A stretch of 64,000 nucleotides of DNA from Rhodospirillaceae bacterium bin65 (lineage in GTDB: Bacteria > Pseudomonadota > Alphaproteobacteria > Bin65). Location of the stretch: contig MPMX01000001.1 in assembly GCA_002238725.1 (NCBI GenBank), positions 124,001-188,000 on the forward strand, in the 5' to 3' direction. The notes beneath the pieces were generated by a model. That model worked only from the letters and a program-made list of their open reading frames with translations, had not been told where the DNA came from and ran no database searches. A program made the translations under genes and the position numbers. Numbering within the stretch: the first letter of the stretch is position 1; each line of letters opens with the position of its first letter. Of this stretch, positions 1-64,000 are shown piece by piece.

Positions 1-140
1 AGCTCGTTCTCCGACGGGATGCGGTGGTCGACCGGCCAGTCGCCAGTCAGAATCGAGCGGCGGACATAGTCCTTGACCTGCTGGTAGAGCGGCGTCGATC
101 CGGCCGCATCGAAGGTCAGCGCGGAGGACCGGCCGCTCAT
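1..140 (-). CDS. GntR-family transcriptional regulator, N-terminal 46 residues (runs off left edge)
   Basis: The minus strand reads from an ATG at 140-138 into a winged-helix GntR start: an STPLYQQVKDYVRRSILTG-type first helix followed by P-S-E-N-E-L, where the recognition helix begins. Only 46 residues are inside the window, so the effector domain is not visible. The start codon overlaps the livF stop as ATGA, so this is the last visible gene of the liv operon. The 'TPLYQQVK' opening is typical of the HutC/FadR-type GntR branches. With hut genes a few kilobases away, a HutC-like repressor is likely, but the subfamily cannot be proved from the fragment. Confidence 0.85.
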   Translation of the reverse strand, partial: MSGRSSALTFDAAGSTPLYQQVKDYVRRSILTGDWPVDHRIPSENE

Positions 141-844
141 CCGGCCAGTCCCAGATAGGCTTCGACCAGCGCCGGATCCTCGCGCGCGGCCCCGGCCGTG
201 CCGCTCCACACCGCCCGGCCGGATTCGAGCACGCAGACGGTATCGGCGATGTCGAAAGCGCGCTGGGTGCTTTGCTCGACCAGCAGGATTGCAAGCCCGT
301 CGTCGCGCAGCCGGTCGAGTGCGGCGTAGCAGACGTCGATGACGGCCGGCATGAGGCCGAGCGAAACCTCGTCGATCAGCAGCAGGCGCGGCTCCGCCAT
401 CAGGGCGCGGCCGATCGCCAGCATCTGCTGCTCGCCGCCGGACATCGAACCGGCCAGCTGCTTCAGCCGACCTTCCAGCCGCGGAAACAGCGCCACTACC
501 CGCTCGACATTGCGCGCTTCGACCCGCTGCGACCGGCTGTAGCCGCCGACAGTCAGGTTTTCCTGCACGCTCAGGTCCGGGAACAGGCGGCGGCCTTCCG
601 GCACCAGGGCGATGCCACGCCTTACCCGGCTGCGCGCCGGCTCGGCGGTGATGTCCGCATCGTCGAACAGTACCCGACCACCCATTACGGCAACATGGCC
701 GGCGACAGCCATCAGGGTCGAGGATTTGCCCGCGCCGTTGGCGCCGATCAGCGCCAGCACGCTGCCATCCGGCACTTCCAGGCTGAGTTCGGTGACCGCC
801 CGGAACGGACCGTAGCCACAGGTCAGGCGGTCAAGCCGCAGCAT
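137..844 (-). CDS. livF: Branched-chain amino acid-type ABC transporter ATPase LivF
   Basis: A 235-residue cytoplasmic ATPase that powers uptake through the LivHM-type permease. Visible motifs are Walker A GANGAGKS (residues 34-41), the ABC signature MSGGEQQML, Walker B LLLIDEVS and a switch histidine region near LLVEQS; length and order fit LivF. The longer open frame upstream is rejected because ATG 844 has a good ribosome site (GGGGGAGG about 6 bases away) and begins directly with MLRLDRLTCGYG. The gene overlaps the end of livG by 14 bases, so the two are translationally coupled. The substrate is not necessarily a branched-chain amino acid; many alphaproteobacterial Liv systems carry other compounds. 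Confidence 0.93.
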   Translation of the reverse strand: MLRLDRLTCGYGPFRAVTELSLEVPDGSVLALIGANGAGKSSTLMAVAGHVAVMGGRVLFDDADITAEPARSRVRRGIALVPEGRRLFPDLSVQENLTVGGYSRSQRVEARNVERVVALFPRLEGRLKQLAGSMSGGEQQMLAIGRALMAEPRLLLIDEVSLGLMPAVIDVCYAALDRLRDDGLAILLVEQSTQRAFDIADTVCVLESGRAVWSGTAGAAREDPALVEAYLGLAG

Positions 845-1613
845 CGCGCGCCTCCCCCGGGGCTTCCGATGCCGCGCCGAGATAGGCGTCGCGCACTGCT
901 GGATCGGCCATGACTTCCGCCGGGTCGCCGTCGCCGATCTTGCGGCCGTTGTCCAGCACCACCAGTTGCCGGCAGACCCGCATGACCTCACTCAGATTGT
1001 GCTCGATGAGGACGACGGTCGTGCCCTGGCGGTTCAGGTCCACCACCGTGTCGGCCAGCCGTGCCGCCTCGCTGGTGTTCAGGCCGGCCAGCGGTTCGTC
1101 GAGCAGCAGCACCTTGGGATCGAGCGCGAGCGCCCGCGCCACCTCCACCCGCTTGAGGTAGCCCAGCGGCAGTTCGGCCGGCAGCGCGTCCGCCGCGTCA
1201 GCGACGCCGACCAGATCGAGCAGGGTGCGCGCGCGGTCCCGTTCCGCCTGCCGCGAGGCGGTGGCGAGCGCCTTGAGCGGGTCGGCGGTCTTGGCGTAGC
1301 CGGCGGCGAGCGCAACGTTTTCGACCGCCGTCATGCCGGCGAACGGCCGGACGATCTGCTGCGACAAGCCGAGGCCGAGCCGCACCCGGCGATGGGTCGG
1401 CAGGCGGGAAATCTCCGCGCCGTCCAGCACGATGCTGCCGGTCTGCGGACGGACCATCCCGGTGACAGCGCGCAGCATCGTCGTCTTGCCGGCGCCGTTC
1501 GGGCCGATCAGCCCGAGCAATGCGCCTTTGGCCACTTCGAAACCGACATCGGCCAGCGCATCGACGCCGCCGAAGCGCACCGAAACACCGGAAATGGAGA
1601 GCAATGCATCCAT
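831..1613 (-). CDS. livG: Branched-chain amino acid-type ABC transporter ATPase LivG
   Basis: A 260-residue ATPase partner of LivF. It opens with MDALLSISGVSVRFGG and has Walker A GPNGAGKTT, the signature region LPLGYLKRVEVARAL and Walker B VLLLDEPLAGLN. The divergent signature (no LSGGQ serine-glycine core) is common in LivG. The C-terminal extension after VMADPAVRDAYLG is the usual LivG tail. The start ATG follows GGAGGAA at an ideal distance. The gene lies 10 bases after livM and overlaps livF, so it is part of the five-gene minus-strand transport operon. Confidence 0.93.
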   Translation of the reverse strand: MDALLSISGVSVRFGGVDALADVGFEVAKGALLGLIGPNGAGKTTMLRAVTGMVRPQTGSIVLDGAEISRLPTHRRVRLGLGLSQQIVRPFAGMTAVENVALAAGYAKTADPLKALATASRQAERDRARTLLDLVGVADAADALPAELPLGYLKRVEVARALALDPKVLLLDEPLAGLNTSEAARLADTVVDLNRQGTTVVLIEHNLSEVMRVCRQLVVLDNGRKIGDGDPAEVMADPAVRDAYLGAASEAPGEARDAAA

Positions 1614-1623
1614 TGCGTTCCTC

Positions 1624-2478
1624 CTACTCCGCCGTCCGCCTGCCCGAAATCCGGCGCCACAGCATACGCATCAGGCTGTCGATGCCGCCGGGCGCGAAAT
1701 ACATGACGGCGAAAAGCAGAACGCCGTAGATCAGCAGCTTATAGTCGGCGAACACCTGGAGCAGAAGCGGCAGCACACTGAGGAATGCCGCCGCTACGAC
1801 GACACCCCAGACCGATCCGATGCCGCCAACGATCACCATGGCGAGCACCGAGATGGATTCGATGAAATCGAAACTTTCGACCTCGACGAACTTGACATAG
1901 TGGGCGAACAGGGCCCCGGCGAGGCCGGCCAGCGCCGTACCGAACACGAAGGCGGTCAGCTTGTAGCGCGCGACGTCGACGCCGAGGGTCCGGGCTGTAT
2001 CCTCGTCGGTCGCGATCGCGTCGAAGGCCTGGCCCATCCAAGATCGCTTGACGTAAAGGCTGAAGGCGATGACGGCGGCAGCGAAGGCGGCGCACAGGAG
2101 CATGTAGGGGATCTGGCCGATGCCCGGGTCCGGAATGCCCGCAATGCCTTCCTCGCCGCCGAGAAATTCCTGCTGGCGCACGAAGCCCGTGAACAGGAAA
2201 CCCACGCCCATGGTCGTGATCGCCAGGAAATCGTGGCGCACCCGGAGCGACGCGAAGCCGACGATGAAGCCGAAAAATCCTGCAACCGCCATGGCGAGCG
2301 GCAAGGCCAGCCAGAAGGAGCCGCCATCGGTCGTGAACAGGGCGGCGGTGTAGGCGCCGATGCCGTAGAAGGCGGCATGGCCCAGGCTGATCTGGCCGCA
2401 AAAGCCTGTGATCAGGTTCAGGCTCAGCGCGAAGATCACGCTGAAGCTCATCACGGTCAGGAGCGAGATTTCGTACAT
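1624..2478 (-). CDS. livM: Branched-chain amino acid-type ABC permease LivM
   Basis: A 284-residue inner-membrane permease. The N-terminus MYEISLLTVMSFSVIFALSLNLITGFCGQISLGHAAF is truncated here to its hallmark, GQISLGHAAF, which is the conserved LivM/LivH loop. About eight hydrophobic helices follow, and the cytoplasmic coupling loop is in the region GVDVARYKLTAFVFGTALAG. The family-typical VVVGGIGS-like sequence appears as VIVGGIGSVWG. It sits between livH (16 bases upstream) and livG. It forms the translocation pore with LivH. Start and length match the family. Confidence 0.93.
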   Translation of the reverse strand: MYEISLLTVMSFSVIFALSLNLITGFCGQISLGHAAFYGIGAYTAALFTTDGGSFWLALPLAMAVAGFFGFIVGFASLRVRHDFLAITTMGVGFLFTGFVRQQEFLGGEEGIAGIPDPGIGQIPYMLLCAAFAAAVIAFSLYVKRSWMGQAFDAIATDEDTARTLGVDVARYKLTAFVFGTALAGLAGALFAHYVKFVEVESFDFIESISVLAMVIVGGIGSVWGVVVAAAFLSVLPLLLQVFADYKLLIYGVLLFAVMYFAPGGIDSLMRMLWRRISGRRTAE

Positions 2479-2494
2479 GCCCGCGCCTTCTCCT

Positions 2495-3355
2495 CTAGCG
2501 CCGGGCGAACAGGCCCTGGGGCCGGATCATCAGGACGACGATAAGGAAGGCGAAGGCGATGGCGTCGCGGTCCAGCACCCTGTCGAGATAGATGGTACCG
2601 AAAGATTCGATCACGCCCAGCGCCAGTGCGGCGATCAGGGTGCCCTTGACGTTGCCAAGACCCCCCAGAACGATAATGGCGAGCGCCTTGTAGGCCGGCA
2701 CGCCGCCCATGGTCGGAATAACCTGGTTGAGCAGCAGCGCCACCATGATTCCGGCCGCTGCGGCAAGCGCCGAAGCCACGAAGAAGTTGATGTAGCGCAC
2801 CCGCGCGAGATCGATGCCAAAGGATTCGGCCATCGCGGCGTCGGACACCGTGGCGCGCCAGGCGATGCCGATGCGTGTCCGGCCCGCCAGTAAGGCAAGC
2901 CCTCCGATCAGGACAACGGCCAGGATGACAACGACGATGCGCCCCTCCTCCAACCGGACGCCAGCAACCTCGACCGTGTCCTTCAACGGCGGTGCCAGGA
3001 AGGAGATGCTCGTTGCTCCGAAGATCAGCCGGTAAATTTCCTCCATCGCCACGAACAGGCCGATCGACGCGATCAGCGCGACATGGGGCGGCTTGTTGAG
3101 GATCGGCTCGTAGAACAGCCGATAGAAGGCCATGCCGAAAAAGCCGACCGCGACGATCGTGATAACGAAGGCGGCGGCGAAACTGCCGGTCTCGTTGGTC
3201 AGCAGCAGGCCGACATAGGCGCCCAGGGTGAAAATCCCGGCATGGGCGATATGCAGGATGCGCAGCAGTCCGTAGACCAGTGTCAGGCCGACGGCGATCA
3301 GGGCATAGATGCAGCCTTCGACCAGCCCCTGAACCAGAAGATCGGAATAGTTCAA
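2495..3355 (-). CDS. livH: Branched-chain amino acid-type ABC permease LivH
   Basis: A 286-residue inner-membrane permease with the LivH opening LLVQGLVEGCIYALIAVGL and the signature GLLRILHIAHAGIF. The coupling loop is represented by ARVRYINFFVASALAAAAG and the late conserved segment by ALAIIVLGGLGNVKG. It lies downstream of the binding-protein gene, separated by about 120 bases that carry a strong stem-loop. It probably dimerises with LivM. The frame is unbroken, and ATG 3355 gives the family length. Confidence 0.93.
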   Translation of the reverse strand: MNYSDLLVQGLVEGCIYALIAVGLTLVYGLLRILHIAHAGIFTLGAYVGLLLTNETGSFAAAFVITIVAVGFFGMAFYRLFYEPILNKPPHVALIASIGLFVAMEEIYRLIFGATSISFLAPPLKDTVEVAGVRLEEGRIVVVILAVVLIGGLALLAGRTRIGIAWRATVSDAAMAESFGIDLARVRYINFFVASALAAAAGIMVALLLNQVIPTMGGVPAYKALAIIVLGGLGNVKGTLIAALALGVIESFGTIYLDRVLDRDAIAFAFLIVVLMIRPQGLFARR

Positions 3356-3422
3356 CGCAGTAGGTCCCGCTCGCGTTTCAGGTCGCGCCTCGACGGTTCA
3401 GGCGAATTCGGGTCGCACGAGA

Positions 3423-3457
3423 CCGGGCGGCGCCCGCCTGGGCAGGACGCCGCCCGG
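3423..3457 (-). terminator. Intra-operon stem-loop between the binding protein gene and livH
   Basis: A perfect 10-bp inverted repeat (CCGGGCGGCG and CGCCGCCCGG, 15-base loop) lies just after the stop of the periplasmic binding protein gene. No T-run follows on the minus strand, so it is more likely a 3'-end stabiliser or partial attenuator that raises binding-protein mRNA above permease mRNA, a usual arrangement in ABC importer operons. Confidence 0.6.
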
Positions 3458-3477
3458 GCCCATTGTCGATACAGGGC

Positions 3478-4623
3478 CTACTTGTCCGGCGGGGTTAGCA
3501 GCTTTGCGTCCACGATCTCGGAATGGAAGCGCCAGCGGCCTTCCCGGACCTCCTGGACCTTGAGCGACTTCTGAACCTCGCCGAGCGCGTTGAAGGAAAG
3601 CGTGCCGGTGATCGCATCGACCTTGATCGAGGCCAGTGCATCGCGGATCGCGGCCCGGTCGGTCGAGCCGGCCTTCTTGAGCGCCGCGGCCGCGACCATC
3701 ACGGCAGCGTGGCCCGAAGCGCCGACCATGTCCGCGCCGTAGCCGGTGCGCTTCTTGAACTCGGTCATGAACTGGCGGACCGCCGGATTCTTGCTGTCCC
3801 GGTCCAGCGCGGTGACGATGATGACGCCCTCGGCCGCCTTCTTCGCGATCTCGATGAACTTGACGCCGTCATAGCCTTCCTGGGCCACGACCACCGCCTT
3901 GACGCCGCCGGCGCGAAGCTGGCTGACGAAGGGCGCGGCGACGAACCAGTAGCCGGTGTCGAAAATAGCGTCGGGGTTGTCGCCCTTGATCGACGAGACG
4001 ATCGGGCCGAACTGCCGGTCGCGCAGCGAATACTGGTATTCCTTGATGACCTGGATGCCGTAGTTGGCCATCACCGACTTGAAGCCAGCGGCGAGCGCCT
4101 TGCCGTAGTCATTCTTCATGATGGTGATGACGACGCGTTTCTTGCCCAGCTTGTCGCCGACCAGCTTGGCCGCCGCCTTGCCGAGTACGCTGCCCAGGAT
4201 TCCGGTACGGAACACATAGTTGCCGGCCCGGGTGATGTCCGGGTGGACGGCATAGGCCGAGACGTACGGCACCTTGGCGTTCTGATAGACGCCGGCCGAA
4301 GCGCGGGTCGGCGCCGAATAGCTGCCGGAAATGCTCATCGCGACCTTGTCCTGCTGGATCAGCTTGGTCGCGATCGGTACGGCGAATTTCGGCTTGGCCT
4401 GGTCGTCGTAGACGATCAGTTCGAGCTTCTTGCCGTTGACGCCGCCCGCGGCGTTCACCGTATCGATGGCGATCTGCGCACCGGTCAGGACCGACTTGCC
4501 GTCGGCCGCCGCAAAGCCCGTCTGGGGCGTGTTGAATCCGATCTTGATGGTATCTGCCGAGGCCGCGGATGCCGTCAGCGCGACGGCTGCAACGGCGGCA
4601 ATGCTGAACTTCCAGGACGTCAT
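3478..4623 (-). CDS. ABC transporter periplasmic substrate-binding protein (LivK-like, type I fold)
   Basis: A 381-residue secreted receptor for the adjacent Liv importer. The signal peptide is MTSWKFSIAAVAAVALTASAASA, with cleavage expected after ASA. The mature protein starts DTIKIGFNTPQTG, the usual Periplasmic_binding_6 opening, with the family features LTGAQIAIDTVNAAGGVNG, SGSYSAPTRAS in the ligand cleft and NDYGKALAAGFK. ATG 4623 is chosen because it opens the signal peptide and follows GGGAGGAAT; an upstream extension would bury it. The ligand cannot be read from the sequence. The position next to hut genes suggests histidine or a derivative, but only as inference. Confidence 0.9.
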   Translation of the reverse strand: MTSWKFSIAAVAAVALTASAASADTIKIGFNTPQTGFAAADGKSVLTGAQIAIDTVNAAGGVNGKKLELIVYDDQAKPKFAVPIATKLIQQDKVAMSISGSYSAPTRASAGVYQNAKVPYVSAYAVHPDITRAGNYVFRTGILGSVLGKAAAKLVGDKLGKKRVVITIMKNDYGKALAAGFKSVMANYGIQVIKEYQYSLRDRQFGPIVSSIKGDNPDAIFDTGYWFVAAPFVSQLRAGGVKAVVVAQEGYDGVKFIEIAKKAAEGVIIVTALDRDSKNPAVRQFMTEFKKRTGYGADMVGASGHAAVMVAAAALKKAGSTDRAAIRDALASIKVDAITGTLSFNALGEVQKSLKVQEVREGRWRFHSEIVDAKLLTPPDK

Positions 4624-4720
4624 TGCATTCCTCCCTTCGGCGAACCGGCGCTTGCCAGGCCGCCCCTCACCGGACAATGCCGCCGGCCCGTTGCCGGGGC
4701 ATCTTGGCAGTGGAAAGCAA

Positions 4721-4734
4721 GTTATATATACAAG
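4721..4734. promoter_or_regulatory. Candidate GntR/HutC-type operator in the divergent liv / phyH-hutG promoter
   Basis: GTTATATATACAAG matches 12 of 14 positions of the CTTGTATATACAAG-like palindrome that I recall for HutC-family GntR repressors. It sits in a short AT-rich patch between two divergent operons, and a GntR gene lies at the end of one of them. The consensus is from memory and the binding partner is inferred. Confidence 0.4.
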
Positions 4735-4815
4735 TCAAGAGCCATGTAGAATTGCGTTGACCGGACCGGGAAAGCAGCGGTAGGCGACGTTTACCGCGAG
4801 CACGAGGAGGACGAC

Positions 4816-5619
4816 ATGGCCGCCGACCGCCCAATCGTCACGGACCGGCAGGTGGACGAGTTCGAGCGCGACGGTGTGCTCCTGCTCCGCGGCGTGTTCG
4901 CCGACTGGGTCGATGACTTGCGGCACGGCATGGAAACCAACATTGCCGCGCCGAGCTGGCGCGAGCGCAGCGTCCAGCCGGCCGACGGCTCGGCGGCGTT
5001 CTTCCAGGACTTCTGCAACTGGGACAAGATCCCGGAATACAACTGCTTCGTGACCGAATCGCCGGCGGCAGCGGTCGCCGGGCGCCTGATGCGATCGAAG
5101 ACGGCGCGCCTGTTCCACGAGCATATCCTTGTCAAGGAGCCGGGCTCGTCGGTCGTCACGCCCTGGCATCACGACATGCCCTACTACTGCGTCGAGGGCA
5201 GGATGAACTGCAGCCTGTGGATCACCCTCGATCCGGTGACCCGAGGCTGCGCGATCGAATATGTCGCCGGCTCGCACCGGTGGGGCCGCGAATTCCGGCC
5301 CGAACGCTTCAACGGCGCCGCGCTCACTCCCGGCGACACCCGCGAGCGGATCCCCGATATCGCCGCCAATCGCGCCGACTACGACATCCGCGGCTGGGCG
5401 ATGGAACCGGGTGACGCCGTCGCCTTCACCTACTGGACTGTGCACGGCGCGCCGGCAAACACCTCGGCGAACCGGCGCCGCGCCTTCTCGATCCGTTTCG
5501 TCGGCGAGGACGCCGTTTATGCCGATAAGGGGGTCCATTCGCCGCCCTTCCCGGACCTCGGCCTCGAGATCGGCGAGCCGCTGGCCGGCGACGATTTCCC
5601 GCTGCTGTGGAGCGCATGA
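4816..5619 (+). CDS. Phytanoyl-CoA dioxygenase (PhyH) family Fe(II)/2-oxoglutarate oxygenase
   Basis: A 267-residue cupin-fold oxygenase. The metal triad is visible as H118-x-D120 in TPWHHDMPYY and the distal H210 in YWTVHGAPANTS, with the 2-oxoglutarate-binding arginine at R221/R222. These features predict 2-oxoglutarate-dependent hydroxylation of a small molecule, but the substrate is unknown. The ribosome site GAGGAGG precedes ATG 4816. The stop overlaps the hutG start as ATGA, so the two genes are co-translated. Pairing with a histidine-degradation enzyme hints at a histidine-like or imidazole substrate; this is inference only. It is a different subgroup from the PhyH gene at 17285. Confidence 0.85.
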   Translation: MAADRPIVTDRQVDEFERDGVLLLRGVFADWVDDLRHGMETNIAAPSWRERSVQPADGSAAFFQDFCNWDKIPEYNCFVTESPAAAVAGRLMRSKTARLFHEHILVKEPGSSVVTPWHHDMPYYCVEGRMNCSLWITLDPVTRGCAIEYVAGSHRWGREFRPERFNGAALTPGDTRERIPDIAANRADYDIRGWAMEPGDAVAFTYWTVHGAPANTSANRRRAFSIRFVGEDAVYADKGVHSPPFPDLGLEIGEPLAGDDFPLLWSA

Positions 5620-6413
5620 ACCCCTACCGCTTCGCGCCGGGAGATGCGCCGCTGCTGATGAGCATTCCGCATGTCGGGACAGCCATCCCGGCAGCGGTCG
5701 AAGCGCGGATGACCGAACGGGCGCTGGCGCGGCCGGATACGGACTGGCATCTCGACCGGCTCTACGACTTCGCCAACGAACTCAACATCCCGACGCTACA
5801 GGCGGTGTGGTCGCGCTATGTCGTGGATCTCAACCGGCCGCCGGACGACGCCCCGCTCTATCCCGGTCGGCTGTCGACCGGCGTGATACCGGGGCAGGAT
5901 TTTGCCGGCGCGCCGCTTTACCAGCCCGGCGAGGAACCCGGCGACGACGAGCGAACCGAGCGGTTGCGCACCTTCTGGCTGCCCTACCATCAGCGGCTCG
6001 AACGGGAACTGGCCTCGATTCACCGCAAGCACGGCGTCGCCATCCTGTTCGACTGCCATTCCATCGTCTCGGAAGTGCCGCGGCTATTCGAGGGGACGCT
6101 GCCGGATTTCAACCTGGGCAGCGCAGCCGGTGGCGCCTGCGATGCCGCCCTGCGGCTGCAACTGGCCGAGGCGCTGGGCGAGGACGAGAACTACAGCCTG
6201 GTCGTCGACGGCCGCTTCAAGGGCGGCTTCATCACCCGCCAGTACGGCGACCCGGAAAACCGCATCCATGCCTTCCAGCTCGAACTTTCGATGGCGACCT
6301 ACTGCGACGAGCAGGAGCCCTGGCACTATCTGCCGGAGAAAGCCGGAAAGGTCCGGCCGTCGCTCCGCCGCATGATGGAAGCCGCCCTCGGCTGGGCCCG
6401 GGAGCGGGGCTAG
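5616..6413 (+). CDS. hutG: N-formylglutamate deformylase (HutG)
   Basis: A 265-residue N-formylglutamate amidohydrolase that releases formate and glutamate as the last step of the HutF-dependent histidine pathway. Family marks are SIPHVGTAIP near the start, TDWHLDRLYDF, VDLNRPPDDAPLYPG, FDCHSIVSEVPRLFEG and the late GRFKGGFITRQYG with FQLELSM. A GTG at 5607 is in frame, but ATG 5616 overlaps the PhyH stop in the usual ATGA way and is preferred. It converges on hutI, with a repeat-rich gap between. Length matches the family. Confidence 0.93.
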   Translation: MNPYRFAPGDAPLLMSIPHVGTAIPAAVEARMTERALARPDTDWHLDRLYDFANELNIPTLQAVWSRYVVDLNRPPDDAPLYPGRLSTGVIPGQDFAGAPLYQPGEEPGDDERTERLRTFWLPYHQRLERELASIHRKHGVAILFDCHSIVSEVPRLFEGTLPDFNLGSAAGGACDAALRLQLAEALGEDENYSLVVDGRFKGGFITRQYGDPENRIHAFQLELSMATYCDEQEPWHYLPEKAGKVRPSLRRMMEAALGWARERG

Positions 6414-6490
6414 TGGGCCGGTTGCACGACGCCGGCGGGCCTGTTCGCGACAGGCGTCCCTCGATGCGGCGCTGGCGCGCCTGCTCGGAA

Positions 6491-6517
6491 TGAGGGAATT
6501 TTCCGATCGTTCCCTCA
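6491..6517 (+). terminator. Stem-loop downstream of hutG
   Basis: An 8-bp inverted repeat (TGAGGGAA and TTCCCTCA) with an 11-base loop lies about 80 bases after hutG, in the convergent gap with hutI. There is no T-run, so termination is plausible but not certain. Its right arm merges into the dispersed repeat that starts at 6512. Confidence 0.4.
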
Positions 6518-6553
6518 CCCTGAGTAGCCGCCAAAGGCGGCGTGTCGAAGGGC
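6512..6553. repeat. Dispersed palindromic intergenic repeat, copy 1
   Basis: The unit reads CCCTCACCCTGAGTAGCCGC onward, with a central GCCGCC-AAA-GGCGGC hairpin (6527-6541), and ends in TGTCGAAGGG. An inverted copy with the same order of blocks lies at 48995-49033, and a half copy is near 52313-52327. Elements of this look are common between genes in alphaproteobacteria. Confidence 0.7.
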
Positions 6554-6591
6554 GGGCCTGCCCTGACACCGTCCAAGCCGCGTATCGAAAG

Positions 6592-6620
6592 CCTGCCCCG
6601 AGTTTGTCGAACGGGGCGGG
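6592..6620. terminator. Bidirectional stem-loop between hutG and hutI
   Basis: CCTGCCCCG and CGGGGCGGG pair over nine positions (one G-T) around an 11-base loop, only eight bases from the hutI stop. It can act on either strand. The 18 bases ATCGAAAGCCTGCCCCGA (6584-6601) recur exactly at 51045-51062, also in a convergent gap, so this is a repeated module. Confidence 0.5.
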
Positions 6621-6627
6621 CGCCCGG

Positions 6628-7878
6628 CTACATTTCGCCCCCCACGAGAACCCCGTACTTCACGACGGCCCGACAGGGATTGAAGCCGGCCGGATAGGCC
6701 AGTTCGCCGGGGCTGCCGATGTTCCACAGGGCGAAGTCCGCCGCCTTGCCCGGCTCGAGAGTGCCGATCAGGTCCTGCAGGCCGAGCGCGCGCGCCGCCT
6801 CGCGGGTCACGCCGGCCAGCGCCTCGGCCGGGGTCAGGCGGAACAGGGTGCACGCCATGTTGAGCATCAGCAGCAGCGAGGTGACCGGCGAGCTGCCGGG
6901 GTTGCAGTCGGTCGACAGCGCCATACCGACGCCATGCGCGCGGAACAGGTCGACCGGCGGCAATTGAGTCTCGCGCAGATAGTAAAAAGCGCCGGGCAGC
7001 AGCACCGCCACGGTCCCGGCCCCAGCCAAGGCACGCACGCCCTCTTCGCCGGCATATTCCAGATGGTCGGCCGACAGGCCGCCATATTCCGCCACCAGCG
7101 CCGCCCCGCCGAGGTCGCTCAACTGTTCGGCGTGGAGCTTGACCGGCAGGCCATGGTCGCGCGCCGCGCGGAAGACACGCTCGGTCTGGTCGCGGGTAAA
7201 GCCGATCGTCTCGCAGAAGGCGTCGACGGCATCGGCCTCGCCGGTTTCGGCGACCGCCGGGATCATTTCACGGCACACCAGGTCGATATAGCCGTCGGCG
7301 TCGCCGGCGAATTCCGGCGGCAGGGCATGGGCGCCGAGGAACGTCGTCTCGACATCGACCGGCAGATGCTCCGGGATGCGCCGGGCGGCCTGCAGCATCC
7401 GGCGCTCGGTCTTCGTGTCGAGGCCGTAGCCGGATTTGATCTCGACCGTCGTCACGCCCTCGCTCAGGATCGCGCTGAGTCGCGGCAGGGCGCTTTCGAC
7501 CAGCTCGTCGACCGAAGCCCGCCGGGTCGCGCGCACGGTCGAGACGATGCCGCCGCCGGCCTGCGCGACCTCAGCATAGGTCGCGCCGTTCAGCCGCTGT
7601 TCGAACTCCGCCGCGCGGTTGCCGCCGTAGACGATATGGGTGTGGCAGTCGATCAGCCCGGGCGTGATCCAGGCGCCGCCGGCATCGTGGGCCGGAACGC
7701 CCCGCGCCTGCGTCCGGTCCAGATCCGCCGCCGTGCCGATCCAGGCGATTTCGCCGCCCGCCACGGCGATCGCGCCATCCTCTATGGCGCCATAGGGATC
7801 GTCGCCGGGAGAAGCGTAGCCGGACGGCGCCATCGTGGCGATCCGGGCGTTGGTCCACAGGCTGTCCCAGGCGGTCAT
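6628..7878 (-). CDS. hutI: Imidazolonepropionase (HutI)
   Basis: A 416-residue amidohydrolase-superfamily enzyme that opens the imidazolone ring to give N-formimino-glutamate. Metal ligands are H79 and H81 in [12 protein letters not shown]. The family marks [22 protein letters not shown] and [11 protein letters not shown] are all present. Start ATG 7878 ([13 protein letters not shown]) is chosen over the longer frame because it begins with the usual HutI N-terminus and follows GAGG. It is divergent from hutF across about 104 bases that should hold both promoters. It supplies the substrate for HutF. Confidence 0.95.
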
Positions 7879-7982
7879 GTTCGGGCCTCGCGATCGTTCA
7901 GGGCTTCCAGCGCCCCGCCAATGTATCTCCGGAGCTCGGAAAATGCTGCCCCATTCGTCCGGCCTGCAAGGGTAGACCTGTC

Positions 7983-9395
7983 GTGACCGGCGCGCCGGCA
8001 AGACTCTGGTGCCCGCTGTGCCTGTTGCCGTCCGGCTGGGCGGAGAGCGTCCTGCTGCATCTGGACGATTCCGGCACGATCCGGCTCGTCGAGACCGGTG
8101 TACCCGCAGGCGGGCACACGCAACTTCCCGGCCCGGTCATCCCCGGCATGCCGAACCTGCACAGCCACGCCTTCCAGCGCGCCATGGCCGGGCTGACCGA
8201 ACGCGGTGGCGGCAGCGGCAAAAGCGATTTCTGGTCGTGGCGGCAGACCATGTACAGCTTCGTCGGCCGCTTGTCGCCGGAGCAGATCGAGGCGATTGCG
8301 GCGCAGCTCTATGTCGAGATGCTGAAGGCCGGCTATACCGGCGTCGCGGAATTCCACTATCTCCACAATACCCCGGAAGGCGGGCGCTACGGCGATGTGG
8401 CGGAACTGGCCCGGCGCGTTGCGGCGGCGGCGGACGCAGCGGGCATCCGACTGACGATGCTGCCGGTTTTGTACCGGGAAGGCGGCTTCGGCGGCGGACC
8501 GCTCGCTGCTGCGCAGCAGCGCTTCCGGCTGGAGATCGATGAGTGGGCCGCTGTCATCGCCGCGCTTGCCGGAGCATCCCCGACGCAGACCGCAGGCGCG
8601 GCCCTGCACAGCCTTCGCGCGATCCTGCCGGCGGACATGGCGGACGCGCTGGCGGCCTATGACGGCCTGAGCCCGGAAGGCCCGATCCACATCCATATTG
8701 CCGAGCAGGAACGGGAAGTCGCCGAGTGCCTCGCCTGGTCCGGGCAGCGTCCGGTCGAGTGGCTGCTCGACGGTGTTCCGGTCGACGGCCGCTGGATCCT
8801 GGTCCACGCCACCCATATGACCGCCGACGAGACCAGGCGCGCCGCCGCGTCCGCCGCCGTCGCCGGCCTGTGCCCGACCACAGAGGCCAATCTGGGCGAC
8901 GGCGTGTTCGCCCTGCCGGAGTGGCGCGCGGCCGGCGGCGCGTTCGGCATCGGCAGCGACAGCAACGTCTCGCTCGATCCGCGTGAGGAATTGCGCTGGC
9001 TTGAATATGCCCAGCGGCTGGTCCTGAAACGCCGGCTGGTCGCGGCCGCGACGTTGCCCGGACCGGCGGATATCGAAGCAACACGCCTATCTCTGGGCGC
9101 TTCGCTATGGCAGGGCGCGGCCGACGCCGGGGCGCGGGCGATGGGCCAGCCCTGCGGCGCGCTGGCGGAAGGCCGCCCCGCCGATCTGCTGGTGCTCGAC
9201 GCGGACCATCCGACGCTGGCGGCGCACGGCCCGGAGACGTTGCTCGATGCCTGGGTCTTCACAAACGCCGGTCCGGCGCTTAGGGAGGTTTGGGTAGCCG
9301 GGCGGCGTGTCGTCGAGAATGGCCACCATGCCGGACAGGACACCGTCAGCACGCGCTACCGAGCCGCGATGGCCGAACTGATACAGGATCTCTGA
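7983..9395 (+). CDS. hutF: Formimidoylglutamate deiminase (HutF)
   Basis: A 470-residue amidohydrolase-superfamily deiminase that converts N-formimino-glutamate to N-formyl-glutamate plus ammonia, the step that defines the five-step histidine route. The metal pair is H60 and H62 in [16 protein letters not shown]. The family marks [27 protein letters not shown] and [12 protein letters not shown] are clear. Translation starts at GTG 7983 after an AAGGG site. The stop overlaps the hutH start (TGATG), so the two are coupled. Its presence agrees with HutG rather than a one-step HutE-type enzyme. Confidence 0.95.
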
Positions 9396-10927
9396 TGCCC
9401 GAACCGGTCACCCTGGCGCCCGGATCGATCGCCCTGCCGGCCCTCGAAGCGCTGTATCGGGAAAACCCGCCGGTCTTGCTCGACCGCGCCTGCCGGGCCG
9501 ACATGGCGCAGGCGGAATCGGTCGTCGCGCGGGCGGCTGCGGGCGGCGCGGCGGTCTACGGCGTCAACACCGGCTTCGGCAAACTGGCCAGCACCCGCAT
9601 TTCGCCGGAACAGACCGCACAACTGCAGCGCAATCTGATCCTGTCCCACAATGCCGGCGTCGGGCCCGACCTGCCCGAACGGATCGTCCGCCTGATGATG
9701 ACCCTGAAGCTGTTGAGCCTCGGCCGCGGCGCGTCCGGCGTGCAATGGGCCATCGTCGAGACCCTCGAGCGGATGCTGGAGGCGGGCGTGACGCCGGCAG
9801 TGCCGGCGCAGGGCTCGGTCGGCGCCTCCGGCGATCTGGCGCCGCTCGCCCACCTGACGGCCGTCCTGATCGGCGAGGGCCGGGCGGACTATCGCGGCGA
9901 ACGCCTGCCCGGCGGCGCGGCGCTGCAGGCGGCCGGGATCGCGCCCGTCGCCCTGCGCGCCAAGGAAGGCCTGGCGATGATCAACGGCACCCAGTGCTCG
10001 ACCGCGCTGGCGCTGGCCGGCCTGTTCGACGCCAAGCGGTTGCTGCGCGCGGCGCTCGTGACCGGCGCGCTTTCGGTCGACGCCACCCTGGGGTCCGACA
10101 CGCCGTTCGACCCGGCGATCAACGCGCTGCGCGGCCATCCGGCCCAGATCGACGTGGCAGCGGCGCTGCGCGCGCTGCTCGCCGGCAGCGAAATCCGCGC
10201 CTCCCATATCGATTGCACGCGGGTGCAGGACCCCTATTCGGTGCGCTGCCAGCCCCAGGTCATGGGCGCCTGCCTCACCCTGCTGCGTCAGGCCGGTTCC
10301 GTCCTGGCGATCGAAGCGGCGGCGGCGACCGACAATCCGCTCGTCCTGACGGAACGCGGCGAAATCCTCTCCGGCGGCAATTTCCACGCCGAACCGGTCG
10401 CTTTCGCGGCAGACCAGATCGCGCTCGCGGTCAGCGAAATCGGCGCCCTGACGGAAAGGCGCATCGCCCTGCTGGTCGATCCGTCGATGAGCGAACTGCC
10501 GGCGTTCCTGACCCCCGATCCCGGCGTCAACAGCGGCTTCATGGCGGCCGAAATCACTGCCGCGGCGTTGGCGGCGGAGAACAAGCAGCGCGCGGCGCCG
10601 GCCAGCATCGACAGCCTGACGACCTGCGCCAACCAGGAGGACCATGTCTCGATGGCGACCCACGGCGCGCGCCGGCTGGCCGAGATGAACGACAATCTGT
10701 CCAAGATCGTAGCCATCGAATGGCTGGCCGCCGCCCAGGGCATCGGCTTCCGCCAGCCCCTGAAAACGAGCGCCCGCCTTGCCGAGGCGGTCGGGCGGCT
10801 GCGCGCCGTCGTACCGCCGCTCGAAGAGGACCGATACATGGCGCCGGACATCGAGGCCGCCGTCGACCTTGCGCGCGCCGGGGCCCTCGTCGAAGCCGTG
10901 GGGCCGGAAGGGATGCCGGGCTGGTGA
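9395..10927 (+). CDS. hutH: Histidine ammonia-lyase (HutH)
   Basis: A 510-residue enzyme that deaminates histidine to urocanate. The self-made MIO cofactor triad A144-S145-G146 is in [14 protein letters not shown], and the family marks [27 protein letters not shown] and [14 protein letters not shown] are intact. ATG 9395 is chosen because it overlaps the hutF stop; the open frame continues upstream without homology. The gene is followed directly by meaB. Its product urocanate needs HutU, which is not in this window. Confidence 0.96.
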
Positions 10928-11904
10928 GCGATCAACCCACGCCGCGACGCCCGGCCTCCTCCGCGACCGATATTGCGGACCTCTCCGCCCGCCTGCGCGC
11001 GGGCGAGACGCGGGCGCTCGCCCGGGCGCTTACGCTGGCCGATATCGGCGGCGAGGAGGCCCGCAGGTTGTTGCAGGCGCTGGACAAGGACCGGCGCGAC
11101 ACCCCGGTCGTCGGCCTGACCGGACCGCCCGGTTCCGGCAAATCCACCCTGATCAGCGCCGTGATCCGCACGCTGCGCGAACGGGACATGCGGGTGGCCG
11201 CGCTGGCGGTCGATCCGTCGAGCCCGAAGAGCGGCGGCGCGATTCTCGGTGACCGGGCGCGCATGGGCGAGCACGGCTCCGATCCCGATGTCTTCATTCG
11301 CTCGATCGCCGCGCGCGGCCATCTCGGCGGCCTCGCGCTGAATATCCAGGCGTCGATCGACGTGCTGAACGCGGCGGGCTTCGATATCGTCCTGCTCGAG
11401 ACCGTGGGCGCCGGCCAGTCGGAAGTGGAAGTCGCGCAGGTCGCCGACGTGACCGTCGTCATCAGCGCGCCCGGCCTTGGCGACGATCTGCAGGCGATCA
11501 AGGCGGGCATTCTGGAAGTCGCCGACATCCTCGTGGTCAACAAGGCCGACTTGCCCGGCGCCGACGAGACCGCCCGGCAGCTTGAGGCGATGCTCGGCCT
11601 GCGCAGCGCGAGTCGCCCTAGTGTGCAGGGGGACACGCCGGTCGTCAGCACGGTGGCGACGATTGGCGAGGGGGTCGCCGAGCTGGTGGACGCCGCCACG
11701 CGGCAGAGCGAGGCGGTGACGCCGGAAGTACGCCGCGCACGGACCGAGCGGCAGGCGATCGACCGACTGGCCACAATGGCGGGTGGCTTGGTGCGCGATG
11801 CGCTGAAAATCATGCCCGCAAAAGAGCGACGCGCGCTTGTCGAGCAGGTCAGGGCCGGCGCCGTCGATCCGGCGGAAGCGGTCCGGCGGCTGTTCGGGGA
11901 TTGA
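10924..11904 (+). CDS. meaB: MeaB/ArgK-type G-protein chaperone of B12-dependent acyl-CoA mutases
   Basis: A 326-residue G3E GTPase that guards adenosylcobalamin loading and protection of methylmalonyl-CoA mutase. Walker [10 protein letters not shown] is at 67-75, with [24 protein letters not shown], the [12 protein letters not shown] switch, and NKAD for guanine recognition. Start GTG 10924 overlaps the hutH stop as GTGA, so it is translated with hutH although it has no role in histidine breakdown. The matching mutase gene is about 42 kb away at 53886. The C-terminal dimerisation arm ([24 protein letters not shown]) is present. Confidence 0.92.
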
Positions 11905-12118
11905 ACGCGGGTCTACCCACCCCGTCGCATGGCTTCTATGCGCGCTTGCGTTCGCCCGCAAACAGTCTTGATAACCGGATCGGCTTCGGGCTAGACAAGA
12001 GGGAATGCCTCTGTATTGGTTTAAGTATCTGTTCCAGCATTACTTTCTTTCGCTCGGATGCCTGATGCAGTTGCATATTGCGAGAAAATCCGGCTGATTC
12101 GAAAAAAAAGCAGCAACC
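11905..12118. other. Intergenic region before the sugar-acid/TRAP operon
   Basis: About 214 bases without a gene. It contains a possible sigma-70 promoter on the plus strand, TTGATA (11968-11973) and TAGACA (11992-11997) with an 18-base spacer, followed by a leader of roughly 115 bases that becomes AT-rich before the GTG start at 12119. No clear terminator for meaB is seen. Confidence 0.4.
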
Positions 12119-13297
12119 GTGAAGGTCTCCAAGGTCGAAGTCTTCCCGCTTTTCGTTCCCCTGTCGAAGGCGATCGATGCTCCGGTAAGCATCCCCTACG
12201 CCGATAAGGTGCAGGACATCGTATTCGGCGGCTATCGGGCCACAATCGTGCGGCTTACGACCGACGAGGGCCTCATCGGGTATGGCGAATGCATGACCCG
12301 GTTTGCGCCGGCGGCGCTCAAGAAGATCATCGAGGAGCTGAGCCCGCTGGTCGTCGGCTCAGACCCGCTGCAGCCCGAGCACACCTGGGAAGTCATGTAT
12401 GCGGCGATGATGAACCGCGGGCACAACCGCGGCTTCTTCATCGAGGCCCTGAGCGGCATAGACATTGCCTTGTGGGACCTGCGTGCCCAGGCCTTTGGGC
12501 AGCCTCTGTACATGTTCCTCGGCGGGCGCCAGCGCGACCTGATCCCGTCCTACGCGTCCAGCCTGAGGATGCGCGAAAAGAGCATCGTACTCGACACCGC
12601 CCGGGAATTCATGGACCTCGGCTTCAAGTCGATGAAGATCAAGTTGGGCAAGAATCCGGCGGGCTACGTCAGGGATATCAAACTGGTCGAAGACATCCGC
12701 ACGGCCGTTGGCGACGAGATCACCCTCACCGTGGACGCCAATTGCGGCTACCACGAGGATTACAAGCTGGCGCTTCGGGTGGGCCGGGAACTGGAGAAAT
12801 ACGACATCTACTGGTTCGAGGAGCCGATCAGCCCGGACAACATGTATGGGTACAAGTATCTGGCGGACCATCTCGACATGGCGATCGCGTGGGGCGAGAG
12901 TTCGTTTACCCGGTTCGATTTCGCCAACATGTTCGCCGAGCGGTGCGTCGACATCGTCCAGCCCAATCCGTCCCGCGTCGGCGGCCTGACGGAGATCGCC
13001 AGGATCGCCCATATGAGCCAGGCGTTTCACATCCCCTATGCGCCGCATACGGGAAGCTGCTCGGCCCTGTGCCTGGCCGTCTCGCTGCACATCGCAACGG
13101 CACTGCCGAATCTGCTGACTTTCGAAGTCATGCGCTCGGACTGGTCGAAGGACGACCGCAACCCGCTCCGCCATGACCTGCTCAAGGAGCCCTACGACAT
13201 CTTCGAGGACGGATTCCTGCACGCGCCCAGAGCCGATCGTGCTGGCATCGGCATAGACATCAACGAGGAGATCCTCGAGCGATACAGCGTTAGCTAA
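12119..13297 (+). CDS. Mandelate racemase/muconate lactonizing enzyme family (enolase superfamily) protein, probable sugar-acid dehydratase
   Basis: A 392-residue TIM-barrel enzyme. The MR-type K173-x-K175 pair (SMKIKLG), metal ligands D206, E235 and E260 (VDANCGY, WFEEP, AWGESS) and H310 (YAPHTGS) are visible. At the place where the Asp of the His-Asp dyad usually lies (QPD), this protein has QPNPSRVGG, i.e. N283, which I judge by eye. It probably abstracts a proton alpha to a carboxylate, as in aldonate dehydratases. The start is GTG 12119; the ribosome site is weak. It is first in an operon with TRAP transport, an amidohydrolase and an SDR. Confidence 0.82.
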   Translation: MKVSKVEVFPLFVPLSKAIDAPVSIPYADKVQDIVFGGYRATIVRLTTDEGLIGYGECMTRFAPAALKKIIEELSPLVVGSDPLQPEHTWEVMYAAMMNRGHNRGFFIEALSGIDIALWDLRAQAFGQPLYMFLGGRQRDLIPSYASSLRMREKSIVLDTAREFMDLGFKSMKIKLGKNPAGYVRDIKLVEDIRTAVGDEITLTVDANCGYHEDYKLALRVGRELEKYDIYWFEEPISPDNMYGYKYLADHLDMAIAWGESSFTRFDFANMFAERCVDIVQPNPSRVGGLTEIARIAHMSQAFHIPYAPHTGSCSALCLAVSLHIATALPNLLTFEVMRSDWSKDDRNPLRHDLLKEPYDIFEDGFLHAPRADRAGIGIDINEEILERYSVS

Positions 13298-13372
13298 AAG
13301 AATTTTCCGATCTGAGAAGCGAGGAAAAACGGGAGTAGAGTGCCAACCAACGACCGAAGGAGGAAAGGTCCA

Positions 13373-14371
13373 ATGTTGAATAGCTGGCGAAAGAAAGCCT
13401 TGGGTGGATGCGCCGTCGTTCTGTACGCCGCAACTACCGCCGGAAGCGCCGTGGCGGCAGACAGGCTGTCGTTCGGCACAAGCCAGACAAAGTCGAGCCA
13501 CTATGCGTACGGGGTCGCCGCAGCGAAGGCGATCAACACCCATTCGGGCAAAGCGGTCGACGTGACCGCCGTTTCGACCAAGGGCGGCGGCGACAACCTC
13601 AACAAGGTACGGCGCGGCCAGATCGATATGGGCATCGCCGCCTTTGCGAGCGTCTACCAGATGTGGAAGGGGCTCGGGAAGTTCAAAGGCAAGGCTTTTC
13701 CGAAGCTGCGGACCCTGTGGGTCTATTCGCCCTCGATGCAGGCCTGGGTCGTGCGGGCGGATTCCGGCGTCAACAAGCTGGCCGACCTGGCGGGCAAAAC
13801 CTTCACGTCCGGCCAGCGGGGGTCCGCGACAGAGCAGTTGGTCATCCAGATGCTCGAAGTCCTCAAGATCAAGCCGAACTATCTTCGGGCCAGCCTGAAC
13901 GACGCGATCGCGGCGGTTAAGGACAAGCGTTCGATCGGCTATGCCAAGGCCGGCGGCGCGACCGTCCTCGACGGTTCGACCCTCGAATTGATGGCGTTTA
14001 CGAAGATCAAGCTGCTGAGCTTCACCGAAACGCAAAAGAAGGCAGTCCAGGCAAAGTTCCCCTATATCGCTTTCCGCCAGTTCAAGGACAACGAGATCAA
14101 GGGCTTTCCGGCCACGCTGATGCCGTTGCAGATGATCGGCGTGTTCACAACCGATACCGGCCTCAACGACGGGCAGGTGAAGGCGATTCTGTCCGGCATC
14201 GCCAAGGGCCGGAAGATTCAGGAGGCCGCCTTCTCGACGTTCAAGGATGTCGACATCACGCGGGACACCCTGAAACTGGCCAAGGTTCCCCTGCACAAGG
14301 CCGCGGTGGAATTCTACCGGTCCCAGGGCGGGAAGGTTCCGGCCCACCTGATCCCGCCGGAAATGAAGTGA
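13373..14371 (+). CDS. TRAP transporter substrate-binding protein, TAXI family
   Basis: A 332-residue secreted receptor with a signal peptide ending AVA-ADRLSFGTSQ. TAXI features are the opening 'SFGTSQTKSSHYAYGVAAAKAIN', here shortened to its core SSHYAYGVA, then VSTKGGGDNLNKVRRGQIDMGI and KTFTSGQRGSATEQLV. ATG 13373 is used because AAGGAGGAAAGG lies directly upstream; an in-frame codon at 13340 would place the signal peptide too far in. It feeds the fused permease that follows 29 bases later. The ligand is unknown; the operon suggests a sugar acid or lactone. Confidence 0.87.
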   Translation: MLNSWRKKALGGCAVVLYAATTAGSAVAADRLSFGTSQTKSSHYAYGVAAAKAINTHSGKAVDVTAVSTKGGGDNLNKVRRGQIDMGIAAFASVYQMWKGLGKFKGKAFPKLRTLWVYSPSMQAWVVRADSGVNKLADLAGKTFTSGQRGSATEQLVIQMLEVLKIKPNYLRASLNDAIAAVKDKRSIGYAKAGGATVLDGSTLELMAFTKIKLLSFTETQKKAVQAKFPYIAFRQFKDNEIKGFPATLMPLQMIGVFTTDTGLNDGQVKAILSGIAKGRKIQEAAFSTFKDVDITRDTLKLAKVPLHKAAVEFYRSQGGKVPAHLIPPEMK

Positions 14372-14400
14372 TTCGGCCGGCGAGTTTATAATCGAAATCC

Positions 14401-16326
14401 ATGACCCGCGCCGGGGCTGAAGACTCGGCCCCACTCCGCCTCACCGGGCGCGAGGGGGTCGTGATGTTCCTCGCCCTGGCGCTGGTCGCCTTCCACATTT
14501 ACACGGCCGGCTTCGGCCAGTTCCAGCCGCTGGTTCAGCGATCGGTTCACGTGGCGCTCGGCCTGCTGCTGACCTATCTGCATTTCGACGGACTGAGGGA
14601 TCGCCGCACCGGGCCGGTATCACTGTTCATCCGCGTTTTCAGCGGCGTCGCCATGCTGGTGGCCATCGTCTCGTCCCTGTACATCCTGTTCAATGAGGAA
14701 GCGATTTCGGACGATTTGGGCGTCGTCGCCGAGTTTCACGATTTCGTTCTGGGCATCGCCCTGGTCCTGATCATCCTGGAGGGTGCCCGGCGGACGACCG
14801 GCCCGTTCCTGCCGCTTCTGGCCGTCGCGATGATCCTCTACGCGCTGTTCGGGCACCTGATTCCCGGCAGTTGGGGCCACGCGCCGTTTTCGCCTCAGTA
14901 TGTGCTCGAAAACATATACCTGAGCGAACTTGGCATATGGGGGATGGTAACGAGCCTGTCGGCCAGCCTGATCGCCATATTCATTATCTTCGGCGCGTTC
15001 CTGCTGGCGACGGGCGCGGCCCAGAGCTTCATGGATATCTCCATCATCGTGGCGGGGCGTTCGCCCGGCGGCGCGGCGAAGGTCGCTACCCTGTCGAGCG
15101 CCATGTTCGGCACCCTGAACGGCGCTGCGGTCGCCAACGTCGCGACGACAGGAAATTTCACGATCCCGGCAATGCGTCGGCTCGGCTATCGCCCGCAGTT
15201 CGCCGGCGCCGTCGAGGCCTCGGCATCGAGCGGCGGGCAGATCACGCCGCCGATCATGGGAGCCGGCGCGTTCGTGATGGCCGAAATTCTGAGCGTACCC
15301 TACCTGGACATCGTCTATGCGGCGATCATCCCGGCGCTGTTCTTCTATGTCTGTATCTGGTTCAGCATCGACGTCGAGGCGCGCAAGATCGATCTTCGTC
15401 CTTTCAAAGCCGAAGACATTCCGAAGATTTCAACTGTATTGACCTGGAAGAAGGTCGGACCGCTGGCTGTGACGATCGTCGTCCTGCTCGGGTCACTGTT
15501 CAGCGGCCGAACCGCGGAATTGTCCGCCTTCTACGCGATCTGTACGAACCTGATCCTGTTCCTGGTCACCGGCCTGACCTCCGGCGAAACACTCAAAAAT
15601 CTCTTCGCGATGTTCCTGAATGGCGTCCGGACAGCGGCGCACGGCATCGTGACCATCGTCTCGCTGCTGATCTGCGCTCAAATCACCCTGTTCCTGGTGT
15701 CGTTCACCGGTATCGGGATCAAGCTGGGCGAGGCGGTGATCGGCCTGGGCGCGCATGGCGGCCTGCTGGCGGCGGTCAGCCTGGCGCTGGTGGTCGCCCT
15801 GATCCTGGGCATGGGTATGCCGACGACCGCGGCCTATCTGGTTGCGGCGGCGGTCGTCGTCCCGGCGCTGGTCGATCTCGGGGTGCCGGCGCTGCCCGCT
15901 CACTTCTTCGTCTTCTACGGTGCTCTGTTATCGGCGCTGACTCCTCCCCTGTGCACGGCGGTCTTTACTGCATCGGTCATCACGAAGACGCATTGGTGGC
16001 CGATCGCGCTCAACTCAATGAAACTGGCAGCGATGAAATACATCCTGCCGTTCATGTTTATCTTCAGGCCCGAAGTCTTGTTAAGGGGTACAACTTTTGA
16101 AATTGCCTGGATTGTACTGGTAGGTTTCGCAGCATCGATTCTATTTGCGATCGGTTTCGGCGGACATTACCTGACCCGGCTGCCAGTCGTCATTCGCATC
16201 GGCATACTGATTGTCGGACTGATCTTCATTTACGGCAGCTTGATCGCGGACGTTTTTGGCCTTGCGGTTCTGGCCGCACTGATCGTCTGGCAGAAATCGG
16301 CGGCAAGAACGGCCTCGACCGGTTAG
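14401..16326 (+). CDS. TRAP transporter permease, fused small (4TM) and large (12TM) subunits
   Basis: A 641-residue integral membrane protein with about 16-18 hydrophobic helices. The N-terminal third carries the DctQ-like helices (FLALALVAFHIYTAG, ALGLLLTYLHFDGL). The rest is the DctM-like domain, with FGTLNGAAVANVATTGNFTIPAM, SASSGGQITPPIMGAGAFVMAE and GMGMPTTAAYLVAA. This fused form is typical of TAXI-type TRAP systems, which use a sodium gradient. It overlaps nothing and lies between the binding protein and the amidohydrolase in one operon. Confidence 0.9.
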   Translation: MTRAGAEDSAPLRLTGREGVVMFLALALVAFHIYTAGFGQFQPLVQRSVHVALGLLLTYLHFDGLRDRRTGPVSLFIRVFSGVAMLVAIVSSLYILFNEEAISDDLGVVAEFHDFVLGIALVLIILEGARRTTGPFLPLLAVAMILYALFGHLIPGSWGHAPFSPQYVLENIYLSELGIWGMVTSLSASLIAIFIIFGAFLLATGAAQSFMDISIIVAGRSPGGAAKVATLSSAMFGTLNGAAVANVATTGNFTIPAMRRLGYRPQFAGAVEASASSGGQITPPIMGAGAFVMAEILSVPYLDIVYAAIIPALFFYVCIWFSIDVEARKIDLRPFKAEDIPKISTVLTWKKVGPLAVTIVVLLGSLFSGRTAELSAFYAICTNLILFLVTGLTSGETLKNLFAMFLNGVRTAAHGIVTIVSLLICAQITLFLVSFTGIGIKLGEAVIGLGAHGGLLAAVSLALVVALILGMGMPTTAAYLVAAAVVVPALVDLGVPALPAHFFVFYGALLSALTPPLCTAVFTASVITKTHWWPIALNSMKLAAMKYILPFMFIFRPEVLLRGTTFEIAWIVLVGFAASILFAIGFGGHYLTRLPVVIRIGILIVGLIFIYGSLIADVFGLAVLAALIVWQKSAARTASTG

Positions 16327-16352
16327 CGAAACGACGGGGAAGCACTCACCGA

Positions 16353-17225
16353 ATGCCGATGCCGATCATCGACGCCCAGGTTCACGCCTATGCCGCCGAC
16401 ACGCCTGACCGACCGTGGGCCGGAGCGCCGAACTGGCCTGCGCATGTCACCGGCGATGAGATGGTGGCGGCCATGGATGCCGTCGGCGTCGACGGCGCCA
16501 TTCTCATCTCCGCCTATTCGATCTACCGGTATGACGCAAGCTATGCCGTAGAGGTGCGAAACGCCCATCCCGGCCGGTTTGCGCTCGTCAAACCGGTCGA
16601 TCCGTCGGACCCGGCGGCTGCCGAAACCATTGCCGCGTGGAAGGAAACCGACGGAACGGTCGGCACGCGGATTCTGATGAGCCACGAAAGCAGCCGTGGC
16701 CCCGACGATCCGGGTTTTGCCGTTATCGTGCGCGAGTCAGCGCGGCTCGGCCTTCCAGTCAACCTGCTGTGCTGGGGCCGGCTGGACGCCGGCATGGCCC
16801 TGGTCGACCGTTACCCCGGAACTTTCTTCATTCTCGACCATATGGGCCTCCTGCAGCCCCACGCGCCGCCGGCCCCGCCGGAGCCTTTCGCCGAATTGCC
16901 CAAAGTGCTCAAGCTTGCCAGGCGCGAGAATGCGGTCATCAAGATCAGCGGCGCGTGCACCCTTTCCCATGCCGGCTACCCCTACCCCGATATCTGGGAT
17001 CCGCTGGCGCGCATCTTCGACGCCTGGGGCATCGAGCGCTGCCTCTGGGGAACCGACTGGACCCGGACGGTCGCACACCTTTCCTATGCGCAGGGCGTCG
17101 ACCCATTCCAGCTGACAGACCGTCTCACCGAAAGCGAACGGGCAGTCCTGATGGGCGGGGCCTGCACGAAGGTATACGGGTGGGCGCCCCGGGTGCGCGG
17201 TAGATCGTCAGGGAACCCCAATTGA
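16353..17225 (+). CDS. Amidohydrolase-2 family (COG3618-like) hydrolase, possible lactonase
   Basis: A 290-residue TIM-barrel hydrolase. It opens IIDAQVHAYAADTP, where the usual H-x-H is reduced to Q-V-H, a change found in the lactonase-like branch. Other marks are ILDHMGLLQP, VIKISGACTLS and LWGTDWTRT with the catalytic Asp in GTDW. By family it may hydrolyse a sugar lactone, which would fit an operon with an SDR dehydrogenase and an enolase-type dehydratase. Its stop overlaps a possible TTG start of the following PhyH gene, but I prefer a downstream ATG there. The substrate is inferred from context only. Confidence 0.8.
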   Translation: MPMPIIDAQVHAYAADTPDRPWAGAPNWPAHVTGDEMVAAMDAVGVDGAILISAYSIYRYDASYAVEVRNAHPGRFALVKPVDPSDPAAAETIAAWKETDGTVGTRILMSHESSRGPDDPGFAVIVRESARLGLPVNLLCWGRLDAGMALVDRYPGTFFILDHMGLLQPHAPPAPPEPFAELPKVLKLARRENAVIKISGACTLSHAGYPYPDIWDPLARIFDAWGIERCLWGTDWTRTVAHLSYAQGVDPFQLTDRLTESERAVLMGGACTKVYGWAPRVRGRSSGNPN

Positions 17226-17284
17226 CAGCAATCCGCCAAATTGGGAAATTTGCGAAACGGCAATCCGCAGAATTGAGGTCCGCG

Positions 17285-18211
17285 ATGAATCGGCCAGGCC
17301 GGCTGTTGACCGACGAAAAATTTGAGCTTTACGAGGAACACGGATATGTTGTCATCGACGATTTGCTGTCGAAAGAAGAAATAAATCGTCTCTCGGAAAT
17401 TGTTGACGAACTTGTGGCCAAAGCGGCGAACCTTGAGAGAGGCGACGACTATTACGACCTCGAACCATCGCACAGTCCGGGTAATCCTCGCGTAAGGAGG
17501 CTGAAAAAACCGATCTTTCAGCATGAAGCGTTCGATCGGCTGGCGCGCTCCTCCACTATTCTGGATATCGTCGAGCAATTGATCGGCAACGGCATCCGCC
17601 TCACCCATCCCAACGGCAAGATCAACATAAAGGCGGCGGAATACGGGTCGCCGGTGGAATGGCATCAGGACTGGGCTGGATACCCCCATACCAATGACGA
17701 TTTGCTGTCGGTCTCCATCCCCCTGGACGATGTCGAACTCGAAAACGGCCCCCTCCTGATGATACCGGGTTCGCATCGCGGCCCGGTCTATTCCCATCAT
17801 TCCAACGGCGTTTTCTGCTCGGCGATCGATCCGGTGCGCGATCCGCTGGACTACGACAAGGCCGTGCCGCTCACCGGCAAGGCGGGCACGGTCTCGTTTC
17901 ATCATGTACGCACGATCCACGGCTCCGCGCTGAATACATCGGCACGTTCCCGCCGGCTGCTCATCTACCAGTATGGCGCCACCGACGCCTGGCCGCTCAC
18001 CGGCGGGATTTCGATCGCCTCGTTCGGGAAAACAATCGTACGCGGCGATCTTGCCGTGCAACCGCGTATGGAAGCGCTCCCCGTGCGCCTGCCCCTGCCC
18101 GTGGCGCCCAATTATGACGGCCTCTATACCAGCCAGGAAAATGCCTCGAACCGATACTTCGAAGTTCACGGAAGCGACCGGAACTCGGCGCAGAATGCCG
18201 ATCTCAGATAG
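17285..18211 (+). CDS. PhyH-family Fe(II)/2-oxoglutarate oxygenase
   Basis: A 308-residue oxygenase. The Fe ligands are H127-x-D129 in VEWHQDWAGYPHTN and H212 in RTIHGSALNTS, with the co-substrate arginine in SARSRR (221-224). The open frame reaches back to a TTG at 17222 that would overlap the previous stop, but ATG 17285 has GAGG about six bases upstream and begins close to the family start (LLTDEKFELYEEHGYVVI), so it is chosen. It lies in the TRAP/sugar-acid operon and probably hydroxylates the imported compound or one of its products. Less GC-rich at its 5' end than neighbours. Confidence 0.82.
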   Translation: MNRPGRLLTDEKFELYEEHGYVVIDDLLSKEEINRLSEIVDELVAKAANLERGDDYYDLEPSHSPGNPRVRRLKKPIFQHEAFDRLARSSTILDIVEQLIGNGIRLTHPNGKINIKAAEYGSPVEWHQDWAGYPHTNDDLLSVSIPLDDVELENGPLLMIPGSHRGPVYSHHSNGVFCSAIDPVRDPLDYDKAVPLTGKAGTVSFHHVRTIHGSALNTSARSRRLLIYQYGATDAWPLTGGISIASFGKTIVRGDLAVQPRMEALPVRLPLPVAPNYDGLYTSQENASNRYFEVHGSDRNSAQNADLR

Positions 18212-18223
18212 GGTCGCGGACCT

Positions 18224-19012
18224 GTGACCCATGCCAGATTCGACGAAAAGGTGGCCGTTGTTACCGGCGGCGCGAGCGGTATCGGCCGCGAGACCGCCCG
18301 CCGTCTGGCGCGGGAAGGTGCATCGGTCCTGATCGTCGACCGCAATGAAACGGAGGCCGGGGCGACAACCGAAGAAATACGCGCAGAAGGTGGCAATGCC
18401 GCTGCGTATATCGTCGATCTAGATGACGCCCTGGATTATGGCAGCATCCCGAGAAAGGCAGTCGAGACCTTCGGCGGCCTCGACATACTGGTAAACAATG
18501 CAGGCATCGGTGCGAACCGCCCCGCCCTCGAAACGGATCGAGAGTTCTGGGAACGTGTCCTGAAGTCCAACCTGGACACCTGTTTCTTTTGCTCGCAGGC
18601 CGTGGCGAGAGAGATGATCTCCCTGCGGGCAGACGGGCGAATCGTCAATATCTCGTCCCATGCGGCGCTTCTGGGTGGTACGGGCCAGGTCGCGTATGCG
18701 GCGTCGAAGGCGGGAATGCTCGCGGTCACCCGGGTGATGGCGGTTGAATTCGCCGAGCACGGCATCACGGTTAATGCCATCGCTCCCGGCCCCGTCACGA
18801 CGCCGATGAGCGCGCACCATCCAATCGAGCGAACGACCGCGTGGATGAATGCGATGCCGATTCAGCGTTATGGCACGGTGGACGATGTTGCGGCGGCAAT
18901 CCTGTTTTTTTGTGGCCCGGACAGCAGCCATATCACCGGGCAGACCTTGAGCGTGGACGGCGGATTTACCGCAAAGGGCCTGATGATTCGCGAACCGTGG
19001 ATGCCCGAATGA
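18224..19012 (+). CDS. Short-chain dehydrogenase/reductase
   Basis: A 262-residue NAD(P)-dependent SDR. The Rossmann motif TGGASGIG (14-21), NNAG (91-94), catalytic serines in NISSHAAL (144-145), and Y158/K162 in YAASK are all present. D39 after VLIV suggests NAD rather than NADP. The start is GTG 18224, 12 bases after the PhyH stop. It is the last gene of the operon that starts at 12119 and ends only six bases from the convergent flavoprotein gene. In a non-phosphorylative sugar route it would be the first oxidation step; this is inference. Confidence 0.88.
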   Translation: MTHARFDEKVAVVTGGASGIGRETARRLAREGASVLIVDRNETEAGATTEEIRAEGGNAAAYIVDLDDALDYGSIPRKAVETFGGLDILVNNAGIGANRPALETDREFWERVLKSNLDTCFFCSQAVAREMISLRADGRIVNISSHAALLGGTGQVAYAASKAGMLAVTRVMAVEFAEHGITVNAIAPGPVTTPMSAHHPIERTTAWMNAMPIQRYGTVDDVAAAILFFCGPDSSHITGQTLSVDGGFTAKGLMIREPWMPE

Positions 19013-19018
19013 TCCGCC

Positions 19019-20497
19019 TTACACGACCGCCGCTGCCGAACGCCCCGCGAGGCGGCCGAAGACGGCGCCGTTGGTGAGGCCCGTGCCGCCCGGATAGTTG
19101 AACCAGAACAGGCCGCCGACCAGTTCGCCGGCGGCGTAGAGGCCGGGGATCGGCGCGAGGTCGCTGTCGAGCACCTGCGCGCTCGCCGGGTCGATGCGCA
19201 GGCCGCCGAAAGTGAAGGTGAGGCCGCAGCCGACCCGGTAGGCCTCGAAGGGCGGCGCGCTGATCGTGTTGGCCCAGTTGGTCTTGTTCACTGCGAGGCC
19301 GTGCGTGCCGCGCCCGTCCCTGACCGTCGGATTGAACGGCGTATCGGTGTCCACAGCCGCGTTGTAAGCCGCAATCCCGGCGAGGAAACCGTCGCGGTCC
19401 ACACCCTCCAGCCGGCCCGCCAGTTCCTCCAGCGTATCCGTCTTCGCCTTCGTGACCTGCCGGATGCGGTATTCGTCGCGCAGCAGATGGCTGACCTGCG
19501 CGTCGAAGACCTGCCAGGCGAAGCTGTCCGGCTGCTCCAGGATCGTGCGGCCGTAGCGGGCATAGGTGTAGTTGCGGAAATCCGCGCCCTCGTCGACGAA
19601 GCGCCGGCCGGTGGCGTTGACCATGACGCCCCAGGGGTAGCTGTGCTTCTGGAAGCCGTCGCCGACCGCCAGATCGCCGAACTCCGGCGCGTTGTAATCC
19701 CAGCCGACGGCGTGGCCGCCGGACCAGTTACCGTAGGCCGCCGCGCCGATCTCCAGCGCCATGCGGATGCCGTCGCCGGTGTTGAAGCGGCTGCCGCGCA
19801 CCTTCGCCAGTTCCCAGCCGGGGCCGAGATAGCGGGTACGCCATTCCGGGTTGGCCTGGAAGCCGCCGGCGGCGAGCACCACTGCTTTCGCCGGCACGGT
19901 CTCGATCCGGCCATCCTGCTTGAAGCGGACCCCGCCGACCGTGTGGCCGTCATGGATCAGGTCCAACACCCGCGCGCCGTAGCGGATGTCGATCCCCGCC
20001 GACCGTGCAATCCCGGTGTGGCCGTCAACCAGGCCCGGACCGCCGCCCCAGGCTTCGAGCGTCAGCCCGCCCCAGAAGCGGAAACGGCCGTCGATCTCGA
20101 AGGCCTGCCGGCCGTAGATCGGCATGAATCGGATGCCCTTGGCGCGCAGCCACCGCATGGTTTCGGCAGATTCCGTAACCAGCCGCTCGCACAGCGCCGG
20201 GTCCGTGCGGTAGCGGGTCAGGCGGAACATGTCGTCGTAGAAGCACTCCTCCGGATAGTCGCCGAAATCGGATATGGCGGCCTGCGCTTCCGGCAGGTCC
20301 GGGCACAGGGCGCGGATGTCGTCCGCCCCGGCATAGGCGAAGCGGAACGCCCCGGCGGTGAAGCGCGAGTTGCCGCCGTTCTCCGCCTCGGGCGCGCGCT
20401 CCAGCATGAGCACCGACGCGCCGGCCTCGCGCGCCGCCAGCGCCGCGCAGAAGGCGGCGTTCCCGGCGCCGACGACGATGATCTCCGGATGGGTCAT
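19019..20497 (-). CDS. FAD-dependent tricarballylate dehydrogenase-like (TcuA) flavoprotein
   Basis: A 492-residue member of the fumarate reductase/succinate dehydrogenase flavoprotein family. The FAD-binding GxGxxA is at residues 10-15 (VVGAGNAAFCAALAA), followed by ERAPEAENGGNSRFTAGAFRFAY, cut here to the diagnostic GGNSRFTAGAFRF. The C-terminal GLYAAGELVGGLFWFNYPGG closes the FAD site. The N-terminus and the YPGGTGLTNGAV end fit TcuA, which dehydrogenates tricarballylate; related enzymes act on other diacids. No tcuB or tcuC neighbour is seen. The start codon lies inside a 10-bp-phased repeat array. Confidence 0.8.
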   Translation of the reverse strand: MTHPEIIVVGAGNAAFCAALAAREAGASVLMLERAPEAENGGNSRFTAGAFRFAYAGADDIRALCPDLPEAQAAISDFGDYPEECFYDDMFRLTRYRTDPALCERLVTESAETMRWLRAKGIRFMPIYGRQAFEIDGRFRFWGGLTLEAWGGGPGLVDGHTGIARSAGIDIRYGARVLDLIHDGHTVGGVRFKQDGRIETVPAKAVVLAAGGFQANPEWRTRYLGPGWELAKVRGSRFNTGDGIRMALEIGAAAYGNWSGGHAVGWDYNAPEFGDLAVGDGFQKHSYPWGVMVNATGRRFVDEGADFRNYTYARYGRTILEQPDSFAWQVFDAQVSHLLRDEYRIRQVTKAKTDTLEELAGRLEGVDRDGFLAGIAAYNAAVDTDTPFNPTVRDGRGTHGLAVNKTNWANTISAPPFEAYRVGCGLTFTFGGLRIDPASAQVLDSDLAPIPGLYAAGELVGGLFWFNYPGGTGLTNGAVFGRLAGRSAAAVV

Positions 20498-20540
20498 GAT
20501 GTGTCAGGAAATGTCATGTTTTGTCATGTTTTGTTTTCAT
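20491..20540 (-). repeat. 10-bp-phased TGTCATG repeat array over the start of the TcuA-like gene
   Basis: Five consecutive decamers read GGGTCATGAT, GTGTCAGGAA, ATGTCATGTT, TTGTCATGTT and TTGTTTTCAT. The core TGTCATG (CATGACA on the coding strand) recurs every helical turn, and the array covers the translation start and ribosome site of the minus-strand gene. It could be a multi-site operator. Confidence 0.55.
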
Positions 20541-20770
20541 CGGTCTCTCTCTACCCACTCCGCTCCCGCCCGTCATTCCGGCTCGAGCGGGCCGCAGGCG
20601 CGCGGAGCGAAGGATTCCCGTCGATTGACTCCAGGCTTGATGGACAGACCGAGCCGGGATCCCTTGCATCTCGTCGAACGGCCACCGGTGCTATGGCTCC
20701 GGTGGCGGAAGCGGTCGGGACGACGGTCCGGATTCGCTCGGTCGGGACGACGTTCGGAGCAAGACCCTCG

Positions 20771-20800
20771 GGTGTCATGGAATGTCATGATTCGTCATGT
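20771..20800 (-). repeat. Second 10-bp-phased TGTCATG array
   Basis: Three decamers, GGTGTCATGG, AATGTCATGA and TTCGTCATGT, repeat the core of the array at 20491-20540, about 270 bases further upstream of the TcuA-like gene and downstream of its candidate promoter. The stretch between the arrays looks like a decayed dispersed repeat (GTCATTCCGGCTCGAGCGGG onward) and has no gene. Confidence 0.5.
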
Positions 20801-20852
20801 CCCCCTGGATTTGCGCCGAATTTACTGCAGTGGCATTTGCGGGCCGGTCGTC

Positions 20853-20880
20853 AATCTAGGAAATATTACAAAAAATTCAA
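20853..20880 (-). promoter_or_regulatory. Candidate promoter for the TcuA-like gene
   Basis: On the minus strand TTGAAT (20880-20875) and TAGATT (20858-20853) are 16 bases apart in an AT-rich patch after the alpha/beta hydrolase stop. The resulting leader would be about 350 bases and would include both TGTCATG arrays. Confidence 0.35.
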
Positions 20881-20941
20881 GCGAATTTACGTCTTTTTTC
20901 TTCTGCAAGGCTGGGGGAAGCGCGCACCGGCCAGCGTCAGG

Positions 20942-21784
20942 TTACGCCGTTTCCCGCAACATCTCCACGATCGCCCGGCCATGCGTCAGCGTCATCATGT
21001 GGCCAGCGCCGGGTAGGTCGTGAAGGGTGGCGCCGGGGATGGATTGCGCGACCAGTCCGGTCAGCCGGGCGTGGAGCGGGTCGGTGTCGCCGCCGCGGAC
21101 GATTGTGACCGGCCCGGCAATTTCAGCGATAGCGGCGAGGTCAGCGTAGCGCATGTCGAGGCGCTCGACGGCTTCGAGCCCGACGGCGAGGCGTTCCGTC
21201 AGGGTCAGCATCCTGGCCTGCACCCGCCGGTCCAGGCTGCGCCAGAACCCCGGCCGGTTGTTGAAATAGTCGAGATACCGTTCCATCGCCTCGGCGTCGC
21301 GGCCGCCGGCGCGCACGGTTTCGATGAAATGCCGGTTCCGGCTGTCGATCTCGTCGGCCAGCGCGGTTTCTCCGGCGTCGCGCAGCAGAGGATAGGGCGC
21401 GGGTTCGAGCAGGGTCAGCCGGCCGACCAGTTCGGGCCATGCCAGCGCCAGCACCAGCGCGATGGTGCCGCCATAGGAATGACCGACGACATGGGCACTC
21501 GGCCCACGGCCGTTCGGCAGCTCGGCACGGATGACGGCAGCGAGCGCGGCGGCCTCGTCGCCGAGCGTCATCGGCGCAGGCCCAACGAAGGGCTCGGTGT
21601 TGCCGTAGGCCGAGGGGTTGACCGCGGCGGTGCGGAAGCGATCCCGGACCATTGCCGCGATAGGCCGCCAGATCGACGCGCCGCTCGCGCCGGGCGGCTG
21701 GAACAGCATGAGCGGTACAGAACCGTCGTCCGGCCCGCCGGCCTCATAGCTCACTCTTCGGCCGTTGCAGTCGGCAAGGGGCAT
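20942..21784 (-). CDS. Alpha/beta-fold hydrolase
   Basis: A 280-residue serine hydrolase. The nucleophile elbow is G-H-S103-Y-G-G, the acid is probably the Asp in RGGDTDPLH, and the histidine is in LPGAGHMMTL. The oxyanion loop is near LFQPPGASGASIW. Start ATG 21784 (MPLADCNGRRVSYEAGG) has GGAG eight bases upstream; the longer open frame adds a sequence with no family resemblance. Substrate unknown; the fold covers esterases, lactonases and C-C hydrolases. It is followed by 444 gene-free bases that include the regulatory region of the TcuA-like gene. Confidence 0.85.
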   Translation of the reverse strand: MPLADCNGRRVSYEAGGPDDGSVPLMLFQPPGASGASIWRPIAAMVRDRFRTAAVNPSAYGNTEPFVGPAPMTLGDEAAALAAVIRAELPNGRGPSAHVVGHSYGGTIALVLALAWPELVGRLTLLEPAPYPLLRDAGETALADEIDSRNRHFIETVRAGGRDAEAMERYLDYFNNRPGFWRSLDRRVQARMLTLTERLAVGLEAVERLDMRYADLAAIAEIAGPVTIVRGGDTDPLHARLTGLVAQSIPGATLHDLPGAGHMMTLTHGRAIVEMLRETA

Positions 21785-22292
21785 GGCGGGGCTCCGGATG
21801 GATTGAGGTGGGCGGAAGGACTCACGCCGTCCAGCGAGCCCTCGGGGCGGTGCCTGGAGGTCTCCCGACAAGCTGTAGCCCGGCCCGGCAGGGATAAATA
21901 TCCGGTAATTGTCCCACGGCGACCGGCCAGTCGCCGCGCCACGGTTACAGGCAACGATCTAGATTCGTCCCATCGCAGCGCGAACCCGCCAAATAACCTC
22001 AAGAAAGAAAACAGTTATTGAGAAATTAAGTTATAACATAACAAATAATTCGAGAAATCGTTACCGGCAACAATCGGCAAACTTCTAGATTTTTGTTGCA
22101 AATACACATTTATAGTACTAGAATTATTGTTCCATTGTCCTCATAAGTATGAATTCGAGGGTAAATGAATACTAATTTCTGAGCTTTTAGTATTCGTTAG
22201 ATTATATCGTTCACAACCAAGAATAAATGGACGATTTACGTAATCAGAACTTACATAATGTTTAACTAACCTTGTAAAGAGGAGGAAGCAAA
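21785..22292. other. AT-rich divergent regulatory region upstream of formamidase
   Basis: About 500 bases with no credible gene. From about 22005 it becomes strongly AT-rich, unlike the GC-rich flanks. A candidate sigma-70 promoter on the plus strand is TTGCAA (22096-22101) and TAGAAT (22119-22124), 17-base spacer, about 170 bases before the formamidase start. I looked for a sigma-54 site, expected for nitrogen control, and did not find a convincing one. Confidence 0.45.
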
Positions 22293-23531
22293 ATGGTGAA
22301 TACAGTATTTCGAGCAGAAATGGACAAGTGGCCCGAAGATCAAGCGGTCAAGACCCACAATCGCTGGCATCCCGATGTCCCCATTGTGGAGCAGTTCAAG
22401 CCCGGCGATGAATTTCGCGTCGAGTGCTACGACTGGACGGGCGGCCAGATCCACAACGATGAATCAGCCAACGATATCCGCGATGTCGATCTGTCCAAGG
22501 TGCACTATCTGAGCGGCCCGTTCGGTGTCGAAGGCGCCGAGCCCGGCGATCTCCTGGTTGTCGATATCAACGACATCGGCTGGCTGGAAGATTCGCAGTG
22601 GGGCTTCACCGGCATTTTCGCGCTTGAGAATGGCGGCGGTTTTCTCGACAAGCACTTCCCGGATGCGCGCAAGGCGTGCTGGGATTTTCACGGGATCTAC
22701 ACCTCGTCGCGCCACATTCCCGGCGTGAGGTTCCCGGGACTGATCCATCCGGGGTTGATCGGCACCCTGCCTTCGGCTGACCTGCTGAAGACGTGGAACG
22801 ATCGGGAATCGGCCCTGTTCAACACCGATCCGGACCGTGTGCCGCCCCTGGCCACCCTGCCGGACGGCCTGGCAGGGACCACAACGGCACTGATGGGCCA
22901 GATGACAGGCGATGCCGCGCGTGCGGCGGGTCTCGAAGGCGCCCGGACAGTTCCGGGACGCGAGCATGGCGGCAACTGCGACATCAAGAATCTGTCGCGT
23001 GGTTCGACGTGCTACTTCCCGGTTTACCAACCGGGCGGCGGCCTGTCGATGGGTGATATCCACTGGTCGCAGGGCGACGGCGAGATCACATTCTGCGGCG
23101 CCATCGAGATGGCGGGCTGGATCGATATCGGCGTCGACGTCATCAAGGGCGGGGTCGAGAAATACGGGATCACCAATCCGGTATTCAAGCCAAGCCCGGT
23201 CGAGCCCCACTACTCCGAGTATCTGATCTTCGAAGGGGTCTGTGTCGACGAACACGACGGCTCCCAGAAGTATCTGGATGCGACGGTGGCCTATCGAAGG
23301 GCCTGCTTGAACGCAGTCGAATATCTCAAGAAATTCGGCTATTCGGGCGAGCAGGCCTACATGATTCTCGGCACGGCACCTGTTGAGGGCCGCGTCAGCG
23401 GAATCGTCGACATTCCGAACGCGTGCTGCACGGTCGCCGTACCGACCGAAATCTTCGATTTCGATATCCGGCCGAACAAAGCCGGTCCGAACATCGAGGT
23501 CAGCGGTGCAGACGCAGCATCCTGCAGCTAA
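22293..23531 (+). CDS. fmdA: Formamidase (FmdA/acetamidase-formamidase family)
   Basis: A 412-residue cytoplasmic hydrolase that splits formamide (and perhaps short amides) to ammonia and the acid. The N-terminal MVNTVFRAEMDKW, NRWHPDVP and the segments VECYDWTGGQIHNDESANDI (core DWTGGQI), REHGGNCDIKNLSRGS and MGDIHWSQGDGEITFCGAIE are typical of FmdA; length matches the roughly 408-residue relatives. The ribosome site AGAGGAGGAAG is strong. It is followed by an excellent terminator and then by a channel and fmdB, so the locus is an amide-nitrogen acquisition unit. The start and frame are unambiguous. Confidence 0.94.
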   Translation: MVNTVFRAEMDKWPEDQAVKTHNRWHPDVPIVEQFKPGDEFRVECYDWTGGQIHNDESANDIRDVDLSKVHYLSGPFGVEGAEPGDLLVVDINDIGWLEDSQWGFTGIFALENGGGFLDKHFPDARKACWDFHGIYTSSRHIPGVRFPGLIHPGLIGTLPSADLLKTWNDRESALFNTDPDRVPPLATLPDGLAGTTTALMGQMTGDAARAAGLEGARTVPGREHGGNCDIKNLSRGSTCYFPVYQPGGGLSMGDIHWSQGDGEITFCGAIEMAGWIDIGVDVIKGGVEKYGITNPVFKPSPVEPHYSEYLIFEGVCVDEHDGSQKYLDATVAYRRACLNAVEYLKKFGYSGEQAYMILGTAPVEGRVSGIVDIPNACCTVAVPTEIFDFDIRPNKAGPNIEVSGADAASCS

Positions 23532-23543
23532 CTGATTAGGCGG

Positions 23544-23590
23544 GCCGGAAGCGGGGCGACCTTGCCCTGCTTCCGGCCTTCTCTTTTTGA
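23544..23590 (+). terminator. Rho-independent terminator after fmdA
   Basis: GGCCGGAAGC (23544-23553) pairs perfectly with GCTTCCGGCC (23570-23579). Five more pairs (one G-T) extend the stem around a six-base loop, and TTCTCTTTTT follows. This should strongly reduce read-through into the channel gene. Confidence 0.85.
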
Positions 23591-23599
23591 AGGCGCAGG

Positions 23600-23615
23600 C
23601 ATGTCAGATGACATG
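23600..23615. promoter_or_regulatory. Palindrome before the amide/urea channel gene
   Basis: CATGTCA-GA-TGACATG is a perfect 7-bp inverted repeat with a 2-bp centre, 22 bases before the start of the AmiS/UreI-like gene and directly after the fmdA terminator. It may be an operator or part of the translation leader; no partner is known. Confidence 0.4.
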
Positions 23616-23636
23616 TGAAATTCGGAGGTACCGACT

Positions 23637-24149
23637 ATGTTGGGATTGGCACTTCTCTGGGTCGGAGCCGTTCTTTTCCTGAACGGGCTTTGGCTCATGG
23701 GCCGCATCGGAGATCGCGAAATCGCGATCATCAACATCTTCAGCGGCGGCGTTACGGGGCTGGTGGCGCTGTATCTGGCCTTCGGCCCGGGCAACAATCT
23801 AGCGGGGCAACAGGCGGCAGGGTTTACCCTACTGTTCTCGTTCACCTATCTGTGGGTGGCGTATAACCGTTTTCAGGATGTCGACGGAGGCGGACTCGGC
23901 TGGTACAGCCTGTTCGTCGCCATTACCGCGGTTCCGGTTGCGATTACCACGCTGCAGGGCGCATCGACGCTCTGGGGCTACTGGTTCGGACTGTGCTGGG
24001 CGGCATGGGCCGTGCTGTGGTTCATGTTCTTCCTGTTGCTGGCGATGCAGAAACCGATCGCCAAGGTGACAGGCGCGGTGACGTGCATCCAGGGTATCGT
24101 AACAGCCTGGCTGCCGGGCTACCTGCTGTTGGGCGATTATATCGCCTGA
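23637..24149 (+). CDS. AmiS/UreI-family amide or urea channel
   Basis: A 170-residue inner-membrane protein with about six hydrophobic helices. It starts MLGLALLWVGAVLFLNGLWLMG and has the family pattern of paired helices with FSFTYLWVAYN and LQGASTLWGYWFGLCW, whose aromatic residues line the pore in UreI relatives. It should let amides or urea enter for FmdA. The ribosome site CGGAGGT precedes ATG 23637. It sits between fmdA and fmdB, the usual arrangement of short-chain amide loci. Confidence 0.88.
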   Translation: MLGLALLWVGAVLFLNGLWLMGRIGDREIAIINIFSGGVTGLVALYLAFGPGNNLAGQQAAGFTLLFSFTYLWVAYNRFQDVDGGGLGWYSLFVAITAVPVAITTLQGASTLWGYWFGLCWAAWAVLWFMFFLLLAMQKPIAKVTGAVTCIQGIVTAWLPGYLLLGDYIA

Positions 24150-24256
24150 CGCTCGTTTCCTGCGGCCCAATTCACAATCCGGGGCGTGCCATCCGCTTTC
24201 CGCGGACGGCACGCCTCTTTTCCTGCTATAACGGCGCGGTGACAAGGGAGGGCGCG

Positions 24257-24556
24257 ATGCCCATTTACGAATATGTTTGCGAGGATTGCGGGCCGTTCAC
24301 GGAAATGGAAAAGATGGTCAGAGCCTCGGAGCCCAAGCCCTGCCCGTCCTGCGAACAACCTGCCCCGCGCGGCATCAGCGCACCGTTTCTCGCCAATATG
24401 GACCCGCACAACCGGGTCGCGCACCAGCGCAACGAAAAAAGTTCCCACGAGCCCAAGGTCGGGAACGTCACGAAACACGATCACAGCCATCACGGCCACA
24501 GCCATGGCAAGGCCCACGTTCACAAGGGCTCGCGCCCGTGGATGATCGGGCACTGA
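24257..24556 (+). CDS. fmdB: FmdB-family zinc-ribbon protein with histidine-rich tail
   Basis: A 99-residue small protein. The N-terminal zinc ribbon is MPIYEYVCEDCG with the second pair CPSC, the standard FmdB form. Its C-terminus is unusual in being histidine-rich (HDHSHHGHSHGKAHVH), suggesting metal binding. FmdB proteins often accompany formamidase genes and are suspected regulators or accessory factors; their true role is unsettled. ATG 24257 follows GGGAGGGCG. It lies about 100 bases after the channel gene, in the same direction. Confidence 0.88.
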   Translation: MPIYEYVCEDCGPFTEMEKMVRASEPKPCPSCEQPAPRGISAPFLANMDPHNRVAHQRNEKSSHEPKVGNVTKHDHSHHGHSHGKAHVHKGSRPWMIGH

Positions 24557-24565
24557 ATTCCGGCC

Positions 24566-24588
24566 GGAAACCGGGCCTGCCGGTTTCC
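24566..24588 (+). terminator. Stem-loop after fmdB
   Basis: GGAAACCGG and CCGGTTTCC form a perfect 9-bp stem with loop GCCTG, ten bases after the fmdB stop. No T-run follows, so it may be an attenuator or processing signal before crcB. Confidence 0.5.
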
Positions 24589-24647
24589 TGATCTCGAGGC
24601 GATCCTGTGCCGATGCCCCGGCAAAGCCGAAGCGGACCGCCGCAGGC

Positions 24648-25043
24648 ATGACCTACTTCTGGATCGCGCTCGGCAGCGCCATCGGCGGCATGGGCCGATA
24701 CTGGTGCAACGGGCTGGTCACGGCGCGGCTGGGGCCGGAATTCCCCTGGGGCACACTCCTGGTCAATGTGGCCGGCTCGCTGATCATCGGCGTCGTCGCA
24801 GCGCTCAGCGCATCGATAGACCGGCCCTGGCCCGGACCGGAGGCCCGCGCCTTCATCATGGTCGGGTTCTGCGGCGGCTACACCACATTTTCCGCCTTCA
24901 GCCTCCAGACGCTGAACCTGCTGCACAACGGCGAGTGGATGAGAGCCGGCGGTAACGTCCTGCTTTCGGTCGTGCTGTGCCTGATCGCTGTCTGGCTCGG
25001 CTATCTCGCCGGCAACGGCATCAACCAGCTCAGGGCCGGCTGA
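24648..25043 (+). CDS. crcB: Fluoride exporter CrcB/Fluc
   Basis: A 131-residue membrane protein that lets fluoride leave the cell as a dual-topology dimer. The four helices and the family marks IALGSAIGGMGRYWCNG, GTLLVNVAGSLIIG and GFCGGYTTFSAFS (with the pore phenylalanines and the conserved TTFS) are all visible. Length is normal. The start MTYFWIALG is at 24648; the ribosome site is not strong. I looked for a fluoride riboswitch in the roughly 90 bases upstream and did not see its consensus. Confidence 0.93.
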   Translation: MTYFWIALGSAIGGMGRYWCNGLVTARLGPEFPWGTLLVNVAGSLIIGVVAALSASIDRPWPGPEARAFIMVGFCGGYTTFSAFSLQTLNLLHNGEWMRAGGNVLLSVVLCLIAVWLGYLAGNGINQLRAG

Positions 25044-25053
25044 TCCGGCGCGG

Positions 25054-26256
25054 TCATCCCACCGCCGCCCGCACCGCCTCGATAACCCGGTCCGCCGCTT
25101 CGTCCTGCATATAGGCGTGCATGGGCAGGCTGAGGACCCGGCTGCACAAGGCTTCGCTCACCGGCAGGGAGCCTTCGCCCGCGCCGTGGTCGCGGTATGC
25201 CGGTTGAAGGTGCATCGGCGCGGGATAGTAGACGGCGGTCGGAATGCCGGCCTCTGCGAGCCGCGCACGCACGCCGTCGCGATCGTCGACGAGGATCGAA
25301 TATTGCGCCCAGGCGCTGACGCATCCGTCGGGCCGGAACGGCGTGCTGACGACATCGCCGAGGCCGGCGTCGTAGCGGTCCGCCAGCCGGTTGCGCGCCG
25401 CGACTTCGCCCTCGAAGGCCGGCAACTTGCCGAGCAGCACCGCCGCCTGCAGGCTGTCGAGCCGGGCGTTCAGGCCGACCCGCTCCACCGCATACTGCAC
25501 GCTGCCCTGGCCGTGCGCCCGGATCGAACGGAGCCGGTCCGCCATGCCGGAATCGTCGGTGAATACCGCGCCGCCGTCGCCGTAGCAGCCGAGCGGCTTG
25601 GCCGGATAGAAGCTGGTCGTCGTGACCGGCGCCAGCGTGCCGACATTGCGGTTGCCGCGGCGGCCGCCGAAACTCTGGGCGGCATCGCCGATCAGGCTGA
25701 GATCCTCCTCCCCGGCGATGGCGGCGAGCGCTTCGTAGTCGGCGGGCAGGCCGAACAGGTCGACGGCGATAACCGCCTTCGGCGTCAGGGCGCCGTCCGC
25801 GCGAATCTGCGCGATGCGCCGGCGCAGGTCGTCCGGATCGATGTTGAAGCTGCGCTCCCCGACATCGACGAAGACCGGCGCGGCGCCGAGCAGCAGCGCC
25901 ACCTCGGCGGTTGCCGTAAAGGTGAAGGACGGCACGAACACGGCATCGCCCGGTCCGACGCCGAGCGCCATCAGCGGCGCCACCAGCGCATCCGTGCCGC
26001 TCGAGACGGCCACGGCCTCCCGGGCGCCGCAGAAGGTGCAAAGCGCCGCCTCTAGCGCCTCGATCTCCGGCCCCATGATGAAGCGTCCGTGGCGGAAGAC
26101 CTCTGCGATACGGGGCGCGATCCCATCCTTGAGCGCCGCATACTGGGCCCGGATGCCGGCGAATTCCAGTTCGGGCACTTCGGCATCCGGGAGAGAGAAG
26201 CCGTGCGCGTTTTCCGGCGCCGTTTCGATTGGGCGCGCCGCCGCCTTCGGTGTCAC
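25054..26256 (-). CDS. DegT/DnrJ/EryC1/StrS-family sugar aminotransferase
   Basis: A 400-residue PLP enzyme that transaminates nucleotide-linked keto-sugars for surface polysaccharides or glycosylation. PLP lysine K220 is in SFYPAKPLGCYGDGG, and D191 in IGDAAQSFGG stacks on the cofactor. EFAGIRAQYAALKDGI and GPEIEALEAALCTFCGA are typical of the family start. I choose GTG 26256 (MTPKAAARPIE) with GGAG upstream; the longer frame would run into the hemA tail. Neighbours do not include other sugar-nucleotide genes, so the pathway is unknown. Confidence 0.87.
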   Translation of the reverse strand: MTPKAAARPIETAPENAHGFSLPDAEVPELEFAGIRAQYAALKDGIAPRIAEVFRHGRFIMGPEIEALEAALCTFCGAREAVAVSSGTDALVAPLMALGVGPGDAVFVPSFTFTATAEVALLLGAAPVFVDVGERSFNIDPDDLRRRIAQIRADGALTPKAVIAVDLFGLPADYEALAAIAGEEDLSLIGDAAQSFGGRRGNRNVGTLAPVTTTSFYPAKPLGCYGDGGAVFTDDSGMADRLRSIRAHGQGSVQYAVERVGLNARLDSLQAAVLLGKLPAFEGEVAARNRLADRYDAGLGDVVSTPFRPDGCVSAWAQYSILVDDRDGVRARLAEAGIPTAVYYPAPMHLQPAYRDHGAGEGSLPVSEALCSRVLSLPMHAYMQDEAADRVIEAVRAAVG

Positions 26257-26318
26257 GTTGTCGTTCTCCGGTTGCCGGACGTTCGGCCGCTGCCCCGGCT
26301 TGCGGCCCCGATTGCCGC

Positions 26319-27530
26319 TCAGGCCGCGCGTTGCAGGGCCAGCCGGCTCCACACCGACGACAGCGAGGCCGCCAGATGCTCGATATCGGCGTCCGTGTGC
26401 AGGGGCGACGGTGTGATGCGCAGCCGCTCGGTGCCGCGCGGCACGGTCGGATAGTTGATCGGCTGGACATAGACGCCGTAATCGTCCAGCAGCAGGTCGG
26501 AGATCTGCTTGCAGACCACGGGATCGCCCACCGTCACCGGGACGATGTGGCTGGGATTGTCCATATGGTGGATGCCGTGGTCGCTCAGTCGCTTGCGGAC
26601 CCTGGCAACCGCGCTGCGCTGCTTCTGCCGTTCGGCATCGCTACCCTTCAGATGCCGGATGCTCGCGATCGCCGCGGCGGCGACACCGGGCGGCAGAGCA
26701 GTGGTAAAGATGAAGGCTGAGGCGTAGCTGCGGACGAAATCGACGATGGCGGCCGAGGCGGCGATGTATCCGCCGACGCAGCCGAAGGCCTTTGCCAGGG
26801 TCCCCTCGATGACGTCGACCCGGTCCATGACGCCCTCGCGCTCGGCAACGCCGCCGCCGCGCGGGCCGTACATACCAACGGCATGCACCTCGTCCAGATA
26901 GGTCAGCGCGCCGTATTTTTCCGCCAGATCGCAATAGCGAGCGATCGGCGCGATATCGCCATCCATGGAATAAACGGATTCGAACGCGACCAGCTTGGGC
27001 CGGCCGGGGTCGGCCGCGGCGAGCAGCCTTTCGAGATCGTCGGCATCGTTGTGCGCGAAAACATGCTTCTCGGCGCGCGACTGGCGGATGCCTTCGATCA
27101 TCGACGCGTGGTTGAACGCGTCGGAGAAAACGATGCAGCCCGGCAGCTTTGCCGCCAGCGTGCTCAGCGCGGCGAGGTTGGCGACATAGCCCGAGGTGCA
27201 GACCAGGGACGATTCCTTGCCGTGCAGGTCGCTCAATTCGCGTTCGAGCAGGACATGGAAATGGTTCGTACCCGCAATATTGCGCGTGCCGCCGGCGCCG
27301 GCGCCGCAACGGTCGACGGCTTCGTGCATTGCGCTCAGCACGTCCGGATGCTGACCCATGCCCAGATAGTCGTTCGAGCACCAGACCGTGACTTCGCGCG
27401 CCGCACCGTCCTTGCGCCGCGTCGCCTTCGGGAAATCTCCCGCATGCCGCTCGATATCCGTGAACACACGGTAACGGCCTTCCCGGTGCAGATTCTCAAT
27501 CTGCTGCTGGAAGAAATGGTCGTAATTCAT
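26319..27530 (-). CDS. hemA: 5-aminolevulinate synthase
   Basis: A 403-residue PLP enzyme that condenses glycine with succinyl-CoA to start haem synthesis by the C4 route, a mark of Alphaproteobacteria. The start [23 protein letters not shown] (core [16 protein letters not shown]) is diagnostic; [26 protein letters not shown] (213-219) and the PLP lysine K247 in [12 protein letters not shown] follow. ATG 27530 has GGGAG nearby; the longer upstream frame is rejected because it precedes the conserved start. Separated by 62 bases from the aminotransferase gene downstream. Confidence 0.96.
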
Positions 27531-28268
27531 GGGGTCTCCCATAGGGCCGCCCCGGTCGCCGCAGCAGTCATCCGGCGGATGGGGAACCGGCTTTTCAGTA
27601 CCGTCTTTGGCGCAGGAGTCCTTCACGGAAAATTGCCGCAAGGATGTTGCGGCCGCCGGCGCCGATTCCGGTCCTGCGCGCAGTTTCGAGCGTCCAATGC
27701 GATTCCTGCGGCCGTGCTGACCCGACCGTCGACCGTCGGATATCGGCTGCCGATCGCCGCGCGCGACTGCGGTGCCTTTCGTCGAAAATTGCGGGACTGC
27801 CGTCGAATGCCAATTCCCCCGGACCGAACTTGCAGAGACAGTTCCGCCATTGCCATTGTCGAGTCGCCGGCCGGCGAATATTAATCTTTCGCGTTCTCTG
27901 AAGCGTAATTTGCATTGACTAGGCGGTGTATCTTCGCGGGTTGAGGGAAGCGCCGGTTGCAGAGCACAGATTTCCCGTAAAGAGGTACTCAGCCGAAACC
28001 AGACGACATTCGTGCTTATCGCTGCTCCGAAACTATGTCTTGTTTTTCGATCGGACTTAGGTTAGGGCGATGGTGCTGGATGGCGTACTGTTGTTTCCTG
28101 CGTGCGCTGCGCGCAGATTTGGCCGGTCGTCGGGCTTGCTGTTAGCTGGAACAAAGTATCCAACCGGCATATGAAATATAAAATCAGCCTCTGTTGAAAT
28201 CGGACCATCGGGCGGTCGAAAACGGTAGTTCGTCGTACAATGCCGTTAACCGCAAGGAGAAGAAAAGT
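27531..28268. other. Long intergenic region upstream of hemA
   Basis: About 740 bases between divergent genes. Short open frames on both strands have no start signals or family features. The part from about 27875 is AT-richer and likely holds the promoters of hemA (minus) and of the small gene at 28269 (plus), but no hexamer pair is convincing. Confidence 0.5.
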
Positions 28269-28538
28269 ATGTCATCGCATTCAATCGACCAAAGCGGCCT
28301 CACGAAAGGGCAGCTCCGCAAACTAAACGCGCTCTGCAAGTCGGTCGGCCACGAAATCGGCGAGCGCGCCTTCGTCGAGTGGATGTCGTCGCAGACGGCG
28401 GAAGACGGCGACAGCAGTGCGGAGCTGATCGCCGACACGCTCTGGCCGCTCGTCCAGGACGGCAGCCTGAGGATCCCGCGCGGCGGCTACAGGGTCCGGC
28501 GCGGGCGCGGCAGGATTATCGTCGAGCCGGCCGGTTAA
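28269..28538 (+). CDS. Small basic protein of unknown function
   Basis: An 89-residue protein that I do not recognise. AAGGAG sits nine bases before ATG 28269, and a terminator follows 30 bases after the stop, so expression as a single gene is likely. The N-terminal half is helical and charged (LTKGQLRKLNALCKSVGHEIGERAF). The C-terminal half ends in an arginine-glycine-rich strand (RIPRGGYRVRRGRGRIIVEPAG) that might bind nucleic acid. No signal peptide or membrane segment. The in-frame codon at 28194 is rejected because it lacks a ribosome site. Confidence 0.7.
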   Translation: MSSHSIDQSGLTKGQLRKLNALCKSVGHEIGERAFVEWMSSQTAEDGDSSAELIADTLWPLVQDGSLRIPRGGYRVRRGRGRIIVEPAG

Positions 28539-28571
28539 TTAGGCGAGCAGCAGTCTGCTGAGCGGTTGGGG

Positions 28572-28601
28572 AGCGCCTCGCTGCCGCGGGGCGCTTTCTT
28601 T
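28572..28601 (+). terminator. Rho-independent terminator after the small basic protein gene
   Basis: AGCGCC (28572-28577) pairs with GGCGCT (28590-28595), extended by G-T pairs into the loop, and TTCTTT follows at once. Confidence 0.65.
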
Positions 28602-29734
28602 GCCCGGTATGTTCAGCCTTGCGTCAGCCGCGGCGCTGTGATCGGCAAACCGCCTGCCGATTCCGAATGCACGGCGCGGGCGCCGAAGCCCGACAGTTCG
28701 CCAGGTCCGGATGCCGCGCACCGGCTTCCGGAGTCAAGACGTATTCCGGTCCGTATAGTCTACCGTGGGTGCGGCTTTTCGGGGACGATCTCGGGCGGCG
28801 TCAAACATATTGTTCGACTGACCCGGCCCGTCTCGATCGCCGGCGCAAACGCAGCAGCGAACGGTCCGGAACCGGACCCGGCCGCAGTCCTCTTCAGACC
28901 CGACTGCGAATTCAGGCAGGTCCGGCCATTGGATCCGGTGACGGTACGCAGCAGGCGCTTTGAACGGCACCTTGCCGCCCTACTGGCACATCGACCGGAT
29001 ATTTTCTGACTCGGGCGGCGATCGAATTGTTATATTTTCTATCCGCCAATCGAAACGAGCGCACGGAATTGGCAGCCGAATAATCGGAATTCGCCGCTTC
29101 CCGCTGGAAGCGTCCGGATCGGGAGGATCGGCTTGCTGCGCGGACGGGGTTTGCAACTACGCGATGGCATGCCGATACAATCGGAGACTACCGAGCCGGT
29201 TTAGCGTATCGGAATATCACGACAGGTTCGCAGGCAGCGCCGTATTTGCAGCCCGTCGTCAATGTATGTCAATTCAGCGTAATTCGAACATCGCGTCGAT
29301 ACAGCCGATCCTTGCTCGTCGGACTGGCGAAGCACTCCTATGAGCCGCGCAACCCGGAACTTGGCCCGGCGCCGATTGGCCGGAAGGCGCTTCTTTCTCG
29401 AACATTAGTCTCGCACTCCGCAATTCGGCTAATCGCAAAAGGGCAACTCACGTCGAGGTATAATGGGCTGCGACCGTGATCGGAGCGTCGACGGGACCGG
29501 GCGGCTAAATGATCTTGTCACAGCGACCGCAGCCGGCGCGGCCTGTGCGGCAGGCTGCCGGCTGCCGGCCCGGCAGTGCCGCGCAGACCGTGACCGCGGT
29601 GAGAAATCCGGGTTAGGTATTGGTCAAGCCTTTTTGGGTCGTGTTAGGGTGACCGGGTAACTTTCACTGTCCGCCGCCGGCAATCAGCTGTTGCCGGACC
29701 GGACCATCGTCGGGGTCAACGGGAGGAGAAATCC
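28602..29734. other. Gene-free stretch before the second TRAP operon
   Basis: About 1.1 kb in which the open frames are short, arginine- and serine-rich and lack ribosome sites, so I see no gene. No tRNA or repeat could be recognised. A weak promoter may lie near 29621-29650 (TTGGTC and TTAGGG, about 18 bases apart), roughly 90 bases before the TAXI gene. It may hold remains of a lost gene. Confidence 0.45.
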
Positions 29735-30757
29735 ATGACCAACACCGGAAAAATCCATCGAGGCTTGCGCCGCAGCGCAGCGGTTGCGTCGCTGGCGGCA
29801 GGCGGGCTGATGCTGGCCGCCCTGCCGGCTGCCGCGCAGAAGGATATCGTGATCGGCGCCAAGGAGCCGGGATCGTCCTTCTACACCTATGCCGCCGCCA
29901 TCGCCGGTGTGCTCACCAAGGCCACCGGCAAGACCGGCAAGGTGCTCTCGGTCGCCGGCGCCGGCGTCTGGCTGCCGATGATGGAGAACAAGGAAGCCGA
30001 TGTCGGCCTGGTCTCCCACTACCAGGGCTGGGTTGCGAGCGTCGGGCGCAAGCCGTTCCCGCGCAAATACGATGTCCGCCTCGTGCTGGTCGGCGGCGGC
30101 ATCAATGTCGGCCTGTACGTCCGCAACGATTCGCCGATCAAGTCGCGCAAGGAGATCAAGGGCAAGCGGATCGGCTGCAAATATGCCGGCAGCCCGGTGA
30201 TCCACACCTACGCCGAAGCCGAAATCGCCAATCCCGGCTACGGGTGGGGCGATCTCAAATGCGTGCCGCGGACCTCTCTCTACGCCGGCCAGCGTAACGA
30301 TGTTAAGGAAAATCGGCTCGAGGTGTTCTACGCCTCGGTCGGCTCGGGGGTCACCCGCGAGCTCGATTCGACCATCGGCATCCGTTTCCTCGGTGTCGAT
30401 CCGGCACCGGAGGCGGTGACCCGCATGAACAAGGTCTACCCGGTCGTCGTTACCAAGGTGAAGGCGGGGCCTCCCGGCATCCGGGAGGACATGTGGCTGG
30501 TCCGCCTGCCGGTCTATCTGATCACCCAGAAGAATGTCAGCGCCGACGTGGTCTATGAAGTGACCAAGGCGTTGTGGGACCAGAACGAAGCGCTCAAGAA
30601 AGCGCACAAGCGCACCCGCAGCTGGGATCGCGGGAACTTCGCCGATCCCCAGGCGATCCTGCCCTACCATCCGGGTGCGATCCGGCTCTACAAGGAGAAG
30701 GGCGCCTGGACCAAGCAGATGGAAGACGCCCAGGCCGGGCTGACGAAAGGCATGTAA
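29735..30757 (+). CDS. TRAP transporter substrate-binding protein, TAXI family
   Basis: A 340-residue secreted receptor. The signal peptide runs to about LPAAAQ (A-A-A-Q at 31-34) and the mature start is KDIVIGAKEPGSSFYTYAAAIAGVL, the TAXI opening. Further TAXI marks are VLSVAGAGVWLPMMENKEADVGLV and IKGKRIGCKYAGSPVIHTYAEA. ATG 29735 follows GGGAGGAG. It is only distantly like the TAXI protein at 13373, so it should bind another ligand. A strong stem-loop between it and the permease would favour receptor over permease mRNA. Confidence 0.87.
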   Translation: MTNTGKIHRGLRRSAAVASLAAGGLMLAALPAAAQKDIVIGAKEPGSSFYTYAAAIAGVLTKATGKTGKVLSVAGAGVWLPMMENKEADVGLVSHYQGWVASVGRKPFPRKYDVRLVLVGGGINVGLYVRNDSPIKSRKEIKGKRIGCKYAGSPVIHTYAEAEIANPGYGWGDLKCVPRTSLYAGQRNDVKENRLEVFYASVGSGVTRELDSTIGIRFLGVDPAPEAVTRMNKVYPVVVTKVKAGPPGIREDMWLVRLPVYLITQKNVSADVVYEVTKALWDQNEALKKAHKRTRSWDRGNFADPQAILPYHPGAIRLYKEKGAWTKQMEDAQAGLTKGM

Positions 30758-30782
30758 GAGCACCGGCGCATAACCGGTGAAG

Positions 30783-30815
30783 CGGTCCGGCGCCGGTCGG
30801 CGCCGGGCCGTTTTT
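30783..30815 (+). terminator. Strong stem-loop with T-run between TAXI receptor and permease genes
   Basis: CGGTCCGGCGCC (30783-30794) pairs with GGCGCCGGGCCG (30799-30810), one G-T pair, 4-base loop, followed by TTTTT. A second small hairpin (GCCGCC and GGCGGC) follows near 30818. It should act as a partial terminator within the operon. Confidence 0.8.
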
Positions 30816-30878
30816 CTGCCGCCGCTTTGGCGGCGCGAGCAGGTGTAATCCATTGCCGGAAAATCGGGAGGGCGGCCG

Positions 30879-32780
30879 TTGAGCGATGACGGCGGTATCG
30901 AGCGGGGCCGGACGCTGAGCCGGCCGGCCGAACGCGAGCTGGTCCGGGTCGTCGCCGTCCTGATCGCGCTGGTCGCCCTCTCCTACGTGCTCGACATTTT
31001 CATCTCCTTCGACATCACCTTCTACAAGGAGCAGTTTTTCGGCCTGCTCTACGGCCTGGTCTTCGCCGGCGGATTTCTGGTTTTCCCGGCGACCAAGGGC
31101 GCGCCGCGCGACCGGATCGCCCTGTACGATTACGTTCTGGCGGCGCTCGGGCTGGCGATCGGCCTGTATGTCTTCATCGCCTACCCGGCGATCGTGCTCA
31201 CCGCCGGCATCATCACACCGTTCAAGACGGCGCTCGGCGCCATTGCGGTCCTGATCATCCTGGAGCTGACCCGGCGCATCTTCGGCTGGCCGCTGGTGAT
31301 CCTGGCCGCCATTTTCATCCTCTACGCCAAGTTCAACTATCTGTTGCCCGGCGCGCTCGGCGGCAGGGGCAAGGACTGGGCGCGCCTCGCCGTCTATCTC
31401 TATCTCGATACCAACAGCATACTCGGGCTGATCGCCGCCGTCGTGTTCGGCATGGTCTTCGCCTTCATCCTGTTCGGCCGGGTGCTCTTCGCGACCGGCG
31501 GCGCGGATTTCTTCACCGATCTCAGCATGGCCCTGATGGGCCGCTGGCGCGGCGGACCGGCCAAGGTCGCGGTGGTGGCAAGCAGCCTGTTCGGCACCCT
31601 CTCCGGCAGCGCGAGCAGCAATGTCGTGATCACCGGCTCGATCACCATTCCGATGATGACGCGCATCGGCTACCGGCCGTCGGTCGCGGCTGCCGTCGAA
31701 TCGGTGGCGTCGAGCGGCGGCGGGCTGATGCCGCCGATCATGGGCGCAACCGCCTTCATCATGGCGGAATTCCTGTCGGTGCCCTACCGGGAGGTCGTCA
31801 TCGCCGCCCTGCTCCCGGCAGTCCTCTACTACGTCTCGCTGTTCCTGCAGGTCGATCTCGAAGCCGCCAAGGCCGGTATCAAGGGCTTCGCCGGAGACCG
31901 GATACCCCGATTGTTCGCCGTCCTGCTGCGCGGCTGGGTTTTCGTCGCGCCGCTGGCCCTGCTGGTCTACTGCCTGTTCGTGATCTTCCTGAGCCCGTCT
32001 AAATCGGCAATGATCGCGACCGCTGCCCTGATCGTCGTCGGCTTCGCGCGTCGCGAGACCTGGCTGACCCCGCGCCGGGCCATCGCCAGCCTCGACGATA
32101 CCGGGCGGCTGCTGATCGAAATCGGGGTGATCGGCGCCGTCGCGGCAATTGTGGTCGGTATCGTCAACCTGACCGGCCTGGGCCTGGTGTTCTCGCAGAT
32201 CCTGCTGTCGATATCCGGCGGCAGCTTGCACCTGCTGCTGTTGCTCACCGCGGCGGCCAGCATCGTGCTCGGCATGAGCATGCCGGTTACGGCATCCTAC
32301 ATCATCCTGGCCGTACTCGCTGCGCCGGCACTGGTCGAGGCGGGCGTACCCGAAATGGCGGCCCATCTCTTCATCTTCTATTTCGCCATCCTGTCCTTCA
32401 TCACGCCGCCGGTCTGCGTCGCGGTCTATATCGCGTCGGCCATCGCCCGGTCGAAACCGATGGAAACGGCGGTGCACGCCATGAAGCTGGGCATCGTTGC
32501 CTATGTCGTGCCCTTCGTCTTCGTGGCGGACGCTGCCCTGCTGATGGAGGGCGCGCCGGCGGATATCGCGCTCGCCTTCGTCACCGCGGTGATCGGCTTT
32601 ATCGGGCTGGCGGTCGCGTTGCAGGGGTATTTCACCCGCGTCGTGCCGTGGTTCGTGCGCGTGCCGCTGGGGGTCGCGGCCATCCTGGCGCTGGTCGATA
32701 TCGTCGAGGTGCGGGTCGCCGGCGCTGTCGCCGTGCTCGCGCTCGTCGGCTGGCAGCACGTCGCCGCGGCGCGGGCCTGA
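30879..32780 (+). CDS. TRAP transporter permease, fused 4TM and 12TM subunits
   Basis: A 633-residue membrane protein of the same type as the one at 14401. The DctQ-like part includes VVAVLIALVALSYVLD and GLLYGLVFAGGFLVF. The DctM-like part has FGTLSGSASSNVVITGSITIPMM, SVASSGGGLMPPIMGATAFIMAEF and GMSMPVTASYIILA. Translation probably starts at TTG 30879, which has GGGAGGGCGG directly upstream; no ATG fits better. It partners the TAXI protein before it. Confidence 0.9.
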   Translation: MSDDGGIERGRTLSRPAERELVRVVAVLIALVALSYVLDIFISFDITFYKEQFFGLLYGLVFAGGFLVFPATKGAPRDRIALYDYVLAALGLAIGLYVFIAYPAIVLTAGIITPFKTALGAIAVLIILELTRRIFGWPLVILAAIFILYAKFNYLLPGALGGRGKDWARLAVYLYLDTNSILGLIAAVVFGMVFAFILFGRVLFATGGADFFTDLSMALMGRWRGGPAKVAVVASSLFGTLSGSASSNVVITGSITIPMMTRIGYRPSVAAAVESVASSGGGLMPPIMGATAFIMAEFLSVPYREVVIAALLPAVLYYVSLFLQVDLEAAKAGIKGFAGDRIPRLFAVLLRGWVFVAPLALLVYCLFVIFLSPSKSAMIATAALIVVGFARRETWLTPRRAIASLDDTGRLLIEIGVIGAVAAIVVGIVNLTGLGLVFSQILLSISGGSLHLLLLLTAAASIVLGMSMPVTASYIILAVLAAPALVEAGVPEMAAHLFIFYFAILSFITPPVCVAVYIASAIARSKPMETAVHAMKLGIVAYVVPFVFVADAALLMEGAPADIALAFVTAVIGFIGLAVALQGYFTRVVPWFVRVPLGVAAILALVDIVEVRVAGAVAVLALVGWQHVAAARA

Positions 32781-32815
32781 GAACGGACGGCGTTTCGAAA
32801 GGGAGGCAATTTTCC

Positions 32816-34171
32816 ATGGCCGACTTTCCCGGCATGAGAACCGTGCGGATTCAGGACCGGCCGGCGCAGGTCTACCGGGGCGACCTGTGCGTCGTCGGCT
32901 CCGGCGCCGGCGGCCTGTCGGCGGCGCTCGAAGCGGTCCGGCTCGGCCAGAAGGTCGTGATCGTGGATGCCGCGCCCCACATCGGCGGCCAGGCAGTCGG
33001 CGCGGCGCTGGGCACGATCTGCGGACTGTTTCGCAACGGCCCGGCGCCCCGGCGCCTGACCCACGGCGTCATGGACGGCCTTTTCGACGCCCTGTTTGCC
33101 CAGGGCGACGCCAACCTGCGCCGGGTGCGCGGTACCTTCATCCTCGATTATGTGCCGAACGCCTGGATGCGCTGGGCCGAGCGGCAGATCGCCGAAACCG
33201 GGATCGTCCCCCTGCCCGGCGCCATCGTCCGGCAGGTCGAGCACCGGGACGGGATCGTCGAAGCGCTCGCGCTCAGCACGCGCTTCGGCGACGCCCGGGT
33301 CGAGGCCAACCGCTTCATCGACGCCTCGGGCGACGCCGTCCTGCCTTGGCTGGCGGGCCAGGAATTGCGCGAATCGGAAAAGCCGGTGTTCGGCACGGTG
33401 ATGGCAATCCTGGAGGACGTCGATACCGACCTGTGCTCCGGCTATCCCCGCTCGCTCTATCACGGCCTGATCCGCGAACACGGTAAGGAGTTCGGCCTGG
33501 TACGCGCCGAGGGGCCGGTCTTCGTCATTCCCGGCACGCGCAAGCTGCTGCTCAACCTGACCCATGTCGAGACGCCGATGGAGACGGCCGGGCTGGCGCT
33601 CGCCGGGATCGAGGGAAGGCGCCAGGTCGATGCCCTGCTCAGCCTGTTCCAGCGCGAGCTGCCGGACGCTTTCGGCGAGGCCAGGGTCGCCGTCTACGGC
33701 AACGCCGGCCTCCGCCAGACCCGGACCATCGTCGGCCGGAGCCATGTCACCGTGGAGGATGTCGCGACCGGCGCCCGGCCGCCCGACGCCATCGCGCGCA
33801 CGACCTGGCCGATCGAAATGCACGGCGACATGGCCGGCGCCGACTGGACCGTGTTCGACGAGGACCACATCCACTACATCCCGTTCGGCGCGATGGTGCC
33901 GGAGGGGCTCCACAATGTCGTCGTCGCCGGGCGCTGCATCGACGCCGAACCGGCGGCGCTCGCCAGCCTGCGGGTCATGGGTCCCTGTTTCGCCATGGGT
34001 CGCGCCGCCGCGACCGCGGCGCATCTGAACGCCAGCGGCTCCCTGCACCAGATCGACATCGCCGCCCTGCAGGACGCGGTGAGCGACAACCTCACCCGCG
34101 AGACCACCGACTCCTGGGCCGGCGACATCGTCCGCGAAACCGGCCCGGAAGCCGAGGGGAAAGGGGCGTAG
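32816..34171 (+). CDS. FAD-dependent oxidoreductase (FAD_oxidored type)
   Basis: A 451-residue flavoprotein. The FAD motif VGSGAGGLSAALEA is at 27-40 (G28-S-G30-A-G-G33), followed by VIVDAAPHIGGQAVGAALGTICG, in which GGQAxG-like and the cysteine-containing loop resemble the FAD_oxidored family. Near the C-terminus is MVPEGLHNVVVAGRCIDAEP, the second FAD contact. ATG 32816 follows GGGAGGCAAT; the frame is open upstream but overlaps the permease. It probably oxidises the compound taken up by the TRAP system; the substrate is unknown. Confidence 0.83.
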   Translation: MADFPGMRTVRIQDRPAQVYRGDLCVVGSGAGGLSAALEAVRLGQKVVIVDAAPHIGGQAVGAALGTICGLFRNGPAPRRLTHGVMDGLFDALFAQGDANLRRVRGTFILDYVPNAWMRWAERQIAETGIVPLPGAIVRQVEHRDGIVEALALSTRFGDARVEANRFIDASGDAVLPWLAGQELRESEKPVFGTVMAILEDVDTDLCSGYPRSLYHGLIREHGKEFGLVRAEGPVFVIPGTRKLLLNLTHVETPMETAGLALAGIEGRRQVDALLSLFQRELPDAFGEARVAVYGNAGLRQTRTIVGRSHVTVEDVATGARPPDAIARTTWPIEMHGDMAGADWTVFDEDHIHYIPFGAMVPEGLHNVVVAGRCIDAEPAALASLRVMGPCFAMGRAAATAAHLNASGSLHQIDIAALQDAVSDNLTRETTDSWAGDIVRETGPEAEGKGA

Positions 34172-34184
34172 GGAGCGCGCGCCG

Positions 34185-34825
34185 ATGCAGCAGATCGAGC
34201 CGGACCTCTGGCAGAGCGGCATCCACCGGTCGGGGATCCTGAACAGCCATGCCTATTGCCTGACCCGACCGGCCGGCAATGTGCTGTTCTACAATACGGG
34301 CGACGAGGGCGATCTGGCGCAGATCGAAAGGCTGGGCGGCATCCGCTATCAGCTTCTCACCCATCGCGACGAAGCCGCCCTTTCGCTCAAGCGCATCAAA
34401 GAACGGTTCGGTTGCAGCCTGGGCTGCAGCGCCCCGGAAGCGCCCGCCGCCTTCAGGCATGCGCCGGTCGATATCGTCTTCGGGGCGGATGACCGCCGGC
34501 TGGGGACATCGACATATTGCATACCCCCGGCCACACCGACGGCAGCCTCTGCTTCTTCTACCGCTCGCCGCACGGCAAATCCTACCTGTTCAGCGGCGAC
34601 ACGATTTTCCACTGGAACGGCCGGTGGGCGACGCTGGTTCTTTCCAAAGCCAGCGGCAGCAAGGCTACCCTGGCCGACAGCCTGTTGCGGCTGCGGGAGC
34701 TAAATCCCGACCTCGTCATGAGCAGCGGTTTCGTCGGCGACGTCGCGATGGCGGCGGTCACGCGCGACGAATGGGCCGAGGCCATCGACAGTACTGTGCG
34801 GCGTTTGAAGCGGTCATCCCGATAG
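34185..34825 (+). pseudogene. Metallo-beta-lactamase-fold hydrolase gene with a frameshift
   Basis: The first 106 or so codons (MQQIEPDLWQSGIHRSGILN, then YNTGDEGDLAQIERLGG and LLTHRDEAALSLKRI) are in one frame. From about 34505 the family resumes in the frame one base back: DIDILHTPGHTDGSLCFFY, then FSGDTIFHWNGRWATL, to a stop at 34825. A single missing base in the G-run around 34501-34506 would explain it. Together the parts make about 213 residues, normal for the fold. The first metal motif is T-H-R-D-E rather than HxHxDH, as in some atypical branches. It may be a true pseudogene or a sequencing error. Confidence 0.75.
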
Positions 34826-35046
34826 TGCGCGGCCGGCCGCGATTCCCGTAGCGCCGTGCGCCGCTCAGTAATCGTTCCGGCATTGGCCGGACACTCTTGC
34901 CCGCTCCGGATTTACTTGCGATCTTTTGGGGCTATTGCCGCAATCATTCCAATTCCATTGCATATTGCTGTTCGCATTCCGCACGGTTTGGCCCTAATCG
35001 GGCGCCGGGCGAGAATGTCCGGCCGAATCGACGTGGAGAGCCCAGT

Positions 35047-36000
35047 ATGAACGACCTGCCGACAGGCGCTTCCGCGATGCATGCCGGTATGGCTGCCCCG
35101 TCGATGGCGGGGCTGCACGACGCGGCTGCGCGTGAGACGGCAGACAACGGCCCTGGCGCCGGCAAAGTCATCGTGCTCGGCAACGAGAAGGGCGGGACGG
35201 GCAAGTCGACCACGGCGATGCATCTGATTGTCGCCCTGCTGCGCGACGGCCGGGCGGTGGCGAGCGTCGACCTGGACGGTCATCAGGGCACTCTGACACG
35301 CTATGTCGAGAACCGGCGCAGTTTTGCCGAGAGCGAAGGCCTGCGCCTCCAATTGCCGGACCACCACCGCGTCGCCGGCGGTGACGCGGACATAGCCGAA
35401 GCCGACGCCCTGATCGACCGGCTGGCCGCGTCCCGCGACTATGTCGTGCTCGATTGCCCCGGCACCGACAATGCGCTCGCCCGCCACGCCATCTCCCGCG
35501 CCGACGTCCTGATCACGCCGGTCAACGACAGCTTCATCGATCTCGACCTGCTGGCCCGGATCGGCGGCACGCCGCCGCGCGTCCTGGGGCCCAGCGTCTA
35601 CAGCCAGACCGTCTGGGAAGGCCGCCAGCGCCGCGCCATGAACGGCGGGCGGCCGATCGACTGGATCGTGCTGCGCAACCGGCTGAGCCCGCTCGATTCG
35701 CACAACAAGAAGAATGTCGGCCTGACCCTGGACGAGCTCGCCCGGCGCATCGGCTGCCGCTGCCTCGACGGCTTCCACGAGCGGGTGATCTTCCGCCAGC
35801 TCTTCCTGCAGGGCCTGACCGTGCTTGACCTGCGCGAGGACGGCGCCGGCGTCGCGCTCAACATGTCCCATGTTGCAGCGCGGCAGGAGATCCGCCGGCT
35901 GGCCGATGCGGTGCTGGGACGCGGTGCGGGCAAAGTAAAGGCCGGGTCGCCTGTGAAAGCCGGCCCTGGCGGCACTGACCCCATGCTGGCAGGGCTGTAG
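35047..36000 (+). CDS. mipZ: MipZ-type ParA ATPase, division-plane positioning
   Basis: A 317-residue deviant-Walker ATPase that sits with ParB near the poles and keeps FtsZ rings at mid-cell. The deviant Walker A KGGTGKST is at residues 48-55. ASVDLDGHQGTLTRY carries the A' region, and DWIVLRNRLSPLDSHNKKNVG is the MipZ hallmark that separates it from ParA proper. ATG 35047 is preceded by GGAGAG. The first 37 residues are a low-complexity extension not typical of the family, and the C-terminus is also a short disordered tail. It stands alone; parB is not nearby. Confidence 0.92.
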   Translation: MNDLPTGASAMHAGMAAPSMAGLHDAAARETADNGPGAGKVIVLGNEKGGTGKSTTAMHLIVALLRDGRAVASVDLDGHQGTLTRYVENRRSFAESEGLRLQLPDHHRVAGGDADIAEADALIDRLAASRDYVVLDCPGTDNALARHAISRADVLITPVNDSFIDLDLLARIGGTPPRVLGPSVYSQTVWEGRQRRAMNGGRPIDWIVLRNRLSPLDSHNKKNVGLTLDELARRIGCRCLDGFHERVIFRQLFLQGLTVLDLREDGAGVALNMSHVAARQEIRRLADAVLGRGAGKVKAGSPVKAGPGGTDPMLAGL

Positions 36001-36009
36001 GCAGCCGCC

Positions 36010-36699
36010 TTACGCCTCGGGATCGCCGTGTGTCAGGTAGGCCCACATCCGTTCGACGACTCCGCCGCCGGTACCCGAACGCGCCTCGACTTCCTCGGGT
36101 GAAAGCGGGACAGCGTCGCCGGCGCAATCCGATCCGATCAGGAACGACTCGATGCGCGCGGCATCCTCCAGGAACCAGGCCCAGGTCACCGCGGCTTCCA
36201 GGCTGTCACCGGCTGTTACAGCGCCGTTGCCGCGCATGACTACGGCCTTGGCGTTGCCCAGCGTTTCGGCAATGCCGCCGGCGATGGTATCGTCACGCGC
36301 CAGCAGGGGCGAATCCCACAAGGGCGGCGACGGCGCGAAAAAGGCGGCATTGCCGTGCCACGGCCGGGGCGTGCGCCGCAGCAAGGAGAGCGCCATGATC
36401 GCCGGCGGCATGATGCGGCAGACGCCGCCCACCTCCGGCCGGCGCGCGTAGATTTGCTGGTGAATACGCACTTCGCCCAGCACACCTTCGGGCAGCGGCC
36501 CCGATACCGGCACGACGACACCGGATTCGCCCGGCGCGATGATACCCATCGGCTTCGCGGCACAGACCAGGAAGCGACCGGCATCGAGCCGCGCGCTGCA
36601 ATGGCCGTAGGCATGAACGAGGCCGGCACTGGCGAGGGCGCGCGCCGCCAGCCTGACTCGGCGCTGGATTTCGGCACGAGCGCAGGTCACGTCGGTCAT
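36010..36699 (-). CDS. Class II aldolase/adducin-fold protein with degenerate metal site
   Basis: A 229-residue protein with the class II aldolase outline: LASAGLVHAYGHCSARLD, FLVCAAKPMGIIAPGE and PEGVLGEVRIHQQIYARRPEVGGV. The positions that normally hold zinc ligands are altered. Where H-x-H is expected after the VGGV strand it has C-R-I-M (94-97), and the usual RGHG near the C-terminus is R-G-N-G. Zinc aldolase chemistry is therefore doubtful; decarboxylase-like, hydrolytic or structural roles are open. Its start overlaps the TetR stop as ATGA, so it belongs to the aromatic operon, at its 3' end. Confidence 0.78.
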   Translation of the reverse strand: MTDVTCARAEIQRRVRLAARALASAGLVHAYGHCSARLDAGRFLVCAAKPMGIIAPGESGVVVPVSGPLPEGVLGEVRIHQQIYARRPEVGGVCRIMPPAIMALSLLRRTPRPWHGNAAFFAPSPPLWDSPLLARDDTIAGGIAETLGNAKAVVMRGNGAVTAGDSLEAAVTWAWFLEDAARIESFLIGSDCAGDAVPLSPEEVEARSGTGGGVVERMWAYLTHGDPEA

Positions 36700-37337
36700 G
36701 GCAAACGCGTTCGTTTGTCAGTGCGGACAGCAGCCAGGTAATTGACCAGCATGTCCCGCCAGAGCAGGTGGAGACGCTCGAAACGGGCCGGTTCATCCTG
36801 CCAAAAGGCGCGGATCGCCAGGCCGCGGATCATGCTGATGGTCAGCCATAGAATGTCTTCCGCCAGATGCTCGGGGATATCGGCGGTGCGCAGCACATCG
36901 AGCCAAGCCCGTTCCACCGGCAATCGGTGGGCGCGGGCGATCGCCTGCACCTGCGAGCGAATCGCCGGATCCTTGCCGGCGGACATCAGAATGTCGAGCG
37001 CGACGAGAAAATGGTCGCCGAAAAAAAATGCCTCGCTGTCGCGGATGATCTCCTCAATCGGGTCGGCGGCGTCGGCGAGGTCGCGCGCGCGGCTTTCGGC
37101 TTCGGCCCGCGACGCGGCGAAAGCATATTCGAGCGCCGCCAGCGCCAGAGCCTCCTTGGTCGGGAAATAGTGCAGCAGCGCGCCGCGCGACACGCCGGCC
37201 ACCTCCTGCGCCTCGGCGATCCGGAACCCGGAATAGCCGCGCCTGCGAATCACGTCGAAAGCGGCGAGGATAATGCGCTCGCTGGTTTCCTCCCGGTGCT
37301 CCTGCCGGGTCCGGCGGCGCTTCGTCGTTACGGTCAT
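36696..37337 (-). CDS. TetR-family transcriptional regulator
   Basis: A 213-residue repressor. The N-terminal HTH is IILAAFDVIRRRGYSGFRI, then AEAQEVAGVSRGALLHYFPTKEALALAAL, the TetR signature. The C-terminal ligand domain is helical and not assigned. It is embedded in the aromatic ring-attack operon, overlapping the ferredoxin gene before and the aldolase-fold gene after by ATGA. The 12-bp palindrome at 41220-41231, at the operon's promoter, is the obvious candidate operator. The longer frame upstream of ATG 37337 is a shadow of the ferredoxin gene. Confidence 0.9.
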   Translation of the reverse strand: MTVTTKRRRTRQEHREETSERIILAAFDVIRRRGYSGFRIAEAQEVAGVSRGALLHYFPTKEALALAALEYAFAASRAEAESRARDLADAADPIEEIIRDSEAFFFGDHFLVALDILMSAGKDPAIRSQVQAIARAHRLPVERAWLDVLRTADIPEHLAEDILWLTISMIRGLAIRAFWQDEPARFERLHLLWRDMLVNYLAAVRTDKRTRLP

Positions 37338-37681
37338 GGCGACGCCGCTCCGCCCGAATCGATGTAAACGGCGTCGATGTAGACGGAGTCGCCGATAACG
37401 GTGACCGGCCAGGTCTTCAGCGGCTCGCGGCAGGGCATCTGGATGGCTTCCCCCGTAGTGACGTCGAAGGCGCCGAAATGCCAGCCGCATTCGACGATCC
37501 TGCCGTTCAGCATGCCTTCCTCGCTCAGCGAGGATTGGCCGTGAGTGCAGAGATCGTCGGTGACATGGAATTCGCCGTCGACATTGTAGACCGCAAGCCG
37601 GTGTCCACCGGGCAATTCGGCCTGGCGTATGTCGCCGGATTCCAGGCCGGCCGTATCGCACAGTCTGACCAGATCGCCCAT
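37334..37681 (-). CDS. Rieske-type [2Fe-2S] ferredoxin
   Basis: A 115-residue soluble electron carrier for the ring-hydroxylating dioxygenase. The cluster ligands are C45-x-H47 (LCTHGQSSL) and C65-x2-H68 (CGWHFGAF). The pattern V-Y-N-V-D-G-E-F before the first box is typical of BphF-like ferredoxins. It lies in the same operon as the alpha and beta subunits, although four genes from them; the ferredoxin reductase is not present, so another reductase must serve. The stop overlaps the TetR start. Confidence 0.93.
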   Translation of the reverse strand: MGDLVRLCDTAGLESGDIRQAELPGGHRLAVYNVDGEFHVTDDLCTHGQSSLSEEGMLNGRIVECGWHFGAFDVTTGEAIQMPCREPLKTWPVTVIGDSVYIDAVYIDSGGAASP

Positions 37682-37685
37682 GCGG

Positions 37686-38480
37686 CTATAACATCGTGCT
37701 GCCGCCGTTGACGCCGATCACCTGCCCGTTGACGAAGGCGGCCTCGGCCGAGGCGAGATAGGACACCATTGAGGCAACCTCCGCCATCTCGGCGGGCCGA
37801 CCGACGGGAATGATGTCGATGAACTTCTGCGCCACCTCCGGCGCCTTGTCGAAATAATCGTCCAGCTGCGGCGTGCGCGTGGCGCAGGGCGCAATGGCGT
37901 TGACGGTGATGCCCTGCGGCGCGAACTCGCGGGCGAGCCCTGTGGTCAGCCCGTGCATGCCGCCCTTCGCGGCGTTGTAGGCAGCGTGGTCCCACAGCCC
38001 GTTGCGCACCGAATCCGCGCCGATATTGACGATACGGCCGTAACCCTGCTCCGCCATGATCGGCAGCGCAGCCCGACTGCACCAGATTGCCGTCCACAGG
38101 TTCCGGTCTATTGTGGCCTTGAGGGTTTCCGGCGTGTGATCGAGGAAAGGGCGGATGACTCCGCCTCCGGCATTGTTGACCAGAATGTCGATCCGGCCGA
38201 ACCCGTCGCGGGTGGCCGCGATCAGGTCGCGGGCGTTGTCTTCTTCGGCAAGATCGCCGGCGACAGCAGCAACCTCGTGGCCGGACAGCGTCGCCAACCT
38301 GTCCGCCGCCGCTTCGAGCCCGGCTTCGTCGAGATCGCCCAGCGCCACCCTCGCCCCATCCCTTGCGAGGCGTTCGGCGATCGCATAGCCGATGCCGTTG
38401 GCGCCGCCCGTGACGACGGCGACGCGACCGTCGTGCCACGCCTTCGAGAAGCCGAAAGCGGCGCCGGGATCGGCGATCAT
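37686..38480 (-). CDS. SDR dehydrogenase, probable cis-dihydrodiol dehydrogenase
   Basis: A 264-residue NAD-dependent SDR. TGGANGIG is at 24-31, NNAG at 102-105, and Y168/K172 in YNAAKGG. At the catalytic-serine position the sequence is NIGADS, so the serine seems shifted to S157, as in some acyl-CoA or ring-alcohol dehydrogenases. D49 suggests NAD. In the operon it should rearomatise the dihydrodiol made by the dioxygenase. It overlaps the extradiol dioxygenase start as ATGA and ends four bases before the ferredoxin gene. Confidence 0.87.
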   Translation of the reverse strand: MIADPGAAFGFSKAWHDGRVAVVTGGANGIGYAIAERLARDGARVALGDLDEAGLEAAADRLATLSGHEVAAVAGDLAEEDNARDLIAATRDGFGRIDILVNNAGGGVIRPFLDHTPETLKATIDRNLWTAIWCSRAALPIMAEQGYGRIVNIGADSVRNGLWDHAAYNAAKGGMHGLTTGLAREFAPQGITVNAIAPCATRTPQLDDYFDKAPEVAQKFIDIIPVGRPAEMAEVASMVSYLASAEAAFVNGQVIGVNGGSTML

Positions 38481-39376
38481 GCCGCTGCCTCGAACCGGCC
38501 GACTTTGGCGAAGTCGAGGCTGGGCAGGCCGCCCCAGAAATCGAGCGATTCGGGCACCGGCGGCAAGGTTCGCGGCGCCCGGGCGCCGGTTTCCGCGAAC
38601 TCTTCCATGCCGAAGCTGTATTCCACCGTCATGCCGTCCGGATCGAGGAAATAGAGGAAGATACTACCGGACGGTGGATGGCGGCCCGGCCCGTAGACGA
38701 TCTCGACACCGTTCTTCTTGAGCCGGTTGAGCGCCCGGCCGACATCGTCGATATCCGTCACCATGAAATTGACATGGTGCAGCCGGTTCTCGTCGGCCCG
38801 CGCAATCCCCAGCGAGTGGTGGAACCGGTTCGGGAAGCAGCGCAGGAAAGAGACAAGGCCGTCGACCTCGTCGGACAGCAGAAAACCGAGGTCGCGGATC
38901 AGCGAATCCCGCATCGCCGGCAGGTCGGGCGTGGACACGACGACATGGCCGAGCCGGGCGATCCTGGCGAGGCGCGCCTCGAACGGGTCGGCCATCTGCT
39001 CCATGCCGGCGAAATATTCGAGCGGGAGCCCGGTGCCGGGATGGTGGAAGCGCAGGCTTCGGCCCTGGCGGAGCGCGGCGGTCTCCTCCGCATCGACCCA
39101 TGCCGGGCCGTAGCCGCACCGCTCCAGATGGCCGAAGGCGCGCTCCAGGTCGTCTCCGGATTCGAGTTCGAAACCGATCCGTTTCAGACCGGGTTCGGGC
39201 GCCTGGCTCAGCAGGATATTGTGATGGTCCGGCCCGCAGCGCAGCGCCGCCTGCGCCTCCGTCACCTCGGTCGTGTCGAGGCCGACGATATCGGTATAGA
39301 AGGCGAGGGTGCGGGCGAGGTCGGTGACGTTGAGCGCTACATAACCCAGCCGGCTGTAGCGATAATCCGCGCTCAT
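38477..39376 (-). CDS. Extradiol ring-cleavage dioxygenase (VOC superfamily, type I)
   Basis: A 299-residue two-domain enzyme that cleaves a catechol next to its hydroxyls. Fe ligands in the C-terminal domain are H144 (RLGHVVVST), H201 (LHHVNFMV) and E252 (TVEYSFGM), in the order expected for 2,3-dihydroxybiphenyl/catechol dioxygenases. The N-terminal domain lacks the ligands, as is normal. DPDGMTVEYSFGMEEF matches the extradiol signature. ATG 39376 (MSADYRYSRLGYV) is chosen; the open frame upstream is a shadow of the beta subunit gene. It provides ring opening in the aromatic operon. Confidence 0.9.
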   Translation of the reverse strand: MSADYRYSRLGYVALNVTDLARTLAFYTDIVGLDTTEVTEAQAALRCGPDHHNILLSQAPEPGLKRIGFELESGDDLERAFGHLERCGYGPAWVDAEETAALRQGRSLRFHHPGTGLPLEYFAGMEQMADPFEARLARIARLGHVVVSTPDLPAMRDSLIRDLGFLLSDEVDGLVSFLRCFPNRFHHSLGIARADENRLHHVNFMVTDIDDVGRALNRLKKNGVEIVYGPGRHPPSGSIFLYFLDPDGMTVEYSFGMEEFAETGARAPRTLPPVPESLDFWGGLPSLDFAKVGRFEAAA

Positions 39377-39386
39377 CGGGGCCGCC

Positions 39387-39875
39387 TCACAGCAGAATGC
39401 TGATACGGCCCTGGGGGCGCAGGCCTTCCATATCCAGGAAGCACCATTTCTCGGCAATCTTGAGTGCGCCGTTCGGCCGGACCAGCTTGTAGCGCGTGCT
39501 GCCGATATAGGTGTCGGTGACGCCGTCCTTGGACCGGAACGTGGCAAAAGCGGCGGTCACCGTCGCCGATTCGTCGTCGATCTTCCGTATCCGCACGTTG
39601 CTGACCAGGTGCCGCGTCTTCGAGCGCGGAAACTCGGCATGCGCGGTTTTCTTCTTCAGCCGGGTCACCCGCTCCTCAAGCCGCGTCCTGTCGTCGGCGA
39701 TATAGAACAGGTTGTCGGCAGCCTTCGCCGATTTGTCGAGGTCGGTCGACGGCACATTGTAGACTGCGTCGTCCGCAAACAGATCAAGCCAGGCCTCGAG
39801 GTCCCAATCGTCGAGGAATTCGGCCTCGGCGAAGACAAACTCCTCGGCCTCGTCGCGTGTCAGTCGAAAGGTCAT
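39387..39875 (-). CDS. Aromatic ring-hydroxylating dioxygenase, beta (small) subunit
   Basis: A 162-residue NTF2-like structural subunit. It has the family opening EAEEFVFAEAEFLDDWDLEAWLDLF, the core DAVYNVPSTD, and RLKKKTAHAEFPRSKTRHLVSNVRI, where SKTRHLVSNV is the conserved beta-subunit segment. The end WCFLDMEGLRPQGRISILL matches related proteins. It pairs with the alpha subunit encoded 14 bases upstream. No catalytic role expected. Confidence 0.92.
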   Translation of the reverse strand: MTFRLTRDEAEEFVFAEAEFLDDWDLEAWLDLFADDAVYNVPSTDLDKSAKAADNLFYIADDRTRLEERVTRLKKKTAHAEFPRSKTRHLVSNVRIRKIDDESATVTAAFATFRSKDGVTDTYIGSTRYKLVRPNGALKIAEKWCFLDMEGLRPQGRISILL

Positions 39876-39889
39876 TTCCGGCCCTCCCC

Positions 39890-41170
39890 TCAGGCCGCGA
39901 GGCCGAAGCCGTCGGCGCGGGATATTCGCGACTGCCATTCGGTCCAGAACGCCCGCATCTGCGCTTCGTCGTCGAACGACGGCTCGGCCTTGCCTATGCC
40001 CTTCGAAATGTCGTTCCATCGGGCTTCTTTGAGGTTCCGGTAGCCCATCTGGCACTTCTCCATGGCCTCGACATCGTCCGGCGTGGCGAACCCGCCCGGT
40101 CCGAGAAATTCCAGGAAATTGTACAGGCGGTATTGGCGCGCCCAGTCCACTTCGCGGCGTGGCGCCAGCGCCCAGGCGTTCACATTCATGAAGTCCGGCG
40201 CGTCGGGATAGTAGGTGCGCACGGTGATCGCCATGATGTCGTTGACGATCAGGTTCGGGAAGATCAGCAGATTGCGGTTGTAATGCGCGATTCGGTCGGC
40301 CTTGTCCGGCCCCAGCCGCTCGACCAGCTCCGCCTTGACGTCCTCGAGCTGCGCCTTGACCTCCTCGCCCCACATCGGAATCCACTGGGCGATGGTACGG
40401 CCCCAGGGCGCCTTGTATTCGAGCACCGCGTGGCCGTTGCCCAGATCGAATGCCCGCCCGACCAGGGGCTGCTTGATCAGCCCGCCGCTGACATTCATCA
40501 GATAGTCGAGATAGGTGGCGTGGGTCGATTCGGCGTGATAGCCGTCTACGCTGTTTTCGGTCAGCAGCTTCCAGTTGGACCGGATCGCGTATTCCTGCGT
40601 TCCGCCGACGATCTCCATGCCGTGTTTCGAATGCAGCGAGAGCAGTTCGATATAGGGCATCGCGGCGCCCAGATAGTCGTCCAGGGAAGGTCCGTCGGGG
40701 TCGAAGCAGACGAACCAGAAGCCGGCGCAGTTATCCAGCTTCGGCACCGGGGTGAGATCGCCGCCGCCGCTTTCGCGGAAATTCTCGCCGTAGGAGTCTT
40801 CGCCGGGCAGATGCTTAAGCCGTCCGTCGTTTCCGAAGACCCAGCCGTGGTACATGCACTGGAAGGATTTGGCCGAGCCGCTGCGCTCGCGGCAAACCGA
40901 AGCGCCGCGATGGGGGCAGGTGTTGAGATAGGCGCGGAACTCCCCGTCGGCCTGACGGGCAAAGAGAATATTCCGCCGGGCGACCGTGCGCGTCAGGAAG
41001 TCGTTGGGCTGATCCAGCTCCGATTCATGGCCGAGATAGAGCCAGCATTTGTCGAAGATTTCCCGGTATTCGGCGTCCGTGACCGCCGGATCGACGAAGG
41101 CGCGCCGGGACACCTTGAATGTCTTCAGATCCTCGTCGATCCGTACATAGGCGCCGTTGGTTCCGCTCAT
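39890..41170 (-). CDS. Aromatic ring-hydroxylating dioxygenase, alpha (catalytic) subunit
   Basis: A 426-residue Rieske oxygenase. The Rieske ligands are C85-x-H87 ([10 protein letters not shown]) and C105-x2-H108 (CMYHGW). The mononuclear iron site is H212 and H217 with the bridging D209 ([16 protein letters not shown]). It begins [20 protein letters not shown], after CCTC-free GGAGGAAG about seven bases away. It should add O2 across an aromatic ring. It heads the minus-strand operon with beta subunit, extradiol dioxygenase, dehydrogenase and ferredoxin. The aromatic substrate is not predictable, and salicylate, benzoate-like or biphenyl-like acids are all possible. Confidence 0.93.
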
Positions 41171-41219
41171 CCGCTTCCTCCCGATTCCTGTCCCGCAGCC
41201 CACGGTCTTGCGCTACAGT

Positions 41220-41259
41220 CCGTCCGGACGGTTTATATTTCTCGCACGCGCAAAGTCAA
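41220..41259 (-). promoter_or_regulatory. Promoter and palindromic operator of the aromatic dioxygenase operon
   Basis: On the minus strand TTGACT (41259-41254) and TATAAA (41237-41232), 16 bases apart, form a strong sigma-70 promoter. Directly downstream, over the expected transcription start, is the perfect 12-bp palindrome CCGTCCGGACGG (41220-41231). This placement is typical of TetR operators, and a TetR gene lies inside the operon. Confidence 0.65.
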
Positions 41260-41277
41260 GCGCGACCTGCGCTTCGG

Positions 41278-41688
41278 CTAACCGCCATCCTCGAGAAATG
41301 CGATGGCCTCGATCTCGACCTTGTATTCCGGCCCGGCGAGGGCGTTGACGCCGATCAGTGTCGAGGCCGGCATTCGGCCGTCGAAGAACTCCTTCCGGGC
41401 GCGGCCGATCTCCGGGCGGTCGGCAATGTCGGTGAGATAGATGGTCAGCTTGGCGACATCGGCGAGCGAGCCGCCGGCGGCCTCGACCAGCTTTTCGATC
41501 TTCGCGAAACAGGCGCGCGCCTGCTCGTAGGCCGAGTCGCCGCCGATGACGCCGCCGGCGGCGGCGGACGCCACCATGCCGGACAGGACAACCTGGTTGT
41601 CGGCCTTCAGGCAGTTGGAAAAGATATTGCCCGGAAACTCCGGCGCTTCCGGTGCCGTAATCTGCTCGAACCTGACCGATGTCGGCAT
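41278..41688 (-). CDS. RidA/YjgF-family protein
   Basis: A 136-residue trimeric-type enamine/imine deaminase relative. NIFSNCLKADNQVVLSGMVAS, cut to VVLSGMVAS, is the family opening, and the late catalytic segment is PASTLIGVNALAGPEYKVEIEAIAF, where VEIEAIA is the RidA ending; the usual arginine in the R-x-x-V/E position is not obvious. It is the third gene of an operon with a Rieske oxygenase, so it may hydrolyse an imine made when the oxygenase attacks a nitrogen-containing compound. That link is inferred. Confidence 0.87.
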   Translation of the reverse strand: MPTSVRFEQITAPEAPEFPGNIFSNCLKADNQVVLSGMVASAAAGGVIGGDSAYEQARACFAKIEKLVEAAGGSLADVAKLTIYLTDIADRPEIGRARKEFFDGRMPASTLIGVNALAGPEYKVEIEAIAFLEDGG

Positions 41689-41712
41689 TTCCAGTTCCTT
41701 TCGGTTTCCGGC

Positions 41713-42786
41713 CTATCCGGCCGGCGCTTCCCCGCTGTGTTCCGCTTCGGCCTGCACTGCCGCCATCGCCTTGGCCTGCTGCAGCGCCTCGCGCGCCATC
41801 AGGCCGCGGACCCGGGTCAGGCCGAGATCGTGGCTGTAGAGATGTTCGCGCGCGTCGGCGTCGGCGGCCATGGTCTCCATGACCAGCCGGTCCTGCTCCA
41901 GGACGTGCCAGTGCCGCTCCTCCAGCCGGGTCCGGTAAAGGAACTGCCAGACATCGGCCTGCCAGCCGCTCACCTTGCGGTGGCGCCAGAAAAAGCAGGC
42001 CGAAGTCTCCGCGTCGATCGGCGTGACGTGGAAGACGATGCCGAAATTGCCGCCCGGCCCGCCGGTCGCCGGATAGGGGATTTCCAGGCAGACCGCCTGG
42101 AAGTTGCGGTCGTACCATTCGCTCCAGTCGAAATTCAGATCCTTCTGGCCGGTCTTCTCGAACACGAAGCCGGTGTCGGTGTCGCGGGTGCGGAATTCCG
42201 CCTGCCGGGAGCCCTGCTGCATCGAATGGGCGGTCGTGTGCAGAAAGGCGCCGTGCATCGGATCCATGTTGTTGTCGATCAGGAAGCGATAGGGGCAGCG
42301 CCATTCCGTGTAGCAGAGGATCGCCCGGTAGTCTCCGTTCGCCAGCCGATCGGGCGGGGTGAAGGCGGCCGGCGGGGCTTCCGGATCCGACCCGTACCAG
42401 GCATAGACCGCGCCGCGGTGCTCGCGCGCCGGATAGTTGCGGACGGCGCGCGTGCCGACAAGGGCGCAGCCGGGCTCGCCGGGAACCGCCGCCACCGTGC
42501 CGTCGCCGAGGATCTGCGCGCCGTGATAGACGCAGACCAGCCGGTCGCCGTCGATGCGGGCGAGCGAAAGCGGCGCGCCGCGGTGCGGGCAGCGGTCGTC
42601 CATCAGCCGGACCGCGCCGTCCCGGTCGCGCCAGGCGACCAGGTTCCGGCCCCAGCGCGTCAGCGCCAAAGGGCCGGCGCCGATCCGGTCGGACGGGCAG
42701 ATGCCGTACCAGCGGTCGTAAAGGCCGGTCGCCAGAATCGCCTGGGTCGCCTCGCCGGCCCGCGGCTTCGGAGCCGGGTCGTTCAT
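41713..42786 (-). CDS. Rieske oxygenase, single-subunit (VanA/demethylase-like)
   Basis: A 357-residue oxygenase. Rieske ligands are C66-x-H68 (DRCPHRGAPLS) and C85-x2-H88 (CVYHGA). The iron site is D175, H178, H183 in NNMDPMHGAFLHTTAH, the form seen in the alpha-only O-demethylase and carbazole/dicamba branches. ATG 42786 overlaps the stop of the preceding gene as ATGA. It needs a reductase encoded elsewhere. Coupling with a RidA protein suggests a substrate with nitrogen, but this is only inference. Confidence 0.9.
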   Translation of the reverse strand: MNDPAPKPRAGEATQAILATGLYDRWYGICPSDRIGAGPLALTRWGRNLVAWRDRDGAVRLMDDRCPHRGAPLSLARIDGDRLVCVYHGAQILGDGTVAAVPGEPGCALVGTRAVRNYPAREHRGAVYAWYGSDPEAPPAAFTPPDRLANGDYRAILCYTEWRCPYRFLIDNNMDPMHGAFLHTTAHSMQQGSRQAEFRTRDTDTGFVFEKTGQKDLNFDWSEWYDRNFQAVCLEIPYPATGGPGGNFGIVFHVTPIDAETSACFFWRHRKVSGWQADVWQFLYRTRLEERHWHVLEQDRLVMETMAADADAREHLYSHDLGLTRVRGLMAREALQQAKAMAAVQAEAEHSGEAPAG

Positions 42787-43499
42787 CGCGCCGCCACCGG
42801 TCGTTCCCGTCCCCCGGCCCCGGACAAGTCGGAGTCGGACCCGGCCGGATTGCCGAGCCGCTGCATGGCGGCCGGGAAGTTGGCTTCCGTCCACGCGTCG
42901 CCGTCCGGGGTTTGCAGCCCGGCGTCGTTCAGGGCGTCGGCCAAGTCCGGCAAGTCGTGGATGCCCGCGGCGAAGGCCGCTTCCAGGGCCGCGCTCAGCC
43001 GGTCCTCGTAGTCCGTCGGCGCCGTCGTGCGGAACTGCCACGGCTCGATCGAGAGGCCATTGTGCGGCAGGCGCGGATGATCGCCGCCGCCGGCGCCGCT
43101 CGACACAGGCGCTTCGGCCACAGTGTCCGACCCCGGCGACCGGTCTTCGCCAATCCCGCCGGCCACGCGCCGTTCCGCCGATTCCCGGGCCAGCCGCTCG
43201 CGCACCTTCAGGAAATCGTAGGAGACGAAAACTTCCGTGCGGAACACGCCCCAGGCCGAGCGCTCCAGCTCGACATTGACCGCCTGGAGTCGGTCCGGCG
43301 GCAGCCGCAGGGTCACGATCTGGCCGAGGCCCATCGCGACCGTCCAGGACACGATCTCGACCCCCTCGGGCGGGAAGCGCCGCCACCAGTCGCGCGCGTC
43401 GAGCGCCGTCTGGAATTCCCCCAGCACCTTCGACTGATCGTGCTTCAGGAACACGGTCAGCAGGATATCGCCGCCTGCGATGTCATTAGGTTCTGCCAT
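42783..43499 (-). CDS. Two-domain protein with a C-terminal recombinase-like helix-turn-helix (IacB-like)
   Basis: A 238-residue protein. Residues about 8-100 form a compact alpha/beta domain (ILLTVFLKHDQSKVLGEF, then EGVEIVSWTVAMGLGQIVTLRLP) that I do not recognise with certainty. A disordered linker follows. The C-terminal 60 residues have AFAAGIHDLPDLADALNDAG, then LQTPDGDAWTEANFPAAMQRLG, which resembles the recombinase-type HTH also found in IacB-like proteins of indoleacetate and related oxygenase loci. ATG 43499 is used; the longer frame reaches into the vsr strand. Its stop overlaps the Rieske gene as ATGA, so it probably helps that oxygenase. Confidence 0.7.
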   Translation of the reverse strand: MAEPNDIAGGDILLTVFLKHDQSKVLGEFQTALDARDWWRRFPPEGVEIVSWTVAMGLGQIVTLRLPPDRLQAVNVELERSAWGVFRTEVFVSYDFLKVRERLARESAERRVAGGIGEDRSPGSDTVAEAPVSSGAGGGDHPRLPHNGLSIEPWQFRTTAPTDYEDRLSAALEAAFAAGIHDLPDLADALNDAGLQTPDGDAWTEANFPAAMQRLGNPAGSDSDLSGAGGRERPVAAR

Positions 43500-43610
43500 C
43501 GGCTCCCCGCCCGGTCTGCGGCCGCCAGCCGCCAGGAAAGCGTGACTCAGAAGCGCCGGAAAGACAAGATGAGCGGGACGGAGGACTTCGCCGACTAACC
43601 ACTCGCCGCA

Positions 43611-44036
43611 ATGGATACCCGCACCCCGGAACAGCGCCGACGCATTATGCAGGCGGTCAAGAGCAAGCACACCAGGCCGGAATTGATCGTGCGCCGGCTG
43701 TTGCACGGCATGGGCTATCGCTACCGGCTGCACCGCAAGGATTTGCCGGGCAGGCCGGATATCGCATTCGTTTCACGGCGGAAAGCGATCTTCGTGCACG
43801 GCTGTTTCTGGCACGGACACGGCTGTTCGAAGGGACGCTTGCCGAAATCCCGCCTCGACTACTGGCAACCGAAGCTTGACGAAAACATGCGTCGGGATAG
43901 AATAAAACAGGAACAATTGAGAGGCTTGGGTTGGAATGTGCTCGTCGTATGGCAATGCGAGATTGCGGATATCGATGAATTGGCGAAGCGACTACAATAT
44001 TTTGTGGATGAATCGGAAAATTCGATCGACATCTAG
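43611..44036 (+). CDS. vsr: Very short patch repair endonuclease (Vsr)
   Basis: A 141-residue nuclease that nicks at T:G mismatches created when 5-methylcytosine deaminates. It has the full pattern EQRRRIMQAVKSKHTRPELIVRRLL, then GYRYRLHRKDLPGRPDIAFVSRRKAIFVHGCFWHGHGC, of which PGRPDIAF and HGCFWHGHGC carry the catalytic Asp and zinc ligands. The zinc-binding Cys/His set is complete. It directly precedes a cytosine methyltransferase gene. The ribosome site is poor. It starts a low-GC-leaning island that includes an R-M system. Confidence 0.94.
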   Translation: MDTRTPEQRRRIMQAVKSKHTRPELIVRRLLHGMGYRYRLHRKDLPGRPDIAFVSRRKAIFVHGCFWHGHGCSKGRLPKSRLDYWQPKLDENMRRDRIKQEQLRGLGWNVLVVWQCEIADIDELAKRLQYFVDESENSIDI

Positions 44037-44090
44037 TGACGATCCCGATATTGTAGGAGCGAATATCAACGGGAGCCGGGCTGTACTGCA

Positions 44091-45422
44091 ATGAGACCCA
44101 TCGGGATCGATCTGTTTGCCGGCGCCGGCGGGCTGAGCCTCGGTTTCGAGCAGGCCGGCTTCGACATTGCGGCGGCCGTCGAGATCGATCCGGTGCATTG
44201 CGCGGTTCACAAATTCAATTTCCCACGCACCGCCATTGTCCCCCGGTCCGTCGAAGGCCTGAGCGGAGCCGCGATCGTCGAGGCCGCGGGTATCGGCTAT
44301 CGGCCAGTCGATTGCGTGTTCGGCGGCGCGCCCTGCCAGGGCTTTTCCCTGATCGGACATCGCATACTCGACGACCCGCGCAACCGGTTGGTGCGCGAAT
44401 TCGTTCGCCTCGTCGCCGAACTCGGCGCGCGGACATTCGTCTTCGAGAATGTGAAGGGGCTCACGGTCGGCAGGCATCGCGCGTTTCTCGACGAACTCGT
44501 GACGGAATTTTCGGACGCCGGCTACGATGTGCGGATACCGTGGCGGGTTCTAAACGCGGGCCACTTCGGCACGCCGCAGCATCGCGAACGCCTGATCCTG
44601 CTCGGCGCGCGCAAGGGCGAGCGATTGCCCGACTATCCCGACCCGACAACCAACATCGCCGGCGGGCGAAATCGGATAGACGACCTGCCCGACGGGCCGA
44701 CCTGCGCCGACGCGCTCGGGGATCTTCCCGATGCCGAACGATTCGGGGTGCTGGTCGACTGCGATGCGGTCAAGACCTCCGCTTTCGGAGAACCTTCTAC
44801 TTACGCAACCGCATTGCGATGCCTCACCAACGATGCGTGGCATAGCGGTTATGCGCGCGAGTGGAATCCGGCGGTCCTGACGTCCAGCGCGCGCACGAAA
44901 CATACCGCCATTTCCCGTCGCCGATTTTGCGGCACCAAACCGGGCTCGGTCGAACCGATCAGTAGGTTCTTCAAACTCTGCGCGACGGGCGTCTCGAATA
45001 CACTACGCGCCGGCACGGACGGGGCGCGCGGGGCATTCACAAGCCCACGCCCAATTCACTACCGCTACGATCGCTGTATCACCGTGCGCGAGATGGCTCG
45101 GCTGCACGGTTTTCCGGACTGGTTCCGCTTCAACGCAACCAAATGGCACGGCGCGCGGCAGATCGGCAATGCGGTACCGCCGCCGCTCGGAAGAGCGATA
45201 GCCGGCAGCGTTATCGAAGCATTGGGTATCGTTCCGACCCGAACGTCGCGCGCGATCGCACTCGGCGACGCGGCGCTTCTGTCGCTCGATCTTTCCGGCG
45301 CCGCCGCACAATTCGGAGTTGACGCGCCGCCCAGCCGCCGCGACAGGAAAAGCGGCGCAACGAAGCGCAAACAGATCGACATAGAACGCGAGCGTCTCTC
45401 CGGGCAGCCGGCATATGCCTAA
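44091..45422 (+). CDS. DNA (cytosine-5) methyltransferase
   Basis: A 443-residue C5-methylase. Motif I IDLFAGAGGLSLGF (6-19), motif IV GGAPCQGFS with catalytic C82, motif VI FENVKG (118-123), motif VIII QHRER (163-167) and motif X RQIGNAVPPPL are all intact, so the enzyme should be active. The target recognition region lies between about 200 and 330; its specificity cannot be read. It overlaps the next gene by 8 bases and follows vsr, so the three make one unit that methylates, restricts and repairs. Confidence 0.94.
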   Translation: MRPIGIDLFAGAGGLSLGFEQAGFDIAAAVEIDPVHCAVHKFNFPRTAIVPRSVEGLSGAAIVEAAGIGYRPVDCVFGGAPCQGFSLIGHRILDDPRNRLVREFVRLVAELGARTFVFENVKGLTVGRHRAFLDELVTEFSDAGYDVRIPWRVLNAGHFGTPQHRERLILLGARKGERLPDYPDPTTNIAGGRNRIDDLPDGPTCADALGDLPDAERFGVLVDCDAVKTSAFGEPSTYATALRCLTNDAWHSGYAREWNPAVLTSSARTKHTAISRRRFCGTKPGSVEPISRFFKLCATGVSNTLRAGTDGARGAFTSPRPIHYRYDRCITVREMARLHGFPDWFRFNATKWHGARQIGNAVPPPLGRAIAGSVIEALGIVPTRTSRAIALGDAALLSLDLSGAAAQFGVDAPPSRRDRKSGATKRKQIDIERERLSGQPAYA

Positions 45423-46203
45423 GAAGCTCAACAGATACCAAGCGCTGATCCAGAAGATTTTCTTCGATCGTTATAGGGAAGGCTCGACCGAATTCGAGTT
45501 CGAGCGGGAGGCGTTAGAAGAAGGAGCTGAAGAACTCGGCTTCGCTCGGGTCAAGAACCTCGGCGACGTCGCGTATTCATTCAGGTACAGAAACGACCTG
45601 CCGGATAAGATTTTAGACACCCAGCCCGAAGGACTCGAATGGATCATCGAGGGAGCCGGAAAGGGTCGCTACCGGTTCAGGCTGGTCAAAGAGAACCGAA
45701 TCGTGCCGCGCGACAACCTCGCCGCAATAGACATACCCGACGCGACGCCTGAACTGATCCGGGCCTATGCGCTGGATGACGAACAGGCCCTGTTGGCGAT
45801 CGTTCGCTACAACCGCCTGATCGATACCTTCCTCGGCCTGACGACCTACAGCCTCCAGAACCATCTTCGGACAACCGTCAAGGGCATGGGGCAAATCGAG
45901 ATCGACGAACTTTATATCGGCCTCGACAAGTACGGCTGCCACTACGCCATCCCCGTCCAGGCCAAAGGCGGCAAGGATCGAATCGGTATCGTGCAGACCG
46001 CGCAGGATATCCGTTTCGTAGATGAGAGGTTCCCGGAAATGCGTTGCCGGGCGATTGCCGCTCAATTCTTGGACGATCAGGTCGTTGCGCTTTTTGAACT
46101 CACGCTGCAGAACGAAGAAATCAAAGTGGTCGAAGAGCGGCACTATCGTCTCGTTCCGGGCGACCGACTCGACGACGACGCGATCCGGGCCTACCGCAGT
46201 TAA
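45415..46203 (+). CDS. Probable type II restriction endonuclease (PD-(D/E)xK-like)
   Basis: A 262-residue protein that I cannot assign to a named enzyme. Placement behind the C5-methylase, with an 8-base overlap, makes it the likely restriction partner. A PD-(D/E)xK-like core is visible: E162-x-D164 in QIEIDELYIGLDKYG, then the beta-strand IPVQAK with Q182-x-K184 in place of E-x-K, a variation accepted in the superfamily. The region TPELIRAYALDDEQALLAIVRYN is helical. ATG 45415 is set by the overlap. The alternative is a methylase-associated DNA-binding protein without nuclease activity. Confidence 0.75.
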   Translation: MPKKLNRYQALIQKIFFDRYREGSTEFEFEREALEEGAEELGFARVKNLGDVAYSFRYRNDLPDKILDTQPEGLEWIIEGAGKGRYRFRLVKENRIVPRDNLAAIDIPDATPELIRAYALDDEQALLAIVRYNRLIDTFLGLTTYSLQNHLRTTVKGMGQIEIDELYIGLDKYGCHYAIPVQAKGGKDRIGIVQTAQDIRFVDERFPEMRCRAIAAQFLDDQVVALFELTLQNEEIKVVEERHYRLVPGDRLDDDAIRAYRS

Positions 46204-46214
46204 TTTGCGGCACC

Positions 46215-46574
46215 TTGAACGCGCCAGAGCGCGTGAGGCTTGAGGAGATGGCCCTGATACCGGATTCCCGGGAAACGATCCGGGCGCGGATCGCGCGCCA
46301 TCCGGCCTTCCGCGAGGAACTGCTCAAGGAAGGCGTCGATTGCCTGCCGGCCGGCGATGTCGATACGGGCAAGGCGGTTCTGCGCGATTTCGTCAACGCC
46401 ACCATCGGCTTCGGGGAACTCGGCGAACTGACCGACAAGTCGCCCAAGAGCCTGATGCGCATGCTCGGCCCGGACGGCAACCCGCAGGCCCGGAACCTGT
46501 TCGAGATTATCGGCTGCCTCCAGGACCGCGAAGGTCTCCGCCTCACGGTTCGGGCCGTTCACGACGCGGCGTAA
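46215..46574 (+). CDS. Small helix-turn-helix protein (addiction-module antidote-like)
   Basis: A 119-residue protein. The segment LRDFVNATIGFGELGELTDKSPKSLMRMLGPDGNPQARNLFEIIGCLQ, reduced to its core PKSLMRMLGPDGNPQ, matches the HTH of HigA-like and 'probable addiction module antidote' regulators. The start is unclear: TTG 46215 gives the length reported; ATG 46248 is closer to the conserved start but its ribosome site (GAGGAG) is too near. No HigB or RelE toxin is next to it. It stands 12 bases after the restriction gene, so it might be a controller protein of the R-M operon. Confidence 0.68.
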   Translation: MNAPERVRLEEMALIPDSRETIRARIARHPAFREELLKEGVDCLPAGDVDTGKAVLRDFVNATIGFGELGELTDKSPKSLMRMLGPDGNPQARNLFEIIGCLQDREGLRLTVRAVHDAA

Positions 46575-46595
46575 CCGAACACTTCTCCGGCGTCC

Positions 46596-48917
46596 CTATC
46601 CAATTGTCCCCCCACGCAAAGCCCGCAGCATCCGCTCCGGCGTGAAGGGCTGGACCGTCGCCTGCGCGCCGAGCGGGCGCAGGGCGTCGTTGACGGCGCA
46701 CCAGACGGCAGCGATCGCGCCGATGATGCCGGCTTCGCCGGCGCCCTTGACGCCGGTTTCGGCGCCGGGCTGCGGAGTCTCGACGTGATCGACATGGATG
46801 GGCGGCACCCACCCCGCGCGCGGCAGGGCATAGTCCATCAGCGAGCCGGTCAGCAGGTTACCGTCGCCGTCGTAGACGCAGCGCTCCATTAGCGCCGCGC
46901 CGAGGCCCTGGACCACGCCGCCGACGATCTGCCCGTCGACCAGCGCCGGGTTGACGACGCGGCCGCAGTCCTCGACCACCCAGTGGTTCAGCAGGTCGAT
47001 GGCGCCGGTCTCCGGATCGATGGCGAGATGGCAGGCCTGGATGCCGTTGGCGGCATAGAAAGGCGCGGTCTTCGGCACGAAGCTGCGGGTCGCGCTGAGA
47101 TCGGTCGAGACCTCCGGCGGCAGCTGATGCTGGCGATAGTGCGCGATCTTCGCGACCTCCGCCACGGCAAGCCGCGCCGCACCGCGCCGGTCGATGACAT
47201 GGCCCTCGGCGAGCGACAGGGTCGCGGCGGCCTCCTGCAGCAGGGTCGCGGCGATATCCAGCAGACGCGCGGCGACCGCATCCGCCGCCTGCCAGGCCGC
47301 TGTGCCGCCGATCGCCAGGCCGCGCGAGGCCCAGGCGCCGCCGCCGATCGGCCCGGCGCTGTCTCCCGCCGTCACGGCGACATCCCCGGGCCGCAGTCCC
47401 AGGCGCTCCGCCACGAGCTGCCCGACTCCGGTGAGCGTGCCCTGGCCCTGGTCGGTGCAGCCGACCTGGACCCGCACGACGCCGGACGGCAGCAGCGCCA
47501 CCGTGGCGGTATCCTCGGCGGTGACATCGACCTCCTGCGCGCCGTAGACGCCGGCGCCGGGCGCGGTCAGCTCGACCAGCGTGGCCACGCCGATTCCCTC
47601 GATCCGCCCGGCCGCGCGAGCCGACGCCTGGGTCGCGCGCAGCGCCGGATAATCCATCAGGTTTTCCAGCCGGCCGAGGCAGGCGTGCAGCGAAAGCGCA
47701 TCGGCCCTGACGCCGCCGGCGCCGGTAAACGGGATACCGTCGGCAGGATAATTGCGCCGGCGCAGCTCCAGCGGATCGATGCCGAACCGGTGCGCCGCAT
47801 CGTCGATCAGCACTTCCGTCACCGCCATGGCGACAGGCTGGCCGACCCCGCGATAGGCGCCGGTCGGCGCCTTGTTCTGGGCCAGCACCTGCGCGGCCAC
47901 GCCGACCCGGCCGGCGGTGTACGCACTGCCGATCAGGGACGAGGCGAGACCGGCATCCCCGGCGCTGCCGCGCGGATAGATCGAATAGGGCCCGGCGCCC
48001 ATCGCCATCTCCGCCTCGATGGCCTGCATCGAACCGTCATCGCCCAGCGCGAGGGCCGCCTCGATCGTGAATTCCCGGGCATGAACATCGGACAGGAAGG
48101 ACTCCAGCCGGTCCGCCGCCCATCCGACCGGCCGGCCGAGCAGGCGCGCCGCAGCGACCACGGCAAGTTCGTCGGCATAGGCGTGCAGCTTGATGCCGAA
48201 GGCGCCGCCGACATCGGGGCAGACGACCCGGACCTTGTGCTGCGGCAGGCCGAGCAGGTCGGCCCAGACATCCTGCATCTGGTGCGGCGCCTGGCCGGAT
48301 TGGTACACCGTCAGGGCGCCGTCGGCCGGGTCGTAGTCGGCGAGCACCGCCCGGCCTTCCAGCGGCACGCCGGTCTGGCGCTCGAACACGAAGCGCCGAC
48401 GCTCCGCCGCAGATTCGCCAGTGGGGCTGCCGAACGTCCGGCGCAGCATGACGTTGCTTTCCGCCGCATGGGCCCTGCGCTCGCGGTGCGCCGGATCGGC
48501 GTAGTCCGTTGCCGGCGGCAGCCCCTCGATCTCAAGCAAGACGGCCTCGGCGGCGTCGCGGGCGCGGTCGAGGTTGTCGGCGACGGCGAGGGCAACCGGC
48601 TGGCCCTGATAGTGGACGCTGTCCCCGGCGAGCGCCGGTTGCGGTGGCGGCCGGTGTTCCGGAACCATCGCCAGGCGCGTAACCATCGGCTTGCAGACCG
48701 GCCGCAGATCTTCCGCCGTCAGCACAGCGGCGACGCCCGGCATGGCCCGCGCGGCGGCCGTATCCAGCACCGCAATCCGGCCGTGGGCGGCCGGGCTGCG
48801 CAGGAAGGCGGCGTGCAGCAGGCGCGGCGCCGTCAGGTCGGCGGTAAAGCGGCCGCGTCCGGCAATCAGCCGGCGCGCTTCGCTGCGCGGGATCGATCGG
48901 TCGACGGTATCGTCCAT
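46596..48917 (-). CDS. Xanthine dehydrogenase-family molybdopterin-binding large subunit (orphan)
   Basis: A 773-residue molybdenum hydroxylase large subunit. It starts DRSIPRSEARRLIAGRGRFTADL and has the Mo-site segments VRVVCPDVGGAFGIK, APTGAYRGVGQPVAM and the catalytic Glu in VKGAGEAGIIGAI. The AYRGVGQP loop lacks the AYRCSFR of true CO dehydrogenase, so it is not CoxL of form I. The FAD and [2Fe-2S] subunits that normally go with it are not adjacent. ATG 48917 is chosen for family fit. It may hydroxylate an N-heterocycle or an aldehyde, and neighbours are oxygenases. Confidence 0.85.
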   Translation of the reverse strand: MDDTVDRSIPRSEARRLIAGRGRFTADLTAPRLLHAAFLRSPAAHGRIAVLDTAAARAMPGVAAVLTAEDLRPVCKPMVTRLAMVPEHRPPPQPALAGDSVHYQGQPVALAVADNLDRARDAAEAVLLEIEGLPPATDYADPAHRERRAHAAESNVMLRRTFGSPTGESAAERRRFVFERQTGVPLEGRAVLADYDPADGALTVYQSGQAPHQMQDVWADLLGLPQHKVRVVCPDVGGAFGIKLHAYADELAVVAAARLLGRPVGWAADRLESFLSDVHAREFTIEAALALGDDGSMQAIEAEMAMGAGPYSIYPRGSAGDAGLASSLIGSAYTAGRVGVAAQVLAQNKAPTGAYRGVGQPVAMAVTEVLIDDAAHRFGIDPLELRRRNYPADGIPFTGAGGVRADALSLHACLGRLENLMDYPALRATQASARAAGRIEGIGVATLVELTAPGAGVYGAQEVDVTAEDTATVALLPSGVVRVQVGCTDQGQGTLTGVGQLVAERLGLRPGDVAVTAGDSAGPIGGGAWASRGLAIGGTAAWQAADAVAARLLDIAATLLQEAAATLSLAEGHVIDRRGAARLAVAEVAKIAHYRQHQLPPEVSTDLSATRSFVPKTAPFYAANGIQACHLAIDPETGAIDLLNHWVVEDCGRVVNPALVDGQIVGGVVQGLGAALMERCVYDGDGNLLTGSLMDYALPRAGWVPPIHVDHVETPQPGAETGVKGAGEAGIIGAIAAVWCAVNDALRPLGAQATVQPFTPERMLRALRGGTIG

Positions 48918-48994
48918 GCAAGGTCGGGGATTCGGGTGGCGGACAGGCGGCACTGTAGCCGAGGCGTAAGTCGACAGCCATCTCTGCGATTCGG

Positions 48995-49033
48995 CCCTTC
49001 GATACGCCGATTTGCGGCCACTCAGGACAAGGG
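48995..49033. repeat. Dispersed palindromic intergenic repeat, copy 2 (inverted)
   Basis: CCCTTCGATACGCC then GGCCACTCAGGACAAGGG is the reverse complement arrangement of the unit at 6512-6553. The middle is partly decayed. It lies between divergent genes. Confidence 0.6.
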
Positions 49034-49160
49034 ATTCTGAATGATCGCGCTGATCCCGAGCAGCCCCGGACCCGGTCCGGGACGTATCGGGGGATGCACC
49101 GATCGTCACTCTCTTTGCAAACTGGATCGGCGCTTCGGATTGGCGTATTCAGGAAGCGCC

Positions 49161-50507
49161 ATGGCCCTCGCCACCGACAACAGCAGCTTGCCGCCGGCCG
49201 TCGGCGCCGCCGAGATCGCGGCGCTGGTCGAGCCGACCCGCGTACACCGGCGCGCCTACACGGACCGCGCGGTGTTCGACCTGGAAATGGAACGCATTTT
49301 CGGCCGGGCCTGGATCTTCGTCGCTCACGCCAGCCAGATCCCGCACCCGAACGACCTGATCCGCACGCGCCTCGGCCTGCACGACGTGCTGGTGACGCGC
49401 GATCCGGAAGGCCCGGTCCATGTCGTGCTCAACCGCTGCACCCACCGCGGCACGACCCTGTGCTCCGTCGAGCGCGCCAACGCCGCAAGCCTGGTCTGCC
49501 CCTACCACGCCTGGACTTTCGGCCTGGACGGCACGCTGCGCTCGGTTCCGCACCGCAAGAGCATGCCGGCCAGCTTCGACATGGCCGACCCGGGCCTCAA
49601 CCTGTTCCGCGCGCCGCGGGTCGCCGACTACCGGGGCTTCATCTTCGCCAGCCTGGCCGAAGACGGGCCGGCGGTCGAAGATTTCCTCGGCGACATGACC
49701 GATGTGCTCGACAATTTCATCGACCGCGCGCCGAACGGCGAGGTTACCCAGGAAGGCGGCGCGTTCCGGCTGGAATACCGCGGCAACTGGAAGCTGCATC
49801 ACGAAAACGCCAACGACACGATGCATCCCGGCTTCGTCCACGAATCCTCGGTCAACGCCGCGCGGGAGGACGGCCGCGACTATGCCGAGCCGGCCTACGA
49901 CGAGCACCAGGCCCATGTCCAAATGCTGTCGAACGGGTTCTCGGTGCGGGAATGGCAGTCCCTGGGCCTGCAGGGGCTGGCCAACGGCCACAGCTATATG
50001 GACGGCTTCTACACTCAGGGCATCCTGTCGCCGGACCGGGACGATCCGATTTCCCGCAGCTATCGGGACGCGCTGGAAGCCGCCCACGGGCGGAAGGCCG
50101 CTGCCGGCATCCTGGCGATGGACCGGTTCAACAACCTGGTCTGGCCCAACCTGAACATCAACGCCCAGTATCAGCAGATCCGGGTGGTCCAGCCGGTCGC
50201 GCCCGACCGCACCGTCGTCCAGGCCATGTGCTTCCGCCTCGGTGGCGCGCCGGAGGGCATGTTCCACCGCGCAGTGCGCTTCCTGACCAATCTCAGCTCG
50301 CCCGCGTCGATGATCTTTGCCGACGATGCCGAGATTTTCGAGAAGGTCCAGGCCGGGCTGTCGGACGGCAGGCGGGAATGGCTGGACCAGTCGCGCGGCA
50401 TCGACGAGACGGTCGGCAACGGCCGCATCGCATCGGCCGGAACCAGCGAATTGCCGATCCGCGGCCAGTACCGGGCCTGGCTCGACCATATGACCGCGGC
50501 GCCGTGA
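49161..50507 (+). CDS. Aromatic ring-hydroxylating dioxygenase, alpha subunit (second locus)
   Basis: A 448-residue Rieske oxygenase. Rieske ligands: C93-x-H95 (NRCTHRGTTL) and C113-x2-H116 (CPYHAW). Mononuclear iron: D219, H222, H227 in ENANDTMHPGFVH. The Asp-for-canonical spacing N-x-x-D-x-x-H is normal. ATG 49161 follows AGGA; the longer upstream frame is rejected because it runs through the repeat. The stop overlaps the GTG start of the small subunit. It differs strongly from the subunit at 39890, so it should act on another ring compound. Confidence 0.9.
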   Translation: MALATDNSSLPPAVGAAEIAALVEPTRVHRRAYTDRAVFDLEMERIFGRAWIFVAHASQIPHPNDLIRTRLGLHDVLVTRDPEGPVHVVLNRCTHRGTTLCSVERANAASLVCPYHAWTFGLDGTLRSVPHRKSMPASFDMADPGLNLFRAPRVADYRGFIFASLAEDGPAVEDFLGDMTDVLDNFIDRAPNGEVTQEGGAFRLEYRGNWKLHHENANDTMHPGFVHESSVNAAREDGRDYAEPAYDEHQAHVQMLSNGFSVREWQSLGLQGLANGHSYMDGFYTQGILSPDRDDPISRSYRDALEAAHGRKAAAGILAMDRFNNLVWPNLNINAQYQQIRVVQPVAPDRTVVQAMCFRLGGAPEGMFHRAVRFLTNLSSPASMIFADDAEIFEKVQAGLSDGRREWLDQSRGIDETVGNGRIASAGTSELPIRGQYRAWLDHMTAAP

Positions 50508-50998
50508 CGGACGCTGTGGATCGGAAGGCCGTGGATCGGGGGGCCGTCGAAGCCTTCCTCTATCGTGAAGCCCGCCTGCTCGACGACCACCGGTTCGAGG
50601 ACTGGCTGGCCCTGTTCGCCGACGACGGCCTCTACTGGATCCCGGCCCAGCCCGGCCAGACCGACCGCTTCGGCGCGGCATCGATCGTCCACGAAGACCG
50701 CACGGTCCTGCGCATGCGGGTCCGGCGGCTCAGCCATCCGCGCGCGTGGTCGCTGACGCCGCAGCCGCGCAGTTCCCATCTGCTCGGCAATATCGATGTC
50801 GCGCCGGCGGCCGGCGGCGAAATCGAAGCGGTCGCCTCGCTGCAGGTCGCGATATACCGCGACGGCGACCGGACGCGCTACGACGGCCGCCAGACCGTGC
50901 GCCTCCGGCCCAACGGCGGCGATTTCGAAATCGCGCTCAAACGTATCGACCTGATCGACTGCGACGGCACCCTGGGCGTGTTGCCGGTGCCGATCTGA
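50504..50998 (+). CDS. Aromatic ring-hydroxylating dioxygenase, beta (small) subunit (second locus)
   Basis: A 164-residue NTF2-like subunit. AVEAFLYREARLLDDHRFEDWLALFADDGLYWIP carries the family opening; VHEDRTVLRMRVRRLSHPRAW, then SSHLLGNI, is the conserved beta-subunit core. Start GTG 50504 overlaps the alpha stop as GTGA. It stabilises the alpha subunit, with no own catalysis expected. Electron transfer partners for this pair are not in the neighbourhood. Confidence 0.9.
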   Translation: MTDAVDRKAVDRGAVEAFLYREARLLDDHRFEDWLALFADDGLYWIPAQPGQTDRFGAASIVHEDRTVLRMRVRRLSHPRAWSLTPQPRSSHLLGNIDVAPAAGGEIEAVASLQVAIYRDGDRTRYDGRQTVRLRPNGGDFEIALKRIDLIDCDGTLGVLPVPI

Positions 50999-51044
50999 CC
51001 GGCAATAGCCGACAGACCGCCGCCCCGATCCCGATCCGGGATGA

Positions 51045-51062
51045 ATCGAAAGCCTGCCCCGA
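51045..51062. repeat. Exact 18-bp repeat of the hutG-hutI gap module
   Basis: ATCGAAAGCCTGCCCCGA is identical to 6584-6601. Here too it sits between convergent genes, so the module may act in 3'-end formation. Confidence 0.6.
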
Positions 51063-51081
51063 ACCTACCGAAGCGCGCGCC

Positions 51082-52227
51082 TCACATGCGCTTGGCGACT
51101 TCCTCCAGCATCACTTCCGTCGCGCCGCCGCCGATCGCGGCGACCCGGGCGTCGCGGCTCATGCGCTCGATCGGGCATTCGCGCATATAGCCCATGCCGC
51201 CGTGCAGCTGGACGCAATCGTACATCACCCGGTTGACCAGTTCGCCGCCCATCGCCTTGATCATGGAGACCTCTTTCACGCAATCCCGGCCCTGGGAGAC
51301 CAGCCAGGCGCAGTGGTAGGTGAGGTGGCGGAAGGCCTCGGCCTGGGTCGCCAGCGTCGCCAGCTTGTGGCGCACCACCTGCTTGTCCCACAGGACGCCG
51401 CCGAACGCCTTGCGGTCCTTGACATATTGCGTCGTGATCGCCAGCGCGCTTTCCATCGAGCCCGCGTTCATGGCGCCGGCGACCAGCCGCTCGTTCTGGA
51501 AATTTTCCATCACGGCGTAGAAGCCCTTGTTCTCCTCGCCGAGGATGTTCTCGTAGGGGATTTCGCAGTCCTCGAAGACCAGCTCGGCGGTGTCCGAGCA
51601 GCGCCAGCCATGCTTGTCGAGCTTCTTGGCGACCTTGAAGCCGGGTGCGCCCTTCTCGACGATGAACATCGAGATGCCGCGCGAACCCTTGGCGTGCGGA
51701 TCGGTGCGGGCGGCGACGAAATAGACGTCAGACAGGACGCCGTTGGTGATGAACACCTTGGCGCCGTTGAGCACCCAGCGGTCGTTGCCCTTGCGCCTGG
51801 CTCTTGTCTTGAGAGCGGCGACGTCGGAGCCGCCGTCCGGTTCGGTCACCGCGATGCTGCTGACCTTGCGGCCGGCGATCAGGTCGGGCAGCAGGCGCTC
51901 TTTCTGTTCGTCGGTGCCGGCGTTGATGAGGTGCGGCACCGCCATCTCGGCATGGGCCGAAGTGCTCCCGGCAAAGCCGCCATAGCTGGTCTTGCCCAGC
52001 TCCTCCCACTGGGCGACCATGGCGACCGGCCCCATATCTGTGCCGCCGTAGGCCTCGGGCGCCTGGATCCCGAAGAAACCGAGTTCGCCCATCCGGGCAA
52101 ACGCGCTGCGCGGGATTTCCCCGGCCTCCTCCCAGGCATCGCCCTCCGGCTCCACTTCCTGTTCGATGAAGCGCCGCGCGGTGTCGCGCAGCATACGGTG
52201 CTCTTCGGTGAGATAGACGGGATCCAT
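51082..52227 (-). CDS. Acyl-CoA dehydrogenase
   Basis: A 381-residue FAD enzyme that makes an alpha,beta-unsaturated acyl-Co[17 protein letters not shown] and FITNG are the FAD/substrate signatures; [21 protein letters not shown] and [21 protein letters not shown] are typical of the C-terminal half. At the MCAD catalytic position it has IGGGATEV without Glu, while FQNERLVAG offers a Glu at the isovaleryl/long-chain-type position. It may therefore act on branched acyl-CoAs; this is my reading by eye. It stands alone, convergent with the dioxygenase pair. Confidence 0.92.
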
Positions 52228-52326
52228 GGCGGCCGGCGGGGATGTTGTCGATTGGCCGGAAGGTTGTAGTCCCGCCGCCTGCCGTTGAAAAGCCGCGCCT
52301 GACCGCGACCGGCCCTTCGATACGCC

Positions 52327-53055
52327 CTATCCCTGGACCAACAGCCCGGCGCCGGCGAACAGCAGGAACCACAGAATGACGAGCCGGAAGGTATCGGCGC
52401 CGATCCGGCTGAACAGCTTCACCCCCAGAAAGGTGCCGATCAGCGTGACCGGCGCGGCGTAGACGACCAGCCAGATGACCTCTTCGGTGAAGAAGCCGGC
52501 GACGATCTGGGCGCCGCAGGCGATCGACAGGATCAGCGTGTTGAAAGGCTGGTAGATGCTGCGCGCCACCGCCGGCGACCAGCCGCGGAACTGGGACCAG
52601 ATCACCGGCAGGGCGCCGGACAGGCCGATCATGCCGCCGAGCACGCCGCCGACGAAGCCGACCGCGCCGTCGGCGACCGGGCGTTTGCCGGGAAACGGCG
52701 CCTTCATGCGCACCAGCAGGCCGAAGCCGCTATAGACGACGATCACCACGCCGACCGCCATCCTCACCGTATCGGCCGGCAGATGGTCGAGCAGCCAGAC
52801 GCCGATCGGGATGCCGGCGACGCCGGCGGCGACCATCGGCATCGTGCGCCGCCAGTCGAGCTGATCCTTGAAGGCAGGCACGCTGGCGACCTGCGCGATC
52901 ACCGAGGCGGCCAGGATCAAGGGCACGGCGACTGCCGGGCTGAGCACATAGAGCCAGAAGGCCGATGCGGCGAGCGCCGTGCCGAAGCCGGCCAGCCCGC
53001 TCATCAGCCCCGCCGCCAGCGCGCCGAGCAGCACGAAGAGTAGATCGAGGGTCAT
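52327..53055 (-). CDS. TSUP/TauE-SafE family permease
   Basis: A 242-residue inner-membrane protein with about seven to eight hydrophobic helices in two repeats. The opening LLFVLLGALAAGLMSGLAGFGTALAA contains the G-x-x-x-G-x-G-F/G motif of the family, and the second repeat is GFVGGVLGGMIGLSGALP. These proteins usually export or import sulfonate or other organic anions; the substrate here is unknown. ATG 53055 (MTLDLLF) is chosen over an ATG ten codons upstream because it starts the first helix. A fragment of the dispersed repeat abuts its stop. Confidence 0.85.
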   Translation of the reverse strand: MTLDLLFVLLGALAAGLMSGLAGFGTALAASAFWLYVLSPAVAVPLILAASVIAQVASVPAFKDQLDWRRTMPMVAAGVAGIPIGVWLLDHLPADTVRMAVGVVIVVYSGFGLLVRMKAPFPGKRPVADGAVGFVGGVLGGMIGLSGALPVIWSQFRGWSPAVARSIYQPFNTLILSIACGAQIVAGFFTEEVIWLVVYAAPVTLIGTFLGVKLFSRIGADTFRLVILWFLLFAGAGLLVQG

Positions 53056-53059
53056 GCGG

Positions 53060-53449
53060 TCAGGCCGAGCGGCAGTTGGCCTCAAGCCATAGTGCGAGTC
53101 GCTCTTCGGATATCTCGCCGGTCGCTACGCCGACCATCGTCTCGACCTCCTCCGCTTGCGCCGGATCGAACATCCAGCCGTTCAGGCTCCGGAAGCCATT
53201 CGTCGCCACGAGCGCGCTGCGTTTGTTTCCGTCGACGAAAGCATGGTTCCCACAGAGGCCCGCGCACAGCGCCGCCGCCATATCGAATATACCGGCGTCC
53301 GACCTGTAGGCACTCAGATTTTTCGGACGGTCGAGCGCGCTTTCCAGCAAACCCCGATCCCGCAACCCGGAACTGCCGCCGGAGGCAGTGAGAACCTCCC
53401 GGTGTATGGCTTCGACCATTGCAACGGTCAGCCATCGAGGAGTATTCAC
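53060..53449 (-). CDS. Doc-type toxin of a toxin-antitoxin pair (Fic fold)
   Basis: A 129-residue death-on-curing protein. The Fic-type motif H69-AFVDGNKR-77 is the Doc hallmark (HxFx[D/N]GNKR), and GLRDRGLLESALDRP is the usual N-terminal box. Doc kinases inactivate EF-Tu by phosphorylation, so growth stops when the antitoxin is lost. The start is GTG 53449, overlapping the antitoxin stop as GTGA. Ends five bases from the permease gene. The C-terminus is complete. Confidence 0.93.
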   Translation of the reverse strand: MNTPRWLTVAMVEAIHREVLTASGGSSGLRDRGLLESALDRPKNLSAYRSDAGIFDMAAALCAGLCGNHAFVDGNKRSALVATNGFRSLNGWMFDPAQAEEVETMVGVATGEISEERLALWLEANCRSA

Positions 53450-53655
53450 CGATCGGCAAGTTTCTTCAGCGCCTCCCGGTGGCGGCGTATATAGCGGCGG
53501 CTCGCATCGAGAACCGCGTCAAAATCGGGATCGTGCGCGGTGGGCGCAGTCCCTTCCGGCGCCCGGTCGCGCGAATCCGTCGTCGGGGCTGCGCCACCCG
53601 AATTGCGCACCTTACCGGTCTTCGAAAACTGGACCCTGGAGGTCGGGGCGCTCAT
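53446..53655 (-). CDS. Small antitoxin partner of Doc
   Basis: A 69-residue, highly charged protein encoded directly before doc, with overlapping stop and start. The C-terminal part DPDFDAVLDASRRYIRRHREALKKLADR is an amphipathic helix of the type that wraps a Doc toxin; the N-terminal part is basic and disordered and could bind the operator. It is not similar enough to Phd for me to name it. Start ATG 53655 is the most suitable in a longer open frame, but the ribosome site is weak, so the N-terminus is uncertain. Confidence 0.72.
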   Translation of the reverse strand: MSAPTSRVQFSKTGKVRNSGGAAPTTDSRDRAPEGTAPTAHDPDFDAVLDASRRYIRRHREALKKLADR

Positions 53656-53885
53656 TGCTGCGATTTCGGCTCGGTTCAAGAGATATTCGTTGATATGACA
53701 GACCTGACGACAACGACAACCCCTGCCGTGCGTCGACGATCCGGAGTGGCGTGAAGGCGTCAGGCGCGTCCCTGCGACCGGATTGTCTCTGCGGTAAATC
53801 ATTTCTCGCAGGCGGGCGGCGCGACGGCGCTATAGTGGCCGGCGCCGCAATCGGCGACACAGCCCGCGAACGGAGGGCGGCGACC

Positions 53886-56045
53886 ATGAGCGACAGCAGC
53901 AGATCGACCCTCGACGACTGGCGCGCCCTCGCCTCGAAGGAGATGCGCGGCGGCTCGCCCGACGACCTGGTCTGGCAGACGCCGGAGGGCATCGCCGTCA
54001 AGCCGCTCTACACGGCGGAAGACCTGGAAGGGCTGGAGGCCGTGGACAGCCTGCCCGGCCTGTTCCCCTTCCTGCGCGGCCCGAAGGCAACCATGTATCC
54101 CGGCCGGCCCTGGACGATCCGGCAATATGCCGGCTTCTCGACCGCCGAGGATTCCAACGCCTTCTACCGGCGCAACCTGGCGGCCGGGCAGATGGGCCTG
54201 TCGGTCGCCTTCGACCTCGCCACCCACCGCGGCTACGACAGCGACCATCCGCGGGTGGTCGGCGACGTCGGCAAGGCCGGCGTGGCGATCGACAGCGTCG
54301 AAGATATGAAGATCCTGTTCGACGGCATCCCGCTCGACCGCATGTCGGTCTCCATGACCATGAACGGCGCGGTGCTGCCGGTGCTCGCCGGCTTCATCGT
54401 CGCCGGCGAGGAACAGGGCGTCGCCGCGAAGGACCTGTCCGGGACCATCCAGAACGACATCCTCAAGGAGTTCATGGTCCGCAACACCTACATCTATCCG
54501 CCCGGGCCCTCGATGCGGATAGTGTCGGACATCATCGGCTACACCGCCGGGCGCATGCCGCGCTTCAACTCGATCTCAATCAGCGGCTACCACATGCAGG
54601 AGGCCGGCGCGACCTGCGCCCAGGAACTCGCCTACACCATCGCCGACGGGCTGGAATATGTCCGCGCCGCAAAGGCGAGCGGGCTGGACGTCGACCGGTT
54701 CGCGCCGCGGCTCAGCTTCTTCTTCTGCCTCGGCATGAACTTCTTCATGGAGGTTGCCAAGCTGCGCGCCGCCCGGCTGCTGTGGGCCGAGTTGCTGGCG
54801 GAGGAATTCGCGCCGCAGGATCCGCGCTCCATGATGCTGCGCACCCACTGCCAGACCAGCGGCTGGTCGCTGACCGAGCAGGACCCGTACAACAACATCG
54901 TGCGCACCGCCTACGAGGCGCTCGCCGGCGCGCTGGGCGGCACCCAGAGCCTGCATACCAACAGCTTCGACGAGGCGATCGGCCTGCCGACGGAGTTCTC
55001 CGCCCGCATCGCGCGCAACACCCAGCTCATCCTGCAGAACGAGACCGGGGTGACGAAGGTCGTCGATCCGCTCGCCGGCTCCTACTATGTCGAGCGGCTG
55101 ACCGCCTCGCTGGCCGAGGTCGCGCGCGGCCTGATCGCCGAGGTCGAGGAGGCCGGCGGCATGACCCGCGCGGTCGCCGACGGCCTGCCCAAGCGCCGGA
55201 TCGAGGAGAGCGCGGCCCGCCGCCAGGCCCGCATCGACCGGGGCGAGGAAATTATCGTCGGCGTCAACCGGTTCGAGCCGGCCGAGGAAACCCGCGTCGA
55301 CGTGCTGGAAGTCGACAACACGAAGGTCCGCGAGCAGCAGGTCGCGCGCCTGAACGCGATCCGCGAGGGCCGCGACGGCGCGGCCTGCGACGCGGCGCTG
55401 GCGGCGCTCACGAGGGTCGCCGAAACCGGCGAGGGCAACCTGCTCGACGCCTGCGTCGCGGCGGCCCGCGCGCGGGCCACGGTCGGCGAAATCTCCGACG
55501 CGATGGAGAAAGCCTGGGGCCGTCACCGCGCCGACGCCCATGTCATCGGCGGGGTCTATGGCGCAGCCTATGGCGACGATACGGAATTCCTGCGGATTCG
55601 CGAGGCGGTCGCCGATTTCGCCGACTACGAGGGGCGGCGACCGCGCCTGCTGGTCGCCAAGCTGGGCCAGGACGGTCACGACCGCGGCTCCAAGGTCATC
55701 GCCACCGCCTTCGCCGACATCGGCTTCGAGGTCGATATCGGGCCGCTGTTCGCCACGCCGGAGGAAGCCGCGCGCCAGGCGGTCGAGAACGACGTCCATG
55801 TCGTCGGCGTCAGCAGCCAGGCCGCCGGCCACAAGACGCTGGTGCCCCAGTTGATCGACGCCCTGCGCAACCAGGGCGCCGACGACATCCTGGTGATCTG
55901 CGGCGGCGTCGTCCCGCAGCAGGATTACGAATTCCTCAAAGCCAGGGGCGTCGCGGCCGTCTATGGCCCCGGCACCAACATCCCCAGGGCCGCCGGCGAG
56001 GTTCTGCGCCTGATCCAGGCCGGGCGCGAGATGGCGGCGGAGTGA
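53886..56045 (+). CDS. scpA: Methylmalonyl-CoA mutase (adenosylcobalamin-dependent, large chain)
   Basis: A 719-residue enzyme that interconverts (R)-methylmalonyl-CoA and succinyl-CoA in propionate use. The TIM barrel carries [25 protein letters not shown] and [19 protein letters not shown] (core DLATHRGYD). The C-terminal B12 domain has the base-off motif D596-x-H598-x-x-G601 ([11 protein letters not shown]) with [10 protein letters not shown] and [11 protein letters not shown] single polypeptide of this size is the homodimeric bacterial form. ATG 53886 follows GGAGGGCGG. The chaperone gene meaB is far away, at 10924. Confidence 0.95.
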
Positions 56046-56569
56046 GCCGGCACACGGCGCACCTGCCGCCGGAACCGGCAAACGGGATCGCTTTCCTTTG
56101 TTTTTGCACAGTCGTTCAATATTCGATTCGGGCGATTGGGGCGAAAAAACAGGAGCTTGACCCGCTTCCCTGAACTGGACAGACTGTTCTATCTATTCAA
56201 AAAAATTGCCGGAACGGCCCGGCCACGGCCTGCCGCGCTGCGGGCAAAGCCTTGCGCTGCCTCGCTTTTCGAGACAGCGGCGACCCGGCGCGCCCTGCCG
56301 ATTATGACGCAAAAGCTGCCTAGACAGGACAATAATCCTTGAATCATTGCCTGGAAGTTCCCTGTCGGTTTCCAAAGAATGGGCCGGAAAAACAGAGGTT
56401 TCGCCGGTTTTCCTGAACCGGCCCGGCCTGGAGAGGGCGCCATCCCGTTTTGCAGAGACTCCGCCGAAACGGTCCTTTTGCAGCAATTTGGGCCGCGGCG
56501 GCCTTGCCGGAGCACGGCATTCTCCACAGGATTCCTCTGCGAAAAGCCGCGCACGTCCGCGCCGCTGTT

Positions 56570-56712
56570 CCTCCCCCTCTGCAGAGGGGGAGGCCAGGTG
56601 GGGGTGGCGCGGCGCGAGACGCACGTCGCCCCAAGGCGACTCCGCCGGCGGCCCGAGACACCCCCATCCCCTCCGCTTCGCTCCGGGACTTCCCCCTCTG
56701 AAGAGGGGGAAG
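56570..56712. repeat. REP-like palindrome doublet
   Basis: A perfect 24-bp palindrome (56570-56593, centre CTGCAG) and an 11-bp-arm palindrome (56689-56712, CTTCCCCCTCT and AGAGGGGGAAG) face each other. Inside them GGTGGGGGTGG and CACCCCCATCC form a further inverted pair, so the whole 143-bp unit can fold on itself, as in BIME-type elements. Confidence 0.65.
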
Positions 56713-56789
56713 GATAACTATTGCGGCGTGAAGGCGTTTTGCAGAGGCATCCCTTGGGATTTCTCTGCGAAAAGGGCACTGGCCAAATC

Positions 56790-56809
56790 CCCCTCCCCTT
56801 GGGGAGGGG
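56790..56809. repeat. GC-rich palindrome
   Basis: CCCCTCCCC-TT-GGGGAGGGG, perfect 9-bp arms. It lies about 100 bases downstream of the minus-strand promoter at 56905-56933 and could serve as its terminator or belong to the same repeat family as the unit at 56570. Confidence 0.6.
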
Positions 56810-56904
56810 CCAGGGGAGGGGGGAACCGTTGCCTTGCAGGCCGGATCGGTCGGAGAGGTCGCCCGCGGGGCGCTCCGGGCGCAGTCCGGGCGTTGACAGG
56901 AGCC

Positions 56905-56933
56905 GATATAGGAGACAAAAATCGGCGTGTCAA
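56905..56933 (-). promoter_or_regulatory. Strong orphan sigma-70 promoter on the minus strand
   Basis: TTGACA (56933-56928), a 17-base spacer and TATATC (56910-56905), with AT-rich sequence upstream (about 56934-56980) like an UP element. This is the best promoter seen in the window, but no gene lies downstream on that strand before 56046. Confidence 0.65.
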
Positions 56934-57188
56934 GGAATAAAGTAAAATAATGGGTAAAAATATTGGAACCTGTCCAGACGTCCCGGATTGCCGCCCCTAG
57001 CCTTGCACGCCCTAGACAACAGAGGTATTTTGGCGACCCAAGGTGGTTTCTTCCGGCAGCAGGTCTCCGATTTCCCGGAGGTAAAAGGCTTCGCCGCAAT
57101 CTACCGCCCTAAACCAACACCCCGAAGGCAGCCGGTGAAGTGCCCGGCATCATCAAGCCCGGGCTCGAGTAAGCGTAGGAGTGAGGTA

Positions 57189-59045
57189 ATGAGTAACGAA
57201 GCATCAACAGAACCTGATAATACAATGTTAGATGAAATCTCTATATCAGTGGCCACTGCAAAGACTGCGGGAAAATTTCTTGCAAAAAATTCAGATCATT
57301 TAACTAATGTTGTTCGATCAATAATGCAAACCGCATCTGAAAAGATCTTGTTGCATTCGCGGCATTGCTACAAGACCTATTTGGAAAAATCAATTGAACT
57401 AAATTCAAATTGTAGGTCATTCTTTTTTAGGGCAAGTCCGGTAAATATCTATAACTTCTTTGTTTCTATGGACATAGAACATTCTTCAAATGTAAAGAAA
57501 GAAGCAAGTATAACAGACGTTCTGCAAATCAATAATCATACAGTAATACAGGCGAGCGCAGGTTACGGCAAATCAATTTTTCTCAGACATCTATTTTTGA
57601 CTTCGATAGAAACATGCAATTATGTACCGATACTATTCGATTTACGGAACATTACAGAAAATAAACGTTCTCTATTGGAATCAATGCACGATAAAATGTA
57701 TGGACATGGATTTGAACAAGATATTGCATTCTTGACTAAAGGATTAGAATTTGGTCATTTCTTGCTGCTGCTTGATGGCTTTGACGAAATTAGCCCGGAA
57801 AATAGATCAAGTGTAGCAAAGGAGTTTAATTTTTTTGCAACAAAATATAGTAAATCGCCGATTGTTGTAACTTCAAGACCGGACAATTCTTTTACATCTT
57901 GGGAAAAATTCTCTGTAGTCAAATTATCTCCATTGAGTCGGAAAACTGCTGTAGAGTTGGTACGGCGAACTCCGGAAGAAGATGAATTGAAGGATAAATT
58001 TATCCAAGATCTAGAAGAAAACCTCTTCGAAAAACATGATACCTTTTTAAGAAATCCTTTATTGTTATCGATAATGGTCCTAACATATACCAAGAGCGCC
58101 AATGTTCCTACAAAAATTTCGTTATTCTATGATAACGCCTATCACGCATTGTTTGAGGGTCACGATGCATTGAAGGGAGGATTCCAAAGACAAAGAAAAT
58201 GCCAATTGGATGTCTTGGATTTTTCAAAGATATTTGCGAGTTTTTGCATCCAAACTTACAATAAACAAGAATACTCTATCTCAAGAATCCGTGCACTAGA
58301 AGTTGCAGCGAGAGCTATAGCGGATCAAAAATTTCAAATTGAAGCGAGTGATTTTCTTGATGATTGCCTTCAATCTGTTTGTTTGTTGGTAGAAGACGGT
58401 TTGTTAATTTCTTTTTCGCACCGGTCGTTTCAAGAATATTTTGTTGCTAAATTTATTTCCAAATGCCCGGACAGCTCTAAGAAAGGTCTAATTGAGCGGG
58501 TTGACATAAATTCGAGATTTGAAAATGTGTTGCCGATTTTGTGGGAGATTGATGAATATGCATTCGAAAAACATTATCTCCTGCCTCGTGCTAAAGAATT
58601 ATTCGACAAGATTGGATTTAAATCTAAAGTAGGGCAGTATGTTTATGTTCGGTTTATGAGATTGGCATTTTCTGAAATCAGTTTACATAATTTAGAAAAA
58701 ACGGATTATTCGTTGTCTTTCCGACATCGCGAATCTTCAGATAGTAGTTGGCGATGGACAAAATTTGTGGAAGATAAATTTAAGTTAATAGAAACAATTG
58801 GTAGCTATAATGGGGACGTACGGCGGTCCATGAAGTGTTTTGTTGAAAAGGAATTTGGCCGTGAAGTAAGTTCGACAACGATGGTCACAAATGATATTCC
58901 AGCAAGATCAGAATTTTGGGTGTTGATGGGTGGGTCTAGTGTTTTTTTTGGCAAAATTTGGCTAGAAAAGATGCACGACATCTATGTAGATATTTTGAAC
59001 AAACACGATTCGAGAGATTCAGAAATTATTGATCTCATCAAGTAG
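57189..59045 (+). CDS. NACHT-domain NTPase, probable antiphage STAND protein
   Basis: A 618-residue protein, AT-rich unlike anything around it. NACHT motifs are clear: Walker A ASAGYGKS (122-129), extended Walker B FLLLLDGFDE (191-200), sensor VTSRP (227-231), and the C-terminal box FSHRSFQEYFVAKF (408-421). Residues 1-115 are a helical N-domain with SFFFRASPVNIYNFFVSMDIE, cut here to VNIYNFFV, as found in other short bacterial NACHT proteins. Residues 430-618 are a sensor region with no visible repeats. ATG 57189 has GGAGTGAGG upstream. By family it should sense phage and trigger a suicide response. Confidence 0.85.
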   Translation: MSNEASTEPDNTMLDEISISVATAKTAGKFLAKNSDHLTNVVRSIMQTASEKILLHSRHCYKTYLEKSIELNSNCRSFFFRASPVNIYNFFVSMDIEHSSNVKKEASITDVLQINNHTVIQASAGYGKSIFLRHLFLTSIETCNYVPILFDLRNITENKRSLLESMHDKMYGHGFEQDIAFLTKGLEFGHFLLLLDGFDEISPENRSSVAKEFNFFATKYSKSPIVVTSRPDNSFTSWEKFSVVKLSPLSRKTAVELVRRTPEEDELKDKFIQDLEENLFEKHDTFLRNPLLLSIMVLTYTKSANVPTKISLFYDNAYHALFEGHDALKGGFQRQRKCQLDVLDFSKIFASFCIQTYNKQEYSISRIRALEVAARAIADQKFQIEASDFLDDCLQSVCLLVEDGLLISFSHRSFQEYFVAKFISKCPDSSKKGLIERVDINSRFENVLPILWEIDEYAFEKHYLLPRAKELFDKIGFKSKVGQYVYVRFMRLAFSEISLHNLEKTDYSLSFRHRESSDSSWRWTKFVEDKFKLIETIGSYNGDVRRSMKCFVEKEFGREVSSTTMVTNDIPARSEFWVLMGGSSVFFGKIWLEKMHDIYVDILNKHDSRDSEIIDLIK

Positions 59046-59156
59046 TTGTACAATGGAACGTTTTTCATTTTTGATTTGTCAGCTCGTGAAAAATACGGAT
59101 TTCTCAATTAAGTTTGTGTTAATTGACTATTTTGAGCATAGATTTTTCAAACTTTT

Positions 59157-59894
59157 TTACCTCATATTTTTCTTTAGCCTGACCCGCACAATCCCCACGA
59201 AATTCTCGTACAGGATCCGCGCATCGCGGTTGAAGCCGGGCATGTTGCGGGCGGTCTCCGCGGCGAAGGGGGCGAGGCTGCCGGGGCCGAGGGTGTTTTC
59301 CAGCGAAGCGGCATAGGCCGGCACTTCGCCCCATTCGTCGACCGTCGTCGGCGTCTGCTCGACATGATACTGGATGCCCCAGGCGGTGCGCCCGACCCGG
59401 AAGGACTGGATCGCGCAGACCGGCGACGAGGCCAGGGTGACGCCGCCCTCGGGCAGCGCCGTCACCGCGCAGCCGTGCCATTGCAGGCAGGTCACCCGGT
59501 CGTCCAGCCCGGCGAGCAGCGGATCGGCGCGGCCGGCCTCGGTGAGGTCGACCGTGAGCACGCCGACCTCGGCCTCGGCCATGCGCTCGACCCGGCCGCC
59601 GAGCGCATCGGCGAGCATCTGGTGGCCGAGGCACACGCCGAGGAACGGCATGTTTCGCGCGCGCACCGCCTCGCGGATCGCCGCCTTCTCGTCGGCCAGC
59701 CAGGGGAATTCGTCCTCGTCGAACACGTCCATCGGCCCGCCCATGGAGATCACCGCGTCGTAATCGCCGAGCGGCGGGATCGCCTCGCCCTCGTCGAGCT
59801 CGACCGCGTCCCATTCGATCCCGTCTTCGCGCATGAAGTCGCGGAACACGCCGGGATGCTCGATCTCGATATGCTGGAGGACGAGGAATTTCAT
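59157..59894 (-). CDS. Class I glutamine amidotransferase (GMP synthase-like)
   Basis: A 245-residue stand-alone GATase domain. The triad is C88 (FLGVCLGHQ), H177 and E179 (GIQYHVEQT). The domain opening KFLVLQHIEIEHPGVFRDFM and VISMGGPMDVFDED are typical of COG0518-type proteins, which hydrolyse glutamine or gamma-glutamyl compounds. ATG 59894 is taken over a longer frame that has no family features. Its last codons (RVRLKKNMR) run into the AT-rich island, so the island may have replaced the original 3' end. Confidence 0.88.
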   Translation of the reverse strand: MKFLVLQHIEIEHPGVFRDFMREDGIEWDAVELDEGEAIPPLGDYDAVISMGGPMDVFDEDEFPWLADEKAAIREAVRARNMPFLGVCLGHQMLADALGGRVERMAEAEVGVLTVDLTEAGRADPLLAGLDDRVTCLQWHGCAVTALPEGGVTLASSPVCAIQSFRVGRTAWGIQYHVEQTPTTVDEWGEVPAYAASLENTLGPGSLAPFAAETARNMPGFNRDARILYENFVGIVRVRLKKNMR

Positions 59895-60026
59895 CGCCGG
59901 GCTCTCCGCGCTTCCGGGGGGCAGCCGCCTGCGGCAAAACGGCTGCCGCGGGCCCGCCGCGTTAAAGCACAGCCGCGCGCCGGGGTGAAGCCGGCACGGC
60001 GCCGAAAAAAATTCGGGGACAGCGGC

Positions 60027-60055
60027 TTGACAACGATACGAACATATCGTGTACA
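60027..60055 (+). promoter_or_regulatory. Promoter with embedded inverted repeat ahead of the four-paralogue operon
   Basis: TTGACA (60027-60032) and TGTACA (60050-60055) are 17 bases apart. The spacer is filled by a perfect inverted repeat, ACGATA (60033-60038) and TATCGT (60045-60050), with a 6-base centre. A repressor bound there would block RNA polymerase. The leader to the first start is about 85 bases. Confidence 0.55.
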
Positions 60056-60146
60056 TGGATCGTTGCTTCGCGACTGTTACCACGGGCAGGCGGCTGGCGG
60101 GGCCCGGGCTTAGGCCCAACCGTCCTCAACCGACCGGAGCTGCCCG

Positions 60147-60773
60147 ATGACAGGCCGCGACCCTTCCGGCCATCCGCAACCGCCGGAACGCGCCCAGGCG
60201 CTGATCGCCGGATTTCTGAACCGTCACAGGCAGATTGTCTCCGCCTTCGTCCTGGCGAAGCACTCGGCAACGGGCGCCGATGCCGGCGGCCCGGATGCCG
60301 CCCCGGACGGTTCCGCCGCGCAGGCGGCGGCCCGGCTCGGCGACTATCCCGTCTATGCGGTGCATCTCGCCAACCGCGCGAGCGGCCTGTGTGCGGCCGT
60401 GCTGCCGGACCCGGTGGACGATGACGCCTTGTTCGGTATCGTCTGCGAATCGCTCGCCGAGGGCCTGGGGCTCGCGCCGCGGGAAGCAGCCGAACTGACG
60501 GTGAAGATTCTGCTGCAGACGCCGCATAACACGGACGGCAGCGAACTCGACGAAACGCAGATCCGGTCGCTCTCGAAAGACGAATTGCGCTGGATACTGA
60601 TCGCGGAAACCGCCCAGCGGGACGCCGAGGCCGTGCGGGACGCCTTCGAGAGCGGCGCGGAGGCCGCCGACCGGCCGGACCACGACATCGAACCGCTCGC
60701 CGCCCTCCTGGACCTCCCGGTGCATCCGGCGTCTGACGAGCCGGAGGCCGCTGCGCCGACCGGGCCGGAATAG
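60147..60773 (+). CDS. Paralogue 1 of a four-gene array of unknown function
   Basis: A 208-residue acidic, soluble protein; I do not recognise the family. It shares with its neighbours the pattern RA-x-ALxxxFLxxH near the N-terminus (ERAQALIAGFLNRH), Y-x-x-YAVxLA in the middle (YPVYAVHLA), G-L-G-x-x-P-x-x-A (EGLGLAPREAAEL), and the C-terminal box DHDIEPLAALL. It lacks the MLGRLF-type start of the others and begins with a proline-rich stretch instead. GGAG precedes ATG 60147. It is the first gene after the promoter at 60027 and ends eight bases before paralogue 2. Confidence 0.8.
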   Translation: MTGRDPSGHPQPPERAQALIAGFLNRHRQIVSAFVLAKHSATGADAGGPDAAPDGSAAQAAARLGDYPVYAVHLANRASGLCAAVLPDPVDDDALFGIVCESLAEGLGLAPREAAELTVKILLQTPHNTDGSELDETQIRSLSKDELRWILIAETAQRDAEAVRDAFESGAEAADRPDHDIEPLAALLDLPVHPASDEPEAAAPTGPE

Positions 60774-60781
60774 CGGCCGCC

Positions 60782-61381
60782 ATGTTCGGCCGTTTGTTCA
60801 GAAAGAAGACCTACACCCGCGATCGCGCCCGGGCGCTGACCGCGCAATTCCTGAGGCAGCACATGGCCGCGAGCGCGGCCCGCATCCATGCTTGGGATTT
60901 GCCTGAGCATTTCGACGAGAATGACGCCGGGCGGGCGCCCGACGGTTCAGGCCCGGACACACAAACCGCTGCGGACCGCTATATCGCCTACGCCGTCTTT
61001 CTTGCGATCCACGTCTACGGCCAGTGCTCGCCGCTCCTGCCGCAGACCGGGGACGAGGACGAAGGCATAAGTTTTGCCGGCACTGTGCTGATGGGCGGGT
61101 TGGGGGTCGGTCCGGAGGTTGCGCGGGACCTTTTTTTCAGTGTCCTCGGCAAATTGCCCCGGACCGATGACGGCCAGCGCTTGAACCTGGGCGAAATCGA
61201 AGGGCTCCCGGACGCCGAACGCCGATCGGTTATGCTCTGGGAAATCGCCGCCGAGGACGCCGCGGTCGCGGTGCGGGCCTTCGCCGAAGGCCGCACGAGC
61301 ATCGATCTTTCGGACCACGATTTCGAACCGCTCGCCCAATGGCTGGAGTATCCGGTCGGAACCGACGGTGAGCGATCCTGA
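60782..61381 (+). CDS. Paralogue 2 of the four-gene array
   Basis: A 199-residue protein of the same unknown family. It begins MFGRLFRKKTYTRDRARALTAQFLRQH, whose first nine residues (MFGRLFRKK) are basic and amphipathic and recur in paralogues 3 and 4. Middle marks are YIAYAVFLA and GGLGVGPEVARDLF; the C-terminal box is DHDFEPLAQWL. No signal peptide or membrane segment. The ribosome site is weak, so its translation may be coupled to paralogue 1, eight bases upstream. Confidence 0.8.
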   Translation: MFGRLFRKKTYTRDRARALTAQFLRQHMAASAARIHAWDLPEHFDENDAGRAPDGSGPDTQTAADRYIAYAVFLAIHVYGQCSPLLPQTGDEDEGISFAGTVLMGGLGVGPEVARDLFFSVLGKLPRTDDGQRLNLGEIEGLPDAERRSVMLWEIAAEDAAVAVRAFAEGRTSIDLSDHDFEPLAQWLEYPVGTDGERS

Positions 61382-61446
61382 CCCGCCCCCGGCCGAAACC
61401 GCACGGCTGAGCGGATCGCGCGCCGCAAGACCAAGGAGGCAGCCCC

Positions 61447-62034
61447 ATGCTGGGAAAACTGTTCGGCAGGAAGCGCCGCGAAGAGACCGAAGACGACCCC
61501 GAGCAGCTGGTCTTGCGGGCGGTCATCGGCTTCCTGGAGGTCCACCGGAAAAAAATGGCCGCGCAGACCGCCGCGTCGGCCATGGCCGAGCGATACGCGG
61601 AACACGGCAAGGAGGCCGCGTTCGAAATACTGGGCGAAGACAGGAGCGTGGTCTTCGACCGCGAATACTATTTCTATGCTTCCAAGGTTGCCATCCTGGC
61701 CTGTGTAAAAGCGCTCGACGACCTGGACGCGGAGCATCTCGCCAATCTTTCGCTGTCCTGCCTCGTCCACGCCTTCGGTTTCGAACCCGAAACGGCGGGC
61801 GACCTGGTGCTGGAGTCGATGACCAGGTTCCCCTACGGCGACGGAGACGAGCCGAGCGGCGACGCCTATGAAGCGCTGGACGACGGTCAGAAGAAGCTCG
61901 CCGACCTGAGCAGCGCGGCTTCGGCGGCGGCGTCCATGCTGGTCGCCGGTCTTCCGGCAACTGCCGACCGGATCGAGATCGATAGCAGCCTCGTCGACCC
62001 GGTTGCCGAACGCCTGGAAATGCGCGTCGAATGA
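61447..62034 (+). CDS. Paralogue 3 of the four-gene array (most divergent)
   Basis: A 195-residue protein. The MLGKLFGRK start and FGFEPETAGDLVLESMTRFPYGDGD keep the family pattern, with the P-E-x-A element shared with paralogues 2 and 4. YYFYASKVA replaces YxxYAVxLA, and the C-terminal box is worn down to SSLVDPVAERLEM. The segment after about residue 145 is alanine-rich (DLSSAASAAASML). It has its own good ribosome site (AAGGAGG) and a 65-base gap before it, so it may be made in a different amount. Confidence 0.78.
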   Translation: MLGKLFGRKRREETEDDPEQLVLRAVIGFLEVHRKKMAAQTAASAMAERYAEHGKEAAFEILGEDRSVVFDREYYFYASKVAILACVKALDDLDAEHLANLSLSCLVHAFGFEPETAGDLVLESMTRFPYGDGDEPSGDAYEALDDGQKKLADLSSAASAAASMLVAGLPATADRIEIDSSLVDPVAERLEMRVE

Positions 62035-62097
62035 CCGGCCGGGCAACCGGTTGCAGGCGGCAACGCGGCATCCATCGCATTTGACGGGAGTCGCCCC

Positions 62098-62730
62098 ATG
62101 CTCGGCCGCCTGTTCAAGAGAAATCCCTATACCCACAAGCGCGCGGAGGCTTTGACCGTCGACTTCCTCAAGAAGCACAAGGAGCGCGTCTCCGGCGAGG
62201 TCTTCGCGCGTCGTCTGATCGCCAATATCGAGGCAGGCGGCGAGGATGGGGCGCTCGTCGGGTTCGGGCCCCACGCCCAGGCCCAGATCGGATACTACCC
62301 CAATTACGCGGTCCATCTGGCACGATATGCGCTGGTCTATTGTACGTCCCTGATGGCGGAGCCGCCCGACCCGGACAATGGTCTTGTCCATACGGGGATG
62401 GCGGTCTGGCAGGGCCTCGGCACCGACCCGGAAACCGCCGGCGAAATGGTGATGCAGACGCTGGAGAACATGCCGCGCAAGGAGGACGGCAGCGAATTCC
62501 GCGGCGACGAGGTCGCCGTCCTGCTCGAAGACGAGCGCCGCCTGGTCCTCATCGAGGAGTTCGCCCGGAAAGATGCGCAAATCGTGCTCGAAGCCTTCGG
62601 CAGAGGCGACAAGACCGTCGATCTATTGGACCACGACGTCGAACCCTTGGCGGAACTGCTCGACCTGACCTTTGTCCCCGACCCCGACCATGAACGGCTG
62701 GCGGCGCGTCTCAAGCCTGTGCAAGAGTGA
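62098..62730 (+). CDS. Paralogue 4 of the four-gene array
   Basis: A 210-residue protein. MLGRLFKRNPYTHKRAEALTVDFLKKH, cut to MLGRLFKRNPYTHKRAEAL, shows the common start most clearly. Then YYPNYAVHLARYA, GLGTDPETAGEMVMQTLENMP, ERRLVLIEEFARKDAQIVLEAFGRG, in short ARKDAQIVLEAFGRG, and the box DHDVEPLAELL. GGGAG precedes ATG 62098. Closest in pattern to paralogue 2. A glutathione transferase gene follows 45 bases later in the same direction, but may have its own signals. Confidence 0.8.
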   Translation: MLGRLFKRNPYTHKRAEALTVDFLKKHKERVSGEVFARRLIANIEAGGEDGALVGFGPHAQAQIGYYPNYAVHLARYALVYCTSLMAEPPDPDNGLVHTGMAVWQGLGTDPETAGEMVMQTLENMPRKEDGSEFRGDEVAVLLEDERRLVLIEEFARKDAQIVLEAFGRGDKTVDLLDHDVEPLAELLDLTFVPDPDHERLAARLKPVQE

Positions 62731-62775
62731 GCGAGCCGCTCCACCCTGTTCTGCCCGTCTCGAGGAACACGCGCC

Positions 62776-63408
62776 ATGTCCACTCCCGTCACCTTCTACA
62801 CCAACCCGATGTCGCGCGGGCAGATCGTGCGCTGGGCGCTGGAAGAATCCGGAGCCGCCTATGAGGCCGTCATCCTGGAATATGGCGGCGACATGAAGGC
62901 GCCGGACTTTCTGGCGATCAACCCGATGGGCAAGGTTCCGGCGATCCGGCACGACGGCCGGGTCGTGACCGAGTGCGCCGCCATCTGCGCCTATCTGGCC
63001 GAGGCGTTTCCCGAAGCCGGGCTGGGGCCGGGCGCGGACGAGCGCGCCGCCTACTACCGCTGGATGTTCTTCGCCGCCGGGCCGCTCGAGCAGGCGATAA
63101 TGGCACAGGCCCTGGGCTGGACGACGGAAGAGGACAAGAGCGCGATGCTCGGCTTCGGCAGCTACGACGATACGGTCGGCGCCGCCGAATTGCTGCTGAA
63201 CGAAGGCGATTATGTCTGCGGCGGGCGCTTTACCATGGCGGATGTCTATGTCGGCAGCCATATCGAGTGGGGCCTCGGCTACGGCACCTTGCCGAAGCGC
63301 CCGGCGTTCGAGTCTTATGCCGAACGCCTCACGGCGCGCGAAGCCCACAAGCGCGCCCGGGCGATCGATAAAGCCCTGATCGCCGAGCGGAAGACGGCGG
63401 CCTCCTGA
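62776..63408 (+). CDS. Glutathione S-transferase family protein
   Basis: A 210-residue cytosolic protein. The thioredoxin-like N-domain is TFYTNPMSRGQIVRWALEES, with S-R-G at the catalytic-residue region; the cis-proline loop is GKVPAIRHDG, and T-E-C-A-A-I binds the glutathione gamma-glutamyl group. The C-terminal helical domain has FTMADVYVGSHIEWGLGYG, the N-capping motif region of GSTs. ATG 62776 follows GAGG. Function is probably detoxification or thiol transfer; the link to the paralogue array is positional only. Confidence 0.9.
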   Translation: MSTPVTFYTNPMSRGQIVRWALEESGAAYEAVILEYGGDMKAPDFLAINPMGKVPAIRHDGRVVTECAAICAYLAEAFPEAGLGPGADERAAYYRWMFFAAGPLEQAIMAQALGWTTEEDKSAMLGFGSYDDTVGAAELLLNEGDYVCGGRFTMADVYVGSHIEWGLGYGTLPKRPAFESYAERLTAREAHKRARAIDKALIAERKTAAS

Positions 63409-63472
63409 CTGCGCAAATCACAGATATTTGTCGCCACATCCTGTTGGAACGAAACCGGAAACCCGCTATATC

Positions 63473-63501
63473 TTGAGCGTACGGCGCAATAGGACTATTC
63501 T
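63473..63501 (+). promoter_or_regulatory. Candidate promoter of parE
   Basis: TTGAGC (63473-63478) and TATTCT (63496-63501) with a 17-base spacer, about 33 bases before the parE start, in a short AT-richer patch after the GST gene. Confidence 0.4.
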
Positions 63502-63533
63502 TGAAATTGCAATCCCGGGACAAAGGCCCAACC

Positions 63534-64000
63534 ATGTCCGCAATGCCTGACCTGTTTGCCGAAGCGCCGAAGCCGCCCGGGCGCAGCGCGCGGTCCGACG
63601 CGCGGCCCGAGCCGGGACCGGCGCGGAACCCTGCCGGCAAACCGGCGCGCAAACAGGCCTATACCGCGCGCGACATCGAAGTGCTGGAAGGGCTGGAGCC
63701 GGTCCGCAAGCGGCCGGGGATGTATATCGGCGGCACGGACGAACGCGCCCTGCATCATCTGGCGGCCGAGGTCATCGACAATGCGATGGACGAGGTCGTC
63801 GCCGGCCACGCGACCCGCGTCGAAGTGGCGCTGGAGGCGGACAACTACATCGCTATCCGCGACAACGGCCGCGGCATCCCGGTCGATCCGCACCCGAAAT
63901 TCAAGGACAAGCCCGCGCTGGAAATCATCCTGACCACGCTGCATTCCGGCGGCAAGTTCGGCGGCAAGGCCTATGTCACCTCCGGCGGCCTGCACGGCGT
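63534..64000 (+). CDS. parE: DNA topoisomerase IV subunit B (ParE), 5' part
   Basis: The first 155 codons of a GHKL ATPase subunit that drives chromosome decatenation. After a disordered, proline-rich N-terminus of about 40 residues comes the conserved [25 protein letters not shown], with the ATP-site Glu and Asn in [17 protein letters not shown], and [21 protein letters not shown]. The K-A-Y-x-x-S-G-G-L-H form separates ParE from GyrB. ATG 63534 is the likely start. The gene runs off the right edge of the window. Confidence 0.93.

Follow-up and report, generated by a model that had tools for sequence, protein, structure and literature searches.

A recombinase-like helix-turn-helix domain kept beside one Rieske oxygenase subfamily and fused to a second domain in a Rhodospirillaceae-like clade: a candidate oxygenase subunit

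The DNA that concerns us here is a stretch of 64,000 nucleotides from Rhodospirillaceae bacterium bin65 (the window), and within it lies a catabolic operon in which genes for Rieske oxygenases (ROs) keep company with a gene that, by its resemblance to recombinases, would seem to belong elsewhere (Table 1). That gene is a single open frame from 43499 to 42783, opposite which the plus strand offers a shadow frame only, and the 238 residues that it encodes include no cysteine. A scan for promoters and terminators upstream found none. Divergent from the operon, at 43611-45422 on the plus strand, lie the genes of a Vsr endonuclease and of a C5 cytosine methyltransferase, and behind them a 262-aa ORF (45415-46203) without a Pfam match; the three are a modification cassette beside the operon. 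Also adjoining it are genes for a molybdenum hydroxylase subunit (46596-49109) and for another oxygenase alpha subunit (49041-50507), and the genes at 46596-50998 form, together with the operon, a larger catabolic island.

Table 1. Features of the fusion gene and its operon, in window coordinates
Feature	Position	Strand	Basis
Fusion gene, 238 aa: alpha/beta domain, linker and HTH_62	42783..43499	minus	Pfam match, structure model
N-terminal domain, residues 9-112, ferredoxin-like beta-alpha-beta-beta-alpha-beta (predicted)	43164..43475	minus	separate gene in most relatives
Linker, residues 113-149	43053..43163	minus	low-confidence in structure model
HTH_62 domain, residues 150-217, acidic	42849..43052	minus	Pfam, charge, structure model
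ATGA stop/start overlap of fusion gene and oxygenase gene	42783..42786	minus	read in sequence
RO alpha subunit, 357 aa, Rieske and VanA_C; partner oxygenase	41713..42786	minus	domain matches
RidA family protein, 136 aa, after the RO gene	41278..41688	minus	domain matches
Second oxygenase alpha subunit, benzoate-dioxygenase-like, far under the equivalog cut-off	39890..41203	minus	domain matches
Ring-hydroxylating beta subunit	39387..39860	minus	
VOC-family protein (glyoxalase/extradiol-type)	38477..39376	minus	
Short-chain dehydrogenase (SDR)	37686..38480	minus	
Rieske-type ferredoxin, 115 aa	37334..37681	minus	
TetR-family regulator	36696..37361	minus	

An earlier note on this DNA had described a recombinase-like helix-turn-helix (HTH) inside an RO operon, and that is what is there: residues 150-217 match the Pfam family PF20552 (HTH_62) with 90.5 bits, against a curated cut-off of 27, the RO gene overlaps by ATGA and RidA comes next. 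The note had also taken the HTH to be fused to a further domain of unfamiliar type, and domain searches of both halves bear this out. For residues 1-112, searches of Pfam, of NCBIfam and, by sequence, of the PDB gave no match, yet in this part the relatives are about 51-96% identical, and for that reason we regard the N-terminal half as a real domain.

How did two such domains come to share one frame? A scan of a public genome collection gave 40 relatives of the fusion protein, the nearest of them in Rhodospirillaceae-like metagenome bins, one of which bears a sponge name. One frame holds both domains in the window and in L024-L028, L063 and L067; all other loci that have both (28 entries, with one contig listed twice, as L048 and L065) encode them in separate genes, which follow one another in the order N domain, HTH_62, oxygenase and nearly always overlap or adjoin, and in Aeromicrobium (L035), the N-domain and HTH_62 genes flank the oxygenase gene. 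The pair, fused or neighboring, is kept in Alpha-, Beta- and Gammaproteobacteria and in one actinobacterium, conservation that a chance ORF would not show. Where the linker ends, it can be aligned with the first residues of the HTH_62 proteins that L029 and L034 encode without a fusion, and a tree of the oxygenases groups the fused forms in a single 8-row set with starred support, nested in a 10-row set with those same two loci. The fusion therefore arose once, in a Rhodospirillaceae-like clade, by the union of two neighboring genes. (Its two domains were aligned and predicted apart; a joint alignment with single-domain rows misplaced the HTH_62 rows.) The genome of the window carries, in addition, a second HTH_62 with an RO of the same subfamily and without the N domain (L064 8689-12249, G000:C86).

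The constant element in all of this is the HTH_62 domain and its oxygenase. We searched 397 Pseudomonadota genomes with PF20552 and obtained 38 matches; the surroundings of 18 were examined together with 17 control regions on the same contigs, about 40 kb off in all but one case. All 16 acidic matches had an RO nearby, versus neither of the two basic ones (a resolvase and a 115-aa ORF) and none of the 17 controls. An RO lay beside HTH_62 in 7/7 cases of a second survey and in 9/9 annotated plasmid records, two of which are A. baumannii copies and whose hosts include Klebsiella, Acinetobacter, Caballeronia, Novosphingobium and Streptomyces. Among 13 low-scoring contrast matches, 12 are basic ORFs of 225-309 aa without an adjoining oxygenase (PF00239, the resolvase catalytic domain, was present in all four of the resolvase-like ones scanned), and the thirteenth is a fusion of a different kind, to which we return below. 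When 79 loci were scored together, all 71 that hold HTH_62 also had an RO of the same subfamily. In 64 of them the RO starts no more than 200 bp downstream, on the strand of HTH_62, and in 7 it starts 1.7-2.8 kb away, counts that are not independent because the loci overlap in kinship.

The partnership also holds when it is approached from the oxygenase. With the window RO as query, 17 of the 397 genomes matched at E ≤ 4.8e-81, and the next followed only at 4.8e-27, a sharp gap; these are the same 17 that have an acidic HTH_62 of over 40 bits. In one Burkholderiales family, the RO occurs in 15 of 98 genomes, at 24 loci; HTH_62 exceeds the Pfam cut-off in all 15 and lies within about 5 kb of the RO at 21 of the loci, the remaining three (G565:C17, G667:C5 and G655:C245) being extra copies in genomes with HTH_62 elsewhere. 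The pairing extends over three proteobacterial classes and two actinobacteria (L035 and L139); its hosts range from alphaproteobacteria associated with sponges to Klebsiella, Acinetobacter and Streptomyces. The co-occurrence is not random, given the same 17 of 397 genomes and the 17 empty control regions, and we consider the genomic partnership well supported and very probably functional. In L110, L111, L112, L113 and L115, the pair recurs with a conserved cupin, several loci of this group also having transporter, SDR, hydrolase and IclR genes; the cupin-bearing loci represent one widespread catabolic pathway.

The odd member of the contrast set comes from contig 21 of G565, where a single frame of 431 residues holds an HTH_62-like segment at 11-60 (21.7 bits, under the Pfam cut-off of 27) and then, at 94-424, an RO of the same subfamily (E 8e-77 against that of the window). 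No such fusion turned up in the other 97 genomes of its family (1/98 in total). It is a single case, placed where a partner subunit would be fused, and may be read as indirect support for a complex.

What, then, might a small three-helix protein do for an oxygenase that it so seldom leaves? We propose, with a probability of roughly 0.58, that HTH_62 is a structural or assembly subunit that binds the RO alpha subunit and that, in the fused forms, it holds a RidA-linked product-processing module at the oxygenase. In this scheme, HTH_62 would attach to the alpha subunit and aid its assembly, stability or gating, much as has been proposed for NdmE with NdmC/NdmD; the N domain and RidA would process an unstable oxygenase product of the imine or enamine type; and fusion to HTH_62 would keep the N domain where that product emerges, at the oxygenase. 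Direct binding of HTH_62 to the oxygenase is, on balance, likely, and product processing by the N domain is put forward more tentatively. Three points count against a subunit: an operon neighborhood can mean a shared pathway and no more, so that binding is something we infer; the fusion of HTH_62 to the RO is one case, under the Pfam cut-off; and 3/24 RO loci of the Burkholderiales family are without HTH_62 within 5 kb.

The first of these points leads to the strongest competitor, in which HTH_62 is a small pathway enzyme or metabolite binder whose target is the oxygenase's substrate or product and which makes no contact with the oxygenase itself, and co-inheritance reflects the shared pathway. 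The neighborhood, with its cupin (34/71 loci), hydrolase, dehydrogenases and transporters, would suit such a role, as would fusion to an N domain that resembles an enzyme-type fold. However, HTH_62 stays with the RO in loci where the cupin, RidA, the N domain, the ferredoxin or the reductase is absent or swapped, it has once been fused to the RO itself, and a 65-aa unit of three helices with few invariant residues (Q17, L52 and W65 in the alignment) would make a poor enzyme. We consider this explanation unlikely.

Could HTH_62 instead be an adaptor for electron transfer, docking a ferredoxin or a reductase on the oxygenase? A Rieske ferredoxin gene lies directly upstream of the pair in 12/71 loci, and HTH_62 is acidic, as many ferredoxins are. 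Against this stands the makeup of the loci, for 15 have a Rieske ferredoxin, 19 have a VanB-type reductase and never does one have both; because HTH_62 is kept with either, it is not tied to one type of electron donor, and an adaptor is, to our minds, less probable still than a pathway enzyme. A protein of 238 residues without a cysteine cannot itself hold an Fe-S cluster, and a role as electron carrier was set aside as unlikely. The earlier note had imagined a helper of the oxygenase in assembly or in electron transfer: an assembly or structural role fits a constant RO partner, whereas electron transfer fits neither the lack of cysteine nor the indifference to donor type.

There remains the role that the name suggests. 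RO-linked HTH_62 domains and resolvase tails are homologous (hhalign probability 96.6%, E 5e-10), and the predicted structure is HTH-like, three helices with pLDDT near 90, so that the resemblance seen earlier has survived structure prediction; a fold search with the domain alone gave no significant PDB match, a result that says little for so small a unit. By these profiles, HTH_62 either evolved from the DNA-binding HTH of serine resolvases or has a common ancestor with it. Net charge is another matter: over the domain it runs from -2 to -10 in RO-linked copies (mean -4.8, n=73) versus +1 to +6 in resolvases (mean 4.0, n=13), ranges that do not overlap; in the helix after the conserved Trp, the means are -1.0 and +1.7, and there the ranges overlap. 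PF00239 is absent from the fusion protein and present in the yardstick resolvases. Because the charge is reversed without overlap, DNA binding by RO-linked HTH_62 appears unlikely, and a role in binding protein would fit. That HTH_62 is a DNA-binding autoregulator of its operon, as homology to the resolvase HTH would allow, is highly improbable given the negative charge of all 73 RO-linked copies, the operons' own IclR or TetR regulators and the coupling or fusion of HTH_62 to enzyme genes.

If HTH_62 is, as we prefer, a subunit bound to the oxygenase, what would the domain fused to it contribute? The N domain is predicted as beta-alpha-beta-beta-alpha-beta with pLDDT of about 80-93 over residues 11-110, and a fold search with the whole model matched mainly over residues 9-100. 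The matches are of the ferredoxin-like class and include ClcF, TftG and EthD at Z of about 7, tied with ribosomal protein S6, and for that reason only the fold class is safe. With the muconolactone-isomerase-type or dimeric alpha+beta barrel proteins (ClcF, TftG, 4-methylmuconolactone methylisomerase and EthD), the N domain shares a predicted fold class, at 6-16% identity in the rows shown and with Z tied with S6, a likeness that speaks for neither kinship nor function. One N-domain relative matches GYD at E 0.025, under the cut-off. Across 35 N-domain rows, invariant residues include H20-D21-Q22, E45-G46-V47-E48-I49-V50-S51-W52 and W83; the HDQS motif varies in more distant relatives. Because the 35 rows include unlinked relatives that bear signal peptides, this invariance speaks for an activity that the domain may have of its own.

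The link to RidA is close. Among the 71 HTH_62-RO loci, 33 have both N domain and RidA, 4 the N domain only, none RidA only and 34 neither, which means RidA in 33/37 loci with the N domain versus 0/34 without (Fisher p 5e-16, uncorrected for kinship). In the tree of the oxygenases, the N domain is characteristic of a single branch: 37 of its 42 rows have the domain, and the remaining 5 are also without RidA. The domain is not confined to this setting: 12 of the 397 genomes have matches to it, and 11 of the 12 have one away from HTH_62 and without any RO, mostly with a signal-peptide-like start, so that its activity would not be tied to the oxygenase. Secreted-looking Pseudomonas N-domain proteins (L055 6333-7324, L057 and L212) are encoded directly behind another secreted-looking protein, which in L055 is a DUF4822 protein.

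A bolder form of our proposal would make HTH_62 the obligatory third component of the whole RO subfamily, a former resolvase DNA-binding domain altered by charge reversal, and the fused branch a docking adaptor with a recruited product-processing domain. Taken as a whole, we put this a little short of even odds. Its consequences, were it true, would be practical as well as evolutionary. The degradation of many aromatic and nitrogen-containing compounds begins with a Rieske oxygenase; these enzymes are used in biocatalysis, and many are hard to obtain in active form. If the subfamily needs HTH_62, a name that suggests DNA would have led to omission of the partner from expression constructs, which could explain inactive preparations; records of Klebsiella and Acinetobacter are among those that contain the pair. 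Evolution would here, moreover, have clearly converted a fold for binding DNA into a subunit for binding protein.

The family itself is already known, in Pfam and under the NCBI name “recombinase-like helix-turn-helix domain-containing protein”; what is new is an undescribed, constant small partner of the RO, fused here to a second module. Literature searches with “recombinase-like helix-turn-helix” and “PF20552” gave no paper that assigns a function, and in the parts available of the literature on Rieske accessory proteins and on Rieske plus RidA, we found no description of an HTH_62 partner. The C-terminal half of the window protein is a clear member of PF20552, which comprises acidic oxygenase-linked proteins and basic resolvase tails, and it differs from other members in its fusion to a further domain. 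With the C-terminal HTH of serine resolvases (proteins with PF00239 and PF07508), HTH_62 shares a homologous three-helix unit; it differs in its reversed charge, in a fusion protein without the resolvase domain and in always lying beside an oxygenase.

Among known oxygenase systems, indole-3-acetate catabolism has, in the portions available of its published accounts, a small protein of unclear role near an oxygenase gene, IacB (PMC7225977, PMC11676955), which the earlier note had brought into the comparison. An A. baumannii record examined for IacB gave only clusters that, by their make-up, are benzoate- and anthranilate-dioxygenase-like. The neighbor of IacB, IacC, is the alpha subunit of an alpha/beta oxygenase (427 aa, with a beta subunit, in a published table; PMC11676955), different in RO type and size from the HTH_62-linked subfamily. 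The Rieske system of riboflavin catabolism is an alpha/beta enzyme for which the available text names no HTH_62-like partner (PMC12746152). The nearest precedent, as far as the accessible account goes, is NdmE of the NdmC/NdmD/NdmE caffeine N7-demethylase, a non-redox accessory protein with a proposed structural role (PMC4408171) and, like HTH_62 in our proposal, a non-redox helper of a Rieske-type oxygenase. NdmE is glutathione-S-transferase-like and serves one special complex, whereas HTH_62 has no sequence relation to it and accompanies an entire RO subfamily.

Follow-up and report, generated by a model that had tools for sequence, protein, structure and literature searches.

Four consecutive genes in a Rhodospirillaceae bacterium (c1 to c4, Table 1) very probably represent an old tandem array of lineage-restricted proteins at a fixed chromosomal site. 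In this evolutionary account, drawn from sequence comparison, c1 is the core member, while c2 to c4 are accessory copies; recombination among the copies and across species has removed some, turned others into chimeras and probably exchanged others. When it is combined with the proposal that the copies are individually acting specificity variants, the whole statement falls a little short of an even chance. Positions refer to the window, the whole stretch of 64,000 nucleotides that was analysed.

Four divergent paralogues in tandem

A preliminary description of this DNA had proposed that the four genes are tandem paralogues built on a common motif plan. The paralogy is real. Used as a query against its own genome, c4 recovers c1 (E 6.7e-37), c2 (E 2.0e-33) and c3 (E 4.4e-8), and this search found no fifth copy. 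The shared motifs are also far better than chance, as all six pairings score above each of 300 residue shuffles, with z values for the pairwise scores ranging from 7.7 (c1–c3, the weakest pair) to 62.8. The genes lie on one strand throughout, are separated by gaps of 8–65 bases, and encode proteins that share 22–39% identity.

The proposed motif plan can be followed through the alignment of the copies. Positions G3, L19, F23-L24, H27, Y67, Y70-A71, A75 and G108 are invariant across all four, as are P111, A114, P126, D130-G131 and parts of the C-terminal P.A..L box. As described, this box is worn in c3 and the usual start is replaced in c1, whose N-terminus (MTGR) is kept in c1 orthologues. All four proteins are acidic (pI 4.5–5.0). 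No membrane-spanning hydrophobic stretch was found in any of them (highest 19-residue mean 0.78–1.44), in agreement with the expectation that they are soluble and free of membrane helices.

Table 1. Features of the array and its immediate surroundings (window coordinates).
Feature	Position	Strand	Remarks
Class-I glutamine amidotransferase (GATase)	59157..59894	-	Pfam GATase, 1e-21; constant divergent neighbour, kept in five relatives
Conserved upstream element TTGACA..G....GAAC.TATC.TGTAC	60028..60055	+	Putative promoter region; core kept in six genomes
Untranslated leader of c1	60062..60146	+	Long invariant stretches in six genomes
c1	60147-60773	+	208 aa
c2	60782-61381	+	199 aa
c3	61447-62034	+	195 aa; most divergent of the four copies
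c4	62098-62730	+	210 aa
Glutathione S-transferase (GST)	62776..63408	+	Pfam GST_N_2, 2.4e-15; same place in five relatives

Family identity and predicted fold

The suggestion that this family had not been recognised before, and belongs to no described system, was borne out by profile and PDB sequence searches. A family match was taken as a hit above the curated cut-off, or with E < 0.001, in more than one copy, and no credible match of this kind was found for c1 to c4 among Pfam, NCBIfam, PADLOC and PHROGs profiles or PDB sequences. All hits obtained were at chance level, and an LPXTG_anchor hit was rejected as spurious (E 0.0072, 24 residues in the middle of the protein, c2 alone).

AlphaFold2 models were obtained for c4 (pLDDT 82.2, pTM 0.79) and c3 (pLDDT 84.5, pTM 0.81). 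Both are all-helical and have an identical order of elements despite the divergence of c3. A helix of about 35 residues is followed by a short one, three of 13–18 residues, another short one, a long one of 22–26 residues and a short last helix. Confidence is low in both models for the N-terminal 7–13 residues, which include the basic start. Helical folds match poorly and unspecifically, and neither solved nor viral structures rise above the helical-protein background for either model. For c4 and c3, the best Foldseek E was 1.1–1.2 and the best VIA Z was 3.9 (rmsd 5.7, 120 aligned) and 4.0 (rmsd 4.5, 99 aligned). The Rap2a immunity protein, listed with helical proteins that are unrelated to one another, scored Z 3.3 and was given no weight as evidence. 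Because all-helical models match in this way, no claim of a new fold is made. Judged by their sequences, c1 to c4 constitute an undescribed family whose members are small, acidic and soluble and are predicted to share a helical fold.

Distribution and genomic context

Six of the seven genus genomes, the present one among them, have members of the family, and a divergent single copy occurs in a sister genus (G007). Apart from this copy, no match covering the protein was found outside the genus in a draw of 385 genomes from the class and 398 from the phylum, and viral contigs, phages and plasmids likewise held no protein-covering relatives. Short scattered matches in the wider genomes (E 2.5e-4 to 4e-3) fall within other long frames and were judged to be chance. 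Close relatives that could be named, found by a single-protein scan, are Rhodospirillaceae metagenome-assembled genomes (MAGs) from marine-sponge metagenomes, one of which takes its name from the sponge Spongia. The genomes compared are drafts in many contigs.

The surroundings of the array are stable. Among the member-bearing genomes of the genus, gene order is fixed: methylmalonyl-CoA mutase (MCM), a variable stretch, the amidotransferase gene on the opposite strand, the array, the GST gene and ParE, with the array of one genome (G001) spanning two contigs. The GST gene begins about 40–97 bases past the last copy and, from the gap sizes, is possibly co-transcribed with the array. The lone copy of G007 likewise follows closely behind the mutase gene and shares its strand, a position that suggests an ancestral site and vertical inheritance. 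A survey of tandem arrangement and neighbours, as the preliminary description had suggested, gave a divided answer: the neighbours are constant, but the tandem state is not, with one, two or four copies present.

The variable stretch itself carries other genes. Here, the mutase and amidotransferase genes are separated by a gene for a NACHT NTPase that ends in a SNaCT13 domain (56988-59045, + strand; Pfam 4.2e-9 and 3.7e-12), an arrangement confined to this genome among those compared. Its G+C content is 36–43%, against about 60–74% around it, and it is likely a horizontally acquired defence gene. In G002, the same gap holds a different open frame (L028:1689-3410, +) with Sel1-like and peptidoglycan-binding-like segments that fall below Pfam cut-offs. 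Insertions seem to recur at this gap, as at a hot spot.

Copy number, a chimera and probable remnants

Across the seven genus genomes, copy number runs 4, 4, 2 (with a further copy that is broken), 1, 1, 1 and 0. Four copies occur in this genome (G000) and in G005, while G001 has c1, c2 and a split c4 but lacks c3. Three genomes (G002, G003 and G004) have a single copy each and G006 has none. Either c1 or a c1/c4 chimera that is mostly c1 is kept in every array-bearing genome of the genus, with c1 alone in G002 and G004. Orthologues of c2 are found in G001 and G005, that of c3 in G005 only, and c4 is intact in G005 and split in G001.

The clearest trace of change is the single gene of G003. 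It matches G001 c1 up to the GAGCCGCTCGCCGGCCTGCTGGACCTC box (PLAGLLDL) and c4 thereafter; past the box it follows G001 c4 nearly letter for letter, GST spacer included. On these matches, the gene is the product of a deletion by c1/c4 recombination, and its junction falls precisely within the conserved C-terminal box. In G002 and G004, the stretch before the GST gene resembles the last 30–40 bases of c4, a score reached by 1–7 of 1000 shuffles, and the tails of c1 to c3 score below that of c4 against it. This stretch is probably a 3' remnant of c4, a weaker case than the G003 scar.

The broken copy in G001 was observed separately. The first half of its c4 runs into unrelated sequence on one contig, and on a second contig Sel1 repeats are fused in frame to the front of the other half (L025:8643-10667 and L024:7393-8076, both on the minus strand). 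The gene is interrupted near codon 88–93, as if by a large insertion, a rearrangement or an assembly error.

In the tree, c1 and c2 of G001 group with c1 and c2 of the present genome, by position rather than by genome. The duplications are therefore not recent, and the earlier proposal of local duplication followed by divergence is upheld. Because of the chimera, the probable remnants and a tree ordered by position, the array is best read as ancestral and the single-copy loci as collapsed.

Probable block exchange and evolutionary rate

A comparison of this genome with G005 in 150-base steps gave 97–100% identity over 60751-62700, against 79–91% in c1 and mostly 85–97% in flanking gene sequence. 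The c2–c4 segment thus forms a block of ~2 kb that is about 99% identical between the two. Synonymous divergence follows the same pattern, with dS of 0.04, 0 and 0.007 in c2, c3 and c4, and 0.19–0.32 in c1 and the GATase, GST and ParE genes. This suggests that c2 to c4 were recently exchanged between species by homologous recombination. Alternatively, chimeric MAG assembly could have produced both the 99% block and the break in G001; coverage of the G005 contig is 5-fold, and a chimeric contig could also explain the block.

Orthologue dN/dS was 0.39–0.62 for c1, compared with 0.07–0.20 for the GATase gene, 0.09–0.13 for MCM and 0.11–0.31 for GST. By these estimates, c1 is constrained, yet is evolving faster than the neighbouring genes. 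A dN/dS of about 0.4 may signal weak constraint rather than diversifying selection.

Upstream element and leader

The region ahead of c1 had been described as a repressible promoter, with TTGACA and a perfect inverted repeat. Both elements are present: TTGACA occupies 60028-60033, 113 bases 5' of the c1 start codon, and the repeat ACGATA-N6-TATCGT lies inside the conserved upstream element. TTGACA and the GAAC.TATC.TGTAC core behind it are shared by six genomes, as is the leader. A promoter at this place is likely, even though a consensus scan accepts no sigma-70 pair, leaving TTGACA with no accepted -10. The claim of repression did not hold up. In the alignment, the repeat arms pair at 6/6 positions here, at 4/6 in four relatives and at 2/6 in G003, and perfect 6-bp repeats with 3–10-base loops are common in the window (4.75 per kb). 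Genome-wide, there is no second site at up to two mismatches and one chance-like site with three. An operator is unsupported, as the repeat is neither conserved nor rarer than chance and the genome has no second close site.

Other roles were considered for the leader. A leader peptide was rejected because the reading frames of this region differ between genomes. A riboswitch was also set aside, with no Rfam family and one compensatory pair only; the folding energy is not better than that of shuffles (z -0.36). A stem is predicted in which CGGGCAG pairs with CUGCCCG directly before the c1 start codon.

Comparison with known systems

The nearest described behaviour is that of the EsaG/TipC arrays associated with type VII secretion in Firmicutes, in which small paralogues, no two identical, stand in a row (Garrett et al. 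2022, PMC9484751). These toxin-immunity genes of the secretion locus reach up to 12 copies, and homologous recombination at conserved internal blocks leads to their loss, expansion and mosaicism (PMC9484751). By analogy, c1 to c4 are tandem non-identical paralogues that appear to be altered by recombination at a conserved block, as seen in the G003 chimera and in copy number. Unlike EsaG/TipC, they have no adjacent toxin gene, the copies are old, and their sequence and predicted fold have no recognised relationship to those proteins; membership is not claimed. The family also resembles orphan gene families generally, being confined to one small taxon, evolving fast and lacking a domain match. 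It differs from them in its stable core site, conserved leader, four tandem copies and traceable scars of collapse.

Possible functions

The recombination pattern favours individually acting specificity variants, a reading that is possible but tentative. Each protein would act alone or as a homo-oligomer, and those parts of its helical scaffold that change fast would make contact with a partner. The copies would differ in the partner bound, so that the repertoire could grow or shrink without breaking the system. The likeliest forms would be an immunity- or antitoxin-like neutraliser, or a client-binding adaptor that works with the co-directional GST. No toxin or other partner was identified, and the conserved neighbours are MCM, GATase, GST and ParE.

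Singly acting variants are favoured over an obligate four-subunit complex because copy number is 4, 2, 1 or 0. The preliminary description had raised the possibility that the copies are distinct subunits of one hetero-oligomeric complex, and the closely spaced genes on the same strand, the fold predicted for both c3 and c4, and the apparent movement of c2 to c4 as one block between G000 and G005 would all suit it. However, three genomes have one copy, G001 has two intact copies and G006 has none. An obligate 1:1:1:1 assembly is disfavoured by this distribution, as its subunits are not always together and c1 or the c1/c4 chimera stands alone in three genomes, and a hetero-oligomer is decidedly improbable. 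It is unlikely, too, that these are simply orphan genes under weak constraint, whose function is dispensable and whose duplicates drift. A dN/dS of around 0.4–0.6, repeated copy loss, the broken G001 copy and the absence from G006 are what drift would produce, but the frame, start and leader of c1 are kept in six genomes, the common fold is predicted with confidence, and dN/dS stays below 1 where orthologue dS is usable.

The remaining explanations assign the copies a partner. One possibility, though a rather unlikely one, is that they are stress or detoxification accessory proteins of the GST (client-binding or regulatory partners), with copies adjusting dosage. The GST gene lies directly downstream in all six member-bearing genomes of the genus, but it encodes a general enzyme, neighbourhood alone is a weak indication, the gaps merely suggest co-transcription, and 22–39% identity is more divergence than dosage requires. 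Another explanation is an orphan immunity (poly-immunity) array, in which each copy would neutralise a different competitor-toxin variant. Fast evolution and the probable c2–c4 exchange are consistent with this, but the neighbours are metabolic or housekeeping in type, except for the NACHT gene found only here, and no known immunity family is matched. The T6SS sheath gene VipB (PF05943) was found in 0/7 genus genomes, with a positive E. coli control. Typical immunity clusters are mobile, unlike the site of c1, and the retention of c1 at a fixed core site speaks against an immunity-like reading. In its style of change, with recombination at conserved blocks, the array may still be likened to EsaG/TipC (PMC9484751). 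A poly-immunity array is improbable on balance, and an immunity role in particular has a low probability.

Significance

This work defines an undescribed family that is modelled confidently as helical and shows a natural series of 4, 2, 1 and 0 copies at one locus within one genus. In its boldest form, which is improbable, the finding would mean that a sponge-associated lineage of Alphaproteobacteria has a specificity repertoire of a new class, one that recombines. The core c1 and an exchangeable c2–c4 cassette would supply helical binders that recognise varied partners or defend against them, such as competitor toxins, phage or host factors, and recombination in the C-terminal box would tune the size of the set. 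Until a function is assigned, the wider weight of the family is modest. Nevertheless, the clear recombination chimera and the copy series make it testable why extra copies are kept or collapsed, and the role of such lineage-restricted proteins becomes testable likewise.
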